Source: Gloeopeniophorella convolvens
Lineage: Eukaryota; Basidiomycota; Agaricomycetes; Russulales
Direction: 5' to 3'
Assembly (NCBI GenBank): GCA_022496205.1
Contig: WTXD01000019.1
Location: 62,001-126,000, forward strand
Length of the DNA: 64,000 nt
Part shown: in pieces, positions 1 through 64,000 of the stretch
Numbering within the stretch: the first letter of the stretch is position 1
Layout of the letters: each line of letters begins with the position of its first letter
Position numbers and translations under genes: made by a program
The notes under the pieces: model-generated
Database searches by the model: none
What the model saw: only the letters and a program-made list of their open reading frames with translations
Told to the model about the DNA's origin: nothing

Positions 1-620
1 CTTGAACACTCAGGCCTTATGATGGGGAACTAGGAAACCTAGGACCCTCTGGCTGCAGCGCTCTTTTTGAGGTTGTAGACTGTAGGAACCATCATGCATC
101 TGCATCACCCCCCGTGGGTTTTTGCTAGTACCATAACAGATACACAAAGATACCGGTTTGTCACGACAGATACGCGACCCGACTGTGGTTGATACGTGTA
201 GGTAAGGTAGCTACTGTACGGGTATCGTTTGATGTACTACCGACTCTACATACTTAAAGACATAAAGCCATCGCAGCATGATCAAGTTAGTCTGCAATGG
301 TGCCGAATTAGTCCTGAATGTCCGCGACCCCCGGTGGGTGCTTGAGTTGCCGCGCCGGTGCTCCGGGCCCCCGGTCCAGCTTCCAGGTTGACTCGGGGCC
401 CTACGAGGTCCACCGGTCCCACGCGGCGCCGAAGTTGGAGCTTTGAACCGAGTCCAGCTGCTCCTTCCCGACCTTCCATATATATATTTCTGGCTGAACG
501 CTCGCACCTGAGCCTCAGCGTTTTGAGAATCGATACGTACTCGGATCGCAACGCCGCACGACCCCCTCAACTCCGGGGGCGCGACCAAGAGCGCTGCGGT
601 AAACGGTTCTTGAGCAATTC
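1..620. repeat. Intergenic repeats at the left edge
   Basis: No gene is supported here. Bases 1-105 resemble 11330-11430, the sequence just upstream of the Kre9-like gene whose ATG is at 11330; shared blocks include ttgtagactgt and ggaaccatca. Another paralogue may therefore begin just outside the window. Bases 517-617 match 5671-5771 in direct orientation (shared blocks cagcgttttga and agagcgctgcgg), so this repeat sits on both sides of the left OPT segment. The open frames in this stretch show no family signature. Confidence 0.55.
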
Positions 621-896
621 ATCCGCACACGTATTCATTTGACCCAACCACCGTGCCTGTACTAGTTGATACAGTACTTCTGATTATTGCGCATCTCCCC
701 AACCTTAACGTTGTGATACAAAAAGGCAACTGAAGAAGTGTGTGGCTTCAGGTGCAGTTGGCAGAACAATCGCCTATGCGCAACCGCTTGCGTCATGTCC
801 GCTCTGAGAACGAACTCCGAGTTTACTCCGAGTCCCATTTCGTTGCTGCTCATTTGATACCGTCAGAATGACCAGAGAGAAAGAGAAGAAATCCAT

Positions 897-1176
897 CACA
901 GCTCATCTCAAAACCACAGGCCCCGCGTCGACGTCCGTTCGGAACAGGTGTTTGATATCCGTGCGGCCCAAGATGCGAAGGTCACCCACCTGGCAACCGT
1001 AAGCGCGCTCATTGTGAGTTGCCATTGGTTGCCATGCTCAGCCGGCACGCACGCGCGCAAGCATGATTGTACGGATGCTTGCTGCTGTGATGGACTTTGG
1101 TCTCTTCCAGAACGCGCCTGTTCCGAACGGACGTCAACGCGGGGCCAGTGCTGGCCAGTGCTATTGAAATCGGTTG
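897..1176. mobile_element. MITE-like element with terminal inverted repeats
   Basis: About 280 bp present in the 3' flank of the left OPT gene and absent at the matching place of the right arm, which defines it as an insertion. Its ends are inverted repeats. The inner 30 bases of each arm (about 921-950 and 1119-1148) are almost perfectly complementary and carry the core ggccccgcg...gacgtccgttcgg; weaker complementarity continues to the tips. It contains no transposase frame, so it would be non-autonomous. A clear target-site duplication was not resolved. A relative lies at 13381-13688. Confidence 0.75.
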
Positions 1177-1295
1177 TATTCGTACACTGCCCCGTGACCG
1201 GCTCCCGGATCTGCCAGTAGTACACATTATTCTGCGTCACCCATATGTTCGTCGCATCTCGTAGGCAAAACCCATAAAAACCATGAACGAGTGTC

Positions 1296-4200
1296 CTAAT
1301 CGAGCGCCCCGTTCCCATTACAGTAATCCACATTCCCCTTGGCCGGGTTGCCCGCCCACTACACCTCAAGCATCAGCGCCGTGTACACACGCAAAGACAA
1401 AAGGGAAAGAGGCTCACAGTAGGGAATGGCCGTGAGACACCAGACGCGCCGAACACGGCGAAGGAGAGGATGAAAATCATGACTTGTGCGCCGCCATCGA
1501 GCGCGCCACCGAGGATGTAGTTGTACTTGCGGAACCACCCGGGGTGGTAGCGGCGCAGCCACAGCTGCGACACGAGGCCGACGATGATGGACGATGTGAT
1601 GGTGGAGTTGACACCAATATACTGCACGTGCCGAAGCATCAGCCAGAGGCTCACAGTGCATGCAAAGCGAAGCTTACCATCCATGCGGCGTACTGGTAGA
1701 TGACGGGCAGCAATACCTGGTCGACCCTGATGGGTCCGATGTACGGCCAGCGCTACAAGATGGAACTGTCAACATCTCCTTCATGGCGCGGTGTGGATCT
1801 ATACACCTACCTTGTACACGAGCCAGTGGCCGGCGGTTGCGACAAAGCCGATGAAGATACCCATGGGAATGATGAAATAGGGACCGTCGGGGCCGTACAG
1901 CTGCTTCGCCAGCGACCAGGTGATAGCATCGCTGTTGAGGGACTGCACAGTCTGACCGCTCCAGATGTTGTTGCCGTTAGGGTCGAGGAGGAGGTCGCGT
2001 TGCGAGCTGGTAATCGCGATCATGATCACTACAAAAGATCAATCAGCTCCGTCTGCAACCACAAGCGCGCGGAATCCGTACCGTAGTTGACAATGGCGCC
2101 TGCAGGCCGGGGTTCGAATTAAGCTTCCAGACCGACTCACGATGCTCGTCGGAACGCACCAATGATTGTGCCCCAGAGCTGAGTCATAAACAACGCGCGT
2201 GGCGGAATCTTCGAAGCATATTCAGTAATCTAAGCTATGTCGTAACAATTAGAGAGATGCACCTTCAGATACTGGCCCATCTTAAGATCACCAGCAAGCC
2301 CGATCGACGTCGATACGACATCGTGGCTCCACATGCTGAACTGGAAGTCGGATGAGAACGTGAAGTTTTTCAACCGAGCGGCGCTTAACACTTACGTAAA
2401 GGTTCGCTACGGGCCTCCCAGGGTTGATGGCACCCGCAATCATCTTGAATAGCTGGTTGGTAGCGATACCGTTGCCCATGCGTGCATATAGCAGTGTCGA
2501 GAATGGTGTAATGATCGCACCACAGATAAGCGCAAAAATGTACGACCAGACCGGCAATGTCGTATCGCCCTTGAGCACACTGATAAGACCTGTGCGGACC
2601 AGAAGCGTCAGGTACTCCATGAATGGTGCTGAGTATATGCAAAACCCACCGGCGAAGAATGCCAAGAGCAGAAGGATGACATACCACCACCATGGCGCCT
2701 CCTTGTACTTCTGAAGGGCAATCCAGTGGGGATCAGGCTGTGTCTTGTCGCGTGCGTGCTTGAAAGAGGTGACGACGTAGGGACCCCAGAAGAATATGCA
2801 GTGGGCGATGAGACCACCAATGGCAAGAGAACCCATCAAGCTGGCCCACGCGTTGGAGCCAGTGAGGGCGGGGAGGCCGATCTCGTCAAGGGCAGTATGG
2901 TTGAGGTGGAAGTCGGACCCAGTAAAGACGGCCGATTGGTGGTAGATCGAGCCATTGGACGAGAAGAGCGATGATGAGAGCATCGGGAATGCCTTCGACT
3001 ACAGGGAGAGAATCGAATCAGGAAAGGAACTCGCGGCGCGCGGACTGCCGCACTCACATTCCACGTGTTCGAGTAGTAGATAGCCAAAATAGCGATATAG
3101 CAGAAAAAGAATCCTACCCAGGAATTAGCCTGCTGGATCAGAGGGAAACTCATGTACCTATTATACAACGTAAGTTTGAATGCACGGCACGGATGTCGCG
3201 GAAAGGTCGGACGTACGCAGATCCAATGTACTGCCAGTCAAAGCTCAAACTGAGTAAACCAAGGCCCTCGTTTCCATCTGCACCTCCGAATATATTGGTG
3301 AATGCATCTTGCACACTGGGCTTTGTGTGCTGTGAGGCCAGGCAGAAGATGCTAAAGCCGTTGAGGAGTGGGAAGATGTACGACGGGATTATCTCCCAGA
3401 TGAACATGCCCGCAAACGCCAGCCAGAAAAGGCGCACGCGCTTGGAGTTTGCAGAGGTGTCAAAGTGTAATGCTGACACTGGTGTCAGTCATGCCCTAAA
3501 TTTAGAAGCGAGGTGAGCTACCTTGGAAAATGGAGACTGTGGGAAGGTTCTAAAGTCTCGTAAGTTTGCGGATCAATAGCACAACCACATGATACTCACC
3601 GCCCAGTAGACCATCTCACTAGGGTAGACGGTCAGAGGCCGGAGGAGACCCACGATCCCATATCCGAAGACCGCTGTCGAGAACGTCGCAAGTACAGCGG
3701 TGGTCGCGCGAACTTGTGTGTCGTAGTATAGCTGAGGTTTCTGTCAGGCGCCACCGTGGGGCGACAATCACGGAGTGTCACATACCCGCTGGACGGCGAA
3801 GTTGAGGACCGATGAGCTGCCGTATGAAGCGCTGGACGCAACAATGGTAGAGATGACGTGCTGCATTCGCACATTGCGGCTTGAGGGCTCCGTCCGAGTC
3901 CGGAGATAAAGGACTCACCTCCTTAAGCCTGAACTCTCCGGGGTTGATGAAATCGAGCGTCGGTCCGAGCCATTGGTACCGCGTGTTTTCTACCCAAGAA
4001 CGCTTCGGGAAGAATGTCGACCAGGATGTACCAAACGAGTAGATGATAAGGAGCAAGAACACCGTAGAGATCGTCTCCTCAATAGGCTTGAAAATATAGA
4101 TCTGCGAGTAACAGTATGAGCAACAGCACCACGAAGGGACCACAAAGGCAGACCTGATATAACGCAGCACCCAACCCACCAAACATAGTCCCCAAGACAA

Positions 4201-4471
4201 TGGAACGGAAGGTGAACGGTGGGTCGCCATCGTCACGAAGGTCGACAAGGTGGTGGGAGACGTCCTTCCCGGTGGTGATGACGGGTTCGCCGTTCACGTA
4301 GACCGGCTTCTCGTACACCTCGCCATCGTACCCATCAGAGGAGGGCCGCTCCGAATCGAGTGCTGCTTCCTTCTCGAGCGAAGGCTCTTTTTCGTATGCT
4401 GATTTATCGCCATACGCTGCCTTCTCGTCGAGCCCAGGAAGACTCGGGAGGTTGTCCTGCAGTTCGGCCAT
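1296..4471 (-). CDS. OPT-family oligopeptide transporter, copy 1
   Basis: Predicted polytopic plasma-membrane transporter of about 800 residues that would import small oligopeptides or related compounds with protons. The ATG is at 4471-4469 and the stop at 1298-1296. It is split by many short introns at the same places as copy 2. Family marks are the acidic soluble N-terminus leading into DDGDPPFTFRSIVLGTMFGG, many hydrophobic helices, and the OPT signature around KIPPR in the C-terminal half, followed by ALFMTQLWGTIIG. All exons that I followed are open, so the gene looks intact. Differences from copy 2 are scattered conservative changes (for example GSDFHLNHTALDEIG against RPDFHLNHTALSEVG). 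Substrate cannot be read from the sequence; glutathione or siderophore-type substrates are possible within the superfamily. Confidence 0.93.
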
Positions 4472-5612
4472 GGCTAAAGCTTGGTGCTTGGCTCTGTGAG
4501 CTGAAGGTAAGACTGCGAGCGCAGGGCTGCCGCTGGGGAGGCTAGAGGCGTTGAACCAAAGGAGCGCACTTGGGACACGAGACGAGCGAGTCTTTTTGTT
4601 GTATCCCTCCTGCTGACTATCACGAAAGAAGTGGGGCTACTTACGCCATCTGTCGGGGCCATGTGGGCACTGCCTAGTCCAAGAGGTGCATCGGGAAGGG
4701 TTCCACCTGGGTCCACATGGGTGCGGACCTGTTTGGACTCTTCGAATGGTTCAGATCCGGCGTTCTGCGCCGTTCCATGTCCGCGAAAGAAGCGAATCAA
4801 AGACGATAAGGTAGTGTCCCTACCAGAGAAATCCTATTTGACAGTCCGAAGGAGGAGCGACGATGTCCGAGCAGCACGAAGCCAGTCATGCAGCAAGTCA
4901 CTAGTCACACGTTGAGCTACTGGCGATGTCGAGTCCTGCCTCGGTGACGGACGATAAGCCATGGGAACGTCACCCTCCGAGGCGGGTAAGTAGCAGCAGC
5001 GACAGCTCGGCCTCGGCGCTGACAAATTGGCAGCCCACGGCAGGCCGGGGCGGGGCTCAGCTGAGGGCGCGGAGGAATGGCGGCATTTTCTTCATAGCGA
5101 AAAATAAATTAGTGCATCGAAGGGGCTTCACACGTTAAGACTAAAAGATTATGCGTTAGCGACCATGCGTAAATGTTCAACGCTCAAGCGCTCAACATTC
5201 GAGCGAGGAGGCTCGCGGCCAGGAACTAACCAGATCCGATTTTCCAAGGGCTTCTGAAGCACTTGAGGATTCAGATGCACTGACAGTACAGGGTTAGCGC
5301 TGGTCAGCGTCACCCCACCAGCTCCAATTGTTGGGAGAAGTCGGAGAATCATCGCAGCTATAAGCATCCATGGGTGCGGTCGCTCCAGACTGGTAAACAA
5401 TCAAAACAACCTGGTTAGCTCTCGACGTCAAGCCAGGGCCGCGACAATCCAGCATAGTATGCCTTCGTTGATTAGCCGGACATGGCCCGGAGATCAGTGG
5501 TAGTGGACCGTGGTGGAAACGGACAAAAAAGACCTGGTGGCTATGCTACGACGGACCAGGGCGGACCGGACTGGAGCGAGTCAATTCGCGGCCGGAGCCC
5601 GGACTCTTGATC

Positions 5613-7420
5613 GCCGTCTCCTTCCTGTTTCACACATGTCTGGCTCTGGTTGGCACCTGCACACGGGCTTCAGCGTTTTGAAAGTACGATACATACTCTG
5701 ATTGCAACGCCACACGACTTTCTCATTCCGGGGGCGTGATCAAGAGCGCTGCGGCAAACGATTCCTTGCTCCGACGAGCGAGACCGGTGACCGGTGACCG
5801 GTGACCGGTGAACGTTTGAACGCTTATCACGAATCATGGACGCGACGAACCAAGACGAGATATGAGAACCTCGTAAGTCTACGCGCCGCCTCCCAACGCT
5901 ACCTCTAAAGCCGATACCACCCCAGCCCCGTTGACATCTGAACCTGGTAGCACTGTTCCTAAGCACACCCCAAAACTCATGTGGGTAGTCATACGTCAGG
6001 CATTCGCAAACGTCCTTGTGACCTCTTTCCAGCCGAGAACAATACTGGTTTCTCTGCCTCGCAGAGCGTCCAGTGAGGGGCGCTGGCATCCCGATTAGAC
6101 AACTATACCTAGCTCAAGGCTGTTCTTTGCGTGAGGCCCTGCCTTTCCGCATAGCTTTTGGCCCAGACCCCAGAAACCGTGCATAGCTGACCCGGCTCTT
6201 TCGCCGAGTAACGCACAGGACCATATGGCCCAACCATATCCATGGTCTCTCTTGCTTACTGACATACGGTTCCTATGGCCAATGATCAGTGCTCAGCACG
6301 ATGCTCTGGTTCTAAGGCGATGAGCCCCGCTTCATGACAGCCCATCAATTGTGGAGGTCGATTAGGGTTGACACGTGTCGTTCTCCATCCAGAAGCTCCA
6401 TCCCACGACAGACCCGTGAACGGCAGATCAGGGCGGCGCTCTCGAGAATCATCACACCACTCAGTTCCTACGCCCTCCCACTGCCACATCCTTCATCCCT
6501 ACAACTCCTGGAGACCGTCTAACGTGGGCAGCACCAAGTGGTGGAGCGACTGCGGAAGTTTAGGGAAATCGTGCGAGGGGAGGCAGGAAAAGTGACTGTA
6601 TCTGAAGCTAGGTTAAGGAAGTAAGTACAGTTCAGTTCCTTCTGAACCTCACTGAGCGCCTGACGTGCGCTTACTGTGCTCCCGTGTTAATACCAAGAAT
6701 AACATCGACGTCTGGTCTACTCATTGTCCAGGACTTCCAACTGCACTATGTATCATATATAGGGGCTCCAGAACTTCTAGTTTCTGAGCGCGTAGAGCAT
6801 AGCCTTGACCTCATTCACTCCTGGAGGGTTTTATGCGAGTTGGGAGTTGTCGTGCCGGAAGAAGACGTAGACAGAGATTGGAATGTAGGGAGTGGGGTAG
6901 AACGATGAGAGCGTGAGCGCGAGATGAGCAAGAAGTCGGAACGGCGCGAGTGCGGGAACGCGAAATCGATATCAGATACTTACTACTTATCCGTCGCGTC
7001 GCGGAACGACTGTCTTCCGCGATCGGATGAGGTCAGCAACGGAGACTACACTGTAAGTCAGATACATAACAAAACCTGCGCGTTGCACGCGCAGCGCACG
7101 CGACATCCCTACACTCCGCTGTGCGCTGCCCACCTTCTCGTTCCAGCCGTATCGATCGCTCTCGATCTATGTCACTGCTTTCTGCGCCCAACCAGGGTGC
7201 TTTCAGGATGCCCTCTAGGTTCTCGGCGGGTCGAGGAAGACCTTTCCTCATTTCACGCATGACCTGCGCCTGGTCATGATGCATGATACCCCGGTCTACG
7301 CTTCGGTATCGACACCCTCCACGTCATATGCTCTGAGTTTTTTCCATGATGCACCCACGTCTGTGTTCGGGCTGGTTGGTAATTGGTGCCTATTGAATGG
7401 CCGAACAGCCCACCTTGTCG
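5613..7420. other. Intergenic stretch with short repeats
   Basis: No gene is supported over these 1.8 kb. Bases 5671-5771 are the second copy of the 517-617 repeat. Bases 5782-5811 are a short tandem repeat of the 7-mer gaccggt. On the minus strand, 6826-6970 holds an open hydrophobic stretch (reading ...LALTLSSFYPTPYIPISVYV...) that ends in a stop at 6834, which might be the last exon of a decayed membrane-protein gene. I could not connect it to other exons. Confidence 0.4.
5782..5811. repeat. Heptamer tandem repeat (gaccggt)n
   Basis: About four perfect units of a 7-base repeat. The palindromic accggt core also recurs as one or two units at 11546-11565, 37733-37745, 43412-43428 and 51012-51024. 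Confidence 0.85.
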
Positions 7421-7426
7421 TATAAA
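7421..7426 (+). promoter_or_regulatory. TATA box of the pyranose oxidase gene
   Basis: tataaa lies 78-83 bases upstream of the ATG at 7504, a normal spacing for a fungal core promoter. Confidence 0.6.
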
Positions 7427-7503
7427 GGAGGGCATCGTTGGTCACAAACCCTTCACCTCCTTCCCGTGTATCCTTGTGAATCTCTTACCTGGAGCACTCC
7501 AGC

Positions 7504-9840
7504 ATGACATCCTCTATACTTCGTTTACTCACCCAGCTGGATGCCTCGGGCGCAAACCCTCAGGACATAAATTTGCTGGCCCAAGAAGTCCGAGCCCCCA
7601 GCGACGCTGCTGACTTCGAATACATCACTACGGATGTATTCATTGCTGGATCTGGGCCCGTCGGTTGCACCTTCGCCCGCAACATCCTTGCAAAGAGGTC
7701 GGAGACGAGGATATTTATGAGTGAAGTCGGCTCCCAGGTCTCTCCCGAGCTTGGCTATCATCAAAAGAACGACATTGGCTACCAGAAAGACATCGACCGT
7801 TTCGTCCATGTCATCAAGGTATCGTCTCTTCCCTAGGATTGTAGTTGCTGGGACTTATAGAACGCCTTCAACCCAGGGTGCCTTATCTACGACCAGTATC
7901 CCACCCGCATCGACTTATGTTCCTACGCTCGCGCCGTCTGGCTCTTGGGCTCCACGATACGAAGGACAGGTTCGAATCAATGGTCACAACCCTAGGCAAG
8001 ATGTACGTCCCTACGTCATGATCAATCCCTGTCATGTATATGATCTGCTGACTCATTGCAACTTCAGCCATTCCGCAACTTGGGGGCGTCAGCCGTGACA
8101 CGCACTGTTGGTGGAATGGCCACACACTGTTCGTTCAGCTCTCGCTGTCGTTGCCATTTGTTGCTTATTCAGGTCTAAAGGGACCTGTGCGACTCCAACG
8201 CCTCGTTTCGATGAACTACCCGATACTTACAAACCGGAGGAATGGAAAAGCCTATATACCCGAGCTCGGGCTATCCTCAAGACCAATGACACATCTTACG
8301 ACCACAGCATCAGGCATACCGTCGTCAAGGAAGCGCTGCAGAAAGGATATGGTGTCGGCAGGGAAGTGGCGAGCTTGCCTCTCGCAGTCCAAAGGCACGC
8401 CAACCTACAAGGCACCCCTTGCGCTTCGGGCTGATTGAGCTGAACCTTAGGCGAACTGACAACTCTGACTTCGTGACGTGGACTGGTTCTAACACCATCC
8501 TTGGCAAGCTTGCTGAACCGGGATACAAAGGCAACTTCACTCTCAGGGTTTGTGAGAGTTTCTTCTGCGCCTGATCGAGCCCTGAGCATGATTTTTGCAG
8601 TCGGAAGCGCTGACCTGTTTCTTCTTCTACGATGTCTCCGGCGGCAATGTCAACCAAATATGTGGAGCTTATCTGCGTGATCTCAAAGACAACAAACCAA
8701 TTATAGTGAGAGCTAAGGTGGGACTCGTGTTTTTGCTCTTCCCATTCAATACAACTTAACTCCCGTGCCAGATATATGTCGCCGCCTGCGGCGCTGTGCT
8801 CACGCCGCAACTCCTCTACAACAGCTCCATCAAGCCGCCAGCCCTCGGACGCTATCTCTCCGAGCAGTCGATGTCATTTTGCCAGGTAAGCGTCGAATAC
8901 CACCCAATATGCAATGGCGAGTTCCTGGGTCTCTCATCTTACACATATTGTAGATCGTCCTGAGTCGCGACATCGTCGAGGGTATTCGCAACGACCCAAG
9001 GTGGTCAGGTATTATCGGACCCCATTGCGCCTTCTGGGAGGATCCGATCCCGATCCCATACAATGACCCTGAGCCCCAGGTCACCCTTCCGTACAGCCAG
9101 GATACCCCGTGGCACGTTCAGGTACACAGGGATGCATTCTCGTACGGAGACGTGGGACCCAAGGTCGACCCGCGCCTTGTCGTTGACCTGCGCGTAAGCA
9201 CTATACCTCCGCATGCTACCCGTTATCTGATTCCTCTCAGTTCTTCGGAAAGACAGACGTGAACCGTAACAATCTCGTGTCGTTCGAGTCCGGCAACCCG
9301 GCCTTCCCAGGCCGCCCCCCGTGGGACACGAAAGATTTAAAGCCTGGTGTATCAGACATCTACGGGATGCCCCAGCCGACCTTCGAGTTCGTGCACTCGG
9401 ATGAGGATCAGAGGCGAAACGACCGCATGATGTCCGACATGTGCCGGGCAGCGAGCTTCCTGGGCAGCTACCTCCCCGGGTCGAACCCACAATTCTTGGA
9501 GCCTGGACTGGCCCTGCACATTACAGTACGCATCCAGTCATGTTTCCAGAGGCCCAGAGGGCTGACTACGATGTCCAGGGGACGATTCGCGCGGGTAATG
9601 ACCCGGAGACGTCCGTTGTCAATCGCGACTGCAGGGTACACGATATAGGCAACCTCTACCTGGGTGGAAACGGCGTCATCCCGACCGCGATGGCTTGCAA
9701 CCCCACCATCACTAGCGTACGTCTGCTTCCATCTATTTTCTGATATTCGGGCCGTTGACAGTAGCTCTTAGGTGTGCTACGCGCTGCACGCATCGGACGT
9801 GATCGCCAAGCAGCTGGACAGTCCCGAATTCAGCGATTGA
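7504..9840 (+). CDS. Pyranose 2-oxidase-like GMC flavoenzyme
   Basis: Eleven exons (7504-7818, 7877-8002, 8068-8128, 8181-8394, 8451-8547, 8601-8717, 8772-8885, 8954-9193, 9241-9525, 9579-9716, 9772-9840) give 591 residues, close to the roughly 620 of known pyranose oxidases. These enzymes oxidise aldopyranoses at C2 with O2 to give a 2-keto sugar and H2O2, which feeds lignin-degrading peroxidases. Seen in sequence: the FAD dinucleotide motif GSGPVGC near residue 50; GGMATHWTC with the His (about 167) expected to bind FAD covalently; the substrate-loop region around HRDAFSYG; and a C-terminal catalytic pair, His 521 in LALHIT and Asn 564 in CNPTIT. The usual GGTHRMG following the catalytic His reads TGTIRAG here, so activity or substrate may differ. 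Intron 4 (8395-8450) uses a GC donor. There is no signal peptide, as is usual for this family. Confidence 0.9.
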
Positions 9841-10005
9841 AATAGTTTGCCGTGAGTCGTGAAAAGGGTTACGTATGATCGAAGAGTCGCTGGTCAACCA
9901 ATCGCTGGTCACCTGTGGAATGTCTGTGAATGTACGAATAGTCATAAGGAATAAATGAAGAATAAGGCTGCAGAGCAGACGTTTCGACTTCACCGGGCGA
10001 TGATG

Positions 10006-10391
10006 CTATTGCATACATCTCCGGGGCACGCAAGTCACGCATCCACACTCAGTGCATATCAACATCAGATATCCTGATCCTGAACAAGCAAAGCCGGGAT
10101 GCACGGTTGTCTTCTGACCATTGAAACTGACATCTGCCAGCTCAGAGTCCGAGCACTCTTCGCCGCCGCCGCACACACAGTATGGCAACAAGTTCATCTC
10201 AGACCACGCCACCTGGCCGAACTCATTAACGGTAGCATCTTTGCCATCGGTGGCATCCTCAGCATCCAGGAAATAACTGGTGCGATGAGCTGAGTTGTAA
10301 TAAGGGCGCACGGCGGCATCTGAACGAAGTCGGACGAGGGAGAACGAGTGGACTGCGAATGTGGAAGCGCTGGCATTCGAAGCCTGTGTTT
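10006..10391 (-). CDS. Cysteine-rich C-terminal exon(s) of unknown protein
   Basis: An open frame runs from an acceptor near 10391 to a stop at 10008-10006. Its last third is rich in cysteine (CVCGGGEEC, then ICTECGCVTCVPRRCMQ), which suggests a disulfide-bonded or metal-binding module. The start was not found: upstream on the minus strand is a plausible intron (gtaagt at about 10443) and then an uncertain exon. It could be a separate small gene or the 3' part of the Kre9-like gene upstream. I do not recognise the family. Confidence 0.35.
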
Positions 10392-10501
10392 ACTGCACTT
10401 TATGCTACAAGACTATATGGTAGCTTGGGCACACTTACAATGGGGCAATCACATGAATTTCGGGTGCTAGAGCACGAATGGCCGGATAGAAGAGAAACGT
10501 A

Positions 10502-11330
10502 CTAAGATGATAATGCACCCGTCACAACTTCGTCTTCGGTCGCGTAGTATTGCTGCGCTTCCTCAATTGGTGGACGCGGGGCATGGAGCCGAGTTCCACC
10601 TGCTGGTGCTAGGGGGACTGGGGTCGGATGAGACGGAAGTAGTTGAACTTCGGGCGGGGAAATTGGGCAAAGGTCCGGGCAGGCGGCCCGGTCGGAAGTC
10701 CTACCGTCGCGACTTGGACTGTTGCAGGGACACGACTTATAGACAGGGTATATGCTAAGTATACCAAGACACCCCACGCACCGAGTGAGCAACGTGCCGA
10801 GGACAGGAAGAGGCAAAATTGGACGCACATCTCGGGCCGCCCGTTCGCACCCGGCGCGCACTCCGCCAGCGCCGGTGCGTCCCGCGCGGATTCCTCGAGC
10901 GTCTGGGGATCCACGATGGCGAATCGCGCAGACCGCGCCGTGATCATATGCAGCATGCCATTGTGCCTCTCAAACTGGACCGCGAACTTGCTGCCCGCGG
11001 GGAGCTGCAGTCCGGCGTCGAGGGTGAACGTGCCAGTGGTACCATCGACGTTCTCCGCGAGAACTTGATTGTCGCAGGGGCGGACTCGGGAGTCGTCCTA
11101 TGTTCGTGCGGGGCAGTGTGAGAGGATGATACCAGAGATCAAGTAAGGACGCGCACGCAGTGAAAGAGGGTGATGTTAAAGTCGTTCCAGGAAATGCCGT
11201 TGGAGATGGGTCCGACCCAGTTGATGACATGCGGGCCGGTGGTCGTCCATGGGCAGTTCTCGCTTGGTGCTGTGATCTGATAGGCGGCGCCGCCCAATGC
11301 AGGCAGGAGAAGAACTAGGTAGCGTAGCAT
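10502..11330 (-). CDS. Kre9-like secreted/cell-surface protein
   Basis: Exon 1 (11157-11330) encodes a signal peptide (MLRYLVLLLPALGGA) and the first half of the Ig-like Kre9/Knh1 N-terminal domain: YQITAPSENCPWTTTGP, then the INW and FNITLF strands. Exon 2 (10829-11097) completes the domain (NQVLAENVDGTTGTFTLDAG..., ARSARFAIVD). Both introns match the positions and phase of those in the neighbouring paralogue (11901-12623). The third exon is uncertain: the frame closing at 10502 gives a Pro-rich tail without the hydrophobic end needed for a GPI anchor. Unlike its neighbour it may be secreted, or its tail is misread. Probable role: cell-wall-associated protein of the beta-glucan assembly type. 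The annotated start is the ATG at 11330. Confidence 0.7.
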
Positions 11331-11900
11331 ACTCAAGCACTTGGGATGAGAGACGAGGAAAGCTAGGATCCTCTGCTCGTGGCGCGCCTTTTGAGGGTGT
11401 AGACTGTGGGAACCATCACGCAGCTCCTGTGACTCCTGCGATGTGCGCGCTAGAATTCAAGGAACAAACAGCGCCCAAGCAGGCACCGAGAGCTGACTGC
11501 TGCAGCATCTTCTCGTCAACTCTGCAATGAACACTGGGACTAGGGTCACCGGCCACCGGTCACCAGATAAATATGATATCCATCTGAGGACTTGCGAGCG
11601 ACAAAGGTAACCTTGACATTGTAGCTCGGTGATAGATTCGGGCTAACGAAGCTTCCCGTCGGCGCGGCGTTCTGTTGGTATCGGGCCCAATATATCGAGT
11701 CTATAATGTTCATCACATAACCAACAAGATACAGATCAACGCGGGGGAATCATAGACCTCGGGCGAGGCCAAGTGGGCAAGGGAGACCCGAATAAGAGAC
11801 GCGACAATCACCAGTAACGAGGACAAAGGCGGGCAGATAGTTCATTCTGTGAGGCAACAGAACGGTCCAGGGGGTATATGATGGGTAGGTGATATTCTTC

Positions 11901-12623
11901 TCAAACGACGATCGCAGCAAATGCGGCGAGCATCAGGGCGACGCTTCCGGCGGCACTGAGACGACCCGCATCATTCGTGGGCGTAGTGTTCGTCACCGAG
12001 TCGGTAGGATTTAGGTCGTTCGAACCAGAACCATCGGTGGTCGGGGCAGGCTGGTTCGTGGGCGTGCTGTGCGGAGATGAATCGCAAAGAGCCGAGCCAC
12101 AGCGGTTAGTAAAAACTTTGAAATTAAATAGCCGCCAAAGCAGCGCGGGACAGACTTACATGATAGGAGAGGGCGCGGTCAGAGCCGACGAGGACGACGA
12201 CGACGAAGTGGGGACTTTAATTGAGAACTTGGTGGATTGAGCAAGGATGCTGTTCAAGCTCTGCGAGTCCTTGACGAGGTTGACCTGGAAGCCGTCACCG
12301 ACTTGAAAACCAGTGCTTGGCGGGCTAACGGTGAACGAGTTCTGGGTGCCGTCGACGAGAGCCGCGAGAACTTGCGGGCCGTTGGGCATGACACCATTGT
12401 TCTACACAAGGCATAAGAATACGCAAGGGGACTAAGGCTGGCTGGGAATTGGACTAACCTGGTTGACTAAAAGAATGGTGAAGTTGAGTGGGTCGGTGTC
12501 GACCCGCTGCCACGTCACTTGGTTGGGCCCAGCGAGAGTCCACCCGGAAGCACCACCAGGAGTGATGACCTGGTAGGCGCAAGCAGAGGCGACGAAAGAA
12601 AGAATGGCAAAGACGGAGCGCAT
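11901..12623 (-). CDS. Kre9-like Ser/Thr-rich GPI-anchored protein
   Basis: Three exons (12459-12623, 12160-12401, 11901-12066) give 190 residues. Order: signal peptide (MRSVFAILSFVASACA), Ig-like Kre9/Knh1 domain beginning YQVITPGGASGWTLAGP with NFTILLVNQ, a Ser/Thr-rich stalk, then a small-residue site and hydrophobic tail (AAGSVALMLAAFAAIVV) typical of GPI-anchor addition. Such proteins are common in basidiomycete cell walls and are linked to beta-1,6-glucan organisation by family. It is a tandem paralogue of the gene at 10502-11330. Confidence 0.88.
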
Positions 12624-13380
12624 TTTCGAGTTGTGTGAGGGGGAGACAAAAGGTCAAGGGACAAGATCGACGGCGATGAGAAAGGTAAGAAGAAAAGGAG
12701 TGTGGGTGCGTCGAGGATGTCGCGGACGGATTCAAGACCAGGCGGTGCGTGTCGTGCACTGTTGACACTGGAAGGGAAGAGAAGTGAGAAACGGTGGCGA
12801 CGTAAATGAACAGTCAAACAGTTCAAAACCGCCCTGGGAAAGCGCATCGCTTACGGAATCGCCGCCCGACGTTCTTTCAATTTGAATGCGTTGTCTGACA
12901 CCGTCCGGCGCTCGGTCTGCGCCCCGCTACTTTGCGTGACGTATCTCGAGAGCTGAACCTTCCTCCTTGGCTGACAAGGGAGCTGTGCTACTCCCTGACG
13001 CTCAAGGCGGATTGCATACCGGAAAACTGGGCACCACCGGGCCAGCCGCGTCTTTGACTGTCTTCCGCGACGACGTCGGTGCTAGATCTTTTTAAATGGT
13101 GTGCTGTCATTACCCTTCATAGCAACGCCGCCCGCCAGCGGCCAGCTCTTGACGTAATGGACAGGCGGCCACCGTATCGATCGCAACCCACTGCAGTCGA
13201 GAAACTGATGTATCAACATGATTGACTGCCAGCAGCCAGAAAGACCAAGGCTCGAGAGGTCGAGCGCAGTTCTAGAACGAGGTGGATGTGACGATGGCCA
13301 GACCGGTGCACCATAGACACGCTTGAGCGCTTGAGCCTGAGCATATCTGGGTCAGTCTACAGTACTTATATGTATCCGTG
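12624..13380. other. Spacer upstream of the Kre9-like gene
   Basis: Presumed promoter of the minus-strand Kre9-like gene, pyrimidine-rich on that strand between about 12640 and 12790. No gene is seen. The MITE-like element follows directly. Confidence 0.4.
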
Positions 13381-13688
13381 ATTACAGCTGAATTCAAAAC
13401 GATTGGCCCTTTTTCGACAGCCCTTCAGATCAGGCGGGGTTTAAATGTCAGCACATCCTCTCGCAAAAACTACACAAAGGTGTGGTTCACGCAGCGCAAT
13501 CATATTGGGCACCGGCCAGGTTTACTCGGTTGGTGTCGTTCTCGCTATCCAAAACACCTGCGTGTTCGTCTTACCTCGCGCACGGTCGAGGCCACCCCGA
13601 TTGGCTGGGGCTTATTTACATGCTCCGCCCGAAGGCCGTTCTGAACAGACGTCGGCGCGGGGCCAATAATTTTGAATTCGGCTGTAAT
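13381..13688. mobile_element. MITE-like element, second copy of the family
   Basis: The ends are inverted repeats: attacagctgaattcaaaa at 13381 mirrors ttttgaattcggctgtaat ending at 13688. The complementarity continues inward through a ggccc(cgcg) core and gacgtctgttc. The same core occurs in the element at 897-1176. About 308 bp, with no transposase frame. The insertion site duplication is not clear. Confidence 0.7.
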
Positions 13689-14151
13689 AAGGCCTGCGCA
13701 CCACAACAGAAGCGCGCGCGAAGCCACGTACTCCGCCAGCGCCTATTACACATCGATATCCCTGACCGGCCTGACACTCCGGGACCTTTCATCGACCCTG
13801 ACGCGTACTACAGCGCATCTCATGATGGCTCGCTACCGTTGGTCTGTGTGGCATCGCAGACCAACGCTGCAATATCACAACCTCGAGTCTTGGTGCCTTT
13901 TTCCGGCATCATGAACCTCGTTCGAACCTCTTTGTTGCGCAATAGCTGCACGCGCTGAGGAGCACAAATGGGAGTCTCTTGAGCTCTTGGAACGGTTGTA
14001 GTCAAACTTATGATCACATCATGGCGCGAGTCGGCCGGAGGCCAACTTGAAATCATAAAATTACCAGGCACGTCCCGCTATTCTATTGCCATATCATTAT
14101 ATACAACGCCTGCCTCGGACCTGTTCAATCTTTCGACCGACCACTACCAGC

Positions 14152-16218
14152 ATGTCTAGTCCGCACGACCCCTCGACGCCGCAGCGGGAGCACGCATCCT
14201 CGCCGCGCCGCAAGACTGCAGCATCGTTTGAGAACCTCGTCGTCCTCGCGAACTACGAGGAGCACCTGCGCGAAGCGCGCAAGATTATCTGGCGCGACCG
14301 GGGCGAGCCTGGTGTGGATATTCGTGGTATAAAGGAGTGCTTGGTGCATGGTACACGTGGCGGCCTTCGTACGTCCTCACTTACTCTCGAGTTCCGGCGC
14401 TGCCACGCCTGCGCTTCCAATAAGCCACCATGGCTAATTCACCTGCATAGGAGCTAGCACCGTTGCATTCGCGATTCGGTCAGGCGTGAATCTGATCTTG
14501 CTTCTTACACGCATCCGAAAGATTCAGAAAGTGTCGAAGTAGGTTTCTAGGAACGCACCGTCTACCCGTCCTGTGCTCAAGCATTGGGTACTGCCACAGG
14601 AAGGGCCGCCTTATCTTGATCCGCCATGCCCTGTTCGGTCCAGATTCGTTCCGCGCTGCAGCTATGATGGGTATAGTTGCTGTACCTCCGAGTCACGTAT
14701 CTGTGCGCTGACGGCCTGTTCAGGGAGCTTTGTAGCACTCTACCGCATCATCCTGAATGCGCTTCCTCTCCTATTCCCCGCCGACATCCCTCTGCGCGAA
14801 AGCATTCGCAAGCTATTCAGCCAAGCTTCCCACCCCGCAAGGGAAGATGGAGGCTCAGCTCTCGACGATTCGCCACCCTTATCTACGCCATCTACTTCAC
14901 CGGGGTCACTCGGTACCTCGCCAGGGGATAAGCGCGAGGCACGGCTCTCGTTATCCGCACAGGCACGCCAGACCTGGGTGCGCAAGAAAACGCGACGGTG
15001 GCACTCCGTGCTGGCAGGTTCAGTGGCCGGCGCGATCGCGATATCCTTCGAGAAGCGCTCGCGGCAGAGCGCCATGGCGCAGCAGCTCTTCGTGCGCGGG
15101 CTGCAGGGCTCGTACAACGCGTACTCCGAGAAGCGCGGCTTCCGCATCCCCCACGGCAACGTCCTCGTCTTCGGGCTCGCGATCGGCCAGATCCTCTACG
15201 CGTACATGCTCAGCCCGCAGACACTCGGGTCATACCAGGCGTGGATCACTGGCGCCGCGTGCGTCCCGCGCGAGCTCACCACGATGTACTACTCCGTGTT
15301 CCGCCACGGGACGTACGACCCCGCCGATCTCGCGCGCGTCCTCGCGCGCCCGGACCTGCACCCCGACAACGCGGCCAGGCTCGCGCGGTGGAGTGCCCAG
15401 CTCCCGCTCCCGCCGTACGCGCTGTGCGCTGTGGCGCACCCGAGCACCCCGCACTGTCTCGCCGTGCCGCCCAGCCGCTTCCTCACCGTCGCGCGCCGGA
15501 TGCTCCCCGTCTACGGCGCGCTGCACTTTGTGCCGCTGCTGTTGTTCAAGCATGTGGCGTTCGCGCGCGCGCCGGCGCGCATGGCGGCGCGCACCGCGCT
15601 GGGCACCCTGCGCAGCAGCGCGTTCCTCGCGGTGATGGTCATCGTGTACCAGAGCTGGCTCTGCGGGATGCAGAACGCGCACCGCGCGCTCTCGGCGCGC
15701 GGACGCGCGGTGCCGGTGTGGCTGCTCGCGGCCGTGCTGTCGCGCCCGATGCACTGGATGGCGGGTGTCGCTGCTGGGGTGCTGTCGCTGCTCGTAGAGG
15801 CAAAGCACCGGCGGAGCGAGCTGGCGATGTACGCGCTGCCCAAAGCGCTCGAGAGCGCCTGGTTGATCCTGCGTGGGCGGGGGCTGGTGCTGCACACGGG
15901 GAAGTATGGGAATTCCTTGGTGCGTCCCGTTTTTCATCCTCCTGAATATATGGGCTGATGCCTGTGCTGCTAGCTCACCTCAGTCGCGATGGGTATGGTC
16001 ATGGTGCGCTAGTTCGCTGTCTCTTTGGTTACTTGACTCACATTATTCTTCCCCTGGTCGGGTGTTGCGGCTGCAGAGCGCATATCAGGTCAGCACGGTA
16101 TCATGCATCACATCTCATCGACCTTCGCTCATGTTGCGCGCTTTTGGTGTAGAATGACCCGCAGCACCTATCTGGTCTCGTGCGACGAGTCCTGTACCAG
16201 TTCGTGGGGCCTAACTGA
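14152..16218 (+). CDS. TMEM135/Tim17-like integral membrane protein
   Basis: Seven exons: 14152-14368, 14451-14538, 14600-14670, 14724-15919, 15974-16003, 16077-16088 and 16153-16218. The short exons join into a coherent TMEM135-type N-terminus (GLRASTVAFAIRSGVNLILL, KGRLILIRHALFGPD, MMGSFVALYRIILNALP), followed by a charged linker rich in Ser/Pro and several hydrophobic segments. Animal TMEM135 acts in mitochondrial fission and peroxisomal lipid handling, and fungal members are poorly studied; a role in organelle membranes is inferred. Exon 6 is only 12 bases (AGC GCA TAT CAG), yet it keeps frame and leads to a plausible C-terminus. Confidence 0.85.
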
Positions 16219-16908
16219 GTAATGGAGCATGGAGTGACTTGACGCGTGGGCACTGAGGAGATGCAGGAGGACTACTGCGACTGATCTGTATTTTTTCTGT
16301 TGAATACATTTTCGTGTATCTCGGCGTACATAACTCCACTTGGCACGGTAGACCTACTATCCCACCGACGCAGCAATATATCCCGAATACAGTATCCTTG
16401 CCTTTGCTCTCTCTCTCCCTTTGTCTCTCTCTCCCAGTGGTGCGCGTCATGTACCGCGCAAACCCAGCTGGCGTCGCATATCGCCGTGGCCGCATCGTCG
16501 GAATCTTGAAGAGCAGGCATCTGCCCGTCGGGTGTCGATGTCGGTGTGTCGGGTGGGGCACGCAGTGAGAGCCGAGCGCCCCCAACGATACAAGGAGCAT
16601 TGAAGAACGTTTCTCTTATCCTTCCTCCCTCGTCTGTGTCATCGTCGTCTTGGTCAAACCCTTTCCTCGCGCATCAGCGCAATCCGGCGGCCTCGTTCTC
16701 GGTTTCGTTCCGGTATCCACTAGTTTGACGATCACATGTGCACTACATACTGTGCCCGTTCGGCGTTGAAGCTTAGATATAGTTCATTCACAACTTGCCG
16801 GTCGTGCCCTGAGCTAACTCCTCTTAAGCCCTCATGCGAAACAAAGGACGTCGATGCGCACAGGGCCCGGTTCTTGTCGAGTCTCGGTTCGAGGGCTGAC
16901 GAAAACTG
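16219..16908. other. Spacer with pyrimidine-rich tract
   Basis: Contains the 3' end of the upstream gene and the promoter of the AlkB-like gene. A CT-rich simple tract lies at about 16406-16436. No gene is seen. Confidence 0.4.
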
Positions 16909-17943
16909 ATGGCAGCGAGTTCCGCGAGCGGGCCGACCAGACTTAGTAGCCGCCGCAACATGCAGGCTCTTCTCCCCCTGCCCACGGAACATCCACTGGC
17001 AGGACCACTCGCTATCTTTACTGAGGCAACCCCAGACAACACCGAGCCGCTGAGTGATGGGGAGACCAGCCCGAACTCGCTATTCGACGAGCCTCTACTA
17101 GAGTCCCCAGCCAAGCCTTCGATAGGCTCCACGATGCCGCCGAGTCCGGCTGCACGCACCACCGCTAGCGCAGAGTCCGTCTCAGGCGACTCGGAAGCCC
17201 GAGCTCCCATCGCTCAACTGCACGCGCCGCCTATACCGGGGTTATTTTACGACCCTGGCCTGCTCCTCCCAGCCGAGCTGGCCGACTCGGTCCTGCATGC
17301 GTGCACGACGGCCTTCTTCGCCGACCCGCGTGTAAACCAAGTGATGCTCTTCGGACGCGCGGGCCGCGCGGACGGCCTCCCGCCCTTCCTGCGCGCGCTG
17401 CTCGACGCGGCGGCGGCGCTCCTCCAGCCCCCCGCGCTGCCGCCCGCCGCCCACGCGCTGCTGTTCCCGCTGCCCGGACACGCACCGCGCGCGCGCCAGG
17501 CGATTGTCAACCTGTACCGCCCCGGCGAGGGCATCGCGCCGCACGTCGACCTGCTGCGCCGCTTCGGCGACGGGATTGTCGGCGTGAGCCTCGGCGCAGG
17601 CGCGGCGATGCGCTTCGCGCGCGCGGAGGGTGAGCACGATGCGCCGGGCGCAGACGGGGAGGCGCCTGCTGAGGTGTGGCTCCCGCCGCGCAGCGTGATC
17701 GCGCTCATGGGTGAGGCACGATACGGCTGGACACACGGGATCGCGCCGCGTGCGCGGGATAGGGTCGCGGATGGACAGGGCGGGTGGGCATGGTGTGCGC
17801 GCGGGGTGCGGGTTAGTGTCACGTTCCGGTGGCTCTTGCCAGGCGCGGAGGTTGTTGGTGGCGAGGACGAAGATGGCGCGGATGAGGGGGATTGGCAAGA
17901 GTCGGACCACGGTCAAGCGTACACAGACGACATAATGATGTGA
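16909..17943 (+). CDS. AlkB-like Fe(II)/2-oxoglutarate dioxygenase
   Basis: Single exon, 344 residues, unusual here for lacking introns and for very high GC. After a low-complexity N-terminus of about 100 residues comes an AlkB fold. The metal ligands are His 212 and Asp 214 (HVDLLRRFGDGIVGVSLG) and His 276 (RYGWTHGI); Arg 307 (VSVTFRW) is the usual 2-oxoglutarate anchor. The preceding IVNLYRPGEGIAPH matches the family's substrate strand. These enzymes remove alkyl groups from nucleic acids or proteins by oxidation; the ALKBH4/7/8-type subfamily cannot be fixed by eye. ATG 16960 (MQALLPL) is a possible alternative start. Confidence 0.88.
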   Translation: MAASSASGPTRLSSRRNMQALLPLPTEHPLAGPLAIFTEATPDNTEPLSDGETSPNSLFDEPLLESPAKPSIGSTMPPSPAARTTASAESVSGDSEARAPIAQLHAPPIPGLFYDPGLLLPAELADSVLHACTTAFFADPRVNQVMLFGRAGRADGLPPFLRALLDAAAALLQPPALPPAAHALLFPLPGHAPRARQAIVNLYRPGEGIAPHVDLLRRFGDGIVGVSLGAGAAMRFARAEGEHDAPGADGEAPAEVWLPPRSVIALMGEARYGWTHGIAPRARDRVADGQGGWAWCARGVRVSVTFRWLLPGAEVVGGEDEDGADEGDWQESDHGQAYTDDIMM

Positions 17944-18074
17944 AAAACCAGATTACAGACGATCTATCGACGTACGATGCGGCTCCGCGCTGGCTCGCTC
18001 AACCACCCCGTCCAAGATGATTTCCTCTTACAGGTCAAGAATGAGAATGTTAGGGATACATAGCGTTTGTTCGA

Positions 18075-18540
18075 CTATCTGCCGCCACGCAGGGCAAGGA
18101 CGAGATGCAGGACGGCGCCTGGGGTGATGTTGAACTCGCGTGCGGTCTTCTCATCAGCCCTGTGCGCGGGGTGTGAGCAAGCAATAGAAGTGAACGGTGA
18201 AGTTATATCGCGTACATCTGCCTTCCGCCAAAGATGAGACGCTGTTGTGGTGGTGGCACACCCGACTGCTCCTCTACTTTCTCCTTGATTCGAGCAATCT
18301 GGCGCGAGATTAGGGGATCGAAAGGGTGGTGGCCTGATCGCATGCTTTCACCTTGTCATCTGCACCGATATCGAGCTCGATCTGCAGAAAGCGTCGTCGC
18401 AAGGGCTTAGTAGGTTGCAGGACACGGGGAAGGTGGCAGCCACTGACCTCCTTGCCTGTGAGAGTCTGTGTCGATGACGTGAGCATTGATGATTACGGGA
18501 GTTCTGTGCGACGCGAGCGCACCTTCACTTTGATCAACAT
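18075..18540 (-). CDS. RUB1: NEDD8/RUB1 ubiquitin-like protein
   Basis: Five exons (18523-18540, 18448-18465, 18352-18381, 18216-18298, 18075-18159) encode 77 residues, exactly the family length. The protein reads [22 protein letters not shown], continues through [11 protein letters not shown], and ends LALRGGR. Removal of the last Arg leaves the Gly-Gly used for conjugation. Ala before the LRGG (LALRGG, not LRLRGG) marks NEDD8 rather than ubiquitin. It is attached to cullins to activate SCF-type ubiquitin ligases. The first two exons code only six residues each, so the gene shows no long open frame. It converges on the AlkB gene with 131 bases between stops. Confidence 0.95.
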
Positions 18541-18619
18541 TGGACGAACGGCGAGTGGCTGTGGTGGTACAAGGAAACGAGTAGTGAGTGACGGAAAGGG
18601 AGTTGTAGGTCAAATCATC

Positions 18620-21600
18620 AGAGTCCGGGTTCCGGCCCCGCAAATTGACTCGCTCGAGTCCGGTCCATTGTGTACAGCCACCAAGTATTTTTTGTCCGTT
18701 TCCACCACCTTTGATCTCCCGGCTCCGGGTCATGCCCGGCCAAGCGACGGAGGCAGGTTCTGCTGGGTTGTTGAGGCCCCGGCTCGGTGTCGAGAACTAA
18801 CCAGGTGGTTACCAGTCTGGAGCGATCGCATCTACGGGTGCTTATAGAGTTGCGGTGATCCTCCGACTTCTCCCAACAATTGGAGCTGGTGGGGTGATGC
18901 TGTCAGTGCCTCTGAGTCCTCGCGAGAGTGCTTCAGAAGCTCTCAGAAAATCGAGATCTGGTCGGTTCCTGGCCGCAAGCTTTTCTCGCTCGAATGTTGG
19001 CGCTGAACATTTATGCATGGTCGCTAACGCATGGTCTCTCAGCCGCGACGCGTGAAGCTCCTGCGACGCGACAATTTATTTTACCTTCGCCATCCCAGAA
19101 GAAAATGCCGCCATTGCTCCGATCTCAGCTGAGTCTCACTCCGGCCTGCCGCGAGCTGCCAATTTGTCAGCTCGGAGGGGGCTGTTGCTGCTGTCAGTGC
19201 CCGCCTCGGAAGGTGACGTTTCCATAGCTTATCGTCCGCCTCCGAGGCAGGATTCGACATTACCGGCATCTCAACGTGTGACTTGCTGCATGACTGGCTT
19301 CGTGCTGCTTGGACATCGTCGCTCCTCATCCGGACGGCCAAATGAAAATTATCTGGCAGGGACGCTGCTTTATCGTCTTCGATTCGCTTCTTGCGCGGAC
19401 ATGGAAAGGCGCAGAACGCCGGATCTGAATCGTTCGAAGGGTCCATGCAGGCCCGCACCCATGTGGAACCAGGTGGAACCCTTCCTGATACACCTCTTGG
19501 ACCAGGCGACGCCCGCATGGCCCCGATACATATGGCGCAAGTAGCCCCACTTCTTTCGTGATAATCAGTAGGAGGGATACAACAAAAAGGCATGTTCGTC
19601 TCGTGTCCCAAGTGCGCTCCTTTGGTTTGACCCCTCCAGCCTCCACAGCGGCAGCCCTGCGCTTGCAGTCTTGACCTCCAGCTCACAGAGTCAAGCACCA
19701 AGCTTTAGCCATGGCCGAACTGCAGGATAACCTCCCGAGTCTGCCTGGGCTCGACGAGAAGGCGGCGTATGGCGATAAATCAGCATACGAAAAAGAGCCT
19801 TCGCTCGAGAAGGAAGCAGCACTCGACTCGGAGCGGTCCTCCTCTGATGTATACGATGGCGAGGTGTACGAGAAGCCGGTCTACGTGAACGGCGAGCCCG
19901 TCATCACCACCGGGAAGGACGTCTCCCACCACCTTGTCGACCTTCGTGACGATGGCGACCCACCGTTCACCTTCCGTTCCATTGTCTTGGGGACTATGTT
20001 TGGTGGGTTGGGTGCTGCGTTGTATCAGGTCTGCCTTTGTGGTCCCTTTGAGGTGCTGTTACTCATACTGTTACTCGCAGATCTATACTTTCAAGCCTAT
20101 TGATGAGGGGATCTCCACGGTGTTCTTGCTCCTTATCATCTACTCGTTTGGTGTATTCTGGTCGACATTCTTCCCGAAGCGTTCTTGGGTAGAAAACACG
20201 CGGTACCAATGGCTCGGACCGACGCTCGATTTCATCAACCCCGGAGAGTTCAGGCTCAAGGAGGTGAGTTCTTTATCTCTAGACTCGGACGGAGCACTCA
20301 ATCCGCAGTGTGCGAATGCAGCACGTCATCTCTACCATTGTTGCATCCAGCGCTTCATACGGAAGTTCATCAGTCCTCAACTTCGCCGTCCAGCGGGTAT
20401 GTGATACTCCGTGATTATCTCCCCACGGTGGCGCCTGACACAAACGTCAGCTATACTACGACACCCAAGTTCGCGCGACCACCGCTGTACTTGCGACATT
20501 CTCGACAGCGGTCTTCGGATATGGCATCGTGGGTCTTCTCCGACCTCTGACCGTCTATCCCAGTGAGATGGTCTACTGGGGAGTGAGTATCATGTGGTCG
20601 TGCTATTGATCTATAAACTCACGAGGTTCCAGAATCTTCCCACAGTCTCCATCTTCCAAGGTAGCCCACCTCGCTTCTGACCTGTAGGCGTGACTGACGC
20701 CGGTGCCAGCGTTACACTTTGACACCTCTGCAAACTCCAAGCGCGTGCGCCTTTTCTGGCTGGCGTTTGCGGGCATGTTCATCTGGGAGATCATCCCGTC
20801 GTACATCTTCCCGCTCCTCAACGGTTTTAGCATCTTCTGCCTGGCTTCACAACACGCAAAGCCCAGTGTGCAAGATGCATTCACCAACATCTTCGGAGGT
20901 GCAGATGGCAATGAAGGCCTTGGTCTATTCAGCCTGAGCTTTGACTGGCAGTACATTGGATCTGCGTACGTCTAACCCTTCCGTGACATCCGTGATATGC
21001 ATGCAAACTTAAGTTTGACAACAGGTATATGAGTCTCCCTCTGATCCAGCAGGTTAATTCATGGGTGGGACTCTTTTTCTGCTATATCGCTATCGTGGCC
21101 ATCTACTACTCGAACACGTGGAATGTGAGTGCGGCAGTCCGCGTACTACTGTGAGTTCCTTTCCTGATCCGATTATCTCCCTGTAGTCGAAAGCATTCCC
21201 GATGCTCTCGTCATCGCTCTTCTCCTCCAATGGCTCGATCTACCACCAGTCGGCCGTCTTCACCAGGCCCGACTTCCACCTCAATCATACTGCCCTCAGC
21301 GAGGTCGGCCTCCCCGCCCTCACTGGCTCCAACGCATGGGCCGGCCTGATGGGCTCACTCGCCATTGGTGGTCTCATCGCCCACTGCATATTCTTCTGGG
21401 GTCCCTACGTCGTCACCTCTTTCAAGCACGCACGCGACAAGACGCAGCCTGATCCCCACTGGATCGCCCTTCAGAAGTACAAGGAAGCGCCATGGTGGTG
21501 GTATGTCATCCTTCTGCTCTTGGCATTCTTCGCCGGTGGGTTTTGCATATACTCAGCACCATTCATGGAGTACCTGACGCTTCTGGTCCGCACAGGTCTT

Positions 21601-23262
21601 ATCAGTGTGCTTAAGGGCGATACGACATTGCCGGTCTGGTCGTACATTTTTGCGCTCATCTGTGGTGCGATCATTACACCATTCTCGACACTGCTGTATG
21701 CACGCATGGGCAACGGTATCGCTACCAACCAGCTATTCAAGATGATTGCGGGTGCCATCAACCCTGGGAGGCCCGTAGCGAACCTTTACGTAAGTGTTAA
21801 GCGCCGTTCGGTCGAAAGCCCTCACGTTCTCATCCGACTTCCAGTTCAGCATGTGGAGCCACGATGTCGTATCGACGTCGATCGGGCTTGCTGGTGATCT
21901 TAAGATGGGCCAGTATCTGAAGGTGCATCTCTCTAATTGTTACGACATAGCTTAGATTACTGAATATGCTTCGAAGATTCCGCCACGCGCGTTGTTCATG
22001 ACTCAGCTCTGGGGCACAATCATTGGTGCGTTCCGATGAGCATCGTGAGTCGGTCTGGAAGCTTAATTCGAACCCCGGCCTGCAGGCGCCATTGTCAACT
22101 ACGGTACGGATTCCGCGCGCTTGTGGTTGCAAATAGAGCTGATTGATCTTTTGTAGTGATCATGATCGCGATTACCAGCTCGCAACGCGACCTCCTCCTC
22201 GACCCTAACGGCAACAACATCTGGAGCGGTCAGACTGTGCAGTCCCTCAACAGCGATGCTATCACCTGGTCGCTGGCGAAGCAGTTGTACGGCCCCGACG
22301 GTCCCTATTTCATCATTCCCATGGGTATCTTCATCGGCTTTGTCGCAACCGCCGGCCACTGGCTCGTGTACAAGGTAGGTGTATAGATCCGCACCGCGCC
22401 ATGAAGGAGATGTTGACAGTTCCATCTTGTAGCGCTGGCCGTACATCGGACCCATCAGGGTCGACCAGGTATTGCTGCCCGTCATCTACCAGTACGCCGC
22501 ATGGCTGGTAAGCTTCGCTTCACGTGCACTGTGAGCTTCTGGCTAACCTCTCGGCGTGTGCAGTATATCGGTGTGAACTCCACCCTCACATCGTCCATTA
22601 TTGTCGGCCTCGTGTCGCAGCTGTGGCTGCGCCGCTACCACCCCGGGTGGTACCGCAAGTACAACTACATCCTCGGTGGCGCGCTCGACGGCGGCGCACA
22701 GGTCATGATCTTCATCCTTTCCTTCGCCGTGTTCGGCGCGTCTGGTGTCTCACGGCCGTTCCCCACTGTAAGCCACTTTCCTTTCTGTATTTGCGTGTAT
22801 ACATGGTGCTGATGCTTGAGGTGTACAGTGGGCGGGCAACCCCGCCCAGGGCAACGTGGACTACTGTAATGGCAACGGGGCGCTTGACTAAGGCGTTCGT
22901 TCAGGGGTTTTATGGGTTTTGCCTACGAGATGCGACGAATTGGTGACGTAAAACGATGTGTACTACTGGTGGATCCGGTCATGGGGCAGCATGCGAATAA
23001 CGGGTTTCTTCTCTTTCTATCTGGGCATTCGGGTGACTCATGCTATCGGATGAGCTGTAACAAAACGGGATTTGTACTCAGAGCGGATATGACGCAAGCG
23101 GTTGCGCGCGAACTATTGCCCTAGCAACTGTACTTGAAGCCACACGCTTATTCTTACCTTTCTGCTCCACAATGTCGAGGTTGGGACGATGCGTAATAAT
23201 CAGAAGTACGAACTAATACAAATTTTGCGGTGGCTGGGTCAAATAAATACGTCTGCGTAAAG
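18620..23262 (+). repeat. Right arm of large inverted duplication (OPT segment)
   Basis: Inverted counterpart of 622-5612, without the 280 bp MITE. The inner boundary falls about 80 bases upstream of the NEDD8 start codon, so NEDD8 keeps only a short promoter before the duplicated DNA begins. Confidence 0.9.
19711..22891 (+). CDS. OPT-family oligopeptide transporter, copy 2
   Basis: About 805 residues from the ATG at 19711 to the TAA at 22889-22891. Exon 1 (19711-20028) holds the acidic soluble N-terminus and the DDGDPPFTF motif. Later exons hold about a dozen or more hydrophobic helices, including YFIIPMGIFIGFVATAGH, and the KIPPRALFMTQLWG signature. The C-terminus ends NPAQGNVDYCNGNGALD. 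Splice sites agree with copy 1 throughout. Predicted proton-coupled peptide uptake at the plasma membrane. The promoter regions of the two copies have diverged more than the coding parts, so expression could differ. Confidence 0.94.
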
Positions 23263-23424
23263 TACGAGAATGGGGATAGAGGACGGTCTAAATCGGTGTG
23301 CAAAGAACGGGGTATCTTGCTTGATCTGGTATAATATATATGAAAAAGGCGCAGAGACCCAGGAAAACTGCTCGTGCCGCCTACGTCGCCCTGGTGCTTC
23401 TCTACTCGAGTCGTAGTCTTTAAA

Positions 23425-25037
23425 TCAGAAGAGACGATTAGGTTTGAAAAAGCTGCTGGAGTACACCACTGGGTCGTCCGGCGGCTCCCTCAAGGCATCC
23501 GAAAAGAAGCTGAGATCTAACGGCGGAATGCTGAAGGGGTCGGTGGGGGGAAAGAGACCGGGAACGTCGCACGGAGGAGCCGGGACCGTATCAACCTTCA
23601 GGGTCTCTGGTGTAGTACACTCAACCGTCCCGTGGAGTGGGCGTGCGGTCTCTCCTAAAAAGTCAGAGATAGGTGCATCGACCACCGAGTCGAAATGGAA
23701 GTCGAAGGGGTCAGCTTGCGGCTTTGCGTTCGAAAGTGGCATGAGAGTGGTCAGGTCCTCGTTGCTCCCGTTGTCGAAGCCATTCTCTGGTTCTGGCGGG
23801 CACAGGAAAGGTGTGGTCTCTTCCTCGACCCCGCGAGCCAGGGCATATGATGTCAGGGTGTCAGGAAGAATAGGGAAGCTCCACCAACTTTCTGCCCCGT
23901 TGTCTGGTACCTGCGGATCCATCGAGGCCATCTCTTCAGGCGGTACTTCCGGGGACTGCACAGGAGTAGGGGGCGGCTGAATGATATTTTGCTGTGGGAG
24001 CTCGACGGGCTCGTCCACAGAACTCGCACGCGTCGATGAGCGAGTCAAAGGAGGTGGCTGCGTCGCTGGGGGTGGGGAGGGGGGCGGTGCAGAGGGAATC
24101 GTCGGCAAGGGAGGGATGAGTAGGGCAGGTGCTCTATCGAAAATGCCAGCAGAATTGCCCCCCTGGCCAGGAAGTGGGTTGGGCGTGAAGGGAAGTGGAG
24201 ATATCGGGTGAGTGGAAGGAACAGCGAACGATCTTCCGGAAAGTGCCCTGAGCACATTGCGCTCATGTTTCAATTTGAGTACGGCGGCGCGATTAGTAAG
24301 GAGAGGGGGAGGTTCAGTTTTTGTTTCAGAGCAGAGAACCTGGTATGCGAGACACGAATCAAAGTGCCTGCCCTTCTGTTTATATATATCAATCCGCTGG
24401 CCCCTTCATGATATGGTAAACTTCTGCGCGCATTGAAGGTAACCAAGTAGCTTACACGTCGTGACAACCCAGGTCCTGTGGGAACGCGGGACAAAGTCCA
24501 ATAGGGATGTATTGGAGGTCCTCTGGCTTGAGCTCGTTAGCATGCTTTGTCGAGAACTGGTGCTTCCGTAGGGTTGACCAGTCCTCAGCATCGATGTTGT
24601 CGCAACATCCCGGGTATCTTGCCTGTATCCGCCCTCGGTGCGGCTCAGGGATGTCATCCTTTCGGGGTGTGAGTGAACCCTCTTGTACGTGAGCCATGTG
24701 AAAGACGCACCATTGCAGTCTTCCAGATCCAGTACGCTTTTCTTCCCCGGGAGTCCTTTGGGACCCTATAAGGAGCAGCCTGCTGGTGGACACTCGTGCG
24801 AGCGGTGGGCTCTTTTCCACCGTTCGTGGCGAGCATCACGATCGACAACATTGATTTGAAGTCTCTTGCTACGTCTCGTCCAGCGGATACGCGTCTGAAT
24901 TCCTCCTGATTAAGGAGATTTTGGAGGGTGGGAGGGGTGGGTGCCGTAGCACCGGTATGATTGCCAGGAGCCTTGACATCGACACGATCGCCGGGACCGG
25001 AAGATGAAAGACTATGGGGGATGTTGGAATATTCCAT
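23425..25037 (-). CDS. Pro-rich protein of unknown function
   Basis: Three exons (24711-25037, 24458-24658, 23425-24339) give 480 residues. Residues 1-175 are the only compact part: a helical region (LQNLLNQEEFRRVSAGRDVARDFKSM) and a basic/aromatic stretch (DSRGRKAYWIWKTAM). From about residue 200 the chain is low complexity, with long Pro runs and then acidic/aromatic patches (DPFDFHFDSVVDAPISDFLG) resembling activation-domain composition. No signal peptide or membrane segment. A nuclear regulator is possible but I do not recognise a DNA-binding domain. The start is the first ATG in frame; the frame opens further upstream only through a TTG. Confidence 0.75.
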
Positions 25038-26042
25038 GAACCTTGTTCGCAAATGACAGCACAGGCTAGGAGGGGGGGAGGGGAAGCAAAGACCTCGCAG
25101 TGCAGCAGAGCCGGAAGCTAGCTAGCTGGCTTGTCGGAGGTGTCGGCTTAAGTAGAGAGATTTTGTGGCTTGGAGAATCAGACACCGGAGTGTCCTGCAA
25201 CACGAGGCTCGGTGCATTTACGGTTCCAATTGTCAAAAGGTGTGTCCAGATGTGGACTGTTGCGTGAGGTTGAGCTGACGCAAAAGCCAAACATTAAGGT
25301 TGTGGAGGTTTTCGATCGACCGAACACGCGGAATCACGGTTGACGGTGGCATGATGAACGCCACCATGACAAAAGCACTACCGAACCTGGAAGTGTCACC
25401 AACGCACATCCAGGTTACGGGATCTGCTCAATGATCGAGAAGCAGCGTATGGCGTCGGGATTCAAGGAGATTCAAATCGCTGATGGGTGACGCGGACGGG
25501 AGGTACGTCAGTCCGGGGAGGGTGCCAAATTCAGTTCCCTCGAAGACCGCTGAGAAGAGCGAGTATCGCGTTATATCCTGGCCAGCACCCATGGTTAGTA
25601 GCTGATAGGTACAGCAAGTCTAGGCATGCTGACGATCCATCTCGGTACAGACGTGTATAGTTTGCAGAAATGGAATGGATCGTCGGAACCAAAGTCCAAG
25701 CCCAGTCACATGCTTGATACCAGCGCTGATGCACAGTATCAAGGCGAGTTTGCAAAGCGGCCTCAGGGCCATGTCCGAACCGCTTGAACGGAGTCCAGTC
25801 CAAGCGCGGGGCAGCGGAAGGCGGTGGAATCGTCGGCCCTCCGCTTTTTTACCACAGTCAGGTGCCTAACCCGGCTCACACGACCCGGGTGGCGGAACTA
25901 CCGGGCCGTTGCCTTGGAAGCGGTTCCTGGTGCATTCCTGGCGTCGGCCCAGCCCTGCCCACGACCAGGATGGACTCTTGGATTGACTGCGCCATTCTCA
26001 GGCCCCGGCTTGACTCTGAACATCCAGGACGAAAGATACGCC
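25038..26042. other. Divergent intergenic region
   Basis: Lies between the minus-strand Pro-rich gene and the plus-strand hydrolase, so both promoters should be here. The hydrolase frame stays open upstream to about 25824, but that part looks non-coding. A Leu/Pro-coding stretch on the minus strand near 25066-25290 is not supported as an exon. Confidence 0.4.
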
Positions 26043-27266
26043 ATGCCTACAGCACCTGTCGACTCCATCGGGACGATATTCTACTATGAAGATACCGGTA
26101 CGCTTGAAGGGCCTTATACTACCCTCGTCCTCGTCCATGGCACTGGCGTGCATGGAGGTCAGGCCACATTCCTGAGCTTTTGCGACATAATTTACGCGTA
26201 CTCTCCACAGCAATCTTTCGACCTATGTACTCGTTTGCCGCGGAGAACCGCTGGCGCCTGATCGTTCCAAACAGAAGGGACTACCCTGGGACGACACCGT
26301 TCTCCGACGAAGAACTGGCGACGATCATGGTCGGATGTAGTGACGAGGCTGGCGACAGCTTTCTGCGAGCTCGGGCACTCGAGGTTGCGGAGTTCCTGGC
26401 CTGGTTCGTGAGAACGCAGGACATACACCCGGTCTCCCACGACGAGAATGGCGACATTGTTGGCGGTCTTGTTCTCCTCGGCTGGTCCTCCGGGAATGGG
26501 ACCCTCCTTTCTCTCTTTGCGAATCTGGAATACGTACCCAAGGAGACGCGGGATGTGATAGAGCCATACCTGCGGTCATACATCCACTTCGGTAAGTACG
26601 CCACGGTCTTCCAATCGACTCTGTTAACTGACTGCGAGTCGCCCCATGACCTTACCATGCACACGATTCAGATGGCCCGCGGTGGTCCCTTGGATTCCCA
26701 CATGTTGAGAGGTTCCCACGCCCGCTCATGAACCCGAAGCTGAACGAAGACCAACGCTGGGAGGCGTTCAAGTTCTGGGTCAGCGCGTACTACCTGCATC
26801 CTGCAATAGAGACCCGCAGCTATGAAGGACTCGCGACAGATCCGTCACCTGACAGGGCCGCGACTTTTGATTGCATGTCTCTCGAAGACCAAGAGGCGAC
26901 CACATCTCGCACAGCTCTGTTCCACTCCGAGATGCTCGTGCGTGTAATCTCCCCACGCGTCTACAACGCAAACACGCACCGTGCGTTGTTCGAGCGCAAG
27001 TGGTGGTCCAATATCCCGGTCAAGATGCTGCAGTGTAAATACAGCCTCTGGGAAATGTTGACTGGGATGTGGGAAGTTGAGCAGCTCTATACGGAGAAGC
27101 GCCGCGAAGGTGTTGACTGCCGGGAGATGGAATTCGCCCTGATGGAAGCTAACCACGTCGTGAGTAAAGCCATCCTTCTCAATGTGATGCGGTCCATGTT
27201 GATTGCTTCCAGCCTCAATGGGACCAACCAAGGGATTTGGCCGAGCGGGTGGCAGACCTTATCTAA
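26043..27266 (+). CDS. Alpha/beta-hydrolase fold protein
   Basis: Four exons (26043-26157, 26211-26591, 26672-27159, 27213-27266) give 345 residues. The fold is shown by LVLVHGTGVHG (oxyanion-hole loop after beta-3), a nucleophile elbow GWSSGN with Ser as catalytic residue, and a C-terminal NHVPQWDQPRDLAERV carrying the catalytic His. No signal peptide, so probably intracellular. The substrate is not predictable; fungal relatives include epoxide-hydrolase-like and esterase-like enzymes. The third exon's acceptor was chosen at 26671 because it restores the family-like HFDGPRWSLGFP; an earlier acceptor meets a stop. Confidence 0.88.
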
Positions 27267-27586
27267 GAGCGTCGGGCGTGCAGACGCAGGTAGCCTACCA
27301 GTCAGTGCTGTGTCAGTGAAATAGCATGTTACGATGCATCTGTTGTATGATTTTGTATCTTCCTGCGAGACTTCTTTGTGGTTCGGTGGTCGGACTCCGG
27401 TGTTCGAGCTTGTTCAAAGAAAGCTAGTCTCCACGTACAGACCTTAGTAATCACAGATGATACATACATGATTGGTCTATTTGTTTGAGATCTATTTGTC
27501 TGGGACCAACCATAGATTCGGGTTATGGTAACTCTTACGCGATAACAACGACCTTCGACACTCATACTAGCTTGTCATTCTCAACA

Positions 27587-28982
27587 ATGACTTCGTCCGA
27601 ACCCGAACGCATACAAGTCTTCAGGGAATGGCTGGAGTCGCACGGTGGATGCTTCCTCTCAAGTGTGCGCTACTTGGCAGGCAGGTATAATCGCTGCAAT
27701 CGCAGAATTATTCCCGAGGGGACCATCTACTCATTTCCTCTGTTGCAGTCTCGTCGGGATTTTCAATCATCGCAAACGAACCTCTGGATGCAGAGACGCC
27801 TGTCGTGACATGTCCGCTCTCGATCGTGATAACGCCAGCCCTGTCCCAAACAGCCTTGCTGACACTTCTGGGAAACCAGGCCTATCTCCAGCGCTGGACA
27901 GAGCGGCAGTTGATGATCGCTTATATCTGCTTTCACTGGATTGTCATTCCAGACGGGTAAGCGGAACGTCTTCTCTCTTGGGCTCGGATATCTGAGTGCG
28001 GTACCCATCGCAGTCACGAAGCACTCATTCACCTGCCATACATCAATACACTGCCCTCTGAGGACCAGCTCACGACACCATTGCACTTCACCGAAGTCGA
28101 GCTCGATTCACTGAAAGGCACGAACCTCTATGGCGCCACCAAGGACCGCTTCCGCGACTGGGAAATCGAATGGGAGCAGTGTGCTGCAGATGTCTCGACA
28201 ATCGATGCGGGATGGGCCAAGGAATTTACCTGGTAAGCCTTATTACGACCATCTCTACCCAAGCCTGTATAATGGTATGCAGGAGACGATACTTGACTGC
28301 GTCGACGTACCTCTCCTCACGGGCGTTCCCTTCGACTTTACTCTCGCCATCTCCTTCCCTGATCCAGCGGCACGATTCACATCCCGTGCTCATTCCAGGC
28401 GTCGACTCACTCAATCACGCACGTGCACAGCCTGTCTCGTGGGTCGTCAACCACCCCGCGTCTGCCACCGAGCCCGAAGCTAGTATTTCTCTTATCACAC
28501 GCACGTCGCTCGACGCCGGCGCCGAGATCTTCAACAACTATGGCGCGAAACCCAATTCCGAACTGCTGCTAGGGTATGGGTTCACGCTGCCCGACAATCC
28601 TGACGACACCATCGTGCTAAGAATAGGCGGTGCGGGCGACGGTGCGCAGCACGAAGTGGGCCGAAGTGCGCAGGGTGCCGACAACGTGTGGGCCGCTGTT
28701 GTGGAGGCCATCCAGGCTCAAGGAGATGAGGAGTTGCCAGAATGGCAGATTTGTTTGGAAAGCGCCGACACGCTGCGCTCCATGACTGAAGAACTCCTCC
28801 AGCGCTTGCCCGGTGCCCCTGCGTTTGGTGCGCTGCGTGCAGATGTAGCTCAGATGATCCGACAATATGTCACCGGCCAACGCAAGGTGCTTGGGGACCT
28901 TGTAGAGTACGCAAATGAGAAGGAAGCAGATGGTGTCGCAATGGCTCATCGCGAAGGTATCGTCATTCGGTTTGGAGGATGA
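27587..28982 (+). CDS. SET-domain lysine methyltransferase (RKM/SETD3-SETD6 type)
   Basis: Four exons (27587-27680, 27749-27956, 28014-28232, 28283-28982) give 406 residues. The N-terminal half has PSGFSII-like SSGFSIIANEPLDAETPVV. The SET core signatures are GVDSLNHARAQP (the NH motif that contacts AdoMet) and IFNNYGAKPNSELLLGYGF (the catalytic NYG and knot region). A helical Rubisco-LSMT-like C-terminal part follows. Such enzymes methylate lysines of ribosomal or other non-histone proteins with S-adenosylmethionine. Intron 1 starts with GC (cag|gcaggt) and is the only choice that gives the conserved join. It lies 320 bases downstream of the hydrolase gene on the same strand. Confidence 0.9.
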
Positions 28983-31285
28983 AGGAATTGGGTTGGAAGA
29001 CGAAGGCAGTTAAGATCCGTTCGGTTGGACAGGATGAACTGGTGTAAGTTTGACCCAGGAACCTCTTAAAATGGTAGCAGTTCAGAGTGAGTCGAGTTTC
29101 TCTAGGGTTTCTCTTCGGTCTTTTCGCTCGGAGTTCTCATATTGTGCAATGCAGAGTATGTGTACTGTGCCCGATTGGCTGCTTGTAACACGCCTTATTG
29201 TGAGGCCAGCGCTCGCGGGCTGTGCGTCTTTCTGTGCTTTTGACGACGGCGACGCCGCTGAAGTGAAGTTCCACGAGTGACGACTTGTCAACATAAGTAA
29301 GTATGGCAGATCCTTTCACCCCGCGTGATCTTGCAGGTGGTCCCGGTGACCACTGTTGGGTGGCGCTCTTCCTCCGACTCGGACTTGGGGTTCGTGCCTT
29401 TCTCCAAACAGCAGGATTCTTGGTTCTGCATGCGGCCTTATCTTATCGATTATCAGTCGAACCCGACAATCGGGTGCACCGCCTATACTGCGTGCAAGTT
29501 CAACGGCTCCGCAGACATAGGCCAAATACTCCTGCAAGCGTAGAGGGTGCCATCGCGGGGCAGTTCCCCTGCAACAGTCCACGGTTTGCTGTTGATTCCT
29601 CCAAATCCCAACATCACTCCAACGAAGCCGGGCACATGGGAGTTTCAGGCCACAGAGCGGGGCCGTTCAACCATTTACTCGACGGAATAGTACTATCACT
29701 GGACGGGAGTTCGTTATACCAGGTTATACCTGGGAAAGATAAATTCATAGAATAATTAATACCTATCCGCGCGCGGAACTTCAGATTTTATGAGCAGGTC
29801 GGGCATCATCCCCTGCACATGCCTATCCACTTTATTAAGGGTGAATACTGTGCGCACAGAGGAAGGGAAGGGATTCGTGCGTTGGACAGGACTCGTTCGT
29901 AAGGTATATTGACGCGGCCACGCTGCCCGGAGCGAGCCCACTGCCGCTCCGCCCACTCTCTTCCCAACCGCCGTTCGGATCATATACCTTACTCGTACCT
30001 ACTCCGAACCCCTGCGCCTCTGATCTATCCTATGCCGGTTCCTGCACTTCTTGCCACGCTTGCGACCATGTGTTACTTTCCACGATTTTCAACGCCTCTC
30101 ATGCCGTTTCGCGAGATTGGGGTCAGTGGGAATCTGAGCAAGCATTGAGATGAAGGTGCTCATTGTCTCGACGGAGACCAGTGACGCTCCAAAGTTCTTT
30201 CCGCCTCCCCACTGCCCCAAACGTCTTCGCTCGGATGGCTCCTGCTAGGCCTTCGGAAACATCGCCGACCGCCGATCACGATCAACAACTTGTTCAATTG
30301 TCATCGCCGTAAAAACCTGGTTAGGTGTCGCAAGGGTTTTCGAGGCTCGGGCATCGGCCTCCTAGCCCGTAGAACGGAAGGTTCATGCACTTTTCTCCCG
30401 GTGACGTCACAAGCCGTAACCAGGGCGCCATAAGGCGCCATATCATGGTCGGGCTTCGGGGAACGAGCCCGGGGCTCCCTGTCAAATGCGCCGTACCGCC
30501 TCGAGCAATATGTCATACTGTGCGTACCAACCCCTTTGTTATTCGGTGTCCTGGCTTGGTTCAGCAGCGCTCGCAAAATACAACTCGATAAAACTATTGC
30601 GCTCAAGCCTCAATAATACAGTAACGGCTCTGCGGTGTGCATGTTTACAGCTAAAACCGAAACTGTAGGCCCCTGCCGGTCTGACATAACCTGAGCGGAG
30701 CAGGAAGTTAAGTCCTCGACGCAGGGTCAGGCGGGTTTCTCGGCATCAACAACCGCTATTCCGGAGAAGTGTTAAATGGCCTACGGTTTCGGTTTTAGCT
30801 GTAGCTTGTCCGGAGCTGGAGCAAGCATCTATTCTCGGTTCCAGCCGTTGCAGAGCCGATCGCTCCGCTCACGTCTTCACAGAGCGGGACCACCATGGAT
30901 TTTTCAGGGAGGAGCACAGATTCAAAGATCATCCAGTCGTCCTCATCATCATCCCTTCCCATTGATCCCACCACCTACCGGGCCAAATCCATGGTGGTCC
31001 CGCCCTGTGAAGGGCTGGGAACGAGTCTCGGTTCCAGACACCAGATCACCCAATCGTCCCCGGTCCCCTCCCATTGATCCCATCACTAGCTACCCCCACG
31101 GGGGGTAAAATCCATGGTGGTCCAGCCCCGTGAAGGGTCGGAAGCGAAACTATCAAGATATTATATATCCGGTAGACATTAGCTACCTACGCACAAGACA
31201 CTAAACTGGGGAAATCGGCAGCCGCACGGTCAGTAAGTAACCCGATCGCGTTCACGTGGGTGGTCTGGTATGCAGCGCATGCCGA
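28983..31285. other. Intergenic region with possible gene remnants
   Basis: No complete gene is supported. At 29325-29543 (+) a frame reads like a real exon (WFCMRPYLIDYQSNPTIGC, YTACKFNGS). It is preceded around 29155-29280 by a Cys-rich frame (ARLAACNTPYCEASARGLC), but I could not join them without stops, so this may be a decayed small gene. 30875-31145 holds inverted and direct repeats. The rest shows nothing recognisable. Confidence 0.35.
30875..31145. repeat. Inverted and direct repeat cluster
   Basis: About 28 bases at 30875-30902 (cttcacag-gcgggaccacc core) are inverted at 30985-31012. The latter block recurs directly at about 31110-31137, and a cccattgatccca block precedes both direct copies. 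The inverted pair could form a hairpin with an 80-base loop. Confidence 0.75.
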
Positions 31286-31288
31286 TGT

Positions 31289-31294
31289 TATAAA
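31289..31294 (+). promoter_or_regulatory. TATA box of P450 gene 1
   Basis: tataaa, about 92-97 bases before the proposed ATG at 31386. The other two P450 genes have a TATA box at similar spacing. Confidence 0.5.
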
Positions 31295-31385
31295 TACTTA
31301 GTGCGAAACGCGTCTATCGTTTCGAGGGTGTCGACGCTTGTCGGTGGACGTCATCTCTACTCGCGTCACAGCTCAGCTCTTAGTT

Positions 31386-33531
31386 ATGACATCCTTGCTC
31401 ATACCGCCGAGTGTGCGGTCACTGTCTGCAAGCTTTGTTCGTGTTCAGCTTTCATCTGGTGCACGCTCGTGCTGATGTCAACTTCCAACAGGCTGCGTAT
31501 CTGTATTTCAAACGCTTCGAGCCTTACAAACCACTCACTCTGTTCAGCCTTCTCATTTTGCCCCCTCTCGTGCTCTCCCCTCCCCTCTCCTCTTCCTTGA
31601 CGTCCAATTTCTCGGCATTCCTCTCGTCATTGGTGGCTCATAATGCCCTCATCATACTCTATACTACTGCATATCGCCTATCGCCGTGGCACCCGTTAGC
31701 CCAATACCCCGGCCCCATCCTCGCCAGATTGTCAAAGTTCTACTTCGCCGCCATCTGCGCTGGCGGAAAGCAACATTTACGCTACCGCGAGTTGCACGAA
31801 CGCTACGGCAATTACGTTCGCGTCGGTCAGCAACTTCGAGCTTTGGGTTGCATGGGGTCGATAATATAACGCTACGTTTTACAGGCCCTAATGAGCTCTC
31901 CATACGGGATGCAGCTGCTATATCTCCAGTCCTGGGTGCAGGTGGTTTGCAGAAAGGTTCCTGTAAGTGGCGCATCTCATATCTTCTACTCGTTGCTTAA
32001 GTAAAGCAACCATAGTCTGGGATCACCGCCTTCCGTCACTTATTGGTTGTCGTGACCCCGTCGAGCACGCTATCAGAAGGAGGCCTTGGAGCCGCGCATT
32101 TTCCAGCACTGCGCTGAAAGAATACGAAGTCATCATCGCAAAACGCCTGAGGCAGCTTGTGGACTCCATCGAGAACGATATCCAGAGACAACAGAGGGAG
32201 AAGGGTAGATCGTTGATTGACATCAACAAGTGGCTTGAATCTTTCACGTAAGATCTTACATGAGTCTCCACGTACATTCTGACGGGACTGCTAGGACGGA
32301 CTTCATGGGCGACATGGCGTGAGATTCACTTGAAAAGTTCGTCGAGTGAACATCTAGCTGATGTCTCACAGATTTGGCGGAGGTTTTGAGCTCATGGAGG
32401 ATGGAGGAGATGTCAAAGGCCTATGGCGTATCTTTGAATCAGGTTTCCGGTGCGCACCATAAATTCGAGCTTCTGGTCATTGGTTTGGCTCATCAACGGC
32501 ATGGCAGATCTTCCACTGTTTTTGCGCACGTTTCATGGATCTTGCCACTTGCGAAGCTCATCCCAGGTATGATGAACAACATCATCCGCATGCAAGTGTT
32601 CGCCGCGGAAAATGTCATAAAACGGTTGAAGATGGGCGCAAACAGGAGAGACCTCTTCCACTATCTGGCAGGTGATCATAACCGCACGTATAAGCAAAGC
32701 TTAACCCCCCTCCCAGAGTGGCGAGGATGATCCAAGTGAAGAGCGCCCGGCTATGCCGTCGGTGGCAGCAAATGGGATTCTTGCTATCGTTGCTGGCTCC
32801 GATACTACTTCGACCGTATTAGCGGCGTTGTTCTATGAGCTTGTCAGATGTCCGTGGGCATATCAACGGTTGAAAGAAGAAGTATTTCGAGAATTCCCGC
32901 CGGGGGAAGAGCCATTAGACGCTTCCCGACTGAGCCAGATGAAATGGCTCAATGCCTGCATGTATATTTTGGACGTCCCTCTGCACTCTGAAGTGTACTA
33001 ACCTAATCCTGCTTTAGCGACGAGGCTATGCGCCTCTACCCGCCGGTTCCCAGCGGGTCACACCGTGCCGTCCTCCCAGGTGCGGGTCCCATTGTTCTGG
33101 GCGAGCGGTAAGAATGGCAGTATAGCTATACAGCACAAACTCACGCTAATATGCATACGTATAGAGTGATTCCCGAGGGAACAAAGCTTTTCCTCAACAC
33201 TCACAGCATTCAACGGGATCCGCACAACTTCTCGATGCCTGATGCGTTTCTCCCACAGCGCTGGCTTACCTCCAGGCTGGAGAAAGACGGCCCATCGATA
33301 ACGACTCATAATCCTACGGCATTCTTCCCCTTCTCCTATGGCCCAACGAGCTGTGTTGGCAAGAATCTTGCCCTACTCGAGATGCGCATCACGGTGGTCA
33401 CGATCGTTCAGCACTTCGATTTCAAGCCTGGACAGGGGTACGACATGAATGAGTGGGAAAGTAGCCTGAAGGACCTTTTCGTAGTGCAGAAGGGGCCGCT
33501 CGTTGTGGAGGCCGCTGTTATCCGAGCATGA
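31386..33531 (+). CDS. Cytochrome P450 monooxygenase, gene 1
   Basis: Ten exons give 544 residues with an N-terminal membrane anchor (SSLVAHNALIILYTTAYRLSPWHPL) followed by the Pro-rich hinge (PGPILARLSK). I-helix VAGSDTTSTV carries the acid-Thr pair for O2 activation, the EXXR helix is DEAMRLYPP, and the haem-binding loop is FSYGPTSCVGKNLALLEMR with the Cys ligand. Microsomal, acting with NADPH-P450 reductase; the substrate is unknown. Exon sizes (27, 334, 78, 232, 24, 78, 160, 245, 90, 367) match gene 2 closely, which supports the short first exon and the ATG at 31386. Intron 32668-32716 has a GC donor where gene 2 has GT. Confidence 0.9.
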
Positions 33532-33901
33532 TGGACCGTAGCCTTGTGACAATACTTGATTCAACCCTGGCCGCATAATGTACGGTAGTGGAGACTAAAG
33601 TGGCTTCTGTTCTGTACTCCCACAGGCTCCATCCTTTTACTAATATGATTGTCAGTTCTTTGTGACTTTTTGTGTTAGATTGTACGCGCGCGAAGGTGAA
33701 GCTGCGGGGCACTTGGTTGAGACCAATTGTCGTTCCCAACCGATGCCGATGCCGCCAGATCAGTGTGCCAAAGCAGGTGGGAAAATATTCGACCCGGAGT
33801 GCTTCGGTGCGTGGATCATCGCCGTGCAGCCTCGTGCAGCATTCATGCATCAGGTAGCATCGGCCTCCTGGCTCCGAAGTGCCCGAGTTGGCCGGCCCTA
33901 G
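33532..33901. other. Spacer downstream of P450 gene 1
   Basis: Nothing recognisable before the tandem duplication begins near 33902. Confidence 0.35.
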
Positions 33902-35398
33902 CGGTCCGCATAGTCCGCATTGGCGTGCGCCGATTTGAGCCTATTTGGGCCAACCCCGTCACCGAGCTAGCCGCCGCCGTGGCTGGCATTGCGGCCTGTC
34001 ATTGACCGGGACCACTGGATGACAGCGACCTTGTGCAAGCCGTTCAACTTTGCAAGTGGCGACGCTCAGACAAATTGTTCCCTAACTCGCCTCTATAATC
34101 ACGCAGCTGCTGGCGCACCCCGGCGCCGACTTTCAGGAGCTGACTAGCAGATCTCGGCAAGAGCAACGGCTTGTTGACGGCTTGCATCCCCCGCGCCCCA
34201 GGCCTCAATCGAATTTTACTTAGTCCTCGCGCCAACTCCGAGCTAGTCTCCTTGAAGACGTCAGCGATCCACGCCCAAGAAAAAAACCTCGCTCATACAG
34301 AGTTGCACGAGATTCCTAGGTATGACACTATATCCATCACCCTCTGTACTTCCATCTCTCTGTTGAATGTCTTTTTGATTGACAAGTTGGCTTCCGGCTG
34401 GTGGGTCGGATAATCCCCATTGTCGCTTTCTTTCTCACTCACCAAAGCTTCGCTTATTTTATGTTATTTTGTCAGAAAGCTTCTCTTATCGAAGGGCGAG
34501 ATGCCAGGCACTGTAGAAGGGTGGGATTCATCGAGCAAAGTGCGTGATTTACTATTTGGTTTGTTGAGTAACCTGGGAAGTAACTCATACGTCCCGGGTG
34601 TGGCTAGCTATCAACGTTTCTGCCACCTGACAGACTACTCTCGTCAATGCCGGGAATTTTCTTATGCTACTGGGGGCAAGATGAGCCGACTATGGGCGTC
34701 TTGTTACCGATTACACCCACTTCTGGCATGATGAGCTAGTAGTAAAAGTCGGCAGCGCATGGCATCTCCTCGGCGACTGTCAGATAGTCTCGCCCACGTA
34801 ACACCGCAGCATCATCCAAGGGAGAATCGCTTGTGGTGCATGAGTTTCGTCTTAATTTCTGCGCGCCTGGCTCTTGGCTCGGAAGTGCTGGCCACTGAGC
34901 CTAGTTGGCTGCGCTCCCGATACGCTCCGGTACCGTAGTGGCGAGATCACTGGTTCGTCTGTCCGTATCTTCCATCCTTGATTCCTAGATTTCTGGGTCC
35001 TGTGTCAGGGGCGACGTATCATCCACGACTGCTTGCTCAGAACGAAGTTTAACCTACTTTGGGGACTTGTCGATCACGCGCCCACCTACGGCGCCCAATT
35101 ACCGACAGCTTCCAGGTATCCGCGACACGTGATCTCCGAACCAAGGTGCAGATCCACTTCGAGTGTTTCCTCTCCAGTGCATGCAAGCTTCTGCCGTTCC
35201 CATCAGCTCTCATCGGTATGTTCTTCTGAAGATGACTGATGTGATATTTTCCGCACCCTCTCCGAGCCGGAGGAATGACCTATCGGCGCCCATCCCGATC
35301 AACGAAGCAGTCGTCATCTGCGAGCGTAGCTCTTCTTATGGACGTACGATGAATTCTCTCATCTGTCAATCCCGTGCACCCTCCCTGGTATAAAGGGG

Positions 35399-35404
35399 TG
35401 CTAA
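35399..35404 (+). promoter_or_regulatory. TATA box of P450 gene 2
   Basis: tataaa in ccctggtataaaggggtg, 69-74 bases before the ATG, conserved in the duplicate at 41070-41075. Confidence 0.6.
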
Positions 35405-35472
35405 CTTCGAAGTTGCTGAGATCAACCCGACATGTCCCACACAACCCCGCTATTGTCCAGTGTCAAGCAACG

Positions 35473-37598
35473 ATGGAACAAATGACCAAGCTCGACATTG
35501 CCGTCCTATATTCCAGTATCAGCATGGTGCGTCGGGTCCTTTCGTCCGTTATTGTATCCCACTAAACTTTCCTCCAGATAACCTACTTGGGCTTCAAGCG
35601 TTATGAATTTTCTTCTCCGTTTCCTCTTTTCTCCCTCCTCGGCCTTCTGCCTTCCTTGCTTTCGTTGTCTCTCGGTCCTTTCATCGCATCCAGACTTTGG
35701 TCTACGTTTGCTTCCGTCTTGATCTTCAACGCGCTACTCGGGACATACGTGACGGTCTACCGGCTCTCACCGTGGCATCCACTTGCCAAATTCCCAGGCC
35801 CAGTGCTTCCCCGAGTCTCCAAGTGGTATCTCGCACGCATTGCAGGCAAAGGCAATCAACACACCTATATTCAGCAGTTGCACGTGCGCTACGGTGACGT
35901 AGTCCGCGTTGGTGAGCCAAGGACAGCACTGTGCTGGGGTCCTTTGCTAACCTCACCCAAGGTCCTAACGAACTCTCATTTCGGGATGCATCTGCGATTC
36001 CGGTCGTCCTTGGCACCGGAGGTCTTCCCAAGGGCCCAGGTCAGACTTCTACACAACTACGGCTGACGCATTTTGCTAACGTTATACACATCAGCCTGGG
36101 ATAACCGCAGCAATCCTCCCGCCGTGATTCACCAACGCAACCCAGCCATACACGCCATTCAACGCAAGCCATGGAACCGGGCATTCACAGGCGAGGCGCT
36201 GAAGGAGTACGAGACTCTTATTGCAAAGCGAGCACGGCAGCTCGTCGAACGCGTCGAGTCACTCGTGCAGACACAGGCCCAAGAGAAAGAAAAGACTGCG
36301 CTCGTGGACATGGCCCTTTGGTTCAGCTACTTCTCGTAAGTGTCTTGAAGTATGGGCGCGCCCAACATGGCTGATCGAGTGGACATGGAGGACGGACTTC
36401 ATGGGCGATATGGCGTAATGCCTTCACCTAATTATCTATGGCGCATGATAAATCTGACCACTCTGCATGCAGTTTCGGTGGTGGATTCGAGTTGATGAGA
36501 GATGGTGGCGACATCGAGGGCTTCTGGAAATTGTTTGAGGACGGACTCAAGTGGGTAACGCACCCTCCTTTGACGGCGACGAGCTAAATGTCTGCGTCAG
36601 TGGGCTCTCTACCCTCGTACACGTGAACTGGGCCATTCCACTTCTCCGGAACTTCCCAGGCATGGCCCGAACTGCAGTCAAAATGCTTGAATATGGCAGG
36701 CAGTGTGCTTCGAAGCGCATGCAACGAGGTGCGACGCGGAAGGATCTGTTCTATTACCTCGTTAGTGCGTTATCACCTTCGCCGATGTCGCGCTGAGCCG
36801 CCTTGTCCAGAGCGGAGAAGATGGTGCAGAGGCTGTCCGGCCCTCGCTGCCAGGCATCCTCAGCAATGGCTTTACAGCCGTCCTTGCCGGCTCTGATACC
36901 ACCGCTACCACGCTGACTACCCTGCTCTATCATCTCGTTCAACGCCCCACCGCGTACAAGAACTTGCAAGAGGAGATTGATAGGGAATTCCCCGCTGGAG
37001 TGGAGCCTTTGGACGTCGGAAGGCTGATCAAAATGCCATGGCTCAACGCGTGCATGTAAGTCCACGAAGTCTGTCAACTTGTTCTCCTCATAATTGGCCC
37101 ATTAGAAACGAAGCGCTCCGTATGCATCCACCTGTTCCAAGTGGGTCGCAACGCTCTGTTGCACGCGGTGCTGGACCCAAGGTCGTAGGAGATTGGTGAG
37201 CCACCTCTGCTGAGACCTTATGAGATATCCTGAACCATACTTGCAGCGTCATCCCGGAGAGTACCCAGCTCTATGTGCACACCCACAGTGTTCACCGCGA
37301 TCCACGTAACTTCTCTCACCCGGACGCTTTCCTCCCGGAGAGGTGGTTCGAGAATCGAAGCCCTGATATCCCAATGCACAATCTGGCGGCGTTCATTCCA
37401 TTCTCCCACGGCCCTACGATCTGCGCTGGCAAACCCCTTGCACTTCTGGAGCTGCGCATCGTAGGATGCTGGGTCGTCCAGCGATTCGACTTCAAGTCGC
37501 CAGCAGGAACTGTCCCTGCGGAGTGGGAACGCACGCTGCAGGATCATATCGTACTATCGAGGGGAGCTCTGAAGTTGGAGGTGACCCCGCGCTACTGA
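35473..37598 (+). CDS. Cytochrome P450 monooxygenase, gene 2
   Basis: Ten exons (35473-35526, 35578-35911, 35962-36039, 36095-36335, 36391-36414, 36473-36550, 36601-36760, 36811-37055, 37106-37195, 37247-37598) give 551 residues with no break. Membrane anchor (LWSTFASVLIFNALLGTYVT), hinge LAKFPGPVLPRVSK, I-helix VLAGSDTTATT, EXXR in NEALRMHPPVPSG, haem loop FSHGPTICAGKPLALLELR with the axial Cys. Exon 5 is a 24-base microexon (TDFMGDMA) shared by all three genes. Function: oxygen insertion into an unknown lipophilic substrate on the ER membrane. Confidence 0.93.
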
Positions 37599-37877
37599 AT
37601 GGGAGAGTTAGTATTACATCGTAAAATAGTTCCCCGTCTATGCAAACTATTTTTCGACCATCAGCTGTCATCAAGACAGTCTTGAATTGCATTGACGCCC
37701 GACTCGCAAGGACTTGTTAGATAGCGCGGTCCCCGGTGACCGGTCCGCCAGAAGCGCCAACAACAGTCACTATATGCTTTAGGCTTTCGGAGTCTAAGTT
37801 CCACTGGCCAGCGCCACCAAAGCGCCACACGCGTTAACGTCTGCTATGTACAACATAACTCAATGTGCCGCACTAGT

Positions 37878-39592
37878 ACGAAGAACAGGGTCCAAGGTAT
37901 CCGGGACAGGGCCAAGGAGTGGGTGAACATACCTGTGAATGAACTGGTGAGTATCTCATTGTTGGAGAATAGTCTGCTGACTTATGAAGATGGACATTGA
38001 CAACGAGCTGTATATACCCACGCCTAAGCCGTCTCCTCCACCGCCACCACCGCACCCTGCCCTGGATCTCGCGCCAAGCCGTTCAGGGCGCCGCAGAAGA
38101 CTGCCGGCGCACTACGTCGACTTTGTCCCGTCAATGGCAGCTCCCTCCTGCATAGTTCCGCTGCGTCCACCATCCCCAACTCCGAGTCCTTCACCTCCCT
38201 CGCGTCCTCACTCTCCGCCTGCACAAGAGCTCAGGGACTCTCCGCCCGCGCACGACCCCTCGGACGAACCCTCCCCTGCACCCACGTTCCACAGACCCCG
38301 ATGACCCTAGGGTCTACCGCCGGTCAGAACAATGTTTAAAGGCCGTGCCAGGCGCGCGGAGGACCAGTCTGGTCCTGGCTCGATGGCCATGGTGCTCTCC
38401 AGCCACGCAGCCAACGGAACATGGGCACTCGACCCCGTTTTGGGACTTCGGCAGGTTGTGAGGCAGCCGCCGAGTGCTGCGGGTGGGTCTAGGAGCAGCG
38501 CAAGTAGCACAAATACGCGGGCCATTGCGGGAACTGGCACGAACACGCCCGGTGGCGGCGCCGCCGCCGCTCCCACAACTGGAGACACAACCTCCCCGAC
38601 AAGCACCGCAGGCGCGCCCAGCAGCTCCGGCGGCACGGGGCAAGGATCCTCACAGACACTGGTACGATATAATTTCCGGTGCTGTCACGTAGCTAATCGG
38701 TTACTATCGTGCATAGGGTGCAGGTCCAAGCCAAACGGGGAATCGCCGGCGCCGGCGCGACTCGGAACTTGAGGAAGAGGTGACGACGACAATGCCAACA
38801 AGGGCGACGATGAGGACGAGGACGACGGCGTGGCAGCAAAGAAGAAACCCGCGTCAAAGAGGAAGGGGAAGAAGTCTCAGCATTACTAACGGTGAGCCCG
38901 AGTCCGCATGAGGCATGCATGTGCTGATTGGTGAGCGCACCGCAGGCCCCTGGATGCTTTAGCTAGAACATGGTAAGCATGCGCGAAACTGTATTCCTAT
39001 TCTTTCTGACGCGTGCGAGACAGGACTCGTCATATCATCATCTTGGGACTGATTTGAAGCTCGGGTACGCGGGCCTGGATGGCTCGCGCGCGTGCTCGCT
39101 CGGACTCGGACTCGAACGCTTGTAGCCAATGAATTAACGCTAAATTAACAAAATACGAATGCTTTTTCACCATCTACATGAGGCGCGTGGACGTGCAAGG
39201 CGGAGCACGGGGGTGCATGGGGTGCAGAGGGAACATTGAGAGCATGGGCTGGCGGCGCCGTCTCGAAATGGCACGGGCTCGTGTCGACGAGCATGGTATG
39301 GCGCAGGATCGTCCTACTCATCATGGCCGTGCGCGGCGGCGATGTCTATTGTATGGGCGTGCATGGGTGCGATGGGTGTCGCATGCGCACGCCCCGGGGA
39401 TCGTGGCGTGGCATGGGTGGGATCGCATCCCGACATCTGACATGGCAGGGCCGGTCGAGTGCATGGAGTGCATGGGGCAACATGGGGTGCATGGAGCGCA
39501 TGGGCTGGCCAGAGATGGCAGGCCACAACCCTCCCCATTTGCTGATGCCGGCCATCGTTGCTCATCGTTGACCGGCCCGTGAGTCGTGACTA
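37878..39592. other. Spacer between the P450 duplicates
   Basis: Not part of the duplication. At 37987-38304 (+) is an open, Pro-rich frame starting MDIDNELYIPTPKPSPPPP with SGRRRRLPAHYVDFVPS, reminiscent of linkers in fungal transposable-element proteins, but no enzymatic domain follows. 38332-38700 is a Gly/Ser/Thr-rich frame. 39180-39540 is a low-complexity run with repeated catggg/gtgcatgg words. None is supported as a functional gene. Confidence 0.4.
39180..39540. repeat. Low-complexity gcatggg-type repeats
   Basis: Words such as gcatgggg, tgcatgg and gcgcatggg recur irregularly over about 360 bases, densest at 39455-39515. This looks like a degenerate minisatellite. Confidence 0.6.
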
Positions 39593-41069
39593 GCGGCCCG
39601 CATTGACGTGCGCCGATTTGAGCCAACTCGGTCACCGAGCTGGGCCGCGGCCGAAGTTGCTGGCATTGCGGCCTGCCATTGACCGTCGGGACCACTGGGT
39701 GACAGCGACCTTGTGCAAGTTGTTCAGCTTTGCAAGTGGCGACGCTCAGACAAATTGTTCCCCATTTCGCCTCTATAATCACGCAGCTGCTGGCGCACCC
39801 TGGCGCCGACTTTCAGCCTGAGCTATAGCAGATCTCGGCAAGAGCAACCGCTCTTGCAACGGCTTCAAGTTGGCGGCTTGCATCCCCCGCACCCCAGGCC
39901 TCAATCGAAGTTTACTTAGCCCTCGCGCCAACTCCGAGTCTGCTTCTCTTTGAAAACGCCGGCGATCCACGCCCGAGAAAAGAACCTCCTTGCTCATACA
40001 CAGAGTTGCGTAATGAGATTCCTAGGTATGACACTATATCCATCACCCTCTGTACTTCCATCTCTCTGTTGAATGTCTTTTTGATTGACAAGTTGGCTTC
40101 CGGCCGGTGGGTTGGTTAATCCCCGCCGTCGCTTTCTTTCTCACTCACCAACGCCTCGCTTATCGAAGGATGAGATGCCAAGCCCTGTAGAGGGATGGGA
40201 TTCATTGAGCAAAGTGCGTGATTTACTATTTGGTTTCGTTGGGTAACCTAGGAAGTAACTCATACGCTCCCTGGTGTGGCTAGCTATCAACTTTTCTTTC
40301 GCCTGACAGACTACTCTCGTCTCCCGGGAATTTTCTTATGCTACTGGGGGCAAGATGAGCCGGCTATGGGCGTCTTGTCACCAATTACACCATGATGAGC
40401 TAGTAGTAAAAGTCGGCAGCGCATGGCATCTCCTCGGCGACTGTCCGATCGTCTCGCCCACGTAACACCGCAGCATCTATCCAAGGGGGAATCGATCGTG
40501 ATGCATGAGATTCGTCTCGGTTTCTGCGCACCCTTCTCACTACCTGGTTCTTGGCTCGGAACTGCTGGCCAAGCCTAGCTGGCCGCGCTCCCAATGGGCC
40601 CCGGTACCGTAGTGGCGAGATCACTGGTTCGTCTGTCCGCATCTTCCATCCTTGATTCCTAGATTTCTGGGTCCTGTGTCAGGGACGACCTATTATCCAT
40701 GACTGCTTGCTCAGAGCGAAGTTTAAGTTACTTCAAGTTTGAGACTCGTCGATCACACGCCCACCTACGGCGCCCAATTACCGACAGCTATTCCAGGTAT
40801 CCGCGACACGTGATCTTCCGAACCAAGGTGCAGATCCACTTCGAGCATTGCCTCTCCAGTGCATGCAAGCTTCTGCCGTTCCCATCAGTATTTCACCCGT
40901 ATGTTCCTCTGAAGATGACTGATGTGATCTTTTACGCCCCTCTCCGAGCCGGAGGAATGGCCTATCGGTGCGCATTTCAATCAGCGATGAGTCGTCATCT
41001 GCGAGAGTAGCTCTTCTTGCGGACGTACGATGGGTTCTCTCATCTGTCAATCCCGTGCACCCTCCCTGG

Positions 41070-41075
41070 TATAAA
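41070..41075 (+). promoter_or_regulatory. TATA box of P450 gene 3
   Basis: tataaa, retained from the duplicated promoter, 79-84 bases before the ATG at 41154. Confidence 0.55.
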
Positions 41076-41153
41076 GGGGTGCTAACTTCGAAGTTGCTGA
41101 GATCAACCCGACATGTCCACACAACCCCGCTATTGTCCAGTGTCCAAGCAACG

Positions 41154-43276
41154 ATGGAACAAATGACCAAGCTCGACATTGCCGTCCTATATTCCAGTAT
41201 CAGCATGGTGCGTCGGGTCCTTTCGTCCGTTATTGTATCCCACTAAACTTTCCTCCAGATAACCTACTTGGGCTTCAAGCGTTATGAATTTTCTTCTCCG
41301 TTTCCTCTTTTCTCCCTCCTCGGCCTTCTGCCTTCCTTGCTTTCGTTGTCTCTCGCTCCCTTCATCGCATCCCGACTTTGGTCTACGTTTGCTTCCGTCT
41401 TGATTTCAACGCGCTACTCGGGACATACGTGACGGTCTACCGGCTCTCACCGTGGCATCCACTTGCCAAATTCCCAGGCCCAGTGCTTCCCCGAGTCTCC
41501 AAGTGGTATCTCGCACGCATTGCAGGCAAAGGCAATCAACACACCTATATTCAGCAGTTGCACGTGCGCTACGGTGACGTAGTCCGCGTTGGTGAGCCAA
41601 GGACAGCACTGTGCTGGGGTCCTTTGCTAACCTCACCCAAGGTCCTAACGAACTCTCATTTCGGGATGCATCTGCGATTCCGGTCGTCCTTGGCACGGAG
41701 GTCTTCCCAAGGGCCCAGGTCAGACTTCTACACAACTACGGCTGACGCATTTTGCTAACGTTATACACATCAGCCTGGGATAACCGCAGCAATCCTCCGC
41801 CGTGATTCACCAACGCAACCCAGCCATACACGCCATTCAACGCAAGCCATGGAACCGGGCATTCACAGGCGAGGCGCTGAAGGAGTACGAGACTCTTATT
41901 GCAAAGCGAGCACGGCAGCTCGTCGAGCGCGTCGAGTCACTCGTACAGACACAGGCCCAAGAGAAGGAAAAGACCGCACTAGTGGACATGGCCCTATGGT
42001 TCGGTTACTTCTCGTAAGTGTCTTGAAGTATGGGCGCGCCCAACATGGCTGATTGAGCGGACGCGCAGGACGGACTTCATGGGCGATATGGCGTAATGCC
42101 TTCACCTAATTATCTCTAGCACACGACAAATTTGACCACTCTGCATGCAGTTTCGGCGGTGGATTCGAGCTGATGAGAGACGGTGGCGAATCGAGGGCTT
42201 CTGGAAATTGTTCGAGGAGGGACTCAAGTGGGTAACGCCCCCTCTTTTGACGACACTGAACTGAATGTCTGCGTCAGTGAGCTTTCTACCCTCATACACG
42301 TGAACTGGGCCATCCCACTTCTCCGGAACCTCCCAGGCATGGCCCAAACTAGTGTTAAAATGCTTGAATATGGCCGGCAGTGTGCTTCGAAGCGCATGCA
42401 ACGAGGTGCGACGCGGAAGGATCTGTTCTATTACCTCGTTAGTGCTGTTATCACCTTCGCCGATGTCGCGCTGAGCCGCCTTGTCCAGAGCGGAGAAGAT
42501 GGTGCAGAGGCTGTCAGGCCCTCGCTGCCAGGCATTCTCAGCAATGGCTTCACAGCCATCCTTGCCGGCTCCGATGACACCGCTACCACGTTAACCGCCT
42601 TGCTCTATCATCTCGTTCAACGCCCCACCGCGTACAAGAACTTGCAAGAGGAGATTGATAGGGAATTCCCCGCTGGAGTGGAGCCTTTGGACGTCGGAAG
42701 GCTGATCAAAATGCCATGGCTCAACGCGTGCATGTAAGTCCACGAAGTCTGTCAACTTGTTCTCCTCATGGTTGGCCCATTAGAAACGAAGCGCTCCGTA
42801 TGCATCCACCTGTTCCAAGTGGATCGCAACGCTCTGTTGCGCGTGGTGCTGGACCCAAGGTCGTAGGAGATTAGTGAGCCACCTCTGCTGAGACCTTATG
42901 AGATATCCTGAACCATACTTGCAGCGTCATCCCAGAGAATACTCAACTCTATGTGCACACACACAGCGTCCACCGTGATCCTCGTAACTTCTCTCATCCG
43001 GATGCCTTCCTCCCGGAGAGGTGGTTCGAGAATCGAAGCCCTGATATCCCAATGCACAATCTGGCAGCGTTCATCCCGTTCTCCCACGGCCCTATGATCT
43101 GCGCTGGAAAACCCCTTGCACTTCTGGAGCTGCGCATCGTAGGATGCTGGGTCGTCCAGCGATTCGACTTCAAATCGCCAGCAGGAAGCGTTCCTGAGGA
43201 GTGGGAACGTACATTGCAGGATCGTATCGTCCTATCGAGGGGAGCTCTGGAGTTGGAGGTGACCCCGCGTTACTGA
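41154..43276 (+). pseudogene. Cytochrome P450 gene 3, frameshifted duplicate
   Basis: Near-copy of gene 2 with the same ten-exon layout, but at least four single bases are missing relative to it: near 41403 (membrane anchor), near 41696 (exon 3), near 41797 (exon 4) and near 42189 (exon 6). As given, it cannot encode a full P450. The haem loop is FSHGPMICAGK and otherwise normal. The I-helix reads AGSDDTATT instead of AGSDTTATT, so the conserved Thr next to the acidic residue is replaced, a change that does not depend on any indel. It is either a recent pseudogene or partly damaged by assembly errors (conserved genes elsewhere in the window also show single-base losses). Confidence 0.7.
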
Positions 43277-43776
43277 ATCAGAAAATTAGTATTACATCGT
43301 AAAATAGTTCCCCGTCTATGCAAACTCTTTTTCGACCATCAACTGTCATCAAGTCAGTCTCGATTGCATTGACGCCTGACTCGCAAGAACTTGAACTTAG
43401 ATAGCGCGGTCCCTGGCGACCGGTGACCGGTCCGCCAGAAGCGCCAACAACAGTCGCCAGCTTCAAGTTTAGGCTTTCGAAGTCTAAGTTCCACTGGCCA
43501 GCGCCACGCGTTAACGTCTGCTATGTACAACACAACGTAACCCAATGTGCCGCACTAGTACGAACTCCAAGTCGACGCTACGCCGCTGACACCTGATTTT
43601 GGCCTGCGTTCGCTTTACGGCCATTATGCGATGCCGGACCGGCTCAACGCTCGGAGTCGCGGTGTTGATGGTGGCTTCCCCGTCGGTCTTTCACTCAGTG
43701 CTCAGTGCGCGAAGGACATTTAAGCTGAACACCCTCTATCTTCCTCCAGTACTGTGACTCTCCCCGAAGCAACACA

Positions 43777-44510
43777 ATGGCCTCTATTGCTGGTACTATC
43801 AAGGGCAACCTCTCCCCGGAGCTCAAACAGAAGCTTGAGTCGCTCATGCACGAGGCCATGGCAAGGCCCACGGAGTTTGGTGGGAACATTAGCAAGCGGG
43901 TCGTCCTTACCGAAGCCTCGATCGTGCCCAAGGTAGAGGAGGAGAGCAGGACCGAGGCCCGTATTGTGTGCGAGATGGTGGTAGAGCAGGGTGCGTCGTC
44001 GTGCCCATTTATTTGGCCGATTGATTGAGCTACTTGGTACTCTGCCTTATAGACATGGCCAACCCTGGAGGGGTCTTGCACGGTGCTTGTGCTGCGTTGC
44101 TGATCGACGTGTACGTCTTATCCCAATGCTGCCTCGGTGCTCTTCATGATTGCTTATACAGCTGCTCGACCCTCGTCTTCTTGGCGTCGTCGCGTGGCCC
44201 GGGTGTTTCAGCGTCTATGGACGTCATATATCACGCCCCTGCTGCAGTGTAATTAAGGCTCTCGCCCTCGTTTCAAACCGCGTCTAATTCACTTCTAGCG
44301 GCTCGAAGATACGCATCATAAATACGGCTATGGCAGTTGGTGGACGAATCATGTCCGCCCGCACGGAGGTCAGATCCCGAAACCACCCGGTCGAATGTCT
44401 AATGCTGACAATACTACCAGATCTGGGACGACACGACGAAGCGTCTGTGTGTGACAGGAATCCATGTGAAGATGGAGCCATCCCCTCCGAGGAGCGGACC
44501 GAAGATGTAG
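43777..44510 (+). CDS. Hotdog-fold acyl-CoA thioesterase (PaaI/ACOT13-like)
   Basis: Five exons (43777-43990, 44053-44110, 44162-44248, 44299-44368, 44421-44510) give 172 residues, normal for the family. The hotdog signature is NPGGVLHGACAALLIDVCSTLVF, with HG at the start of the central helix and the acidic residue that helps hydrolysis. SMDVIYHAPAAVGSKIRI supplies the following strands, and MAVGGRIMSARTEIWDD closes the fold. It would hydrolyse acyl-CoA thioesters, possibly in mitochondria, though no clear targeting peptide is visible. It converges on the ITPase gene with 109 bases between stops. Confidence 0.9.
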
Positions 44511-44619
44511 AAATATCCGCTGCTCGTACAAACATATATCTAGATGTTCGGCATCTACGCTACACAATTTCCTAAAGCTACATGGATGTGAAGCTCAATG
44601 CCCAGCGCCCAGTAGTCGA

Positions 44620-45501
44620 TCATGCGCCTTCCGTTTTCCGCGCTTCGAAGTATTCGCGAAGTTTTTGGAGCGCCCGTCCACGATGGGAGAGTGCATTTTT
44701 TTGTGCTGACTCCATTTCTGCGTAACTGTGAGGCGTCTTCCGTTAGTGTATGCCACGTGCAGTATCACATTGTGCAGAGGACGGTGCGGCGTACGTCAAT
44801 CCGGTGCCCTCCGCCTCGAAGACTGGGTCCCACCCGAAAAGGGATGGTCCGCGAGCAGGCACGATCTTGCCTTCCGTGCGGCCCTCGAACAAAATGGGTT
44901 CTGTTCCTGGGCCTGCGCTGTATGCAAAAGTACAGAGTGCCCACGCCTCGCGAGTGGGAAAGCCATCCAACATACGGTTCAGACCTGTGGCTGTGAGTAA
45001 GAACGGAGCCGACTCGTTGGGGCGGTGACAGACCTTCATGGCCAAGTTCCCGCAGGAAAAATTTGATGTAAGGACCGGGAAGGCCATTCATCGCCGCGAA
45101 GCAGAGCGCCGTGTCCTCAGTAATGACAGGGCCGCCAATCTGCCAGTGGGCATAGGCTCTTTTCAGCGGGATCTGTACGCCATATTCGTAGTTCGGCGAC
45201 TAACCAGCTCCGCTGCGCGGCGGCACTTCTCTGTGGCAACCTCCCGCGTGGTTCCCTGAATTTCTGGTACTGGGAAAGTTGAGCGAGCACCACTTGTACA
45301 AGAGCTACGTCATTACTCACAGTCTAACTCGCGCGAGTCGATGTCGATTGGAGTACCTTGCGCGAGGATCTGGCGGACCTCACGGAGCTTTCCCGCATTC
45401 CCGGTCACAAAGACTATATGTGGATTCAGAGGTACCCGTCAGGCTGCGTGGGTGTCGGGTGAAGAAGGTGCAAATTGCGTACCAAGACGACTAGTTGGCA
45501 T
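44620..45501 (-). CDS. HAM1: Inosine triphosphate pyrophosphatase (ITPase/HAM1)
   Basis: Six exons (45483-45501, 45321-45413, 45205-45269, 45034-45139, 44795-44984, 44620-44725) give 192 residues. It hydrolyses ITP, XTP and their deoxy forms to monophosphates, keeping deaminated purines out of DNA and RNA. Family signatures in order: [13 protein letters not shown] (nucleotide-binding start), [45 protein letters not shown] (TEDT metal site), and [24 protein letters not shown], then [10 protein letters not shown]. Cytosolic. A ctataaag box on the minus strand lies about 110 bases upstream of the ATG (near 45613). Confidence 0.96.
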
Positions 45502-47105
45502 GCTGTCGATCAACTCTGCGGCACTAGTTTCAGCAGTCACGTAGCCTGTGCGTAAGCCAGTCTCTAGGAGTTGCGAGAGCCGAGTAAGTACCAGTCACCA
45601 ACTGGCGAGCTTTATAGTGATGCTTTGGTGACTCGACTGTCGGTACGAGTCAAAAGCCAGCTTGGCGGAGGCCGGAGCCAAGATCTGGATCTGAGCGCCT
45701 GTGGCCGGCAACATCCGTACGGCTCCTCGGCCCGCGTTACGCGTTACCGGTGGTACCATATATCGTTAAATTGCGCCCTCACTAGGAGTTCAATGGGACG
45801 GCCGCTAGCGTTCCGTTTCGCTGTAAGTTTCACTATGTTGGCATCGGAGTGGAATTCTGGCGGGAACGCGGAGGTCATTTGACGACTCATACCCTCTGAG
45901 ATTCACGAGACGCCCCCTCGGGACTTGTAGGGAGATCAAATGATAAAGGTCGAGGTTTGCGCGGCTACGATGATGGGCCGCGCATCGTGTCTACCCTGCC
46001 GCAGTGTTACGCGTCAACGTCGAGAGGAAGATTAATGAGAAGGCTCAGGTCCCTCGTGGTATGTGTGGGGTGTCGGAGATCCAGAGTCAAGCCCTCCTAG
46101 GCCCGTTTCACCATCGTCGAGGCGCGGTGTCGGTCACGCCTGCCAGACGATGCTTCGATTAGTTGCGCCATTCCCATCAAGTGGCTCTCCGGTGGCCTTG
46201 TTTTCTTTACAGAATGCGGTCCTTGAGATTCTAGTGAATGCCCTTAAAGACGTTCATAAGGGAGGCGGTAATTAACCGCAGCGTGTACTACCAATTTCTA
46301 GGACTGTTGCAGTGCGGACCTGTACTACGTGCGCGTGAGAGGCCTACTAAGGTTATACTTGGCAGGTTTCGAGGGGCGTTTAGAGTGATTAGGTTGTGAC
46401 TCGGGTACTCCGCGGACATGACCTGGCTGTAGTGGTCGGAACAATGGCGATGGCCCGTCGCTGATATTAAGAATCAGACTGCCCGAGACAGATGATACAT
46501 AAAGAGTCAACCTCAGATTGCTGGTTGGCCATACAGAGATCTCATGACTCAATCGCTCTACTAGGAGAGAGGATGCCTGATAAGCGTCATGAGAGCGAGA
46601 TCAAGTCCTGATCCCTGAGACGGTGGGTAGAGCAAGTAAAGGGGTTATCCCGCTCAGCTTTGCCAGCCGCCTAGCAATAATTCCTAGAAGCTAAGAGAAA
46701 CACCCTGAAATAGCGTTAGTGGGTCTTCGAATCTAGACTGCACAGGGCCCTGGACCTCCGCAGGAGGGAAGACATAGTACTCCCAATGGGGCCGGCACGG
46801 GCAACAAACGATGTGCAAGAGAAGCGGAAGGCGTGACTGAGCATGCACACAATTGTTGGTGTTGACGGTAGATGCGGAAAAGATATTGATAGTGAATGGA
46901 AAGGTGCTCCGATTGCAAATTACAACCTTCACCCAGCCCTACATTTGCACGTTGCGCCGGTTACATCGCCACGGTGGGCGGTAAACACAGGTCACAGATG
47001 TACAAAGAGCTGTCTGGTCTTTGCTTAGTTTCGTCATCGCACTGGACCAAAGGCCCATTCATGAACGGCAGGGAACAAAAGCAGAATACAGATATAATGA
47101 AAGGG
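45502..47105. other. Intergenic, nothing recognised
   Basis: 1.6 kb between the ITPase start and the end of the WD40 gene. The ITPase promoter should lie at the left. Short open frames (for example 46684-46932 minus) carry no family motif and no consistent splice pattern, and no repeat matching elsewhere in the window was noticed. Confidence 0.4.
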
Positions 47106-48467
47106 CTAGGGTGCTCCAGGTTCAATCTCACCCAAGAGCATAGTGCCATCTTTACTGGCGGTCAGGACTGGGCGCCTCAATTAGCCCCATCTCGTTGCCA
47201 AAAAAAAAAAACTTACTGATAGGCTCCTTCGGATGGAAGTCTACGGCTGTGACAGTCCCCTTGTGTCCGGGAAGCTAAAAGTATTCAAGGTCAAGCGGGC
47301 CGAGCCGAGTGGGGAAAGAACATGCCTTGTATAAGATTTTGGAACTTTCCACATCCCATATAGTGACCGTCCGATCTGCACCGCCGACCGCAACACGACG
47401 CCCACCATCTTCTCGACTCCATGCAGCTTTCAGGAGTGTGTTCTCGAAGCCGGCAGGCGCGCCAGTCAGCACGCGGTGAACACGATTGGGGGAGGGTGCA
47501 AACGGTCTGATATCGTGGATGATGGCCTGCGATGAGAACGAGGGCGAAAGAAGGTAAGAACCATTTGGGGAGATCGCGAGACTAGTTGGCGTGTCGACGT
47601 GACCAGAGAGAAAGGAAACTTCCTCTTGCTTCCGCAGGTCCAGAACCTAGATGCAACATGTGCAGCGCAATAAGATGTACGGAAATGGCACGCACATGAA
47701 CTCCGTTGTCGAGTGCGCCGGCGTAGATGCTCGCACCATCGGCGCTCCACGCCACGCAAGTGACCGGACAGCCGACCTCGAATACCGCCACGGGATCCTT
47801 TCCCGCCTCGTCTCCTCCTTCCCACACGCGCACGGTACCATCGTCGCTCGCAGTGGCAATTAGCTCGACGCCAGCACCACCTGCGAGTGTCCGGTCGAGC
47901 GAGTTGATTATCTCGCGGTGGGCACGGAGCTTGCGTACACGTTGACCCGTCGTCAGATCCGTATAGGCGAGTGTGTGATCCGCTGAGACACTGTACAGAA
48001 GTGGGGAGAATAGTGACCACTGAAGGTCAAGCACGGGTGCTTTGTGAATTGTCGAGAGGAGACCGTAGTTAGTATTTGGAGGGTATGTTTTCCATAAAGC
48101 TGATAGCTTTGTCGATAAGGTGAGGAGAGAGAGGTCGATTTGTACGCACAGATGCCACGGTCTGCCGAACATGCTGCAATGTTCTGCCCAGTAGGATCGA
48201 ACCTGCAACTCAATATCTCTGCCTGCCGAGGGTTCGTTTTCCAGAAACCCTGACGGGAATGCAACAACAACTCACAGAGTGGGCCCCCGAGAGGCTGACT
48301 ATTGGAGCTTCGAGATTACTAGTTCGTTTCACGGAACGAATGAGTGCTTTCTGTCTTTCATCGTTGGATGAAGAGATAGCCAATTGCTGGTTGTTGGACT
48401 CCGGCTCTGATGAACGTGCCCGCTTGATTAGAGTACCTTCCTCTTGCGGCGCCGCACGTTTTGACAT
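47106..48467 (-). CDS. U5 snRNP 40 kDa WD40 protein (Cwf17/SNRNP40)
   Basis: Six exons (48276-48467, 48150-48222, 47696-48099, 47326-47646, 47217-47274, 47106-47167) give 369 residues, typical for this beta-propeller. It is a spliceosome component that contacts Prp8. WD40 units are visible: LSCRFDPTGQNIAACSADRGI, VLDLQWSLFSPLLYSVSADHTL, ELIATASDDGTVRVWEGG, RVAVGGADRTVTIWDVES, and the final LPGHKGTVTAVDFHPKEPI with SKDGTMLLGEIEP. The tail motif LLGEIEP is characteristic of Cwf17/SNRNP40. The intron 47275-47325 has a GC donor (aag|gcatgt), and the last intron contains a run of about 12 T. It shares a 247-base bidirectional promoter with RRP7. Confidence 0.93.
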
Positions 48468-48714
48468 ATCTTCGAAGACTACGCAGGATGACGGGTAGTG
48501 TAGAGAAGGATGAACACGGTCGTGCAGTAGCCGTGAAAATGTTGTGGTTTGATGAGTCGCAGCGCGCAACAAGCACCTCTTGATTATGTAACGCAAATTT
48601 ATCTCCCTCACTTGCTCCTCACCTTCAACAACTGCGGCAGGCTAGCCGCTCCGCCACACGGTCGCCTCCTCGCATTCGTGTTTGGTCTTCGGTGCTCAAA
48701 CGTGAACTCCCTAT
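48468..48714. promoter_or_regulatory. Bidirectional promoter SNRNP40-RRP7
   Basis: Only 247 bases separate the divergent start codons of two RNA-processing genes, so they probably share regulation. No clear TATA box on either strand, which fits housekeeping genes. Confidence 0.6.
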
Positions 48715-49802
48715 ATGCCGTCAAAGACTACGTCTGGCGCCTTCGCGAGCTTTTCCCCCCTGCCAGTTCAATACGGCCCCGACTCGCAGCACATCATCTA
48801 TGTTCGTGTCCACGTTGGCTCGTCTTCCAACGGCAGCAAGGCGAAGATAGCATGGCCAGAAGACCGGACACTCTTTATGGTGAATGTTCCTCCAGACGCT
48901 ACAGAACGCGAGATCGTGTTACTCTTCAAGTCGTGTGGGACGGTAGAGGCGGTGGTCTTTGACACAGATAATTTGGGGCTGGATGGTGACGAAGAAAGCG
49001 ACGCAGACGTGGACGCAAACTCTGGCGCGGATGGAAGCGTAGCATCCACTTCACAATCTCCCTCGCACAAAAAACGGAAGCTCGCTGCGGCTATGCAGGC
49101 TCTCCACCCCGGCACCCCATCGGCCCACCAAAAGTTACACGGCTTCCTGTCACTCCCCTCCGCTCACTTCGGAGAACTGGTCACACTGCCCATGTCCTGT
49201 TCTTGGATGCATCGTCTTGCACTCGTGCTCTAGCCCTGGCGCGTCCAGAGCCGAGCCCCGGCCATGGCCCATAGGCGGAGACAGGGAACGCCCCCGTGGT
49301 CTCGCACATTATATTGCGCAGTACGAGTCTACGCGGCCTCCCCTCGAGGCGGTACGCGCACACGCCGACTCTGCCATTGCGCGTTTCGACTTCGATCTAG
49401 CGGCGCGTAAAGCTGCCTTGCGGCGCGAGTCGAAGTACAAGAAGGGCGAAGCACTCGTGGATGAAGATGGCTTTACCCTTGTCGTACGTGGTGGGGCGTA
49501 TGGTCAGGCCGTGGGAGGCGGTGTTGGCGTGGCAAGCCGCAGATTCATGGATGAACATGTCAAGGGTGCGCATGGGAAAGACGCCACGACGAAGCGGAAG
49601 AGGCACAAAGAGGGCAAGGAGAAGACCGCTTTCTACGCATTCCAGATCCACGAGAAGAAGCGAAATGGTGCGTGACTGTCTCCGCTTCGCATACCATACT
49701 TATGAGCCGTGGCTAGCCATCCTTGAACTGAAAAGGAAATGGGAACAGGACAAGGCTGCAGTTGAAAAGTTAAAGTCGTCGCGGAAGTTCAAGCCGTATT
49801 AA
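48715..49802 (+). CDS. RRP7: Ribosomal RNA-processing protein 7 (RRP7), apparent frameshifts
   Basis: Acts in early 40S subunit assembly in the nucleolus (UtpC-linked). The N-terminus has an RRM-like part: HIIYVRVHVG, then RTLFMVNVPPDATEREIVLLFKSCGTVEAVVF. The C-terminus shows the family's tail, from FDFDLAARKAALRRE through DEDGFTLVVRGG to a coiled LELKRKWEQDKAAVEKLKSSRKFKPY after one intron (49672 to about 49721). Between them the conserved segment LPVTPLRSLRRTGHTAHVL, then FLDASSCTRAL, is present but in a different frame. Two single bases seem to be missing, one around 49085-49130 and one around 49235-49265, both in C-rich runs. Because RRP7 is essential in yeast, sequencing or assembly error is the likeliest cause. 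Confidence 0.88.
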
Positions 49803-50184
49803 TCCCGGTGTGTTGGTACGTTTCGACGGTTCCCTTCCATCTATCGCCCTTTCCTCACGGACCAATAGGCTACGCCGCGGAGTTTGTAACACGATTCAAG
49901 TAAAATATCCTTATCACGCGGTTGCGCCCTCGGTGAAATGTGTGCATGTAATGGAGTGTTCTTCACACGAACATACGTAGAATCAAGTGTCGGAGTCCAG
50001 TAAGTGGATTCTGCGGCGTGTGATCACACACTGCCCAGGGGTCGATCAGCGCCCTACGCGTTTCACCAAACCTGCGGCCACCCATTATAGAATACTCGTG
50101 AACACCGTCGCTGTGGTGCCAGTCCATCTGTGTCATTAACGTCCGACAGGCCTGGCTGCTCGTCAGCCTGGTACTAGAGCTGAG
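49803..50184. other. Spacer between RRP7 and the dsRBD array
   Basis: Convergent 3' ends of RRP7 (+) and dsRBD gene 1 (-). No gene or repeat seen. Confidence 0.4.
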
Positions 50185-50493
50185 TCACAGCTTAACCTTA
50201 CCATTTGATCTGAGGTATTGTAGAGCCTGCACAGAGGCATCCCGCTTCGCGGAACCCCTAGAGGTGCCGTGTCCAACGCCGATGTCCACACCTCTGACTA
50301 TACCATCGACATCAACATTCAGCTGTGACCCGAAATGAGGATGCGCTTTACATGTAGCTGTGACGTGGAAGGTCGTGGAGTGTTCGGGACCTGTCTTTGT
50401 GACCTTCCACAACAACTCTTGGGCTAGGTTACCACCTGGCTGCCCTTGCAGGAAGTTGTTGAGATCGCGAACGGGGTCTTCCATAGTGAACAT
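50185..50493 (-). CDS. Single-dsRBD small protein, array copy 1
   Basis: Two exons (50352-50493 and 50185-50297). Starting at the second ATG (50484, MEDPVRDLNNFLQ) it is 81 residues; the first ATG adds MFT. Almost the whole protein is one double-stranded-RNA-binding domain. Helix 1 is VRDLNNFLQ, beta strands include LLWKVTKTGPEHSTTFHVTATF with the GPEH loop-2 motif, and GVDIGVGHGTSRGSAKRDASVQALQYLRSNG is the loop plus helix 2. The lysine-rich KKxAK is reduced to RGSAK. The phase-1 intron falls in the codon for the Phe before RG, the same place as in the other copies. Without splicing the reading frame also stays open, which hides the intron. Confidence 0.85.
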   Translation of the reverse strand: MFTMEDPVRDLNNFLQGQPGGNLAQELLWKVTKTGPEHSTTFHVTATCKAHPHFGSQLNVDVDGIVRGVDIGVGHGTSRGSAKRDASVQALQYLRSNGKVKL

Positions 50494-51231
50494 CCTGCGA
50501 GATTGCGAGAAAGTTGCTGGCCAGGCTCACGAATGGGATAAGGGGGAGTACCAACCGTCGAGGGAAACGCAGAGAGGTCAAGGAAGGCGAATGGGATAAT
50601 AGTGTTCGATGGCGCCAGCATTATATCTATGAGACGCGCGCTTCTGAGTAGGAAACGTTTTAGCCCGTGTAGTCGGGTCCTGGGAGGTCTGGTTGTCTGG
50701 TTGTCTAGGCACGTCGCGCCACGTAGCAAGATCGAGGGTATCGCGGAGTGTGCGACAGTCGCTTCCTTCGGACCTTATCATCGAGGTTAGCACAAGGGAG
50801 GGGCCCAGATCACATCGTCGAGGGTTCCTCCGCATGTTGACCGGGGCGCGGGCGTTTGCGCCGGGATAAGGTCTTGCCAGTGAGGATTTCTTAGAACATT
50901 TTTGGAAGCCCTACATCTGGTGATTCTCGGAATGTGCACGGGCAACTGGCCAGGTGGCTACAGCATGCCCACGCCCCTAACGCTGTTAGACAGGCGGCAA
51001 GATCGAAATCGTGACCGGTGACCGCTCTCAGTGCTAGTGGGATGGTACCCTCAGATCCTAAGAGGTTTACACAGCGAGGTTGGTAGCATATTCAGAAAGA
51101 AGTACGGGAATTGCCGCTCCTGTAGATCGGCTACTACAAGGTATGTGAGCGTCTAAACACCATGTAGCCATGCCACAATTGAAACGCTGAACGATTAAGT
51201 TCTTCTTTGACATCATCAAAAATGTCAGAGA
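50494..51231. other. dsRBD array intergenic DNA
   Basis: Upstream of copy 1 on the minus strand, with an AT-rich gatataat at about 50616-50626 as possible promoter. 51012-51024 carries a tgaccggtgaccg repeat unit. No gene. Confidence 0.35.
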
Positions 51232-51573
51232 CTACTGGCCCGGGAGGTCGTTATCGCGGAGGAACTGCAGCACCTGCTCGGCCGCTGCGCGCTTAGCAGC
51301 ACCCTTCGAGAGGCCTGTCCCCGTCCCCAATGACATGTCGCGGACTGTGGCAAGGCGACTAATACGTGTCAAGCTCTGGGGCATCGTGATCACCGACGTC
51401 TGTATATGGCGGTATAGGTCGCTTGGTGATTCGGCCCTTGTTAAGTTACAATACAGCTGAGATGCTCGACGACACCTCTAGCTTGCAGGAAGTTATTGAG
51501 TTCGACAAACTGTCGACTGAGCGTTAGAGGCAGCCGAATATGAGAGTTCACAAGACGTGCGCGTATCAGACAT
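51232..51573 (-). pseudogene. Single-dsRBD gene, array copy 2 (broken)
   Basis: Same layout as copies 3 and 4: ATGTCTG at 51573, a second exon with VELNNFLQARGVVEHLS, QGPNHQATYTAIY, and a third exon SLGTGTGLSKGAAKRAAAEQVLQFLRDNDLPGQ ending at 51232. Two defects: the first intron begins with at instead of gt (its counterpart in copy 3 is gtgcgc), and a TAA lies in frame just before QGPN, near 51430. Helix 2 is well preserved, so decay seems recent, unless the stop is a sequencing error. Confidence 0.75.
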
Positions 51574-53445
51574 TGATTCGCTGTGCGGGTTCTTGCCGTC
51601 GACCGATAACAGTGCAGCCGTTATATATACTCCTGGACGTGAGCTGCTTTCTTATCCACAGATTCTGAGATATGGAGCGCACGTATGCATGCACTACATC
51701 CTAGGACTCCAATGGTCCAAGCGCCCCGTAGACTTGGCCGCCACAGCTCAGAGTTAATGCCGCCGATAAACTCAGCGTGTCATACAGCTCTGCCTGAGGG
51801 TAAGCTGATGATGTATATTCGTCCTGAAAGCGCCAGCCGTTGTGTACGGCTACCAATCCTGGAAAGAACGACTTCTGAAGTACAGTCTGACAGCCAGAGC
51901 GTTAGTAGAACGGGCATTGGCCGGGAAAAGACTGACGTAGGGACACAGCCGGACTCTCAAAGCAACCTCAAGACGTGAGCCACTTCCTGGGGCAAGGCGA
52001 ATGAAGCGCCCTCCGGTGTCACCTAGTAGTGGCCGCAGAGGAGGAATAAGCCGCGGAATATTGATGCAGTGGAAAGCAGTGACCGGAATCGGAAATATTG
52101 CATGATCAACCTGTGAGGTGAGGCTAATTCGAGATGAAGTTCAGCTGGCCAGTACAGTACGTTGTGGGCAGCGCATGCGTGAGCTGGGGTTTCAGCGTTT
52201 ACTAGGAAGTTGTGCTGTAGAGTGACCTCCGCGGGAAGTAAAACGCAAGTACAGTCTACCAAGACCGGATCACCGCAAATCTAGCGCGTGAGGCCTTCGT
52301 GAAAAAAAAAGACCTATCTGGCGCAATTTCCTCGAATTCAGAGCACCGTAGCAGTAGTGCCGGTGAGGTGAGGCACTGAAGGTGAGGTGAGCGTCAACAT
52401 TAAGTAATTTGCTGGCTTCAACTTGGGCAGACTCGGGCTCCAGACTCCAGTTGCCGCAGCTCACGTGAGCATGAGGTCCAACTCCGACGCCGATTATCTC
52501 CGACTCTATTGAACCTTGAAGCTGGGACGTTGCGCACCGTATGGACACGACAACCGCCAATGTCGGTGACCGACCTGTGACTTTCAAGATTTAAACTTGG
52601 CTCAATGATTCTCTGCATGAAACAAATAACTGACAACATCCTTTCGTTCTACAGGACCTGCACATCGAAATCTTCTGATGCCCAGGCCGTGCAGGGAAAC
52701 GAATAAACAGATGCGCATGTGCGGACTGGCGCGGCCATCCCTCTACACCCAAACCAGTGCGAACCACACAGACACACATGCAAAAGAAGACGCGAATAAA
52801 GAGGCACTTGCTGCCACTTGGCAACAACGCTGGGACCCATTAACCCGCCACAGCCAGGCCTACTCCTGAGCACGAGTAGTCTCCGGTGCCCTATCTCTTA
52901 GTTCGACATCGTCGATTTATGGCCATGCATGGGAATTGCTGGTTTTTGAATGCATCTGTGCACGACAGGAAGTTGCATACTACAAATATTCTCCCGAGAC
53001 ACTGCGCACAACTCACGTAGTACTAGCGCCGCATCCTAGTCGCACATTTGCACCCCGTAACCAAGCACGGTGGTCAGCGCCAATTGCTTCAGTATATTCG
53101 CCTTTGGCTCGTGCACTAAGCCTAGAATCTGACGAAGCAACGTAGGGATGGCGCGGGATACATGTAGAATTTCCTCACTGCTCTTTGCGTAGCACGTCGG
53201 ACAGGTCCGCTAGGTAGTACGTGAGTGCGTCCCCAGGATCCAACACAGGTCATTGCTCGTCGCATGCGACGGAGCATTCACAGGGATGGTCTGACTCGGG
53301 ATGGTGCGTTGGGGCGGATGTTCGTTGGTTGTCGGAAGAAGGATCTATTTCGGGGATAAGAAAACACCTGGCAAGCACTTTACAAGGACAATGGTGTAGG
53401 AGAACAGCAATGCTCTCGCGGCATCGCCGAGGCTACAATATGGTT
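51574..53445. other. dsRBD array spacer between copies 2 and 3
   Basis: The first part is duplicated DNA: the block near 51985-52020 (ggcaaggcga..gaagcgccctcc) lies about 415 bases upstream of copy 2, and its counterpart near 54212 lies the same distance upstream of copy 3. No further gene is supported. Confidence 0.5.
51622..51630 (-). promoter_or_regulatory. TATA box of dsRBD copy 2
   Basis: gtatatataa on the minus strand about 50 bases upstream of the ATG, at the same distance as in copies 3 and 4. Confidence 0.5.
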
Positions 53446-53796
53446 TCACTGGCCAGAAAAGCCGTAGACCTTGAAGTACTCCAGCGCCTGCTCGGCCGCT
53501 GCACGCTTCGCCTCACCCTTACTACGACCCGTACCCGTGCCCACGGAAATACCGCGATCTAGACCAACATAATTAACTCTTGAGGTGGTCCACAAAATCC
53601 AAAGATTTACTGACAATTGTACGTGACGGTGTGGATAGCATTGTTGTTGGGTCCTTGTTGGCTATTAGTGAAGCTCAGGTGCTGGACGACACCCTCGGCT
53701 TGGAGGAGGTTGTTGAGTTCGACGGCGGCGTCTACATAGCGTTAGAGATGGGTCGCACATGCATGAGAGCGCATGGGATGATTGCGCACCAGACAT
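53446..53796 (-). CDS. Single-dsRBD small protein, array copy 3
   Basis: Three exons (53790-53796, 53615-53731, 53446-53558) encode 78 residues. The first exon carries only ATGTCTG. The protein is one dsRBD: helix 1 VELNNLLQAEGVVQHLS, loop 2 QQGPNNNAIHTVTY, then YRGISVGTGTGRSKGEAKRAAAEQALEYFKVYGFSGQ. It keeps the best RNA-contact helix of the array (SKGEAKRAAAEQAL, canonical KKxAK). No signal peptide or other domain. Function unknown; dsRNA binding or dimerisation with other dsRBD proteins such as RNAi factors is inferred from the fold only. Confidence 0.87.
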
Positions 53797-53850
53797 CGTA
53801 GAAAACAAGACACAAGTCACTGCTATCTGGAGATAGTAATCACCCAACGC

Positions 53851-53857
53851 TTATATA
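53851..53857 (-). promoter_or_regulatory. TATA box of dsRBD copy 3
   Basis: tatataa on the minus strand about 55 bases upstream of the ATG at 53796. Confidence 0.55.
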
Positions 53858-55624
53858 TCTTCTGCTCTGTGAGCTGCTTCGTCTATACGCCATAAAACGT
53901 AGGATGAATGTCCAAGACTACATCCCGGTGGTCGAGGTCCCATGCGAGCTGAGCCGGAGAAAGGATCCACGACGACCCCAGCATTGCATACAGCTTCGAA
54001 CTTAGGCACACCGATGGAAATCGCCGGGGCGACGGTGCCAGCGGTGATGCATCCTAGTCAAGACTAGAGAGAAGAAGCCTCCCTCAAATACATCCGACGA
54101 TACCGGACGCCTCAACAGCCAGATTGTGCATAGCGGTAGCCGAGAAGGGCAAGAAGCCAAAAACAAAACCGCACTCTTAGCGAGATTTCGCGCTGTAAGC
54201 CACTCCCAAGGGCAAGGCGATGGAAGCGCCCTCCAGTGAGCTGGTGATCGCAGAGAGCTGGGGCCGCAAATAATATCACGCGGAAAGCGCTGTGCACACA
54301 TCCAGGAAAATTCCTGCCTTGACCGATCATTAGGAGGTGGTTGGCGAACAGACTGCGGCTGACCAGCACCTACCACTGCAGAAGAGAAGGAGGCCCCTCG
54401 TATGCTTGTAAGCTTGCTACGCTAGTGCAGAGAACCCGTGCAGCAAGAGTCATGATCCAGTCCAGATGTGAACATCCAAAGCTCCATGGGCGGCTCGACC
54501 GGTTGGCGGACATGGTACTTAGTATTTGATGGAAGCTCGCGTCACCACCATGCACCAACAATTGCGTGTCGGTTGATTTCTATGTATGTCCGACACCGGC
54601 CGCTTCCGTGCACGGGGGGTGGGCTAGGAGACGGAGCGCTGTTGCGCGCAACGGTGAGCGTCCAAACCGCCCTTCAAGTTGCTTTATTCGTCCACACGTC
54701 ACCGCACAGAGTCCCTGGGAACATCGTGGTTAGTCGGGGAAATGCACATTGTGTCCGGCTGCAATTCACAATGCTTTGCACCTCGTATCATGAGACAACT
54801 AGGATAGGAGTCAACAACGAACGGCGCCCGTGTTTCGCTGTCCGCCCGCCATGCTTCGGCCCCGATATCATGTCCTCTACACATTGGTTGCTGGGCTAGC
54901 GTGGCAGATCAAGCCTCTGGGAAGTAGCAAGAACCTGCTCCACAGGCGCTTCCGACTGGCACCGGCACCTGGCACGTACTCTACACCTAATGGGGCCGTA
55001 GACGGTTCAGAATAAACTTTCTGCGTAATGTAGAACTACTGCTTTTGAAAAATAACAACCTATAAGTTCACTATCCCGTGTAGTCTGACCAGAAATCTGC
55101 CCCTACGCGCGCGGCAGCGCCCGATCCTGGGAACCGGATGCGTCCTCCGCAAAGGTTCTACAGCCACTGCCGCGGAGCGCACGGTGGAGGGTAGAGCCCC
55201 GTAAACACGATACGCGTACTATTTAGCCATACCAGTCATAAAGCCGTAATTCGAGAACCCGCGTTTCTACCAATGCTTACCAACCAGATTGGTAGAGGTA
55301 TGATGTAGCGCTTCAGAATCCACACTTTCGCTGTTCTCGGAATTTCTCTGGGTCTGCAGACAGCACGCTGGAGTACAGGTGCAGTCACATGTGCGGGAAA
55401 ATCAAGGGATCTTGGAAACCACATAGAAGATCTCGGACGCTTAGCCGCTGACATCACAGATCAACAAAGTAAAATTGGGGATCACGTTCAACAGACAGCA
55501 TTATTCGGAGAATTCCGCTCGTGCAGATCGTCCAAAATACTAGAGACGAGGGCATGCGCAAGCGTCGTACGAGCATGACGTAGTGGAAGGCCGGAAATCT
55601 CGCAGCCTAGTGGAGGTTGTGGAT
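53858..55624. other. dsRBD array spacer between copies 3 and 4
   Basis: Contains the duplicated upstream block of copy 3 (about 53890-54330). The remainder has no supported gene. Confidence 0.45.
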
Positions 55625-55966
55625 TCACTGGCCCGAAATGCCGTTCGTCCTGAAATACTCCAACGCCTGGCTGGCTGCCGCTTGCTTGGCCAAACCAATA
55701 GAAAGGCCTGTACCAGTCCCTATGTCCACACCGAGATCTGTCAAAAGCTGTCAACGGGGATTCATACTAGTATTACTGAACTACACCGACATCTGTACGT
55801 GATATGATGGGTTGCTTGATTATTTTGCCCAACCTGCTGATGAGTATTGCTTAGAAGGTGGCTGGCATGATGCGCTTGCAGCAGGTTGTTGAGTTGGACG
55901 ACAGCGTCTACGCAGTGGTAAATGCATGTGTCAGTGAGAGCGTAGGGATTGAGGCGCACCAGCCAT
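55625..55966 (-). CDS. Single-dsRBD small protein, array copy 4
   Basis: Three exons (55960-55966, 55791-55907, 55625-55737), identical in size to those of copy 3 (7, 117, 113), encode 78 residues. dsRBD parts: VVQLNNLLQAHHASHLLS, QQVGQNNQATHHITY, then YLGVDIGTGTGLSIGLAKQAAASQALEYFRTNGISGQ. The lysine cluster of helix 2 is reduced (SIGLAK), and loop 2 has lost the GP-H pattern, so direct dsRNA binding may be weak. The frame is open and the splice sites are canonical. Confidence 0.85.
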
Positions 55967-56014
55967 TGCTATGGACGAGGATGGATGCTATAGCCAGTCA
56001 ATGGCCCTCTATCT

Positions 56015-56022
56015 CTTAAATA
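56015..56022 (-). promoter_or_regulatory. TATA-like box of dsRBD copy 4
   Basis: tatttaag on the minus strand about 50 bases upstream of the ATG at 55966. Confidence 0.45.
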
Positions 56023-57220
56023 CCTCAGACGACAGGCTGTCTCATCATCCAGATAACCTGAAATGCGGGGGCGTGTGTAGGCCCTACATCCCAACAATGC
56101 GATATTTGGGTGGACGTGTCAGGTATACAGTCGCTGGAGCGTAGGAACAGACGCGACTGGTGGCACCGGCGCGGCGTACAGCTGCAAGCTGGGACGCGTC
56201 ATTGGAGCACATCTGTTCCAAAGGCGCCGAGCGTAACACAGTTCACCCGTACCGGGGGAGAAAAGGTTCCCAAGTACAGTCCGACAACCAGAGCGCCTCA
56301 GCGAATCAAGCGTTCCTGCGGTAACAAGGGGCACGAGAACCAGCAAGGCTGTTCAGCGCGGCCACTAAGGGCCCGTGGCCATTTCTTGGGACCCCGGAAA
56401 AGCTGAGCGCGCCATCCGGTACCGGGTACCAGTGGCCGCGGGGCATGGGAATCTCGGATCGAGTGGTGTGGAGATTGCCGTGCGCCTAGAGATATTTGCA
56501 AGCATAGTGTGAGCGCGGGTCCGGCACCAGTATGAAACTTGCATCAACTATTAGACATACACTTTGAGAGTTTGTCTTCCAGCGAGCACCACACAGGCAG
56601 CCAAAAGGTTTGCAAGCGACCCAAGAAGTTCCTACAGGCGCTGAACCGTGCGACAGACCGGACGGCCCAGCCTGCGGGAGCAAAGTCTTCAAGATGAAGC
56701 CAGGCGGATATTGGCACTGACCGCCGGCAGCTCCTTCAAGTACTGACTTCACACCTCGAATGAGGTCCGTAAGCGCCATTGAATGGCACGCAAGTCCGAC
56801 GATGAAGGAGCGCCTTGATATGGACTCGCGCTCGCCCCCGGGTACTGATGTGGGGGGGGGGGGGTGCCATTGAGGCACGGAGCAAGCACTGGAGCGCGCA
56901 TGGACGAGTATCACGCTGACTCGGACCTTCAATATTGAATCGCCGTCGCCGCGACTGTGCGATCTCTAAGTTCGACCGCCAGATCGGCCAGAAAGGGGCC
57001 CTGCCAGATCGGGGGTAACAAAGATGGGAGAATAACGTCTATATTCACAGAATACAATCGAAGAGGCTCATGTAGGGACAGTAAAGGGAAGCCTGGACAG
57101 CAAGTAGAAGGAAAGCCACATATGTAATCAAATTGTCTAGTTATTGGTAGTAAGGGCAGAGGATGTTATTGCATCAGAGGGGCTTTCATAGCTCCTTGGA
57201 CACGGCATAAAAGACCGCCA
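56023..57220. other. dsRBD array spacer between copies 4 and 5
   Basis: The segment near 56420-56445 (gcgccatccggt...agtggccgcgg) matches upstream DNA of copy 2 (about 52007) at the corresponding distance, showing that the flank was duplicated too. A run of G occurs at about 56853-56862. No gene supported. Confidence 0.45.
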
Positions 57221-57556
57221 CTAGCCACTAGTGGTGCGTAGATATTGCAATGCCTGTGCGGCAGCGGCTCTCTTGGCATTGCCAATGGAGACACCTTGTC
57301 CACTGCCAATTGGAGTACCTCGGACTACGGCGTCTCAGTGCACAGCGGAGGATACAGCTAGCGAAACTCACACTTAGCGACAGCGCGATGGGTAACCTGG
57401 TCTTGAGGCCCGCTTTGGGACAAATCCCACGACAACAGGGGGCTGATATTTCCCGAAGGGTGGCCTTGCAGCCAATTATTGAGGTCACGAACGGGATCAG
57501 CTAGGCAGAGAGTCAGAACTCAGAGCTTTAGAAGAGTCGAACAGGTACCGACCCAT
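57221..57556 (-). CDS. Single-dsRBD small protein, array copy 5
   Basis: Three exons (57553-57556, 57372-57500, 57221-57324) encode 78 residues. The first exon holds just ATGG. It resembles copy 1 most (DPVRDLNNWLQGHPSGN against DPVRDLNNFLQGQPGGN), then SQSGPQDQVTHRAVAKF and RGTPIGSGQGVSIGNAKRAAAAQALQYLRTTSG. The intron in the Phe codon is again phase 1. Helix 2 reads SIGNAKRAAAAQAL, so the first lysine is replaced. A minus-strand tataaa at about 57670-57675 lies about 115 bases upstream. Confidence 0.85.
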
Positions 57557-58940
57557 GGTCTATGCGAGATGAGTGATTCTGTGGGACGTCGACTGGTGAC
57601 TTGTTTATTCTCGCAGTTCGGGCGAGTGGTGAGTGGATGTGCCCTCCTCATCGCGGCACGCGTCCAGCTTTATACATCGAGAAGGTATCCTTGGCTCTCC
57701 ATTTCCTGGATGTGCCAGGGAGTCCCGAGTATAGCAACTTGTTATGGTACGCCCTTGACCTAGACAGTCGAGGAGCCGGACAATCCCAGACGAGCACCAA
57801 GCGCCCTTACAAGACCAGCCCTACAACGAACAAATACCACCCCGTCCTAGGGGCGATGAAAACCACGTTAGCACGGAATCCATTTTTCATGACCCACCGG
57901 AATTTGTCAGGTCATTCCTGCCCTAGACCCAGGAACAGAGAGCCAGTAGTCTCAAGCCGCGAGAAAGTGTGGCGAAATCGCCGGAAGTTCTAGCAGGAGT
58001 GTAACGAAGAACTCATCATGAAAGGTGGTACGCGACCTGCGCATTCGCCTGATGTTGTGCCACGATTGCTTCATGTCAACCTTAAGCGCCTCGAGAAGGC
58101 GCCCCAAGAATGTCATCCGAGAAAGATGAGCCGGGGAGGTGGTCCGCCGTGCCACATGCCACGGGTTGACGCGTGCGAGGAAAAGTAAAAAGGTTCGCTG
58201 ACGAGATTGTTATGCCATATTACATGGACACGGCGTTAGTGAGAGTAGGGAATAGCGCCTATAAGCGTTCCCGGTGCGGTGTCATCCTTGGGTCGGATTC
58301 GAGCGTCCGCACCATCAGAAAGCCACCGAGTTAGAGGGATGACGGGGGCTGGAGAACCTCCAACCGAGGCAGATGATGCGGGTGAGTCACCGGGCTGTCA
58401 GAGGAGGGCACAGACTTCGGATTGATTCGTAATGCTATGCAAAGGCGCCAAACGGATCCGCGCATGCCACGCAACGCGATGTGTGAAGATGTCCAGTTCT
58501 GGACCGAACGAGCAGGCTATGGCCGCACAATCGAAGATATAATTTAAGTTTGCAATGTATAGATGATGGACAAAGAACGTACCTGGATACATGGGCTCCG
58601 TCGTATCAGACTTCGCTGTCCATTGAGATTGTGCCGTGTTCACCTGGTACATGTGGTGCTAGGGCGCTGGTAGGAAGCACAACCTACGAGGTAACACGCG
58701 ACACACGATGCATTCCAGTCACGGTGATGCTAACAAGCTCCGTCTCGGGAATCGCGTGTGTATCCACGCTTATGACATTGTAGGACCCGCTCGAGGGGTA
58801 TGGAGTACAGGGAGTGCACAAAAAGAAACGTGATCCACCTGTTTCATAGCATTACGGTCATGGAACGGAAAAATAGAGCTAAGCTCACCAAAACATAGCC
58901 AATAGTCCTACATCTATGATACATTCATCTGGATGACCAT
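57557..58940. other. Intergenic with possible minus-strand remnants
   Basis: On the minus strand, 58680-58785 has an open stretch (NVISVDTHAIPETELVSITVTGM) and 58580-58655 another (YQVNTAQSQWTAKSDTTEPMYPG) with a splice donor after it. They look exon-like, but no continuous gene could be built and I do not recognise them. Confidence 0.3.
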
Positions 58941-59616
58941 CTACGCTTCATACCCGGGAGGTGCATCCACCGGGGTGCCCCCCGCACGAGAAGGCCCGGA
59001 CAGCGGTGACGCGTACGCAGCTGCGCAGCTTCAGAGAAGGGTCCGCCGCAAAGAAGCGAGGACGTACGAAGGGTTTCCTCCTCGTCTTGCATCTGACGTT
59101 TCATGTAGACTGCGCGCTCGCGGGTCTTCTCCAGTAGGCTCACAAACTGGAAGAGGCCCTGATTTTGCAGGCGTATCTCGGCCTTCGTCCCCAACGTGAG
59201 ACCCCCCTCTGGAGAGGGCTTGATATCGATGGAGAGGTAGTTGGAACCCAGGTATGGCTGCTCGAACTTCGTCGATAAGATTGACGGAAGCGGAATTGTC
59301 AAAGTGTCCAGTGCACTGGCCGCTGCACCGCCGCCACCACCCCCCGACGTGAAAATGAGCTGCCGGGAGCGGTCAGCTCATGGGGTGTAGTCTAGCAGGA
59401 ATCGAAGCATACGCGCTGGTCTGTCAGGAAGAGCTTTCCCGCCTCCTTCAGCTTACGCTCGCCTCCAGACCCACCGGATGTCGCAGGTCCAGAGGGCGGT
59501 GCGTCCGGAATGGACAAGGACACCTCGGCTCCCGAGGCGATATTCATCAGGGTCACCTCCCGTGGCAAGGGCACGGGAGTGCGGTCGGGGTTGAGCATCG
59601 TCCAGTTGAGCGCCAT
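58941..59616 (-). CDS. WBP2-like GRAM-domain protein
   Basis: Three exons (59413-59616, 59068-59359, 58941-59020) give 191 residues. MALNWTMLNPDRTPVPL opens the WBP2 family, then KLFLTDQRLIFTSG and the GRAM/PH-like fold (LDTLTIPLPSILSTKFEQPYLGSNYL, TLGTKAEIRLQNQGLFQFVSLLEKTRE). The short C-terminal exon ends PVDAPPGYEA, where PPGY is a PPxY ligand for WW domains such as those of Rsp5/Nedd4 ligases. A poly-Gly/Ala insert follows exon 1. A cytosolic adaptor role is inferred from the family. Confidence 0.92.
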
Positions 59617-59779
59617 GGTGGTTAGTGGTTACCAAGCTTGCCAATGGGAGCGATCACTGGGGTGGAAGCAACTGCGGCGGTGCTACTTGGCGCTCGGACG
59701 AAGATATCAGATGCGTCCGGGACATAACCTGATATAACGGCGACACCGTAATGTGTATAGCGGATGCAATGGTAAACAT

Positions 59780-59861
59780 GGCTACCTGGCGCAATGGTAG
59801 CGCGTTTGGCTTCGATCGCCGACGGCACCAAAAGGTTGCAGGTTCGAGTCCTGCGGTGGTC
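59780..59861 (+). tRNA. tRNA-Arg (anticodon TCG) with 11-nt intron
   Basis: Acceptor stem ggctacc/ggtggtc with two G-U pairs, D stem gcgc/gcgc, anticodon stem tttgg/ccaaa, T arm gcagg-ttcgagt-cctgc. The anticodon loop cttcga is followed by an 11-base insert before the last loop base, the normal place for a nuclear tRNA intron. A run of six T follows as Pol III terminator. Confidence 0.82.
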
Positions 59862-60152
59862 ATTTTTTAGTTACCACCAACTCGACCGTATTCTTGTCGA
59901 TCCTTGTCCCCCATTTTGCCGCGCTTGCACAGCCACGTACGGCTTACAATTGCAAAGCACACGAATATGATTTGTTGTCCGAAAAAGCGTTGAAGTGAGG
60001 TTGGGATCTTCAGCACGTGACGTCGAGTCGCGTCGCGTCCGAGTCGGCTGTGCCACAGTCGCAGGGCTCCCCCGCTACGACTCCCACCTCAGGCTCGCGT
60101 GCGACGAACGGCACTTCCTTGGTACAGACTTCAGCCTATCAAGAGAAAAGAT

Positions 60153-62423
60153 ATGGCGACTCTAAAGGGCTTCTCACAACACTCCTCGAATCCCCTGGAA
60201 CTCCCCTCATCCGATGCACACAACAGAGCAGCCCTGTCGAAATATCGGAAGGCCCGCGCTATGGCAGGGAACCAACGCGACTCGGACGACCCCGAGGACG
60301 AGCTCGAGGTGTTCGGCCTCAAGGACTACCAGAACCACGTGGCAGGGCTGCTGCAGCGGCCGAGCCCGCAGGCACAGTACATGATGCGCGGGAACCCGGA
60401 GCCTGTCGCGCTCATCGACCTGGACGAGGATATGGACAACGACGCCTCGGATGAGGAGCAGGGGAGCGACGGGTCCGAGATGGAGAGCGACCTCGACGCG
60501 GACGCGGAGGGCGAAGTCGACGAGGAGATGTCGGTGTACCTCAAGCCGAAGGAGGAGCAGGAGGAGATCGCAACCGAGATCGCGGACCTCGAGGACGCGG
60601 TGCCGGCGATCACGGAAGACTACCGCCTCGTTGACCGACTCGGCACGGGCACGTTCTCGTCCGTGTACAAGGCGCTCGACCTCGGGTACTACTCCAAGTG
60701 GGACAACGCCGTCTGGCACGGCCGTCACCCGCGCGGGTCGTCCGCGCACTACCAGTCCGCGCCGCGCGTGCCCAGTGCGAAGGTGTTCGTCGCGGTCAAG
60801 CGCATATACGTCACGAGCAACCCCGAGCGCATCCGCAACGAGATCGCGATTCTAGAGACGTGCCGTGGCGCGCGGCATGTGTCGCAGCTCATCACGGCGT
60901 TCCGGCACGAGGACCAGGTCGTCGTGGTCATGCCCTACCACGCTCACGAGGACTTCCGTGTGCGTATATGCGCATTATCTCCTGTGGAACGCGGCGCTAA
61001 CCCCTAGCTGGCAGACGTTCTACCACACGCTCTCGATGGGTGGCATCAAGGCGTATTTCCGGTGCATGTTCCGCGCGCTGCGCGATATCCATTCTCGCGG
61101 GATTATCCACCGTGACGTCAAGCCAGCAAACTTTCTCTTCGACCCCATCGGGGTATTGGGACCCTGGTCGACCTGGGCCTCGCATGTGTAGGTGTTCTAC
61201 TCCGAAGGCGCAAAATTGAATGACCACCACTCCATCCAGCGCATGGGCGGGGAGACGCGTCCGCATCACGGACAATGCTTGCATACATCCACATCTAGGG
61301 AGTATCCGCATGGCCGGCTCCGACGGACATCTGAGTACAATGCAGATGTCCTTCGAAAGAAACAGAAAGAAGCAAGGATGCGGAGTGGGTGGACATCTGA
61401 TAGGGTGGGTTACTTAGAAAAGGACACAAGGTTAGTGCTCAGGGTCTTGCGCGTACATCGGGCTTACCAAAGCTACAGACCACACTCGAAAGCTAATCGA
61501 GCAGGCACCCGAGGGTTCCGTGCTCCTGAAGTTTTGCTGAAATGCAACGAACAAACAGGGGGTTCGTCCCGAGCGCTGGCAACCGAACCTAATACACTGA
61601 CAAGCGCCTCTGCTAGCCATCGACATGTGGTCTGCGGGCATGATACTCCTGTTCTTTCTCACAGGAAAGTTCCCGCTGTTTCAGTCCAACGATGACGTCG
61701 AGGCCCTCTTGGAGATTGCCTGTATCATCGGGCGGCGAAAAATGGAGAAAGCAGCAACCCTACACTGTTTGCGCTCGTTCGGCACGCCTGTGTGATGCCC
61801 TGCTAACAGACGCCGGCAGGCCGTACGTTCACGAGCAACCTCCCTTCTATCACGCCGGAGGGTCAATCGTGGAGCGAGTTTGTAGAGGCGCTCAATCCAA
61901 GGTTGCGGGAGCCCCCGAAGACAGACGCGCGCTATTACCCGCACGGCACGAGCGAGGCGTCTTCAACGAGCGGGCCAGGCCACCATCCTCCGCCGCCTTC
62001 GTCTTCCTCGCCAGGGCCCGCGACGACCTCGCGCAGCGCGCATTCGGCATCTTCCCCGGTCGCCGAGGTCCAGGAGCACACGGCGGATGTGGAACAGGCG
62101 CTTGACCTGCTCGAGCGGTTGCTGCACCCTGAGTCCACCAGGCGGATCACGCCGCGCGGGGCACTGTATCATCCCTTTCTGCACGAGGGCGGCGCAGGCG
62201 ACGACGCATTCTTCCCGCACCGTTTGGGGAGGGCGTCTGCGGGGAGTGGCACCTCGTAGACGACGTAACGGATGAAATGCGCGTGCGCGTCCGGACGGAG
62301 GACGGCGGTACGACGGTCGTGCCCGTGATGGCGGGCGAAGGCGTAGCGATCGGGAACGATCCGTGCGAGTTCCACCATTATGACGACCTTTTCCGACCTT
62401 CTGTGGATGAGAAGGGAATGTAG
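60153..62423 (+). CDS. CDC7: CDC7-type cell-cycle kinase, apparent frameshifts
   Basis: The Dbf4-dependent kinase that fires replication origins through Mcm phosphorylation. An acidic N-terminus (about 150 residues) precedes the kinase: DRLGTGTFSSVYKA (Gly loop), VAVKRIYVTSNPERIRNEI, then HSRGIIHRDVKPANFLFDP (catalytic loop). GTLVDLGLA follows, with DLG in place of DFG. The CDC7-type insert comes next (HGRLRRTSEYNADVL, SDRVGYLEKDTR), then KANRAGTRGFRAPEVLLKC and AIDMWSAGMILLFFLTGKFPLF. The tail after HPFGEGVCGEWHLVDD runs to TAG 62423. Frame changes are needed near 61148 (G run), near 61186 and near 62217 (C lost). As the gene is essential in other fungi, assembly errors are likely. The ATG at 60153 precedes MATLKGFSQ. 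Confidence 0.88.
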
Positions 62424-62768
62424 GTAGTTGTAGTTGTTCATATAAGTTATGCTTGTAGCCTTGCAGAGCGCTAGCTTGTCGCAGAGGGTTTGAATCCGCG
62501 TCTGATGTATGTTGTTCTCGGAAGACGAGAGGAAAACGCCCAATATAAGCAGTCTCTAACCCGTAAATAGCACTGGCCATGCGCAAAGCCGGCACCTACA
62601 CCCGGCGGTTTGATGCATGGGCAATAGCACGCCGTTGTTCTTACGTGCAACGTACGTTCCCGGGATGTGGTGCTGCGGGGAACAGCGCCACGGTGCCATT
62701 GTTGCCTTGGCAGAACATATACGGAATAAGTTGGCACGTGGCAGGGGTGTAGAAGGAAAAAAAGAAAT

Positions 62769-62849
62769 GACCACCGCAGGACTCGAACCTGCAGCCTTTT
62801 GGTAACGTGGCGATCGAAGCCAAACGCGCTACCATTGCGCCAGGTAGCC
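62769..62849 (-). tRNA. tRNA-Arg (anticodon TCG) with 10-nt intron
   Basis: Reverse-strand copy of the tRNA at 59780: the mature parts are the same except for one base beside the T stem (aaggc for aaggt). The insert in the anticodon loop differs (10 bases tcgccacgtt instead of 11). A run of seven T downstream on the minus strand serves as terminator. Confidence 0.82.
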
Positions 62850-63024
62850 ATAAGAAAGGAGCAAGGGCTGGTCGTCTCCGACTCGGACGGTGGCACGGCC
62901 ACACTTGGGGCCAGAGATCGCTCTACTCGCAGTATTGCAGCCCGTCCTACTGACCTTCTACTATCTCTCTACTAGTTCAAGTCGTGGTCGCCAGAGAAAT
63001 CGTCCGGCGGAACTGTCTTTGTCA

Positions 63025-64000
63025 ATGCCGACGACGTCCGCGGCGCTCTCCTCTGCCCTGTCGTACCTGTCGTCCAGCCCAGCGCTTCAGCAGCTCGCGC
63101 CGCTTGCCGTCGTCTTTCTCATCCCGCTCCTTGTCTTCGCCGGCAGAAACTATCTCCGCGCGTTCGCCTCCTCCTCGTTCCGCATGCTCGCCGTCATCAA
63201 CTCGGCGCTGCCCTGGAACTGGTCGTCACCCCACGAGCACACGCACAAGCACAGGAAGAAGCACGCCGTCCGCACGCGCGCAGGCCAGCTGGCAGCGGCC
63301 GAGCGCGACGCCGATGGCCTCAGCGGTGCGCATCCTCACATGCCTCGTATGAGCGCGCCCGCCCATGTCGTGGCAATCACTCTGGTCTAGATGCCGAGAA
63401 GAAGAACTTGTTCTACCCCGGACTCGTTAATATTTCCGGGACGTACTGTTTCATGAACTCGACCATGCAGGTACGCACGCCATGCGGCAGCTCTGCGCCC
63501 GTCTCACTAAGCCATTGCGCCCCGTGCGCCACAGGCCCTTGCATCCCTCCAATCCTTCCTGCCATACATAGACGCTATCCACGCCAAGGCCGAGGCGGTC
63601 GATGTGCCGACGCCCGTCGTCGACGCCCTGCGTGACCTCTTACATGGTGCGCCGCCCCGCCTCTGCGCCGAATCCGATGTCCACAACCGTAAACTCCGCC
63701 AGATCTGAATGCCCCCACGCCTTACTCGCGGTCAATCCGCCCCGTCAACATGATCGCCGCGCTCTCGCAGCCCGAGCCGGGCAAGCGCATCCCGCTCTTC
63801 TCCTCGCGCGAGCACCAGGACGCGCAGGAGCTCTTCCAGCTCGTCTCGGAGTACGTCAAGAAGGAGGCGACTGCCGTCGATCGCGAAGGCACGCGCGACC
63901 TCGGCTTTGGCGCGCTCGCGTCGTCATCGTCGTCCTCCGTGGCGAGTGTTGACGTGGCAAAGGGCGTCTTTGAGGGTCTCACTGCGCACCGCCGGAGTTG
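63025..64000 (+). CDS. Membrane-anchored ubiquitin-specific protease (Ubp16/USP30-like), 5' part
   Basis: The window end cuts this gene. A hydrophobic segment near the N-terminus (LAPLAVVFLIPLLVFAG) followed by basic residues would anchor it, probably in the mitochondrial outer membrane as for Ubp16/USP30. After an intron at about 63344-63388 the Cys box begins: FYPGLVNISGTYCFMNSTMQALASLQSFL, with Cys in TYC as nucleophile. Further exons read VVDALRDLLH, then LNAPTPYSRSIRPVNMIAALSQ and the SREHQDAQELFQLVSEYVKKE helix typical of USP domains. The His box lies beyond the window. It removes ubiquitin from membrane proteins. Confidence 0.9.

Follow-up and report, generated by a model that had tools for sequence, protein, structure and literature searches.

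A cluster of small single-dsRBD genes in Gloeopeniophorella convolvens and a related domain at the end of an NLR-like locus

What are five neighbouring minus-strand loci that each code for hardly more than one dsRNA-binding domain (dsRBD), how old is their arrangement, and what might such small proteins do? These questions are raised by positions 50185-57556 of a 64,000-nucleotide stretch (the window) that corresponds to positions 62001-126000 of contig C101 (484,862 bases, in an assembly of 36.7 Mb) of Gloeopeniophorella convolvens, a wood-dwelling member of the order Russulales for which the NCBI taxonomy gives no family. The original prediction described the locus as five genes for stand-alone dsRBD proteins of 78-81 residues that had arisen by a lineage-specific expansion. 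In the reading that we prefer, at a probability of roughly 0.38, the small proteins would be accessory or decoy dsRBDs in dsRNA-related defence, the domain having also been taken up by an NLR-like gene.

Gene structures, fold and the RNA-binding motif

Each of the five loci carries a single dsRBD, and complete spliced proteins were obtained from four of them. The stand-alone copies of G. convolvens share an exon plan that consists of a short start exon, an α1-β1-β2 exon and a β3-α2 exon; only c1 has no separate start exon and begins inside the next one. On the minus strand, c1 (50185..50484; exons 50484-50352 and 50297-50185, with a 54-nt intron) encodes 81 residues, and 78 residues each are encoded by c3 (53446..53796; exons 53796-53790, 53731-53615 and 53558-53446), c4 (55625..55966; exons 55966-55960, 55907-55791 and 55737-55625) and c5 (57221..57556; exons 57556-57553, 57500-57372 and 57324-57221). 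The predicted size, with almost the whole protein taken up by one dsRBD, thus holds for these four. The remaining copy, c2 (51232..51573, minus strand; exon-2-like segment 51509-51398, exon-3-like segment 51344-51232), is disrupted on this haplotype, where exon 2 contains a TAA in frame and the first donor site reads AT in place of GT. The C-terminal part of c2 nevertheless reaches 24.6 bits against the Pfam dsrm profile, and the locus is open on contig C71, which we read as the other haplotype. Five dsRBD copies are therefore present as predicted, but the gene count becomes four plus one disrupted allele because c2 is broken here. Among the matches listed, deposited models correspond to two of the five copies: the three-exon model of c3 equals BC834DRAFT_1041924 in 78 of 78 residues, and c1 is overlapped by BC834DRAFT_192783, the termini of the two models being different. 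No deposited protein for c4 or c5 was among the matches listed in the searches with c1 and c3 or in the best 120 of the 188 matches of a profile search.

Profile search and structure prediction agree on the domain. Against Pfam PF00035 (dsrm, cut-off 23 bits) the scores are 36.4 for c1, 40.8 for c3, 26.5 for c5 and 23.2 for c4, the weakest match, which passes the cut-off by a borderline 0.2 bits. The AlphaFold model, cited for c3, has a dsRBD fold with a pLDDT of 87.5. Chance or misreading as the origin of the array was ruled out by the Pfam profile, the AlphaFold model, the deposited protein and the orthologues described below. The best profile and structure matches include solved chains of several proteins of the TRBP/PACT/Loqs/DRB type, together with RNase III, PKR and mitoribosomal proteins. 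TRBP, PACT, Loquacious/R2D2 and the plant DRB/HYL1 proteins resemble the present family in having dsRBDs without enzyme domains. They carry two or three dsRBDs each, whereas here a single domain makes up the whole protein of 78-81 residues and its KKxAK motif is eroded; the likeness is one of profile and structure, not of sequence orthology.

The KKxAK motif at the start of α2 (region 3) was examined in 52 domains. A basic residue occupies the first position in 25 of them and the second position in none, with glycine at the latter in 41, while the third basic residue is present in all 52. The family thus departs from canonical type A dsRBDs, which carry KKxAK. The glycine and proline of the β1-β2 loop are retained in 51 and 49 domains, respectively, and the loop proline is lost from c4 on one haplotype. 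According to PMC5549741, the dsRBD of Drosha lacks KKxAK and does not bind dsRNA. Judged from the sequences, the eroded motif makes it less likely that all copies bind dsRNA strongly. These observations bear on a competing explanation that we consider possible though doubtful, namely that the domains have given up RNA binding and now serve for dimerisation, as the third dsRBD of TRBP/PACT does, in the regulation of one conserved non-immune partner, the NLR fusion being an accident of ectopic recombination. The missing second lysine is in line with it, as are the lost proline and the narrow Pfam margin of c4; the retained loop residues and the invariant third basic residue are not, since a purely protein-binding domain would not need them.

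Relatives, duplication and haplotypes

A protein search with c1 matched 41 proteins, a search with c3 returned c3 itself alone, and a 15-sequence profile matched 188 proteins; the protein searches return only lengths of 0.55-1.75 times the query. The best 120 of the 188 profile matches contain 45 organism-assigned proteins, that is, two from the window and 43 relatives, all of the latter from Russula, Lactarius, Lactifluus and Multifurca. Homologues outside this assembly, whose absence would have spoken against the family, are therefore present in at least four genera. Every one of these 43 relatives is a "hypothetical protein" at NCBI, and 37 of them are 71-97 residues long. Five entries of 103-114 residues (P0010, P0013, P0016, P0024 and P0030) read through the site of the middle intron, which is probably a product of intron-less gene calling. 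Small single-dsRBD proteins are thus a standing family of these fungi.

The tree was built from 52 rows (the 43 organism-assigned relatives and nine G. convolvens domains, the other 75 listed matches being left out) and 84 columns. As a result of this short alignment support is low at many forks, 22 of 49 being starred. c1 falls into a clade of 12 rows (100/99) with Russula, Lactarius, Lactifluus and Multifurca, and c5 into a second conserved clade of 11 rows (96/93) with Russula, Lactifluus and Lactarius. c2 (as the C71 allele), c3 and c4 form a clade restricted to Gloeopeniophorella (98/86). Two groupings of the array copies were submitted to topology tests, the first taken from the original prediction and the second named after inspection of the tree: a single clade of all five copies was rejected (p-AU 0.0004), and so was a clade of c2-c5 without c1 (p-AU 0.0103). 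The array is therefore composed of at least three old paralogues and one local triplication. A lineage-specific expansion describes c2-c4 as a local event; for the array as a whole the idea has to be given up, with c1 and c5 belonging to older clades that have orthologues in Russula, Lactarius and Lactifluus.

Clustering is also seen in other species. For instance, three Lactarius tabidus genes with consecutive tags (V8E53_013623, 013624 and 013625) belong to three different clades. Membership of one contig was deduced from identical contig sizes for four listed members in Lactifluus subvellereus (167,923), three each in Russula earlei (131,317), R. dissimulans (401,243) and R. vinacea (562,310), and two each in L. 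akahatsu (202,273), R. brevipes (383,953) and R. compacta (127,560). Because other species show a similar mix of paralogues, the cluster itself, beyond its genes, seems to be older than the genera Russula, Lactarius and Lactifluus. A comparable case is described in PMC10809485, where Loqs2 of Aedes is a lineage-restricted, fast-evolving dsRBD paralogue that arose by duplication of a single dsRBD and is tied to the control of virus infection; it is an insect protein with a known parent, loqs, whereas the family in these fungi goes back further than a single genus.

The triplication left traces in the spacing of c2, c3 and c4, which recur at about 2.2 kb, and in their flanks. The original prediction placed the same flank about 400 bases upstream of each, which is correct for c2 (51975..52018) and c3 (54195..54238), whose decayed pieces are 84% identical over 44 nt (E 1.5e-8). 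The c4 remnant (56272..56295, 24 nt, 92% identical to 51878-51901) is shorter and lies nearer to its gene. Across the whole flanks the identities are 52% (c2-c3), 50% (c2-c4) and 45% (c3-c4), as compared to maxima of 46, 44 and 44%, respectively, in 10 shuffles per pair, so the c3-c4 value is marginal. From the spacing and the decayed flanks it follows that whole units were copied, long ago, for c2-c4; c1 and c5 have no share in that duplication.

The neighbourhood was characterised by scanning 20 window ORFs, picked by length and place from 158 of at least 110 aa, against Pfam. Matches were found to WD40 repeats (47585-48271), a P450, OPT (twice) and a 2OG-Fe(II) oxygenase, with a kinase and Tim17 below threshold; fungal NLRs, too, can contain WD40 repeats. 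Twelve of the 20 ORFs gave no Pfam match at E 0.01. Comparison with PHROGs yielded a single weak match of unassigned function. The idea that the array lies next to a gene for RNA silencing or an NLR was rejected, as none of the 20 scanned ORFs (of 158) contains a NACHT, Dicer or Argonaute domain. A gene for the rRNA-processing protein RRP7 (49043-49672) adjoins the array. This neighbour, together with the fairly even pace of c1, which shares 64-76% identity with the remaining 11 rows of its clade across four genera, suits an interpretation of the family as housekeeping RNA-binding proteins (rRNA processing, translation or editing-like control) with the tandem copies as redundant paralogues. 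We regard it as unlikely. The paralogues are far apart (38% identity between c1 and c3), one allele is broken, and divergence between the haplotypes peaks at c2 in the compared stretch, all of which is atypical of housekeeping genes.

C71 is 99.0% identical to the window over 11.5 kb. Between the haplotypes only two of 64 intervals of 200 bases fall below 95% identity with inserted stretches left out, and both cover c2. Gene conversion as the source of this peak was sought by comparing the C71 and C101 forms of c2 with c3 and c4, and nothing clear emerged. Non-synonymous and synonymous coding differences, in small counts from one individual, number 0 and 1 for c3, 3 and 0 for c4, and 2 and 2 for c5. 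Such differences are compatible with relaxed as well as with diversifying selection but are proof of neither. Could c2-c4 and the NLR tails simply be pseudogenes in progress, with c1 and c5 alone at work? The broken c2 allele, the purely non-synonymous changes of c4 and the lack of a listed deposited model for c4, a lack that c5 shares, would agree with such decay. Set against this are the patterns of c3 and c5, the open c2 on C71, the deposited model of c3, and the splice sites and reading frames that c3 and c4 have kept at a protein identity of 59%; we hold general decay to be improbable.

The dsRBD-tailed NLR-like locus

Searches of the genome with c4, c1 and an NLR-tail sequence located further copies outside the window. 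The genes s6 and s7, both stand-alone, lie at C101:161.3-162.8 kb, 35 kb beyond the window end. An NLR-like locus occupies C101:287-292 kb, where an NPHP3_N domain (NACHT-type; PF24883, 75.4 bits, cut-off 24.8) and then ankyrin repeats are found on one strand, with a dsRBD end at 287.3-287.6 kb. NPHP3_N lies approximately 4 kb upstream of this tail. A 511-aa ankyrin open frame continues directly into an α1-β1-β2 exon, which is followed by the phase-1 intron of the family and the β3-α2 exon. A second copy on contig C174 consists of a single 1,213-aa ankyrin frame with the dsRBD exon at its end. The ankyrin profile PF12796 scores 548.7 bits on C174 and 185.2 and 385.5 bits on two C101 ORFs. The two places are collinear, with flanking pieces 88-95% identical, and C174 represents the other haplotype or else a recently arisen duplicate of the C101 locus; caution about an allele is due because the haplotype pairs of C71 and C85 are nearer 99%.

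The C174 sequence contains no methionine between the last ankyrin repeat and the dsRBD, so this dsRBD cannot start alone. One methionine in the corresponding part of C101 leaves room for a separate start there. The C101 ORFs are in different frames, with three frame changes on the way from NACHT to the tail, of which the two in the ankyrin region look like frame breaks and the third, nearer NACHT, may be an intron. A Pfam search of the C174 frame did not find NACHT/NPHP3_N, and about 1,095 bases holding NACHT are missing. Neither copy is demonstrably intact, and their damaged look favours the reading of the dsRBDs as protein-binding modules. The fusion was seen in a single species, G. convolvens, and could be an accident given the at least 150 NPHP3_N matches in its genome.

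Like other fungal NLRs, which combine NACHT/NPHP3_N with ankyrin, WD40 or TPR repeats, the C101 locus has both the NACHT-type domain and the C-terminal repeats of the class; it differs in the dsRBD at its end. PMC12258605 describes plant and Sordariales NLRs with an extra C-terminal domain that resembles free-standing host proteins encoded elsewhere in the genome, and zinc finger, SPRY and kinase domains are named as the leading ones of 185 non-canonical domains, among which a dsRBD may yet occur. Compared with those integrated decoys, the extra domain here is a dsRBD and its decoy role is putative. The main texts of PMC9815663 and PMC4986451 mention neither dsRNA, double-stranded RNA, dsrm nor RNA-binding; dsRNA, dsRBD and RNA-binding do not occur in the main text of PMC12258605, nor do 'dsRNA' and 'RNA-binding' in that of PMC12881547. 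No fungal dsRBD-NLR and no report of this small single-dsRBD family was recognised among the titles listed by searches of open-access literature.

The C174 copy is a mosaic. Its match to the C101 NLR locus extends to position 2314 and resumes at 1651, and the segments 2347-2001 and 1815-1666 resemble the s7 locus, with identities of 78 and 75%, respectively. Within the dsRBD, the C174 tail is 71% identical to s7 and 54% to the C101 tail. In the tree s6, s7 and both tails make up one clade (97/97), in which s7 groups with the C174 tail (99/85); a sister relationship of the two tails is absent from the best tree, yet it is not rejected (p-AU 0.196). The simplest reading of these sequences is an old ectopic conversion tract that would have swapped the dsRBD between the receptor and a stand-alone gene, in either direction.

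Possible roles in dsRNA-related defence

The original prediction proposed dsRNA sensors, competitors or partners of larger dsRBD proteins as roles, and a larger reading frame of the family that bears the domain is present in the form of the NLR-like ankyrin gene. The position of the dsRBD as the tail of this gene suggests dsRNA sensing, and RNA silencing is likely available in G. convolvens, as its genome has 13 Piwi matches. In the preferred reading, the small proteins would be accessory dsRBDs of a defence made up of RNA silencing and of an NLR with an integrated dsRBD module. The conserved c1 type could have a constitutive task, in which it would bind dsRNA weakly and cooperatively or pair its dsRBD with that of a larger protein, for example Dicer or the NLR tail, while c2-c5 and s6/s7, which change faster, would serve as decoys or modulators. 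The NLR tail may be a bait that turns interference with the small proteins, or dsRNA itself, into a signal.

A wider version, which is a speculative long shot, would extend this to Russulaceae-type fungi in general. Their immunity would include recognition of dsRNA by NLRs with an exchangeable dsRBD at the sensor end, which ectopic recombination with free-standing clusters would renew; the clusters would be decoys, competitors or guarded partners, and haplotypes would differ in their tails as at a nonself-recognition or antiviral locus.

dsRNA is a hallmark of many fungal viruses. A free-standing dsRBD family whose domain also forms the tail of an NLR-like gene is a concrete candidate for a fungal route of dsRNA sensing, and the locus offers an example of a receptor exchanging a domain with free-standing relatives. 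Immune reading aside, very small proteins with an RNA-binding fold are common to several genera of these fungi.

Haplotype divergence and insertions around the array

Identity between the two haplotypes drops to 86-90% at 51334-51733 of the window, forming a sharp divergence peak exactly over c2, the array copy that is disrupted in the window haplotype, and the remaining 62 of 64 comparison windows are 95-100% identical. Two insertions are carried by the other haplotype, contig C71, within its piece L047. The larger, of 4.6 kb (L047 1343-5986), lies between c2 and c3 and is missing from the window at 52261-52276; about 16 bases are repeated at its junction, and it is probably a mobile element. 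The smaller, of 695 bases (L047 6268-6962; missing from the window at ~52541), has inverted repeats at its ends that adjoin TA, as in a small Tc1/mariner-type element. An RRP7-like rRNA-processing gene (49043-49672; 50.9 bits) adjoins the array. A 91-base inverted repeat with arms 94.5% identical was also noted in the window, at 59778-59868 and 62762-62851.

Other dsRBD-bearing frames

Matches to dsrm, the Pfam dsRBD profile, occur in the same genome within larger open frames of 927 aa (locus L001, 1501-1683) and 419 aa (locus L004, 1501-1641); judged by eye, both fall outside the small family of single-dsRBD proteins typified by c1-c5. A metagenomic relative of 146 aa (P0107) seems to have portions of two of the family's dsRBDs within a single frame.

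An NLR-like locus with a terminal dsRBD

Outside the window, two collinear contigs both carry an ankyrin-repeat NLR-like locus that terminates in a dsRBD exon pair (C101, 286.5-292.5 kb; C174, 2062-6500; L054, L053). The NACHT segment is absent from the C174 copy, the dsRBD of which is similar to s7, a stand-alone copy elsewhere on C101. Given at least 150 matches to the NACHT-type domain NPHP3_N across the 36.7-Mb genome, the predicted NLR repertoire of this fungus is very large.
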